From: a virus
IMG/VR virus record: IMGVR_UViG_3300019755_000015
Coordinates: 1-22,292 of that record
Length of the DNA: 22,292 nt
Strand: one strand, 5' to 3'
The notes beneath the pieces are model-generated. The model worked only from the letters and a program-made list of their open reading frames with translations, made no database searches and was not told where the DNA came from. Shown piece by piece: positions 1 to 22,292 of the stretch. The translations under genes were made by a program, and so were the position numbers. The first letter of the stretch is position 1. Every line of letters starts with the position of its first letter.

Positions 1-1677
1 ATAGACTTGGAGTTCAGGAACTACATACCTAGTGCTGATGCGATTGACTTCTTCAATATAATGAGGCTAGTCAATGGAGCGGACTTTGAGTTCGATTCAC
101 CGTTGGTACACTACTGGATAGTAGACTTGCTGTTCGGCAATGTAACTAGGGAGAACTACCCATATAGTAAGGAAGTACAGGATAAGATTAATATCAATAA
201 TAAGCGTATAGCTATTATGATGAGTAGGGGTTTAGGTAAGTCGAGTGTGATTACAGCATTCCTTCCTGTTTACTGTGCAGTTAAGGGCGAGGTACCGAAT
301 TATGGTCCAATATACTTCATACTAGCTGTAGGTGCTAGTGCGCAAGGTGGTGGGCGTGTAATGGCACTTGCATTGAGATCGATGTGTGAAGATAGTGAGT
401 TCTGTAAGAGCTACTTCGAGAGTATGAGGTTTACAGAGACAGAGGCTGAATGGGTTAGAAAGCCGGTTAAGGCTAATGAGAAGCTAGATAAGAGAGTGTT
501 CCTGTTAAGGACTATGGGAGCAAGTTCTGGTAATATCAGGGGGGTTAGGTCGAATCATGGTGCACATAGACCGGATTGGATACTGTTCGATGATATTATC
601 CCAAATATGGCAGCTGCTTACTCGGAGACGATAATGGGCAACTTAGAGGACATGATTAATGCCGATGCGATCAATGCACTGAAAGGTGGTGGTAAAGGTA
701 AGATAATTAATGTGTTTACACCATTCCACTTACAGGATCCAAATGTTAAGACACTATTAGATGGGTCGTATACGCCTGTAGCTATACCGATATGTGAGAA
801 GATAGATGAGACTACTACTGAAGCAGAATTCAGAGGAGCATGGATAGAAATGCATCCGTATGAGGCTGTTAGGGAGCAGTATCTGCAAGCAGTTAAGAGT
901 AATACTACTAGAGCATTCAATCAAGAGCGTATGCTTAAGATGGCGAACGAAGAAGATAGAATGGTACCAGACAGCTTGATTCAAGAGTACAATAGAGAGA
1001 ATATTATGCAGAACTTAGGTGCGTATACACTGTATATTACTACTGACTTCACAACTACAAGTGAAGCTAAGAGCGACTTCAGTGGGCTGATGGTATGGGC
1101 TGTGAGTCATAATGGAGATTACTTCCTACTAGATGTGTGTGTAAGAAGACAAGGTATACAAGAGCAATATAATGAGTTGTTCAGAATGCTACAAACATGG
1201 GGTAGACACGGAAACCACATTGAGGTAGGTATTGAAGTAGATGGACAGCAGAAGGCTCACGTGTTTGCGTTGAAAGAGATGATGCAGAAAAGGAATCAAT
1301 ACTTCAGCTTTGCTAGGCAGAAAGGTGCTCCGATTACCAGAGAGGGGATACTGAGTAAGGGTACAGGTACTAATAAGCATGAGAGGTTCAGATATATGTT
1401 ACCGCAGTTCCAGAATAAGAAGATGTGGTTTCCACAACAGCTAGCTGATACTCCGGATATGCAAGAGACTATGAAGCAGTTGAAGTATACTACATATAGT
1501 GGGTTTGCTGGGCATGATGATGCGATTGACTGTATCAGTCAGCTGGGTATGATTGATGTTAGATTGCCGAGTGAGCAGGTAAGTGGCGAGTTCGGTGATG
1601 AGGAAGCTATCGATAGTATATGGGCTAGGTTCAATCATGATGAAGACCATGGATCGGGTTGCTCGACAGTGTTCTAG
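1..1677 (+). CDS. terL: Terminase large subunit (5' end open at window edge)
   Basis: DNA-packaging motor: an ATPase that pumps phage DNA through the portal, plus a nuclease that cuts the concatemer. Counting from the in-frame TTG at position 7, a Walker A motif SRGLGKSS lies at residues 73-80 and a Walker B-like strand WILFDD at 191-196. The C-terminal RNase H-like nuclease shows acidic residues at D347 (TTDFTT), E410 (GIEVDG) and D504/D505/D508 in the motif HDDAID. The overall length of about 556 aa is normal for the family, and the Walker B with a second Asp resembles T7-type terminases. The reading frame stays open to base 1, so the true start is at or upstream of the window; TTG at 7 is possible but has no visible ribosome-binding site. 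No intein is seen here. The portal partner lies about 13 kb downstream rather than next door. Family assignment is firm; the start is not. Confidence 0.93.
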   Translation: MDLEFRNYIPSADAIDFFNIMRLVNGADFEFDSPLVHYWIVDLLFGNVTRENYPYSKEVQDKININNKRIAIMMSRGLGKSSVITAFLPVYCAVKGEVPNYGPIYFILAVGASAQGGGRVMALALRSMCEDSEFCKSYFESMRFTETEAEWVRKPVKANEKLDKRVFLLRTMGASSGNIRGVRSNHGAHRPDWILFDDIIPNMAAAYSETIMGNLEDMINADAINALKGGGKGKIINVFTPFHLQDPNVKTLLDGSYTPVAIPICEKIDETTTEAEFRGAWIEMHPYEAVREQYLQAVKSNTTRAFNQERMLKMANEEDRMVPDSLIQEYNRENIMQNLGAYTLYITTDFTTTSEAKSDFSGLMVWAVSHNGDYFLLDVCVRRQGIQEQYNELFRMLQTWGRHGNHIEVGIEVDGQQKAHVFALKEMMQKRNQYFSFARQKGAPITREGILSKGTGTNKHERFRYMLPQFQNKKMWFPQQLADTPDMQETMKQLKYTTYSGFAGHDDAIDCISQLGMIDVRLPSEQVSGEFGDEEAIDSIWARFNHDEDHGSGCSTVF

Positions 1678-1688
1678 TTAATAGTGAA

Positions 1689-1710
1689 TTAAGGATAAAA
1701 TTGCTATAAT
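1689..1710 (+). promoter_or_regulatory. Promoter P1 (TTAAGG, extended -10 TGCTATAAT)
   Basis: TATAAT at 1705-1710 is preceded by TGC (extended -10) and by TTAAGG at 1689-1694, with 16 nt from the first T of TTAA to the first T of TATAAT. The same geometry recurs at three other gene starts in the window. It sits in the short gap after the terminase gene and 20 nt before the next start codon. A classical TTGACA box is absent. Confidence 0.65.
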
Positions 1711-1730
1711 GGGTGATTTAAAGGATAGAA

Positions 1731-2360
1731 ATGACAGTAGAAAAAGTAATAGACTTAGCTGTTAAAGGCGAGTTAAAGAAGCTAGCAGTTAAGGATGATA
1801 CTGATTCTATCATATCGTTCATTAACTTAGGTATGATAGAGCTGTATAAGAGGTTTCCTCTTGATACAGAAGAAGTCATTATAGAGTTAGGTAGAGTAAC
1901 TGATAACAATGATAGCTATGAGAGAATAAGTGATACAGTATATAAGCTGCCTAATGACTTGATGTACATAAGTGCAGCGTATGAGGAAGACGGTACAGAG
2001 ATTAGTATTAATAAAGAAGATGATCCGTTGAGTATTATGACGATTAGCTGGAATAAGATTCAGGTACCAGTAGCTACTAGTGGTGCATACATTAGTGTGA
2101 TATATGTAAAAGAGCCAGAGTTGATAGTAAATACACCGGCAACGTTAGCCGAAGACATAGAGCTACCAGTACAGTTAGTTGAGGCATTGCTGCACTACAT
2201 AGGGTACAGAGGACACGGTTCGATTGATGGTAATATACAAGCAGAGAACAATACACACTACCAAAGGTTCGAAGCAAGTGTGCAGAGAGCTAAGACACTG
2301 GGAGTGATGACTGCAGATGGTCCACTTAGTAGGAATGTGCAAGAGAAAGGATGGGTTTAG
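1731..2360 (+). CDS. Putative head-tail adaptor/connector protein
   Basis: A 209-residue soluble protein with no signal peptide or membrane segment. The N-terminal 50 residues look helical (LGMIELYKRFPL at 33-44), the middle is beta-rich, and the C-terminal part is helical again (LVEALLHYIGYRGH, then FEASVQRAKTLGV). A helix-beta-helix plan of this size next to a terminase resembles podovirus adaptor or tail-tubular-A-like proteins that sit under the portal, and I recall similar proteins in other podoviruses, but no diagnostic motif fixes the role. The start is supported by AAAGGA at 1720-1725 and by promoter P1 just upstream. It ends directly against the first collagen-like fibre gene, so it probably heads the tail-gene transcript. 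It could instead be a minor tail protein. Confidence 0.5.
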   Translation: MTVEKVIDLAVKGELKKLAVKDDTDSIISFINLGMIELYKRFPLDTEEVIIELGRVTDNNDSYERISDTVYKLPNDLMYISAAYEEDGTEISINKEDDPLSIMTISWNKIQVPVATSGAYISVIYVKEPELIVNTPATLAEDIELPVQLVEALLHYIGYRGHGSIDGNIQAENNTHYQRFEASVQRAKTLGVMTADGPLSRNVQEKGWV

Positions 2361-2882
2361 ATGAGAAGACAGACTAGTTTTACGTCCCCGGTTGACTTAG
2401 CTGTTGATAGGGAGATAGATAGTAAGTATGATGTAGTAAGATCCGTAGCAGAGCAGATAGGAGCTATTGAGGATATTAATACAGCTATTACAGATGGTAC
2501 ATTGGCTAATATGCTAAACATCATTAACATGGTAGTAGCTACCGGGACACCTGGTAGTAATGTGACGTGGGATGGTACTACGTTGACAGTACCAAAAGGT
2601 GACGCAGGGATTGATGGTCAAGACGGACAGGATGGATTAGAAGGTGCTGTAGGCCCACAAGGTGTACAAGGTATACAAGGACCAAGAGGACTGCAAGGAT
2701 TACAAGGGTTACGAGGTACACAAGGTATTAGAGGTGTATCAGGATATAACGGGCTTACTCCTGTTGTAGAGTTTGATGTTGATGGTGCAGGTAACTTAGT
2801 TTATGATGTAGCTTCTTATGCAGACATAAATGGAAGTAGTGTAAACGTAACTATAGCAGATGTTACTGAGAAGGAGTGGTAA
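2361..2882 (+). CDS. Small collagen-like tail fibre protein
   Basis: A 173-residue protein in three parts. Residues 1-75 are a helical to beta N-terminal region ending in the strand [14 protein letters not shown]. Residues 80-131 are an uninterrupted run of about 17 Gly-X-Y triplets rich in Gln (GVQGIQG, GLQGLQG), a collagen-like triple-helix stalk. Residues 131-173 form a C-terminal domain beginning GLTPVVEF and ending in TEKEW. Phage collagen-like stalks form trimers that space out fibre domains. AAAGGA at 2346-2351 serves the start. The stop overlaps the next ATG as TAATG, so the two proteins are probably translated in step. The C-terminal domain is paralogous to that of the next gene. A structural tail role is likely; its exact position in the virion is unknown. 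Confidence 0.75.
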
Positions 2883-3310
2883 TGAGTACTATCATATTCA
2901 ATATACACGATAAGATAGAAGAAGCAGCAGAGGAGTTCTTACTTAATAACGTTAATACGTTTAAGAGTACTGTAGCAGGACCGGCAGGTATTGACGGTGA
3001 ACAAGGAGCTAGAGGTAAGCAAGGTGTAAGCGTACATCATGTAACACCCACTAACACCACTGATCCGGAAGGTGACTTCAGTACTGTAGGTGAGGTAGAT
3101 ACATATACTATATATGGTGATGCTGATGAGTTGCTAAACTTAGGGCACATCGATGTACGTAATGGTCAAAAAGGTGATCAAGGTGAAAGAGGCCTTCAAG
3201 GTGATATAGGACTGACACCTGTGTACGAATTCGCACTGGTTGGCGGAGAGTTGGAAGCTAGTATAGTTGGCTATACAGAGGCTGTAGATACAATAGAATG
3301 GAGTAGTTAA
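2882..3310 (+). CDS. Small collagen-like tail fibre protein with beta insert
   Basis: A 142-residue protein. The chosen start is the ATG at 2882, which overlaps the upstream stop (TAATG) and is preceded by AAGGAG at 2871-2876; an in-frame GTG six bases earlier lies inside that ribosome-binding site. After a helical N-terminus there is a short Gly-X-Y run (GPAGIDGEQGARGKQG), then a non-collagen beta module (VSVHHVTPTN through GDADELLNLGHIDVRNG), a second short Gly-X-Y run (GQKGDQGERGLQG), and a C-terminal domain starting GLTPVYEF with a final TIEWSS. The insert recurs in the main fibre gene downstream, and the C-terminal domain matches that of the gene before. It looks like a paralogue of its neighbours, probably part of one branched or multi-segment fibre. 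Confidence 0.72.
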   Translation: MSTIIFNIHDKIEEAAEEFLLNNVNTFKSTVAGPAGIDGEQGARGKQGVSVHHVTPTNTTDPEGDFSTVGEVDTYTIYGDADELLNLGHIDVRNGQKGDQGERGLQGDIGLTPVYEFALVGGELEASIVGYTEAVDTIEWSS

Positions 3311-6300
3311 TGGCACAAATAGTAGGAGACTTTACAGAGTTTGTAAAGCAAATAATAATAGATGAGAATATAAGTCAAGGACCACAAGGTGACGTAGGGG
3401 CAACTGGACCAGAAGGACCACAAGGAATAGCTGGTGTACAAGGTAACACAGGTGATAAAGGTGATAGTGTAACAGTTACAGACATACAAAGTAACCCAGA
3501 TTATAGTATTACATTGACGTTCAGTGATGGTACGGTGTTTACTAGTGACCCTATAAGAGGGGCTAAAGGTGAACAAGGTGACATAGGATTACAAGGGGCT
3601 ACTGGACCACAAGGTAATGACGGGGTTGATGGTGATAACCTAACAGTTACAAGCGTTACTAATAATAATGATAATACCATTACTATAGTATTCAGTGATG
3701 GGACTAGTCATAACACTGGAGTAGTTAAAGGTGACCAAGGAAACCAAGGAGAAGATGGGCCTAGAGGGATTCAAGGGATTCAAGGGATTCAAGGTATAGA
3801 AGGACAGAAAGGTGAAAAGGGGGACCAAGGACAAAGCGTACACCATGTTACTGCTGTAGGTACTACTGATCCAGAAGGTGACTTCCAAACACCAGGAGAG
3901 ACTGATACGTATGTGATGTACGGAGATGCGGATGAGACTGTAAACTTAGGCGGGTTCGAAGTTAGAAATGGTGATGATGCGTATTCTTATGTAGTTAAAC
4001 GAGGGTACACAGGAACAGCTCAGGAGTTCGGAGACACACTAGCTAACTTCACAGACTACGCTGAGACAGCCGAAACATCAGCTACTAGTGCAAGTGCTAA
4101 TGCCATAATAGCAGTAAATGCCGCAAATGCTGCAGTGACTGCGTCAGATAGCCTTACGAGCGTGTACCTAGGTAGCAAAACAGTAGACCCGATAGTAGAT
4201 AACGATGGAGGTCCACTAGTTCCAGGAATGATGTACTACAACACGTTAAGCGTTCCAAAAGAGCTGAAGATATATGATGGCGCTATGTGGAATACTGCTG
4301 TATTTGCAGCAACAGGAGCAGTGAATACATTCAATGGTAGAGAAGGTACAGTAACACTAAATAATGTTGACGTAACAGGTGCGGTAGGAGTTGACCTAAG
4401 TGGGGTGGAAGCAGGTGCACAAGTAAACACTGTAGACTCAGTAGCAGGTAAAACTGGAGTAGTTACGTTAGTAAAAGCAGATGTAGGGTTAGATCAAGTA
4501 GATAATACAAGTGATATAAATAAAGTAGTAAGTAATGCGACACAAACAGCATTAGACGGTAAAGCTGACAATGCTACTACATTAGCAGGGTATGGGATAA
4601 CTGACGCAGATACAAGTGCTGAAGTGGATGCTAAGATAGCTAACCTAGTAGCTAGCGCACCAGGGACACTAGATACACTAAATGAGTTAGCTAATGCACT
4701 AGGTGACGATCCGAACTTCGCTGCAACTACGGCTGCACAAATAGGTACAAAGCAAGATCAGCTAGTAAACCAAGTTAATATCAAGAGCATAAATGGAGAT
4801 ACGCTGCTTGGTAGTGGTGACTTGACAATTGCTGCTGGTAGTGGTGGGTACGCTGCTGCGTTATACTTCGGTAGCGCTACAAGCACACTCAATCCTGCCT
4901 ACAAGACACTGGACTACACACCGGATGCTGCGAGTAATATAGAAACTATAGTATGTAATGCGGGAGAGACTGCAGGTACTGTGTTCCTGTTTGGGCTACC
5001 TATAGACACATCAGTGATAGATGCAGGTAAGTGGGTAGCTAACCTATACTGCTCAGTTGATTCAACTAATGGAGATACTAGGATTAGGTACGAAGGGTTC
5101 GTACGATCTACAGGAGGTGTAGAGACTACGCTATTTACTTCTACTAGCCCAGAGCTTACAAATGTTCCAGGGTATGTTGAGTTTAGCGAGACTACGTCAG
5201 CTATAACAGTAGACCCTACAGCTACGTATGGTATCAGGTTATTTGCATTCACTGATTCTAATAATGATAGGACAGTAACAATAGAGCTAGGAGATGGTAA
5301 TGCTTCGTACACAAATACTCCTGCAGCTACAAGACATGACCAGTTAAGAGCTAGAGACAAGGCAGACTCACATCCACAAAGCGCTATTACAGGGCTAGTC
5401 GATGACTTAGCTGCTAAGGCGTTACAAGCAACTACATATACTAAAGCAGAAACAGACCAAGCTATTGCAGATGTTATAGATTCTGCACCAGAAACATTAG
5501 ATACACTGAATGAGCTAGCACAAGCTTTAGGAGATGATCCAAATTTTGCTACTACTACAGCTAATAATATTGCTACTAAGGTTGCAAAAGTAGCTTCTAC
5601 GGATAATGCTATTGTTAGATTTGATGGTGCCACTGGAGATATTCAAGACAGTAGTGTTATTGTTGATGATAATGGCTTTGTGTACCAAGATGGTGACGCT
5701 AGCACAGCATTTAGACAAACTGCAAAAAATGGGTATGTGGATAACGGACAAACTAGCTACAATGTAAACGCCTTACATAATAGGACAATTATGTCAGCTT
5801 ATGGTGGTACAGAAGCAACACCTGCAAGCTTAAATGACCAAGATACTGTTTATAGACTAACAGTAAAAGGTGCGTATAATGGTGGTGCAAGTACAAAAAA
5901 ATCAAACTTACAAGCCTTTGTAGATGGAACACCAGATGCGACATCTTGTCCAATAGGCTGGAAATTGGATGTAGTTAATAGTAGCGGTGCTACGATTGAT
6001 GCTTTAACAATAAAGTCTAATGGTAACTTTGGTATCGGTACATCAACAGACTTGACTAAATTAAGAGTAGCTGGTGGAGACAATATTGTTAAAATAGGTG
6101 AAGCAAGTGATACAACAGATGCTTTAGTAGGTTTTCAGACTGGTGCAGGTACAACAGCTTATCGTGGCGGAATAGGGTATATAAACGGAGAGCAAGATTT
6201 AAGATTTTTTGTAGGTTCTAATATTCTTTTGACGGAAGCTTATACTAAAATGATGCTAAAATCTAGTGGAGATATTGAGCTTACAGGAGTTGGTGCAGGT

Positions 6301-6384
6301 GTAATAATGAAGTCACCAAATGGAACTAAATTCAAAATAACTGTCTTAGATGATGGCTCACTAAATACAGAGGAGATAATATAA
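3310..6384 (+). CDS. Main tail fibre protein, collagen-like and modular
   Basis: A 1024-residue modular fibre, probably the main host-recognition protein. In order: a short helical N-terminus; several collagen-like Gly-X-Y runs between about residues 20 and 180, separated by beta modules (VTVTDIQ, LTVTSVT and SVHHVTAV types); a helical Ala-rich linker; a VTLNNVDVTGAVG/TGVVTLVKADVGL segment typical of long tail fibres; two copies of the block TLDTLNELAxALGDDPNFA near residues 452 and 729; and a beta-rich C-terminal third ending in DDGSLNTEEII. No S74-type autoproteolytic chaperone domain is evident. The start overlaps the upstream stop (TAATG), with GGAG at 3300-3303 as ribosome-binding site. 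From about position 5540 onward, base and codon use change (fewer CTAG, more T-rich codons), suggesting that the C-terminal tip was exchanged separately. Confidence 0.85.
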   Translation: MAQIVGDFTEFVKQIIIDENISQGPQGDVGATGPEGPQGIAGVQGNTGDKGDSVTVTDIQSNPDYSITLTFSDGTVFTSDPIRGAKGEQGDIGLQGATGPQGNDGVDGDNLTVTSVTNNNDNTITIVFSDGTSHNTGVVKGDQGNQGEDGPRGIQGIQGIQGIEGQKGEKGDQGQSVHHVTAVGTTDPEGDFQTPGETDTYVMYGDADETVNLGGFEVRNGDDAYSYVVKRGYTGTAQEFGDTLANFTDYAETAETSATSASANAIIAVNAANAAVTASDSLTSVYLGSKTVDPIVDNDGGPLVPGMMYYNTLSVPKELKIYDGAMWNTAVFAATGAVNTFNGREGTVTLNNVDVTGAVGVDLSGVEAGAQVNTVDSVAGKTGVVTLVKADVGLDQVDNTSDINKVVSNATQTALDGKADNATTLAGYGITDADTSAEVDAKIANLVASAPGTLDTLNELANALGDDPNFAATTAAQIGTKQDQLVNQVNIKSINGDTLLGSGDLTIAAGSGGYAAALYFGSATSTLNPAYKTLDYTPDAASNIETIVCNAGETAGTVFLFGLPIDTSVIDAGKWVANLYCSVDSTNGDTRIRYEGFVRSTGGVETTLFTSTSPELTNVPGYVEFSETTSAITVDPTATYGIRLFAFTDSNNDRTVTIELGDGNASYTNTPAATRHDQLRARDKADSHPQSAITGLVDDLAAKALQATTYTKAETDQAIADVIDSAPETLDTLNELAQALGDDPNFATTTANNIATKVAKVASTDNAIVRFDGATGDIQDSSVIVDDNGFVYQDGDASTAFRQTAKNGYVDNGQTSYNVNALHNRTIMSAYGGTEATPASLNDQDTVYRLTVKGAYNGGASTKKSNLQAFVDGTPDATSCPIGWKLDVVNSSGATIDALTIKSNGNFGIGTSTDLTKLRVAGGDNIVKIGEASDTTDALVGFQTGAGTTAYRGGIGYINGEQDLRFFVGSNILLTEAYTKMMLKSSGDIELTGVGAGVIMKSPNGTKFKITVLDDGSLNTEEII
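3766..3792 (+). repeat. Three perfect 9-bp tandem repeats in collagen stalk
   Basis: GGGATTCAA is repeated three times without a mismatch, encoding Gly-Ile-Gln three times inside a Gly-X-Y run of the main fibre. The repeat unit is a multiple of three, so slippage would lengthen or shorten the stalk without breaking the frame. Confidence 0.9.
4651..4752 (+). repeat. Fibre repeat block 1 (TLDTLNELA/GDDPNFA)
   Basis: First of two protein-level repeats in the main fibre. It encodes a segment around TLDTLNELANALGDDPNFA followed by TTAAQIGTK. Blocks of this type recur in long tail fibres of many phages, where they form shaft segments. Confidence 0.8.
5482..5582 (+). repeat. Fibre repeat block 2 (TLDTLNELA/GDDPNFA)
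   Basis: Second copy of the shaft block, encoding TLDTLNELAQALGDDPNFA then TTANNIATK. It is close to identical in protein to the copy about 830 bp upstream but differs in DNA. It lies at the point where codon usage in the gene changes, so it may mark a recombination joint. Confidence 0.8.
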
Positions 6385-7463
6385 TGGGTAAACATATACA
6401 AGAAAAGAATGGTTTATTAAGCAGTAGACCAGAGTTAGTAGCTAATGGTACTTTTGATACTGATGTGAGTGGTTGGAGTGCAAGTAATGGGACAATAACT
6501 TGGGTTAGTGGTCTAGGTAGGGTTACAGCCGTTGGTAACTTATATGCGTATACAAACAAACCTATATCAACTATAGTAGGTCAAACATACAAATTTTCAG
6601 CTACTATCGCTCAGGGAACTGCATCGCAATATATTATTAGATTAGGGACTTCCATTGCCAATAGTTCAGGAAAAGTAATAGACACAGGACCATCTAGTTC
6701 ATTTGGGAATATAGAGTATTTATTTACTGCAGCAGACACAACTACATATATTCAGCTATGGAATGGAAACAATATAGACGGTACATATACAGACTTTGAC
6801 AACATCTCAGTTAAAGAAGTAAGTACAATAGATAACCTACAAGTACAGGATAGGCTACTAGTTGGTACTGACGGACTACCAAATGCCACAGCAGACCACA
6901 AACTGCAGGTAAACGGTATACCGATGCATGGGTTGATATGGAAGGATTTGATTGCAGAGTTCATCCCAGCTAGAGGTGGAGCAATTAATGAGCCAGCTTG
7001 GAGTGATATAGGAAATGGTATTGTAATGTCAACATGGTCCGAGAATAAAGAACTGCCAGTAGCTTACCACGTAAATCATGACTATGCGCTAGGTACAGAT
7101 GCATACCCACATATTCACTTCATGTGTGCAGATGCTCAAAGTGCAGGAGCCCAGGTAACGTGGAGGTTCAGTTACGTAGTAGCTAGAGGACACAGTCAAG
7201 GGGATAGCTTAACGGCTGCTACTACTGATATTGATATGACGTATACGTTCACAGGGTCAGAAGTACCTGGAGAGCATATCGTACTAGAGTGTAATGATGC
7301 GCAAGCGTTTGACTTACTAGAGCCTGATACTGTAGTACTTGCACAAGTTACACTACTAAGTGAGAACGTAGCAGGAGCTATATATGGTATACAGGCAGAC
7401 TTACATTATCAAGCAAACGTTGAGGGTACTATCAGTAAGAGCCCTGATTTTACAGTGGCATAA
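6384..7463 (+). CDS. Two-domain tail protein: carbohydrate-binding-like plus beta-sandwich
   Basis: A 359-residue protein. Residues 16-146 (from ELVANGTFDTDVSGW to DFDNISVKEV) have the pattern of a carbohydrate-binding jelly-roll module such as CBM4/9-like folds. A linker resembling fibre shaft follows (LQVQDRLLVGTDG). Residues 180-359 form a second domain with WKDLIAEFIPARGG, HVNHDYALGTD and HIHF, and a closing LHYQAN strand; I recall a domain with a similar H-x-H/PHDY signature in many phage structural proteins. The start overlaps the upstream stop (TAATG) and has AGAGGAG at 6370-6376. The first half shares the unusual base composition of the preceding gene's 3' end, while the second half returns to typical phage composition, so the gene may be a fusion made by recombination. 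Likely role: glycan binding at the tail tip. Confidence 0.62.
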   Translation: MGKHIQEKNGLLSSRPELVANGTFDTDVSGWSASNGTITWVSGLGRVTAVGNLYAYTNKPISTIVGQTYKFSATIAQGTASQYIIRLGTSIANSSGKVIDTGPSSSFGNIEYLFTAADTTTYIQLWNGNNIDGTYTDFDNISVKEVSTIDNLQVQDRLLVGTDGLPNATADHKLQVNGIPMHGLIWKDLIAEFIPARGGAINEPAWSDIGNGIVMSTWSENKELPVAYHVNHDYALGTDAYPHIHFMCADAQSAGAQVTWRFSYVVARGHSQGDSLTAATTDIDMTYTFTGSEVPGEHIVLECNDAQAFDLLEPDTVVLAQVTLLSENVAGAIYGIQADLHYQANVEGTISKSPDFTVA

Positions 7464-7473
7464 GGAAATATAA

Positions 7474-8334
7474 ATGGCAAGAATTAGAAGAGTAGATACG
7501 CAAGGACTAGGGCTAGGAGAACTTCTAGCTAGAGGTGAGTTCGGTATCGACCTGTCAGGTACAGGTGATGACGGTAGAGTATACATAGGTACAGGTACAG
7601 AGAATAAAGTACTTGCGTTAGTAGATGACGTAGGGGCATTCATAGTAACTGTAGGCACAGCAGGACAAACTAATGTAAATGTAGTAGACTCAAGTAAGGT
7701 ACTGGTACTAGTGGATGGCAACGTAGCTGGATACACAGTAGTAGACGGTACTACAGTAGAGTTAACTACACCGCTAGTTGGTGGTGAGCAATTAAAGGTA
7801 CTAGACTTAACACTACTAAGTGCTAAACTTGATGTACTGGATGTAGAACTTAAAGCTAATAAGAATACACCTGATGGGTACGTAGGACTGAATGCGTTAG
7901 GGTTGATAGATGCAGCACAGTTACCTAGTTACGTAGATGATGTAGTGGAAGTAGCTACGTATGCAGGTTTGCCTGTAAGTGGAGAGGCTGGTAAGATATA
8001 CGTAGTGGTAGCTGATGAGACAAGTGGAGATGATACTAGTACGTATAGATGGACTGGTACGGTGTACGCTATGGTAAGTAACACACTGACAGCAGCTGAT
8101 GTAGAAGCATTATATGAAGGTATTACTAATACTAATAAGTATACTGATGTGGAGAGGGTTAAGTTAGCTAATACAGAAGTTACAAGTCAATTGGACGTAA
8201 GAGACACTGATAACCGCAGTACAGACAATCACACTGATGGAGTTACTAATGGAGTGTATACACTGGTAGAACGAGCTACGTTAGTAGCTAATACAAATGC
8301 TATCAGCGTACTCACAAGTACAGTAGAGTGGTAA
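7474..8334 (+). CDS. Putative tail fibre/spike structural protein
   Basis: A 286-residue protein with no membrane segment. The N-terminus carries a module LGELLARGEFGIDLSG then GDDGRVYIGTG, which recurs in the 76-aa protein just downstream. Around residues 130-200 is a segment of the type seen in many tail fibres: GYVGLNALGLIDAAQLPSYVDDVVEVATY followed by GKIYVVVADET and a TYRWTGTVYAMVS hairpin. A helical shaft-like region ends in TSTVEW, and the closing EW resembles the ends of the collagen-like proteins upstream. TAAGGAA upstream serves the ATG. Likely a fibre or spike subunit; the exact site is unknown. Confidence 0.65.
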   Translation: MARIRRVDTQGLGLGELLARGEFGIDLSGTGDDGRVYIGTGTENKVLALVDDVGAFIVTVGTAGQTNVNVVDSSKVLVLVDGNVAGYTVVDGTTVELTTPLVGGEQLKVLDLTLLSAKLDVLDVELKANKNTPDGYVGLNALGLIDAAQLPSYVDDVVEVATYAGLPVSGEAGKIYVVVADETSGDDTSTYRWTGTVYAMVSNTLTAADVEALYEGITNTNKYTDVERVKLANTEVTSQLDVRDTDNRSTDNHTDGVTNGVYTLVERATLVANTNAISVLTSTVEW

Positions 8335-8342
8335 AGTATTAC

Positions 8343-8364
8343 TTAAGTTAAGATTTGCTATAAT
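8343..8364 (+). promoter_or_regulatory. Promoter P2 (TTAAG, extended -10 TGCTATAAT)
   Basis: TATAAT at 8359-8364 is preceded by TTGC (extended -10) and by two direct TTAAG copies at 8343-8347 and 8348-8352. The first copy is 16 nt upstream of the -10, as in P1, P3 and P4. It lies in a 49-nt gap between two structural genes, 20 nt before the next ATG, and would start a separate transcript for the second half of the fibre genes. Confidence 0.65.
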
Positions 8365-8383
8365 AAGCAATTAAAGGATTATA

Positions 8384-8614
8384 ATGAGTAAGATATTATA
8401 TGTAGACACAGATGGTACTAAAGGCTCGCTTCCTGAAGGTGCGTTAGGTTACGATGCCTACGCTGCTGGAGGAGACGAAGGTAGAGTAGGTGTAGGGACA
8501 GCAGGTGGCACAAACATACTTCTTAGTAAAAAAGAAGAAGTTGATGTACTTGAAGGAAGAGTGGTGTCGTTAGAAGGGCAGGACTCAATCAGCATGGCAA
8601 TAGCCTTAGGGTAA
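8384..8614 (+). CDS. Small tail protein with GDEGRV module
   Basis: A 76-residue protein. Residues 15-45 carry the module LPEGALGYDAYAAGGDEGRVGVGTAGGTN, paralogous to the N-terminus of the 286-aa protein upstream. Residues 48-66 (KKEEVDVLEGRVVSLEGQ) look like a short coiled coil that could trimerise. TAAAGGA at 8372-8378 gives a good ribosome-binding site and promoter P2 lies just ahead. It reads like a detached attachment domain of a fibre, perhaps an adaptor for the proteins encoded next. Function is not established. Confidence 0.6.
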   Translation: MSKILYVDTDGTKGSLPEGALGYDAYAAGGDEGRVGVGTAGGTNILLSKKEEVDVLEGRVVSLEGQDSISMAIALG

Positions 8615-8623
8615 GGAATAGAT

Positions 8624-8926
8624 ATGGGATTTAACAGATACCTAGAGAACAATACAACTACAAGAACTACAGTAATCACGTGCCCAGTAGACACAGTCAT
8701 TACTATAATTGGTATAAGTGTAGCTAACGTAAGTGGTAATGTTACAGACATTACAATAGAGTTGAACAATACGAAACTAATACATAATGCAACACTTACT
8801 GAAGGGTCTGCATTTGTACCTGTAGGTGGTGATCAGAAGGTCGTAATGGTGGCAGGGGATACACTTGCAGTAACAGCTGAGTATGAAGTAGACACTATAG
8901 TAAGTGTACTAGAACAAACAGTTTAA
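8624..8926 (+). CDS. Small beta-rich virion protein, function unknown
   Basis: A 100-residue protein, predicted mostly beta strand with alternating hydrophobic and polar residues (VITIIGISVANVSG, VTDITIELN, GSAFVPVGGDQKVVMVAGDTLAVTAEYEV). There is no signal peptide or catalytic motif. The pattern suits a small immunoglobulin-like or jelly-roll accessory protein of the tail or capsid surface. AAGGA at 8614-8618 precedes the ATG; the gaps on both sides are about 10 nt, so it belongs to the P2 operon. I do not recognise the family. Confidence 0.55.
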   Translation: MGFNRYLENNTTTRTTVITCPVDTVITIIGISVANVSGNVTDITIELNNTKLIHNATLTEGSAFVPVGGDQKVVMVAGDTLAVTAEYEVDTIVSVLEQTV

Positions 8927-8937
8927 GGAGAAGATAG

Positions 8938-9852
8938 ATGGGATTTATAGGAAATCAAAATGTACAAGTACAAGTTACTAACCTGAATGACTTTGGTGGT
9001 AAGGTAGCAGATGCTGCTGCACTAGCTGCAGTTACAGGTATGTCAAATGGTACGGTTTACATTACAGAAGATAACAACCATGCGTGGATGTATAATGGTT
9101 CGGCATGGGATGACATTGGTGAATTAAGAGGACCAGCAGGTGCAGTAGGACCTACAGGAGCAACAGGTATAGCCGGAGCAAGTGTAGATACAGTAGTAAG
9201 AACTACAGGTGATGGCAGTGCAGGTACGACTGACACATATACGATTACTTACAGTGATGCAACAACAAGTACATTTACAGTGTACAATGGAGCAGATGGA
9301 GTTCCTGGGGTAGTTGATCATACAGCAAGAACTGCTGGTACAGGAGCAGCTGGTACTACAGATACATATACACTGTATGCTGATGTTGCAGAGACACAGG
9401 TACTAGGTACATTCGATGTAGTTAATGGTACTAATGGTACGGGTACAGTTGCTTCGATAACAGCTGGGGCTAACACTACTGTTGACCTTACAGATCCAAC
9501 TAACCCGATTATAGCAGCAGATGTTAGCACAGGTGATTTAGCATTAAAAGCTAATAAAGCTAACCCAATATTTACAGGACTGTTAACAGAGCAAGTATCA
9601 GTGTCAACACTAACATTAGGTGCTACATCAAGTGTACAAACATACACAGCTACAGCAGACTTTACTATTATTAATGACTTAGTAAGTGGTGAGTTTGTTA
9701 CATTCATATTAGATGGTGCAGGGTTTACACCTACCTATCCTACTATGATATGGTGGGAAGGTGCAGAGCCAACGCTAGGTACTAAGGATAAGATATTCTT
9801 TGAGAACATTGGAGGACTACTATATGGAAGCCATGTAGCTAGTATTGCTTAA
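8938..9852 (+). CDS. Tail fibre protein with short collagen-like segments
   Basis: A 304-residue fibre protein. The N-terminal part contains AAALAAVTGMSNGTVYITEDNNHAW, a strand-turn module common in fibre proteins. It is followed by a Gly-X-Y stretch (GPAGAVGPTGATGIAG) and two copies of a beta module starting at SVDTVVRTTG and VDHTARTAGTG, each containing TDTYT and ending in a YNGADG or VNGTNG turn. The final 80 residues form a compact domain with FTIINDLVSGEFVTFILDGAG, MIWWEGAEPTLG and FFENIGG, resembling C-terminal domains seen on many phage fibres. AAGGAG at 8925-8930 serves the ATG. The stop overlaps the next ATG as TAATG. Confidence 0.72.
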   Translation: MGFIGNQNVQVQVTNLNDFGGKVADAAALAAVTGMSNGTVYITEDNNHAWMYNGSAWDDIGELRGPAGAVGPTGATGIAGASVDTVVRTTGDGSAGTTDTYTITYSDATTSTFTVYNGADGVPGVVDHTARTAGTGAAGTTDTYTLYADVAETQVLGTFDVVNGTNGTGTVASITAGANTTVDLTDPTNPIIAADVSTGDLALKANKANPIFTGLLTEQVSVSTLTLGATSSVQTYTATADFTIINDLVSGEFVTFILDGAGFTPTYPTMIWWEGAEPTLGTKDKIFFENIGGLLYGSHVASIA

Positions 9853-10433
9853 TGCTTAAAGATAGAGGTAACAAGAGTCTTTCGCTAAGAGATGGCGGAG
9901 TTGTAGCTGAAGGTGTATCATTTGATGGTGTATCAGATTATATGAGTAGAAGTACTGACTTAGTTGGTAATGTAGATAGTAAGACTTTTACTTTTAGTTG
10001 TTGGGTTTATGGTGCTGAAATTTCGTATCCTTTATACTCCCCTTCATTTAGTTACTATGTGCAGCTATATGTAGAGAATGGGTTATTTAAAATGTATGGT
10101 TATGGGGGCACGACTGTGCGACTTGCTATGACTGCAGGCTGCCCAGTTTCAATTAACACATGGAATCATATACTTGTATCTGTAGATTTAGCTAATACTG
10201 CCAATAGATATGTATATATTAATGATGTGCCGATGGCACCATCTTGGGGCACATATAGTAATGTTGCTTTATCTTTTACGGATGTGTCAGGTAGTTTAAT
10301 ATTTGATAATACTGGAGGTAGAGGTAGAGGACAAGGCAGACTTTCAAACCTATTCCTAGACTATACATACAGAGATTTGTCAATAGAAGCTAATAGACGA
10401 TTGTTTATAACAGCTGATGGTAAACCTGCTTAG
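9852..10433 (+). CDS. LamG/concanavalin-like tail protein, one module
   Basis: A 193-residue protein with the strand pattern of a concanavalin-like (LamG-type) lectin domain: GVSFDGVSDYMSRS, FTFSCWVYGAE, NTWNHILVSVDLANTANRYVYINDV, and a closing GRLSNLFLDYTYRDLS followed by NRRLFITADGKP. These match elements of each repeat in the 507-aa protein beyond the endonuclease gene. The start overlaps the upstream stop (TAATG) and no strong ribosome-binding site is visible, so translation probably depends on coupling. Base composition and codon usage are more T-rich and CTAG-poor than upstream fibre genes. Probable glycan-binding tail component. Confidence 0.65.
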   Translation: MLKDRGNKSLSLRDGGVVAEGVSFDGVSDYMSRSTDLVGNVDSKTFTFSCWVYGAEISYPLYSPSFSYYVQLYVENGLFKMYGYGGTTVRLAMTAGCPVSINTWNHILVSVDLANTANRYVYINDVPMAPSWGTYSNVALSFTDVSGSLIFDNTGGRGRGQGRLSNLFLDYTYRDLSIEANRRLFITADGKPA

Positions 10434-10493
10434 TTAAGCACATATAAAGGAATAGGTGGGTATACTATGTTATATAAAGAAAGAGGAGTCAAT

Positions 10494-11132
10494 ATGGCTA
10501 GAATTAAAGATATAACAGGTCAGAGAAGCGGTAGAATAGAAGCAGTTAGGTTTTCACATAAGCAAGGTAAAAATGCTATGTGGTTATGTAAGTGTGATTG
10601 TGGTGAAGAGTATATAACCAGAGGTAGTAAAATAACTACTAAGGCAATAAAATCGTGTGGCTGTATAGCTAAAGAGAAGCAACATGGTATGTGTGGAACT
10701 AGAACATATAATGTGTGGGAAAATATGATAGACAGAACAACAAACGCCAACAATAAGAGCTACAACAACTACGGTGGTAGAGGCATTACAGTGTGCGAAG
10801 AGTGGAAAAATTTTAGAAACTTTTATGCAGATATGGGAGAACTTACTGATGGGTTAGATATAGATAGAATAGATAATGACAAAGGTTACAGTAAAGATAA
10901 CTGTAGACTAATAACTAGAAGTGAGAACTTAGAAAATACTAGAAGAAGTAAATGGTGGTATATAGATGGTGTTAGGTATGAGTCTAGCACGAAGGCTGCT
11001 GAAGCATTAGGTAAAGATGTTTCGGCAATAAACAGAATGTGTAATGGTTACACACATCCATACAGTAAAAATTGGATACCACCAAAAGATAACTGCTATG
11101 TGGAACTAAAGTATAAAGGAGGTACTAAATGA
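10494..11132 (+). CDS. Free-standing HNH homing endonuclease
   Basis: A mobile DNA endonuclease of the HNH family, 212 residues from the chosen ATG. That start has AGAGGAG at 10482-10488 and gives MARIKDITGQRSGRIEAV, the usual opening of these proteins; an in-frame ATG at 10467 would add nine residues but is spaced worse. An N-terminal zinc-binding region shows WLCKCDCGEEY and SCGC. The nuclease core has YNNYGGRGITVCEEWKNF and then LDIDRIDNDKGYSKDNCRL with ENTRRS, as in phage HNH proteins. A C-terminal helical segment (STKAAEALGKDVSAINRMC) resembles nuclease-associated DNA-binding modules. It sits between two lectin-like tail genes, and its stop overlaps the next start (ATGA) with AAAGGAGG at 11115-11122 inside its own 3' end. 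It appears intact. Confidence 0.88.
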   Translation: MARIKDITGQRSGRIEAVRFSHKQGKNAMWLCKCDCGEEYITRGSKITTKAIKSCGCIAKEKQHGMCGTRTYNVWENMIDRTTNANNKSYNNYGGRGITVCEEWKNFRNFYADMGELTDGLDIDRIDNDKGYSKDNCRLITRSENLENTRRSKWWYIDGVRYESSTKAAEALGKDVSAINRMCNGYTHPYSKNWIPPKDNCYVELKYKGGTK

Positions 11133-12652
11133 GTACATTAAAAGAAAAAGTAATAAGTGGTGAGTTAAATCCCATAATATTTATGCCGATGGAGACAGGA
11201 GCAGACTGCCATGTAAACTATGGCTACGGAGGTAATTTTGTACAGAATGGCTTAATAGAAACAGCAGACAGAGGAGCTAATCAAGATAATTGTGTGGCTA
11301 GTTTGTTTGATGGGGTTGATGATGTGTTACATTCAACTACAAGTATGGGGTCAGTAAGTAATACTGCTACTGTATCGTTTATTGTAAAGAATAATGGAGA
11401 CAACTACGACAGAATACTGAAACTAGGAAACACTCTATTTACAGTAGGGGCTGGCACTCTTTCAGCAAATCTAAGAAATGCAAGTAATGCTAACTTAACT
11501 GATGTATCTGGCCTAACTATAACATTTGGAGCAGAATTATCTTTTCAGATGTCAGTAGATTTATCAGATACTAATAAAAGACATTGTTTTGTAAATGGTG
11601 TATCTATTGGAACATGGGTCACTTATACGAATGATCCTATTGATATAGATTCTACTGAAAAATGTATAGGAGCTGGTAGTTCAAATGGTGGTAATGCTCT
11701 AAATGGCTCAATAGGCGAACTATACTTTGATATGGAGTATATAGACTTAGCAACAAACAATCCTTTCTGGAACTCAGACACAAACAAACCTATACCAGTA
11801 AGAACTGCTATGGCTAACTTAGGGAGTAATCCTTTAATCTGTATGCCAATAGATGCGAGTTCGCCAACCACAAACTATGGTAGTGGTGGAGACTTTACAT
11901 TGAATGGTGGTGGTTTAGTTGGTGCTAGAGGTGCTAGTGAGTATATTGCTAGGAGTGCTAATAACGATAGTAACTACCTTAATAGTTTAACTCTAAGTGG
12001 TGCGTTAGGTGCAGATTCAAAGAGTATATCAATGGTTATATCTGTTAGTAGAGCAGTTACTTCTGCACAGAATGAGGAATGTGCAATAGTTATTGAGGCT
12101 AATGGTTCTAGGAAAACAATGACACTTGAAATGGCTAGTGACGAAATGATGGATTTTAAGTTATATGATAATACTGGAGCATTAGTAATTAATGTACTAA
12201 ATATAAAAAACAATAAAAATGCAACTTTTGCAACTATAGGAGAGTGGGATATTATTTTTATTAGTATAGACAGCTCTATAGGTGTAGGGAATGTATATAG
12301 TGGAGGTCAAGTATACAGTAGCCCTCCAACAAGTGATTCAGATTTTGACTTATCGTCTTCAACCATGATAACTAAATTGTTTTACGATGCTAATAGGTGG
12401 TTTGGTCTGTTATCTAATGTATATTTAGTGGACAGCTACATAGACTTCTCACAAGAGTCAAACAGAAACCTATTCGTTAATCAATTGGGTTACCCAAGAG
12501 ACTTAACACCAGAGATAGAAGCAGGTAATATACCAACACCATTGATATACTTACCATTTGATGATACAGATAACCTAGGTAAGAACTTAGGTACAGGTGG
12601 TGACTTCACAGTTAATGGAACAGTAACAGCAGGAAGTGACTTCACTTTATAG
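11129..12652 (+). CDS. Tandem LamG/concanavalin-like tail protein
   Basis: A 507-residue protein built from repeated lectin-like modules. Module starts are recognisable: NPIIFMPMET with NYGYGGNFVQNG near residue 14, NPLICMPIDA with NYGSGGDFTLNGG near 234, and TPLIYLPFDD with NLGTGGDFTVNGT near 470. The first two modules are full length (about 220-236 aa), with core strands such as VASLFDGVDDVLH, LSFQMSVDLSDTNKRHCFVNGV and GSIGELYFDMEYID. The third stops after about 38 residues. A concanavalin-like fold in phage tails usually means sugar binding. The ATG overlaps the HNH gene's stop and is served by AAAGGAGG. Most of the gene is CTAG-poor and T-rich, but the last 230 bp return to the typical phage style. 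Confidence 0.68.
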   Translation: MSTLKEKVISGELNPIIFMPMETGADCHVNYGYGGNFVQNGLIETADRGANQDNCVASLFDGVDDVLHSTTSMGSVSNTATVSFIVKNNGDNYDRILKLGNTLFTVGAGTLSANLRNASNANLTDVSGLTITFGAELSFQMSVDLSDTNKRHCFVNGVSIGTWVTYTNDPIDIDSTEKCIGAGSSNGGNALNGSIGELYFDMEYIDLATNNPFWNSDTNKPIPVRTAMANLGSNPLICMPIDASSPTTNYGSGGDFTLNGGGLVGARGASEYIARSANNDSNYLNSLTLSGALGADSKSISMVISVSRAVTSAQNEECAIVIEANGSRKTMTLEMASDEMMDFKLYDNTGALVINVLNIKNNKNATFATIGEWDIIFISIDSSIGVGNVYSGGQVYSSPPTSDSDFDLSSSTMITKLFYDANRWFGLLSNVYLVDSYIDFSQESNRNLFVNQLGYPRDLTPEIEAGNIPTPLIYLPFDDTDNLGKNLGTGGDFTVNGTVTAGSDFTL

Positions 12653-12683
12653 TGGGGTCAATAGTAACAATAAAAGGAAAATT

Positions 12684-13196
12684 ATGAAATATTGTAAAGT
12701 AGAAAATGGGAAAATAGTAAAGTACAACGTAGCACAGAATAGAACAGGTTTAGGAGTTAATTCACCTAAGGAAACATACATAGAGAACGGATGGTACGAA
12801 GTTGTGGACAATAGGCCAGCAATTGATGCTAGTACCCATAGAATAAGTAATACAAGCTATGAAATTGGTGAAGACACAGTTACTAAGATGTACGAAGTGA
12901 CAGAGATACCAACTGAAGAGCTAATTGCTAAAAAGGTAGCAGAAGGTGAGATGTTCGTAAATGGGCTTATCACTAGTAGGTTAAGTGAGTTCAACAAAGA
13001 ATACGGGACAGTATTCAATAAAGTAAACGATATGGGGATTTACATTGTTGATGACACGTATCCACTAAAAGCTGAGTGTATTGAACTAACTAAATGGAAT
13101 AACTTGCTATGGGCTACTACTAGAGCCAAACAAGCTGATGTACTAAGTGGAGTACTGACAGAAGAGGATTTCAAGGCCTTACTAGAGGCTATCTAG
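12684..13196 (+). CDS. Putative tail-fibre assembly/accessory protein
   Basis: A 170-residue protein starting at the ATG preceded by AAAAGGA (12672-12678); an in-frame ATG at 12636 lies inside the upstream gene and is unlikely. The N-terminal half has KVENGKIVKYN, then GWYEVVDNRPAID and a VTKMYEVTEIP strand. This is the layout of fibre-assembly-like proteins (a small beta domain with a GWYEV/RP motif, then a helical region). The C-terminal half is helical (EELIAKKVAEGEMFVNGLITSRLSEFN, KWNNLLWATTRAKQADV). Its place immediately after the fibre genes supports a role as a fibre chaperone or fibre-associated protein, but no assay-linked motif proves it. Confidence 0.55.
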   Translation: MKYCKVENGKIVKYNVAQNRTGLGVNSPKETYIENGWYEVVDNRPAIDASTHRISNTSYEIGEDTVTKMYEVTEIPTEELIAKKVAEGEMFVNGLITSRLSEFNKEYGTVFNKVNDMGIYIVDDTYPLKAECIELTKWNNLLWATTRAKQADVLSGVLTEEDFKALLEAI

Positions 13197-13197
13197 T

Positions 13198-13584
13198 ATG
13201 GGTTCAAAGTTCAAAAATACGGAGTTAGTGGTAAGTATACCACTGACAGGAGATATACGTACATTAGCAAGTGAGTTGGTGTACTACTCCGAGTTACTTG
13301 GGACTACAGTAGTAGTTCCGATAGGGTTCCCAACAGACTTAGGCAGTATACCAAAAGTACTACAGGGGATATTCCCAAAAGATGGCAAAGCAACATACGG
13401 ATATGTAGTACACGATTACTTGTATAAGTATGGGATGGTAAGTAGAGACTTAAGTGATGACGTACTGGAAGAAGCTATGGAGGTACTAGGAGTTAGTGCT
13501 TGGCGTAGAAAGTGTGTAAGATTCGGATTAAAAGTAGGTGGCTGGAAAGCCTGGAATGAGCATAGAGCAAAGGAAGGTAAATGA
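13198..13584 (+). CDS. DUF1353 family protein
   Basis: A 128-residue protein with the hallmarks of DUF1353: the strand VVVPIGFPTDLGSIP, the conserved VVHDYLY motif around residues 72-78, an acidic helix SDDVLEEAMEVLGVSAWRR, and a closing helix with KVGGWKAWNEH. Proteins of this family are common in tailed phages near lysis or tail genes; their biochemical role is not established to my knowledge. One base separates it from the upstream stop, and its own stop overlaps the lipoprotein start (ATGA), tying it to the lysis group. Length is normal for the family. Confidence 0.8.
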   Translation: MGSKFKNTELVVSIPLTGDIRTLASELVYYSELLGTTVVVPIGFPTDLGSIPKVLQGIFPKDGKATYGYVVHDYLYKYGMVSRDLSDDVLEEAMEVLGVSAWRRKCVRFGLKVGGWKAWNEHRAKEGK

Positions 13585-13775
13585 AGAAATTAGTATTAGC
13601 AACAGGATTAGTAATTGGGTTAATGTTTACAGGGTGTACAGGAGTGATCAGTGGACATACATACACTAAAGCAGACGTAGAGAAAGCTAGGGTAGTAGCA
13701 AAAAAGGCCAAAGAAGCATACGAAGAAGTAAAGAAGCTTGCTCGTACTCAGTCAACAACTACAGATTCGAAATAA
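13581..13775 (+). CDS. Small lipoprotein, candidate outer-membrane spanin
   Basis: A 64-residue protein with a clear lipoprotein signal: MKK, a hydrophobic stretch, then the lipobox FTGC with the modified cysteine at residue 19. Residue +2 is Thr, not Asp, so by the E. coli sorting rule it would reach the outer membrane. The mature 46 residues are mostly one charged helix (KADVEKARVVAKKAKEAYEEVKKLA) with a Thr/Ser-rich tail. Its start overlaps the DUF1353 stop (ATGA). Phage lipoproteins this small, placed directly before an endolysin, are often o-spanins, which fuse inner and outer membranes at lysis; usual Pro-rich mature sequence is missing, so this is only a candidate. It implies a Gram-negative host. 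Confidence 0.6.
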   Translation: MKKLVLATGLVIGLMFTGCTGVISGHTYTKADVEKARVVAKKAKEAYEEVKKLARTQSTTTDSK

Positions 13776-13790
13776 CTTGTAGGTGGTAAC

Positions 13791-14372
13791 ATGGGCAAGA
13801 AAGCAGAATTAGGTGGTGTGGTTGATAAACTCAATCACGACTTAAATGTACTATACAAGAATACTAGGCAACTAGAGGGAAAGGTTACTGAAAAGGTAGA
13901 GACTATAGGTACACAAATAGCAAATAATAGTACAGAAGTACAGTTACTGGCTAAGGACGTAAAAGACTCAATTCAAGATATGGCGCAGTTTATGCAGATA
14001 TTCGAAAAACATGACGAGAAAGAGATGGAAAAGTATGACGCTATAGACAATGGACTGAGAGACCTTGATAAGAAAGTTGATGATTACATGGTTAAGACGG
14101 ACCAACATACTAAAGATATGAAGTGGATAAAAGAGGTGGCTGATAAGGGTAAAACATACATGATACGAGGTGCGTGGACTGTTACGTTATTTACTGCTGC
14201 CATTGGAGTTATTACAGTAGTACATCCGTTCATCAAAGACTACTATATGGAAGCAGGTAAAGCTAGTCGTGTAGAATACACAGATAGACAAAAAGCAGCG
14301 TACCATAAAAAGAAGTATGAGGACGCTCAAGCAGCTATTGATAGAAGAAAAGTAAAGGACAACAATGAGTAA
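13791..14372 (+). CDS. Coiled-coil membrane protein, candidate holin or spanin partner
   Basis: A 193-residue protein. Residues 1-120 form a long charged coiled coil (LNHDLNVLYKNTRQLEGKV, DNGLRDLDKKVDDYM). A single membrane segment lies at about 125-148 (GAWTVTLFTAAIGVITVVHPFI), followed by a 45-residue Lys/Arg/Tyr-rich helix. There is no signal peptide. Position between a lipoprotein and an endolysin points to lysis. A single internal membrane span would suit an unusual holin; a canonical inner-membrane spanin has its span at the N-terminus, so this topology is atypical. It could also be a virion-associated membrane protein. The last 8 nt overlap the endolysin start. Ribosome-binding site GGTGG lies just upstream. 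Confidence 0.5.
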   Translation: MGKKAELGGVVDKLNHDLNVLYKNTRQLEGKVTEKVETIGTQIANNSTEVQLLAKDVKDSIQDMAQFMQIFEKHDEKEMEKYDAIDNGLRDLDKKVDDYMVKTDQHTKDMKWIKEVADKGKTYMIRGAWTVTLFTAAIGVITVVHPFIKDYYMEAGKASRVEYTDRQKAAYHKKKYEDAQAAIDRRKVKDNNE

Positions 14373-14778
14373 ATTTAAGTTTGGTAAGAGAAGTAAAGAG
14401 AAGCTGGATGGAGTAGATGAGAACGTAAAGAGGCTGTGTGAAAAGGCATTGAAGTACTCAACAGTAGACTTCAGTGTGATTGATGGGTTAAGAACTCAGA
14501 GTGAACAGAAAGCTATGTTCGATAAGGGTGCGAGTGAGTTAGATGGGCAGATGCGTATAAGTGATCACCAGCTAGGGTTAGCTATTGATGTAATACCATA
14601 CGTAAAGGGAATGGATCCATGGGACGTAGAAGATGATCAAGTTAAGCTAGCTTATATGGAGATGTACAGAGCATTCATGAGAGCAAGTATGAAGTTAGGG
14701 ATGATGCTAGAGTTCGGATTCGGTTATAACATTGGCGGTGGACGTGACATGCCGCACATATCCGTAAAGCAGATGTAG
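14365..14778 (+). CDS. Endolysin, M15-type (L-Ala-D-Glu/VanY-like) peptidase
   Basis: A 137-residue zinc peptidase that cuts the peptide stem of peptidoglycan at the end of infection. The fold signature is VIDGLRTQSEQKAMFDKGAS, then SDHQLGLAIDV with zinc ligands H68 and D75, and DMPHIS with the third ligand H131. This matches the single-domain endopeptidases typified by phage T5 endolysin; no separate cell-wall-binding domain or signal peptide is present, so a holin or similar factor is needed for access. AAAGGA lies at 14354-14359 and the start overlaps the previous gene by 8 nt. It closes the lysis group; promoter P4 follows. Confidence 0.87.
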   Translation: MSKFKFGKRSKEKLDGVDENVKRLCEKALKYSTVDFSVIDGLRTQSEQKAMFDKGASELDGQMRISDHQLGLAIDVIPYVKGMDPWDVEDDQVKLAYMEMYRAFMRASMKLGMMLEFGFGYNIGGGRDMPHISVKQM

Positions 14779-14790
14779 CTTAAGTGTAGT

Positions 14791-14812
14791 TTAACTAAGT
14801 AGTAGGTATAAT
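14791..14812 (+). promoter_or_regulatory. Promoter P4 (TTAACT, -10 TATAAT)
   Basis: TATAAT at 14807-14812 with TTAA at 14791-14794, again 16 nt apart, in the 54-nt gap before the portal gene. Unlike the other three sites it has AGG, not TGC, before the -10. It would drive the portal transcript separately from the lysis genes. Confidence 0.55.
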
Positions 14813-14832
14813 ATGGCTAACAGGAAGTATAA

Positions 14833-17800
14833 ATGAAAATAAATAAAATTAATAAGACCAAGCTACTAAAATCGTTCAAAGCTGACCTAAAAGCAAGCGA
14901 GCCGATGCATGACGACTTACAAGGTAAGATTGAAGGATGGATTAGTGCATACAACGGTGAGGCATACGGCAATGAGCAAAAAGGCAAGTCAGCTATTGTA
15001 TCAAGAGACATTAAGAAGCAAAGTGAGTGGCAGCATTCAACTATTATAGATCCGTTCGTAAGTGCAGTTGACATAATTAAAGCTACTCCGGTTACTGCAG
15101 AGGATGTAGAGTCAGCTAGACAGAATGAGCTAGTACTAAATACGCAGTTCTGTAGACAGTTCAATAGATACAACTTCATGACCAAAGCAGCTAAGGTACT
15201 AGATATGGAAGGTACTGCAGTTATACAATGTGGATGGGATTATGAAGATGAGGAAGTTGAGGTAGAGGTACCAATTATCGGAAGAATGCCAGATGGATCA
15301 GAGATGATACTAGGTACACAGACTGTAATGGAAACTAGAATAATTACTAATAAGCCAACTGCTGTAGTATGTAGAAATGAAGATATATACATTGATCCGA
15401 CTTGTATGGATGATATGGACAAGTGTCAGTTCGTTATATATAGATACGAGACTGATATGAGTACGTTAAGACAAGATGGTAGGTACAAGCACTTAGATAA
15501 GGTAGCTAAAGGTTCGTTAGGGGAGAATGAAGTAGACTTCGATAGTGAAGATGAGACTGAGTTCAGATTCGAAGATGATCCAAGAAAGAAGAAGGTTGTA
15601 TACGAATACTGGGGTAACTACGATGTAGATGGTGATGGGATTACAGAGCCGATAGTATGTACATGGATAGATGACGTAGTTATTAGATTAGAAGATAATC
15701 CGTACCCAGATGGTAAACCACCATTCATAGTAGTGCCATTCAATAGTGTACCGTTCCAGATGCACGGTGAAGCTAATGCAGAGTTCATAGGCGACAATCA
15801 GAAGATCAAGACAGCAATTACTAGAGGTATTATTGATAATATGGCTCAAAGTAATAATGGACAGAAAGGTATCCGTAAAGGAGCACTTGATGTAGCTAAT
15901 AGACGTAAGTTCATCAATGGTGAGAACTTCGAGTTCAATGGTACACCTAATGACTTCTGGGATGGTAGCTACAATAGTATACCAGGAAGTGCATTCGATA
16001 TGCTAGGTATGATGAATAATGAGATTGAGTCAATTACTGGAGTTAAGTCATTCAGTGGTGGGATCAGTGGTAACTCACTAGGAAATATGCTAGATATTCT
16101 AACAGATATACCAATGGTTGATGGTAGCTTCAAAAAGCTTGCACATATTGTAGACGGCGATACCATAGTAGGATCAGACGGTAACGGTACTAAAGTACTC
16201 AAAGCTCATGATATTAAATACCCTAAAATAGCCTATGATATGGCTTTCGATAATGGGTCAGTAATTAAGTCAGGTGGTGAGCATCTATGGACAGTAAAAG
16301 TGCACGGAACTAGTCACAAGTTAAGAGACTGGACTACTATGGACGCAGACGAAGTATACAAGCATATGCAAAAAGGTAGACGAGTTACAATACCTGCTAT
16401 GAAAGAGATGAGAGCAGGTAAGTCTACAGGTAATTCAATAGATCCGTATGTACTAGGTGTCTGGTTAGGTGACGGAATGAGTCACTCTGCTAGAATTACA
16501 ACAGAGGATATAGAAATAGTAGAGTACTTCAAGGAAGTAGGGTATATATGTGTCGAAGTTAAAGATAGCTCTAAGACAGGTAAGGCTAAGATGTACGATG
16601 TGTACAAAGAAGGATGTACACCAAGCAGGAATTCAGAGACAGGACAATTTGAGTCTACTGGATCGCTGCATAGTGAGCTTAGGGAGCTAGGTCTACACAA
16701 GCGTTACGGAGGAGAGAAACACATACCAGAGGAGTATTTCACAGCTACGTACGAAGAGAAGATGGAACTCATTAGAGGGTTGATGGACAGTGATGGCTAC
16801 GCGCATAGCGGGGCGTTCGTACAGTTTGCACAATCAGAGGGAAGACTAAAAGACGATGTAATCAGGCTAATTGAATCACTAGGATTGAAGGCTAGTATAA
16901 TAAGAAGAGATAAGGATGCTAAAAATAAACAAAAGATGACACTGCACGAAAAGACCGGTTGTAGGTTAATCCTAGCTACTAAAGATAGTTATGAGATAGG
17001 GTTTACTCCTTGGAGTAATCCATTCAAACTACCTAGAAAAGCTGATAAGTGGAAGACACCAAGAAGGCATACTGTAGCATTAAAAAGTATGAGTGTTACG
17101 GATAAGGTACTAATGAGATGTCTTACAGTAGACAGTGATGACAAACTGTTCGCAGTGACAGATAAGTTTACACTAACACACAATACTGCTACAGGAGCTA
17201 GAGGAGCACTTGATGCAACTAGTACAAGAAGGCTGAACATCGTTAGGAACATCAGTGAGAACTTAGTTAAACCACTAATGAGAAAATGGATGAGCTACAA
17301 TGCAGAGTTCCTAGATGACATAGAAGTAGTTAGAATGACTAATAACGAGTTCGTTGAGATTAGAAGAGATGACTTAGAAGGTAACATCGATATTGAGATT
17401 ACAGTTAGTACTAATGAAGATAACGCAGCTAAAGCACAAGAGATTACATTCATGCTACAGACTCAAGGTCAGAGTATGAGTGAAGAGATGCAGTACAAGA
17501 TGCTAGCTCAGTGGGCAGACTTAACTAAGCAACCAGAACTAGCGCAAGAGTACAGAAACTGGCAACCACCTCAACCAACTGAAGCACAGATGAGAATGGA
17601 AGCAGCTGCAGTAATGAAAGCAGAGCTAGAGAATGAGAAGCTAAAAGCAGAGATAGCTGATAGATACGCAAGAGCCGGTGAAAATGAGATAGACGCGTTT
17701 GCCAAAGAAGCTAAAGCAAGAAAAGAAATGGCAGCTGCTCGTAAGATAGATAGTGAGGCAGATAGAATTGACTTAGATTTCCTTGAGAGAGACAGTGGAG

Positions 17801-17904
17801 TAGCTCATGCAAGAAAAATGGAAGAGAAAGAGTTCGACAGAATGAGTAAGCTAGACGAGAAAGCATTCGATGCAATGTATAACAAGAAAGAAGGAAGTAA
17901 GTAA
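14833..17904 (+). CDS. Portal protein containing an in-frame intein
   Basis: Dodecameric ring at the head vertex through which DNA enters and leaves. The precursor is 1023 residues; removing the intein (residues 419-784) leaves about 657, a normal size for a podovirus portal. The N-terminal part has helices and the conserved core VYEYWGNYDVDGDGITEP, PFIVVPFNSVPFQMHGEANAEFIGDNQ, and GIIDNMAQSNNGQKG. The intein splits the conserved stretch GISGNSLGN / TATGARGALDA. The C-terminal 110 residues are a long charged coiled coil (KAELENEKLKAEIADRYA onward), as expected for a barrel/crown extension. AGGAAG at 14822-14827 serves the ATG and promoter P4 precedes it. The stop overlaps the next ATG as TAATG. 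A functional portal requires splicing. Confidence 0.9.
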   Translation: MKINKINKTKLLKSFKADLKASEPMHDDLQGKIEGWISAYNGEAYGNEQKGKSAIVSRDIKKQSEWQHSTIIDPFVSAVDIIKATPVTAEDVESARQNELVLNTQFCRQFNRYNFMTKAAKVLDMEGTAVIQCGWDYEDEEVEVEVPIIGRMPDGSEMILGTQTVMETRIITNKPTAVVCRNEDIYIDPTCMDDMDKCQFVIYRYETDMSTLRQDGRYKHLDKVAKGSLGENEVDFDSEDETEFRFEDDPRKKKVVYEYWGNYDVDGDGITEPIVCTWIDDVVIRLEDNPYPDGKPPFIVVPFNSVPFQMHGEANAEFIGDNQKIKTAITRGIIDNMAQSNNGQKGIRKGALDVANRRKFINGENFEFNGTPNDFWDGSYNSIPGSAFDMLGMMNNEIESITGVKSFSGGISGNSLGNMLDILTDIPMVDGSFKKLAHIVDGDTIVGSDGNGTKVLKAHDIKYPKIAYDMAFDNGSVIKSGGEHLWTVKVHGTSHKLRDWTTMDADEVYKHMQKGRRVTIPAMKEMRAGKSTGNSIDPYVLGVWLGDGMSHSARITTEDIEIVEYFKEVGYICVEVKDSSKTGKAKMYDVYKEGCTPSRNSETGQFESTGSLHSELRELGLHKRYGGEKHIPEEYFTATYEEKMELIRGLMDSDGYAHSGAFVQFAQSEGRLKDDVIRLIESLGLKASIIRRDKDAKNKQKMTLHEKTGCRLILATKDSYEIGFTPWSNPFKLPRKADKWKTPRRHTVALKSMSVTDKVLMRCLTVDSDDKLFAVTDKFTLTHNTATGARGALDATSTRRLNIVRNISENLVKPLMRKWMSYNAEFLDDIEVVRMTNNEFVEIRRDDLEGNIDIEITVSTNEDNAAKAQEITFMLQTQGQSMSEEMQYKMLAQWADLTKQPELAQEYRNWQPPQPTEAQMRMEAAAVMKAELENEKLKAEIADRYARAGENEIDAFAKEAKARKEMAAARKIDSEADRIDLDFLERDSGVAHARKMEEKEFDRMSKLDEKAFDAMYNKKEGSK
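16087..17184 (+). mobile_element. Class 3-type intein with LAGLIDADG endonuclease
   Basis: In-frame insertion of 366 residues (portal precursor 419-784). The N-terminal region MLDILTDIPMVDGSF and IVDGDTIVGSDG follows block A of inteins, but the first residue is Met (or Asn if one residue earlier), not Cys or Ser. Block B is SGGEHLWTV with His at precursor 484 and Trp at 486; block F is MRCLTVDSDDKLF with Cys at 763; block G is FTLTHN with Thr 782, His 783 and Asn 784, followed by Thr as first residue of the C-extein. Trp, Cys and Thr in these places are the WCT signature of class 3 inteins. Two LAGLIDADG motifs, LGVWLGDG (541-548) and LIRGLMDSDG (646-655), indicate a homing endonuclease. Its acidic residues look intact. 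Confidence 0.88.
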
Positions 17905-18137
17905 TGGCAAATGGATTAGCAACAGGAGCGGGTCAGGTTGACCAAAGGATGATAGAAGAGGTAGCTATGATGCTACAACAAGGTGCGAACCCAGATGAGT
18001 TACTAGCTCAGGGAGTACCGATGGAGGTACTAGAGATGGCTATGCAAATGCTACAAGGACAAGTTGCTCAGGAGCAGGGATTAGCTAGAGGGCCACAGGG
18101 TGGTGGAATAGCACAAGCTCAGGGACTGATGGCGTAA
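17904..18137 (+). CDS. Small Gln/Met-rich protein after the portal, unknown
   Basis: A 77-residue protein with amphipathic helices (QRMIEEVAMMLQQGANPDELLAQ, then VPMEVLEMAMQMLQGQVAQEQG) and a Gly/Gln-rich tail. It has no signal peptide or membrane span. It starts in the portal stop (TAATG), so synthesis is probably coupled to the portal. Small helical proteins in this place are found after portal genes in other podoviruses, but I cannot name a function. Promoter P3 lies right after its stop. Confidence 0.6.
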   Translation: MANGLATGAGQVDQRMIEEVAMMLQQGANPDELLAQGVPMEVLEMAMQMLQGQVAQEQGLARGPQGGGIAQAQGLMA

Positions 18138-18139
18138 GC

Positions 18140-18166
18140 TTGAATTAAGGAACTGGGTGCTATAAT
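18140..18166 (+). promoter_or_regulatory. Promoter P3 (TTGAATTAAGG, extended -10 TGCTATAAT) and leader
   Basis: TATAAT at 18161-18166, preceded by TGC, with TTAAGG at 18145-18150 (16 nt from TTAA to the -10). TTGAAT at 18140-18145, 15 nt upstream of the -10, could act as a weak -35. The 11 bases before the 10-nt spacer nearly match P1 (TGAATTAAGG in both). The 74-nt leader between the -10 and the next ATG holds a small inverted repeat (CGAC/GTCG) but no clear regulatory RNA. Confidence 0.7.
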
Positions 18167-18240
18167 ACCAGTAATAAAGAACATAATAGTGTTCGACTAG
18201 AAGATGTCGTTAAACTCAAAATCAACAATTAAGGACTTGC

Positions 18241-18564
18241 ATGAAAGCAAACAACCAACAAACTGAACAAGAGATGGAAAAGGTGGAGACTCAATACTGG
18301 GCCGACCAATACGAAGCACTGACAAGACTAGAGAGCAATAAAGACTTTCAGTTAGTAATCCTACAAGGTTACTTCAAAGACAGAGCATTAGATAACGTAA
18401 GTATGCTAGGTACAGACTATGTGAAGAAGTCAGGATTAAGACCTGAACTTATGGAAGCATTAGTAGCTATCAGTACACTACAGGATCACTTTAGTACTAT
18501 TAAGAACATTGGTGGAGTAGCTGAGGAAGATATTTCTGACTTAGAAGGACCAGAGGTAGAATAG
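18241..18564 (+). CDS. Hypothetical protein, pre-scaffold position
   Basis: A 107-residue, mainly helical, acidic soluble protein. The central part reads DFQLVILQGYFKDRALDNVSMLG, then GLRPELMEALVAISTLQDHFSTI, and the tail is acidic (EEDISDLEGPEVE). AAGGA at 18230-18234 serves the ATG, and it is the first gene after promoter P3. One base separates it from the scaffold-like gene. Placement between portal and scaffold suggests a head-assembly role, but I do not recognise the family. Confidence 0.6.
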   Translation: MKANNQQTEQEMEKVETQYWADQYEALTRLESNKDFQLVILQGYFKDRALDNVSMLGTDYVKKSGLRPELMEALVAISTLQDHFSTIKNIGGVAEEDISDLEGPEVE

Positions 18565-18565
18565 T

Positions 18566-19813
18566 ATGGCGGAACTTACAGAAGAGGAGTTTTACGCTAT
18601 GGACGATGAGGCTCAAGAAGCAGCCTTTCGTGACGCTAAAGCAGCAATGGACGAAGAAGTTGCCCTGGATATGGACGAGGTAGAAGAGAAATACGAACCT
18701 GAAGCCGTATACGAAGAGGGTGAAGTAGACGATGTCAACGAGGATGAAGATTCGGAAGAATCAGAAGACGAAGAGAACGAAGAAGATATCCCAGAGGAAG
18801 ATGAAGAAGAATTGGAACAACCTGATGAGGACTCCGACAAAACTGAAGATACTCAGGAAGATGGAACTGAAGATGAAGATGAAACAGAAGATAAGGACTC
18901 TGCTAGCGAGCTTGACAAAGACGCTGAAGACAATCCTGAAAAAGAAGTAGAAGCTAAAACAGAAGAACCTAAGATATCAACGTATAAGGTTAAAGCTAAT
19001 GGCACAGAACTAGAGCTTACAAATGAAGAACTAGTAAAACTAGCACCTAAGGCATTAGACTATACAAAGAAGATGCAGGAAATTGCTCCACATAGGAAAA
19101 ATATCAGCATCATGGTAGATAATGAAATTACAGCAGATGACTTAAATCTATTAGTAGATATGAAGAAAGGTAATGTAGAAGCATTTAGCGCTATGTCGAA
19201 GATTGCCGGAGTAGATACAATGGAGATTGACGAGGAAAAGGCTGCTAGTTATCAACCGAGAGAGTACGGACGTACTGAGCAACAGCTTAAGATAGATGAT
19301 GTAGTATCTAATATAAGTACTGATAAAGAGTTCGAGGTTACACAGAGTATTGTAGATAGACAATGGGATGCCAAGTCTAGAGACTACTTCAAGGGTAGGC
19401 CAGAGGACATTCAAGTGCTACACGATGATATTAAGAGTGGTAGATACGGAGACATATCAGCTAAGGCAATGAAGTTGCGAGTGTTGGACAATGGTCCAGC
19501 TAAGTCGGATGTAGAATACTACATTGAGGCCGGACATCAGTACTACGCAGAGCAGGCGAAAACTGCAGAAGCGGAAAACGTAAGAGCAGCAGAAGAAGCA
19601 GCTAAGGCTGAAGCGGAAGCTAAACAGAAACAAGAAGTGGAAGTAGCGAAAGCTAATGAGACTAAGCGAGTGCAGACTAAGAAGGCTGCCAAGACTAGAA
19701 AGGCTGCAGCGACTACTAAGAAAGTGGCTGGAAAAAGAAACGTAATTGACTACTTAGATGACAACGATGAGGCGTATGATGAGTGGTATAGGAAATTACA
19801 GGCTAACATGTAG
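18566..19813 (+). CDS. Capsid scaffold-like protein
   Basis: A 415-residue protein directly upstream of the major capsid gene, the usual scaffold position. Residues 1-135 are extremely acidic (long Glu/Asp runs). Residues about 136-225 form a folded domain with TYKVKANGTELELTNEELVKLAP, DYTKKMQEIAPHRK and LLVDMKKGNVEAF, a pattern I associate with podovirus scaffold or virion proteins. Then comes a helical region, an Ala/Glu/Lys coiled coil, a basic Lys/Arg/Ala stretch (KKAAKTRKAAATTKK) and a C-terminal helix DYLDDNDEAYDEWYRKLQ, which could be the capsid-binding end. The acidic N-terminus and basic C-terminus suit a transient assembly partner. Scaffold is the best guess; an internal virion protein is possible. 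Confidence 0.75.
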   Translation: MAELTEEEFYAMDDEAQEAAFRDAKAAMDEEVALDMDEVEEKYEPEAVYEEGEVDDVNEDEDSEESEDEENEEDIPEEDEEELEQPDEDSDKTEDTQEDGTEDEDETEDKDSASELDKDAEDNPEKEVEAKTEEPKISTYKVKANGTELELTNEELVKLAPKALDYTKKMQEIAPHRKNISIMVDNEITADDLNLLVDMKKGNVEAFSAMSKIAGVDTMEIDEEKAASYQPREYGRTEQQLKIDDVVSNISTDKEFEVTQSIVDRQWDAKSRDYFKGRPEDIQVLHDDIKSGRYGDISAKAMKLRVLDNGPAKSDVEYYIEAGHQYYAEQAKTAEAENVRAAEEAAKAEAEAKQKQEVEVAKANETKRVQTKKAAKTRKAAATTKKVAGKRNVIDYLDDNDEAYDEWYRKLQANM

Positions 19814-19850
19814 CCTGTGACGATTACTAAAGAATAAAAGGAAATAAAAC

Positions 19851-21020
19851 ATGGCGACGAATATTTACGGAAATGGTACTAACAGTACAGCAGGTGCGAA
19901 TACAATTACGCATTATTACGACAAGGCAGGTATCAAGAATGCTAATGCCGTAGCAGTGTACGCGCAATGGGCTGACAGAAAGTCAATGCCATTAAAAATG
20001 GGTAAGAACTACAAGATTTCTAAATTCTTGCATATCTTCGATAGAGATACTGCTGATGCGGATTTTGCAAAAAAAGGTTACTTAAGTTCAAGAAACATTA
20101 CTGATGTATCAAATGGATTAACTAATGATGTAGCATTAGCTGAAGGTGCTGGAGCGGTTAATAAGAGATCGATTCAAAAAGTAACATTCACAACTGAGTT
20201 TGCAAGATACGGTGAGATGATTGATTATACTGATGAAGTAGAGATGTTCTCAGAAGATGCTATCCAAGTTAGATATAGAGAAGAGTTAGGTTTATTAGCT
20301 AACAGAAGATCAGAGGATTTAATCCAGTTAGATATGTTAGGTACGACTAATAAGATGTATGCAAATGATGAAGCTGTTGCAGCGGATTTAGGTACAGGAT
20401 TAGCAGCTGATGGTTCATTAGATGACCAATTCAGAGTTTCTTATGATTTAATCAGAAAAGCTTCAAGAAAGTTAGTTAGAAATAGAGCTAAGAAAAATAC
20501 TTCAATTGTAACTGGATCAACTAAGATTGATACAAGAACAGTTAACAGTGCGTTCTATGCGATCGTTGGTCCTGAGATTAAGTATGACTTAGACTCATTA
20601 ACAAGAGGTTCTAGCTATGAAACAGAGCACGTATTCGTTCCGGCATATAAGTATGCTTCTGCATCTAACTTAGCTGAAGGTGAGTTTGGACAAATGGCAG
20701 ACGTTAGATTCATTGAGTCAGAAACTGCTGTAGTTAGAAGTGGTGCTGGTGCAGCGATTCCTGCGTCTTACACAGGTTCATTATCGAACAACGGTACAAA
20801 CTTTGATGTATTCCCAATGTTATTCCCGACAGCTGGTTCATTCGCAACTGTAGGATTAAAAGGACATGGTAAGATCAAGTTCAATTCGCAGTCACCTGCT
20901 AAAGTTGAATTAGGTAACCCATACGGAACACAAGGTTTCTTCTCATACAACATGTGGTACGCAGGTATCATCTTAGATGAGACAAAGTTACTAGAAGTAG
21001 ATGTACTAGCTTCGGCATAG
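19851..21020 (+). CDS. Major capsid protein, N4-gp56 family
   Basis: A 389-residue protein that forms the icosahedral shell. It has the layout of N4-gp56-family capsid proteins: DKAGIKNANAVAVYAQWADRK near the N-terminus, then KVTFTTEFARYGEMIDYTDE and a long helix with RYREELGLLANRRSEDLIQLD, and a C-terminal domain with HVFVPAYKYASAS, LFPTAGSFATVGL and GFFSYNMWYAGIIL. An AAAAGGAAA site precedes the ATG. Codon use differs from most neighbours: Leu is mostly TTA, Ser mostly TCA, and CTAG is rare (3 in about 1.2 kb), consistent with selection for high expression or with a separate origin. A hairpin follows the stop. Scaffold lies upstream and another virion-type gene downstream. Confidence 0.92.
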   Translation: MATNIYGNGTNSTAGANTITHYYDKAGIKNANAVAVYAQWADRKSMPLKMGKNYKISKFLHIFDRDTADADFAKKGYLSSRNITDVSNGLTNDVALAEGAGAVNKRSIQKVTFTTEFARYGEMIDYTDEVEMFSEDAIQVRYREELGLLANRRSEDLIQLDMLGTTNKMYANDEAVAADLGTGLAADGSLDDQFRVSYDLIRKASRKLVRNRAKKNTSIVTGSTKIDTRTVNSAFYAIVGPEIKYDLDSLTRGSSYETEHVFVPAYKYASASNLAEGEFGQMADVRFIESETAVVRSGAGAAIPASYTGSLSNNGTNFDVFPMLFPTAGSFATVGLKGHGKIKFNSQSPAKVELGNPYGTQGFFSYNMWYAGIILDETKLLEVDVLASA

Positions 21021-21031
21021 TACAACCAACT

Positions 21032-21047
21032 GGAGGGGTAGCCCTCC
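21032..21047 (+). terminator. Hairpin after the capsid gene, probable terminator or mRNA-end
   Basis: GGAGGG pairs with CCCTCC across the loop GTAG, a six-base-pair GC-rich stem 12 nt after the capsid stop. No T-run follows, so it may act as a partial terminator or as a stem that protects the 3' end of the capsid mRNA. Confidence 0.6.
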
Positions 21048-21086
21048 TAAGTGTAAATTAAATAACCAAATAACAGGACTTAATAA

Positions 21087-21599
21087 ATGAAGACATTAGA
21101 AGAATTAAAACAAGAAGCAGACACATTAGGTGTTAAGTACGTAAAGAACATCGGAGCTGAGAAATTAGCACAAAAAATTGAAGATTACTTTGAGAGTCAA
21201 GCAGCTGATGATTTACCAAAAGTAAAAGAAGAAATTGTAGATGAAGTTACTACTATAGATAGGTCAGGTAGAGAAACTGCTAAGCAGAAGTTCGTTAGAG
21301 AGTCGAAAGAAAGACAAGCTAAGAGAATGAAGAAGAGAGTAGTTACTATTACAAGTAACGATAAGCGAGAGAATCACATGACCTCTACAGTGTACCTAAG
21401 TTGTGGAACTACTAGTAGAATCGTACCGTTAGATTACCCAGTTGAGTTAGAAGAGGCACTTATTATAGTAGCTGATACTACACCAATTACATTACACGTT
21501 GATGAGATTGTTGAAGGCAAGAGAACAGGTAATAAAGTACCTAAGACTATTAAAAAGTTCAATATCTCATATGAAGATATGAAACCACAAAACGACTAG
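21087..21599 (+). CDS. Post-capsid virion-type protein with SAP/HeH-like N-terminus
   Basis: A 170-residue protein. Residues 1-35 (LEELKQEADTLGVKYVKNIGAEKLAQKI) resemble the helix-extended-helix SAP/HeH motif that often marks a DNA- or protein-binding end of phage structural proteins. A basic helical linker follows (ETAKQKFVRESKERQAKRMKKR), then a beta domain from VVTITSNDKRENHMTS to IKKFNISYED. No membrane span or enzyme motif. It is 66 nt after the capsid gene, beyond the hairpin, with GGA upstream of the ATG. It could be a decoration, head-completion or neck protein; I cannot say which. Confidence 0.6.
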   Translation: MKTLEELKQEADTLGVKYVKNIGAEKLAQKIEDYFESQAADDLPKVKEEIVDEVTTIDRSGRETAKQKFVRESKERQAKRMKKRVVTITSNDKRENHMTSTVYLSCGTTSRIVPLDYPVELEEALIIVADTTPITLHVDEIVEGKRTGNKVPKTIKKFNISYEDMKPQND

Positions 21600-21610
21600 T
21601 ACTTTTATAG

Positions 21611-21632
21611 ACTCCTCACAGAGGGGTTTATT
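21611..21632 (+). terminator. Rho-independent terminator
   Basis: ACTCCTC pairs with GAGGGGT (seven pairs, one G-U) around the loop ACA, followed directly by TTTATT. It lies 12 nt after the stop of the post-capsid gene, ahead of the ribosome-binding site of the next gene. It probably attenuates rather than stops transcription, since no promoter is visible before the next gene. Confidence 0.7.
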
Positions 21633-21652
21633 AAAAATATAAAGGATTATAA

Positions 21653-22183
21653 ATGGCAATAAGTGTAACAGATTTAACGAATAGTGTAACTACTGATAGT
21701 GAGCATAACGTAACTGGTGGTGGTATTTTTGATAACCTAATGGAGACAGTTAATACTCACATAAAGGCACAATTTGATGCTGACAGGATTAAAGAGTCGG
21801 ATATAGCTAACATGTATGTAGGTATCATGCCTGCAGTACTGGCAGAGAGTATGAAGTTTGTACTGCAGAAAGATATCCAGGTAGCACAGGAAGCTGAACT
21901 GGTTGCAAAAACCGCTAGAGAAGATGCTGATAGTATCTCAAAGATAGCGGTTCAGTCAGCACAGAGAGCTCTATACGATAGACAGAGAGCAGGTTTTGAT
22001 GATAACAAGAATCAGAAGCTATTTGAAACTCAGATGAATGCTTGGAGTTTGATGTACTCTAGCGGTATTCTGCCTGAGAAACCGACAATCATCGAGGATC
22101 AAGAGGCGTCTAGGCTTTATAACTACCTTATCGCCGACTTACAGCTACCTGACCCAGAGGCAGATCCATCTGACCCAGCGTAG
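21653..22183 (+). CDS. Helical virion-type protein, unknown function
   Basis: A 176-residue protein, largely alpha-helical. The N-terminal 25 residues are Thr/Ser-rich (VTDLTNSVTTDSEHNVTGG), followed by helices with the pattern IFDNLMETVNTHIKAQFDADRI, MPAVLAESMKFVLQKDIQVAQEAELV and QRALYDRQRAGFDDNKNQKLFE. The stretch FDDNKNQKLFETQMNAWSLMYSSG resembles phage structural proteins I have seen elsewhere, but no named role is known to me. The end is acidic and Pro-rich (LPDPEADPSDPA). AAAGGA upstream serves the ATG. The stop overlaps a GTG start of the next gene (TAGTG). Confidence 0.6.
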   Translation: MAISVTDLTNSVTTDSEHNVTGGGIFDNLMETVNTHIKAQFDADRIKESDIANMYVGIMPAVLAESMKFVLQKDIQVAQEAELVAKTAREDADSISKIAVQSAQRALYDRQRAGFDDNKNQKLFETQMNAWSLMYSSGILPEKPTIIEDQEASRLYNYLIADLQLPDPEADPSDPA

Positions 22184-22292
22184 TGTACACTTTATCAGAG
22201 TTGCTAGTTGACGATATAGCAATATGTGTTAACTATGTAACAGATGAGTACTGTAAGCGTACAGGCAAAGCTACTGGTGATGTGGATATCAT
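22183..22292 (+). CDS. Start of a further structural gene (partial, GTG start)
   Basis: An open frame begins with GTG at 22183, overlapping the upstream TAG as TAGTG, the same arrangement as other junctions here, and runs to the window edge for 36 codons. It reads YTLSELLVDDIAICVNYVTD and then CKRTGKATGDVDI, and has the phage-style codon mix. No strong ribosome-binding site is visible, so coupling is assumed; a TTG at 22201 is an alternative start. Likely another tail or neck gene, but too short to identify. Confidence 0.45.
   Translation, partial: MYTLSELLVDDIAICVNYVTDEYCKRTGKATGDVDI

Follow-up and report, generated by a model that had tools for sequence, protein, structure and literature searches.

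A portal gene interrupted in frame by 366 codons raises the question of what the insert is, how it would leave the protein and how it came to lie there. The gene belongs to a podovirus-like phage, the source of the 22,292-base IMG/VR record IMGVR_UViG_3300019755_000015, which is called the window here. An earlier note on this DNA had read the insert as an intein of class 3, a rarer kind of intein, with the Trp, Cys and Thr (WCT) set of that class. In our study, computed alignments, the residue spacing of the MchDnaB1 intein and a confident structural model agreed with that reading. The insert is best explained, and very probably correctly, as a class 3 intein of full length that contains a LAGLIDADG endonuclease, splices from the Cys of block F and behaves as a homing mobile element.

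The interrupted portal gene and its empty alleles

The precursor matched the Pfam family PF23899 (SU10_portal, E 2.8e-137) on both sides of the insert and over nearly its whole length, and the PHROG portal family phrog_1216 (E 3.5e-180). The exteins thus match the SU10/N4-type portal family, and the nearest annotated portals were found in the Alteromonas phage AD45 (62.5% identity) and in N4-like phages. The G+C content of the insert was 40%, equal to that of the exteins. Removal of the 366-aa insert from the ORF leaves a predicted spliced portal of 657 aa, the approximate size given in the earlier note, and the tryptic peptide across the predicted spliced junction is SFSGGISGNSLGNTATGAR. The features of the gene are listed in Table 1.

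Table 1. Position of the portal gene, its exteins and the intein features in the window.
Feature	Position	Strand	Basis or remark
Portal precursor CDS	14833..17904	+	ORF, 1023 aa (657 aa after predicted splicing); PF23899, phrog_1216
N-extein, 418 aa, ends ...GGISGNSLGN	14833..16086	+	82 empty-site relatives; L008/L009 DNA alignment
Class 3 intein, 366 aa, Met1 to Asn366	16087..17184	+	Precursor residues 419-784, in frame
Block B His66-Leu67-Trp68 (H = B:10, W = B:12 of WCT)	16282..16290	+	Invariant H66/W68, 69 inteins
LAGLIDADG (DOD) homing endonuclease domain, residues ~118-290	16438..16956	+	PF14528 3.9e-07 (LAGLIDADG_3), PF05204 1.4e-05 (Hom_end); PI-SceI fold
Asp129 in WLGDG, first endonuclease motif	16471..16473	+	Alignments
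Asp236 in MDSDG, second endonuclease motif (Asn in L007)	16792..16794	+	Alignments
Block F Cys345 (F:4), predicted initiating nucleophile	17119..17121	+	69/69 and 97/97 inteins
Block G Thr364-His365-Asn366; Asn predicted to cyclise	17176..17184	+	Alignments
C-extein, 239 aa plus stop	17185..17904	+	ORF; empty-site relatives
+1 Thr, first C-extein residue	17185..17187	+	Alignments; pairs with DEV gp80 Thr490

The junction was surveyed in related portals from IMG/VR and two phage records, a sample with 82 empty and four filled sites. The empty sites that the earlier note expected in portal homologues were therefore present in at least 82 related loci, most of them gapless at the junction or within 2-3 residues of it. 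The nearest empty allele, L008, has extein halves 97% and 91% identical to those of the window, whereas in L009 the halves are 96% and 85% identical, and the DNA of both showed about 91-92% identity with the joined flanks of the window. The junction reads ...SGNSLGN/TATGARG... (the slash marks the insertion point). As the boundary is set by the empty alleles, residue 1 (Met) and the +1 residue (Thr) are fixed independently of any intein motif, and the absence of Cys or Ser at the first position, as claimed before, is borne out. L008 and L009 carry local differences at the insertion site; these may reflect resistance to cutting or have no meaning, and other bins vary as much.

None of 50,697 phage records covered at least 80% of the precursor, so that these records yielded no isolate carrying the portal intein. 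Bacterial and archaeal genomes were also searched, and no close relatives turned up. The annotated portal of Pseudomonas phage vB_Pae575P-3 (KX171209, L001:1399-4044, 881 aa) was examined as a carrier and rejected, its insert being an internal tandem duplication and a likely assembly error.

Three PHROG profiles named 'terminase large subunit' (phrog_36964, phrog_15 and phrog_19299) include intein sequence and match the portal insert. Automatic annotation can therefore mislabel genes that bear inteins, and intein-bearing portals are easily mis-annotated in this way. The window phage contains a second kind of mobile element, a free-standing HNH endonuclease gene at 10467-11132 (+) among the tail-region genes (phrog_374, 1.9e-64).

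Splicing signature and predicted fold

Membership of class 3 depends, according to Kelley et al. (2016; PMC5050341), on the residues at B:12, F:4 and G:5 and on the lack of a nucleophile at A1. The portal insert was found to contain Trp at B:12, Cys at F:4 and Thr at G:5, and its terminal Asn366 is followed by Thr at +1. The first position is occupied by Met both in the window and in the remaining same-site portal copies, so that none has a Cys, Ser or Thr nucleophile there; the Cys or Ser that marks class 1 at this position is absent. In the numbering of the precursor, the residues W486, C763 and T782 correspond to W68, C345 and T364 of the intein. Their assignment to blocks B, F and G, made earlier from motif positions, held in the computed alignments (17/17 and 69/69).

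W68, C345 and T364, as well as H66, His365, Asn366 and the +1 Thr, shared columns in 17/17 phage inteins, hosted by phage TerL, DnaB, SNF2-type and other helicases, RecB and PhoH. Because a computed alignment gave the same columns in every one of these inteins, the WCT motifs are not due to chance. Across a larger set of 69 aligned inteins, H66, W68, C345, T364 and N366 were invariant; the Cys and Thr were absent from all scan patterns behind this set, whereas the Trp was partly selected for, since the patterns favoured H[LM]W. The block F Cys was present in 97/97 class 3 inteins, a set whose ORFs had to contain H.W and THN, so that the Cys alone is tested there free of selection. In MchDnaB1, the class 3 triad is formed by Cys124, His65 and Thr143, with Trp67 (PMC7664689), and the spacing from Cys to Thr is 19 residues in both MchDnaB1 and the window intein.

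The AlphaFold2 model of the intein, built on a 69-sequence alignment, reached a pLDDT of 95.1 and a pTM of 0.90 (a 5-sequence alignment gave a pLDDT of 53). The predicted model has a HINT fold like that of the solved class 3 inteins, which were its best mini-intein matches: 6bs8 with Z 20.7 and an rmsd of 1.4 A over 126 residues, and 6rix/6riy with Z about 20 (6rix 20.1). The other mini-inteins followed with Z 18.3 for Prp8, 17.2 for gp41-1 (class 1) and 16.3 for Ssp DnaB (class 1). Over its full length the model matched PI-SceI with Z about 25.

Class 2 inteins also have no nucleophile at residue 1 (PMC5222942), and Met1, which excludes class 1, would equally suit a class 2 or other non-class 3 route in which the +1 Thr attacks directly. 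The probability of such a route is close to negligible, as the Cys of block F, the Trp of block B and the Thr of block G are all present and invariant, and the splicing domain of the predicted model is nearest to class 3 structures. In the class 3 route, Cys345, His66 and Thr364 would form a triad, aided by Trp68, from which the Cys attacks the peptide bond between Asn(-1) and Met1 to give a branched thioester at block F. From there the chain would be transferred to the +1 Thr and Asn366 would cyclise, so that the exteins would be joined as ...SGNSLGN-TATGAR... in the 657-aa portal. Splicing, the order of its chemical steps, the block F intermediate and endonuclease activity are what we infer from the conserved anatomy; a strong likeness to class 3 is no proof that the window copy is active.

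Endonuclease, same-site relatives and spread

A LAGLIDADG homing endonuclease, absent from the earlier note, was found within the insert. Both DOD motifs retained their acidic residues (WLGDG and MDSDG), and the match to PF14528 was above the cut-off. The intein evolves under constraint (purifying selection): compared with the intein of L004, identity at the three codon positions was 82/84/49% and dN was 0.18, and dN ranged overall from 0.18 to 0.31. As synonymous sites were saturated, no dN/dS ratio is given.

Nine further portal loci were filled at the same junction (L004-L007, L109, L111, L112, L113 and L203). L004, L005, L006 and L007 showed 62-76% identity. L111, L112 and L203 are divergent SU10-family portals, with exteins 20-27% and inteins 39-46% identical to those of the window; 14 relatives of the L112-type portals possess the exact empty site, DADALNK/TATG or TASG. 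A single intein lineage thus occupies a homologous site in portals that share only 20-27% identity. The intein of L007 (L007:4001-5065) contains MDSNG in place of MDSDG, an Asn for the Asp of the second motif, and its endonuclease is probably inactive, judging from this substitution. In L113 (L113:3501-3983), the insert is a 161-aa mini-intein from which the endonuclease is cleanly absent while the splicing residues are kept. Decay and loss of the endonuclease are therefore visible in L007 and its sister L113, respectively.

Such decay raises the possibility that the window insert is a decayed passenger, an intein of class 3 type which no longer splices or cleaves while the portal is supplied otherwise. 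The family does decay, as the lost catalytic Asp of L007 and the lost endonuclease of L113 indicate. However, neither the window nor any relative has lost a splicing residue, save for the penultimate His365, which is replaced by Ser in L203 (LTSN/T; L203:3501-4550), and all 366 codons read through without a stop, under strong constraint. Phages normally have one portal gene, which is essential, and no further portal copy was found in the 22-kb record, itself a fragment. A decayed passenger is accordingly highly improbable, and a class 3 intein that still splices remains the preferred reading.

In a tree of 97 class 3 inteins, the ten portal inteins formed one clade with 100/100 support. On the extein tree of 73 portals, seven carriers needed seven changes, the same number as random labels. 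One intein clade with a scattered presence on the portal tree therefore points to horizontal spread, and the pattern, as read from these sequences, fits homing between phages and not inheritance with the portal. The endonuclease would cleave intein-free portal genes at the site and the intein would be copied in. Full-length, endonuclease-damaged, mini and empty alleles coexist at this junction, so that a class 3 homing cycle and its spread become testable in a virion protein.

Class 3 inteins were also found at another site in P22-type portals (L117/L119 and L235; PF16510). These form a separate clade within a mainly terminase part of the tree, and class 3 inteins have therefore invaded portals at least twice. 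A terminase ORF (L114:3075-6662) appears to contain two inteins, a class 3 intein at residues 143-508 and another with a second Hint domain at about residues 598-872.

Position in the portal channel and comparison with known inteins

The empty allele L008 aligned with the Pseudomonas phage DEV portal gp80 (PDB 9bgm) at 4e-154, gapless around the junction, and the +1 Thr of the window aligns with Thr490 of DEV. In the DEV portal the channel is reported to be tightest at Thr490, where it measures about 26 A (PMC10925440). By sequence alignment, the intein is therefore placed at the channel constriction, where an unspliced 12-mer would carry twelve domains of about 41 kDa each. Splicing would precede a working portal and would have to be efficient. 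The site is consistent with the view that inteins are retained where their inexact removal would be lethal; the intein would persist as a mobile element in a place where such loss would ruin the portal channel.

The same location allows a further reading, which would extend the class 3 explanation and not replace its chemistry, in which conditional splicing (for example through the redox state of Cys345) times ring assembly and the intein is a regulator and not a passenger. Mycobacterial class 3 DnaB inteins are reportedly responsive to oxidative stress (PMC6195587), and the insertion lies at the predicted constriction. However, the intein is sporadic in near-identical portals and is therefore dispensable, and conditional splicing of this kind has a slim chance of being correct. 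As a post-translational timer, which we consider very unlikely, twelve unspliced inteins at the constriction would block ring assembly or DNA passage; head formation would then be gated by splicing and would await the right chemical state of Cys345. The case for such an assembly switch, a long shot, is one of location. A mobile class 3 intein, spliced out before the portal works, remains the favoured explanation.

The class 3-like hosts among the 120 phage matches listed were mostly terminases, helicases, other ATPases and exonucleases, and none of these 120 was annotated as a portal. A full-text search limited to papers open without subscription, and so not covering Tori and Perler (2011), returned no account of a class 3 intein in a portal. 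For the mycobacteriophages of cluster C1, six portal inteins have been reported (Kelley et al., 2016; PMC5050341). The earlier suggestion that a portal host widens the range thus stands for class 3, which is new in a portal, whereas portal inteins as such were already known. The window intein is of no new kind but extends a known class to a new host protein and a new insertion site; with it, a structural, non-ATPase protein joins the hosts of class 3 inteins.

The C1 portal genes of Tyke, ET08 and Cane17 contain inserts at two sites, which begin with Cys and have no block F Cys and therefore belong to class 1. They share the host protein with the window intein but differ in class, in their two other sites and in the portal family. 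PI-SceI, the yeast VMA intein, is alike along its full length in combining HINT with LAGLIDADG, whereas it is of class 1, starts with Cys1 and resides in the vacuolar ATPase. The class 3 inteins of phage TerL, SNF2/helicase, RecB and PhoH have the WCT set, the THN/T end and a DOD endonuclease in common with the portal intein, at about 27-33% identity. Those examined lie mostly at or near the ATPase P-loop, whereas the portal copies form their separate 100/100 clade, and the window intein is preceded by Asn at -1 in place of the Lys at most P-loop class 3 sites examined. The mycobacterial DnaB class 3 inteins (MchDnaB1, 6rix; MsmDnaB1, 6bs8) resemble it in the WCT residues, the triad spacing, the HINT fold and the lack of a residue 1 nucleophile; they differ in their helicase host, whereas the window intein has a portal host, a homing endonuclease, Met as the first residue and Asn at -1.
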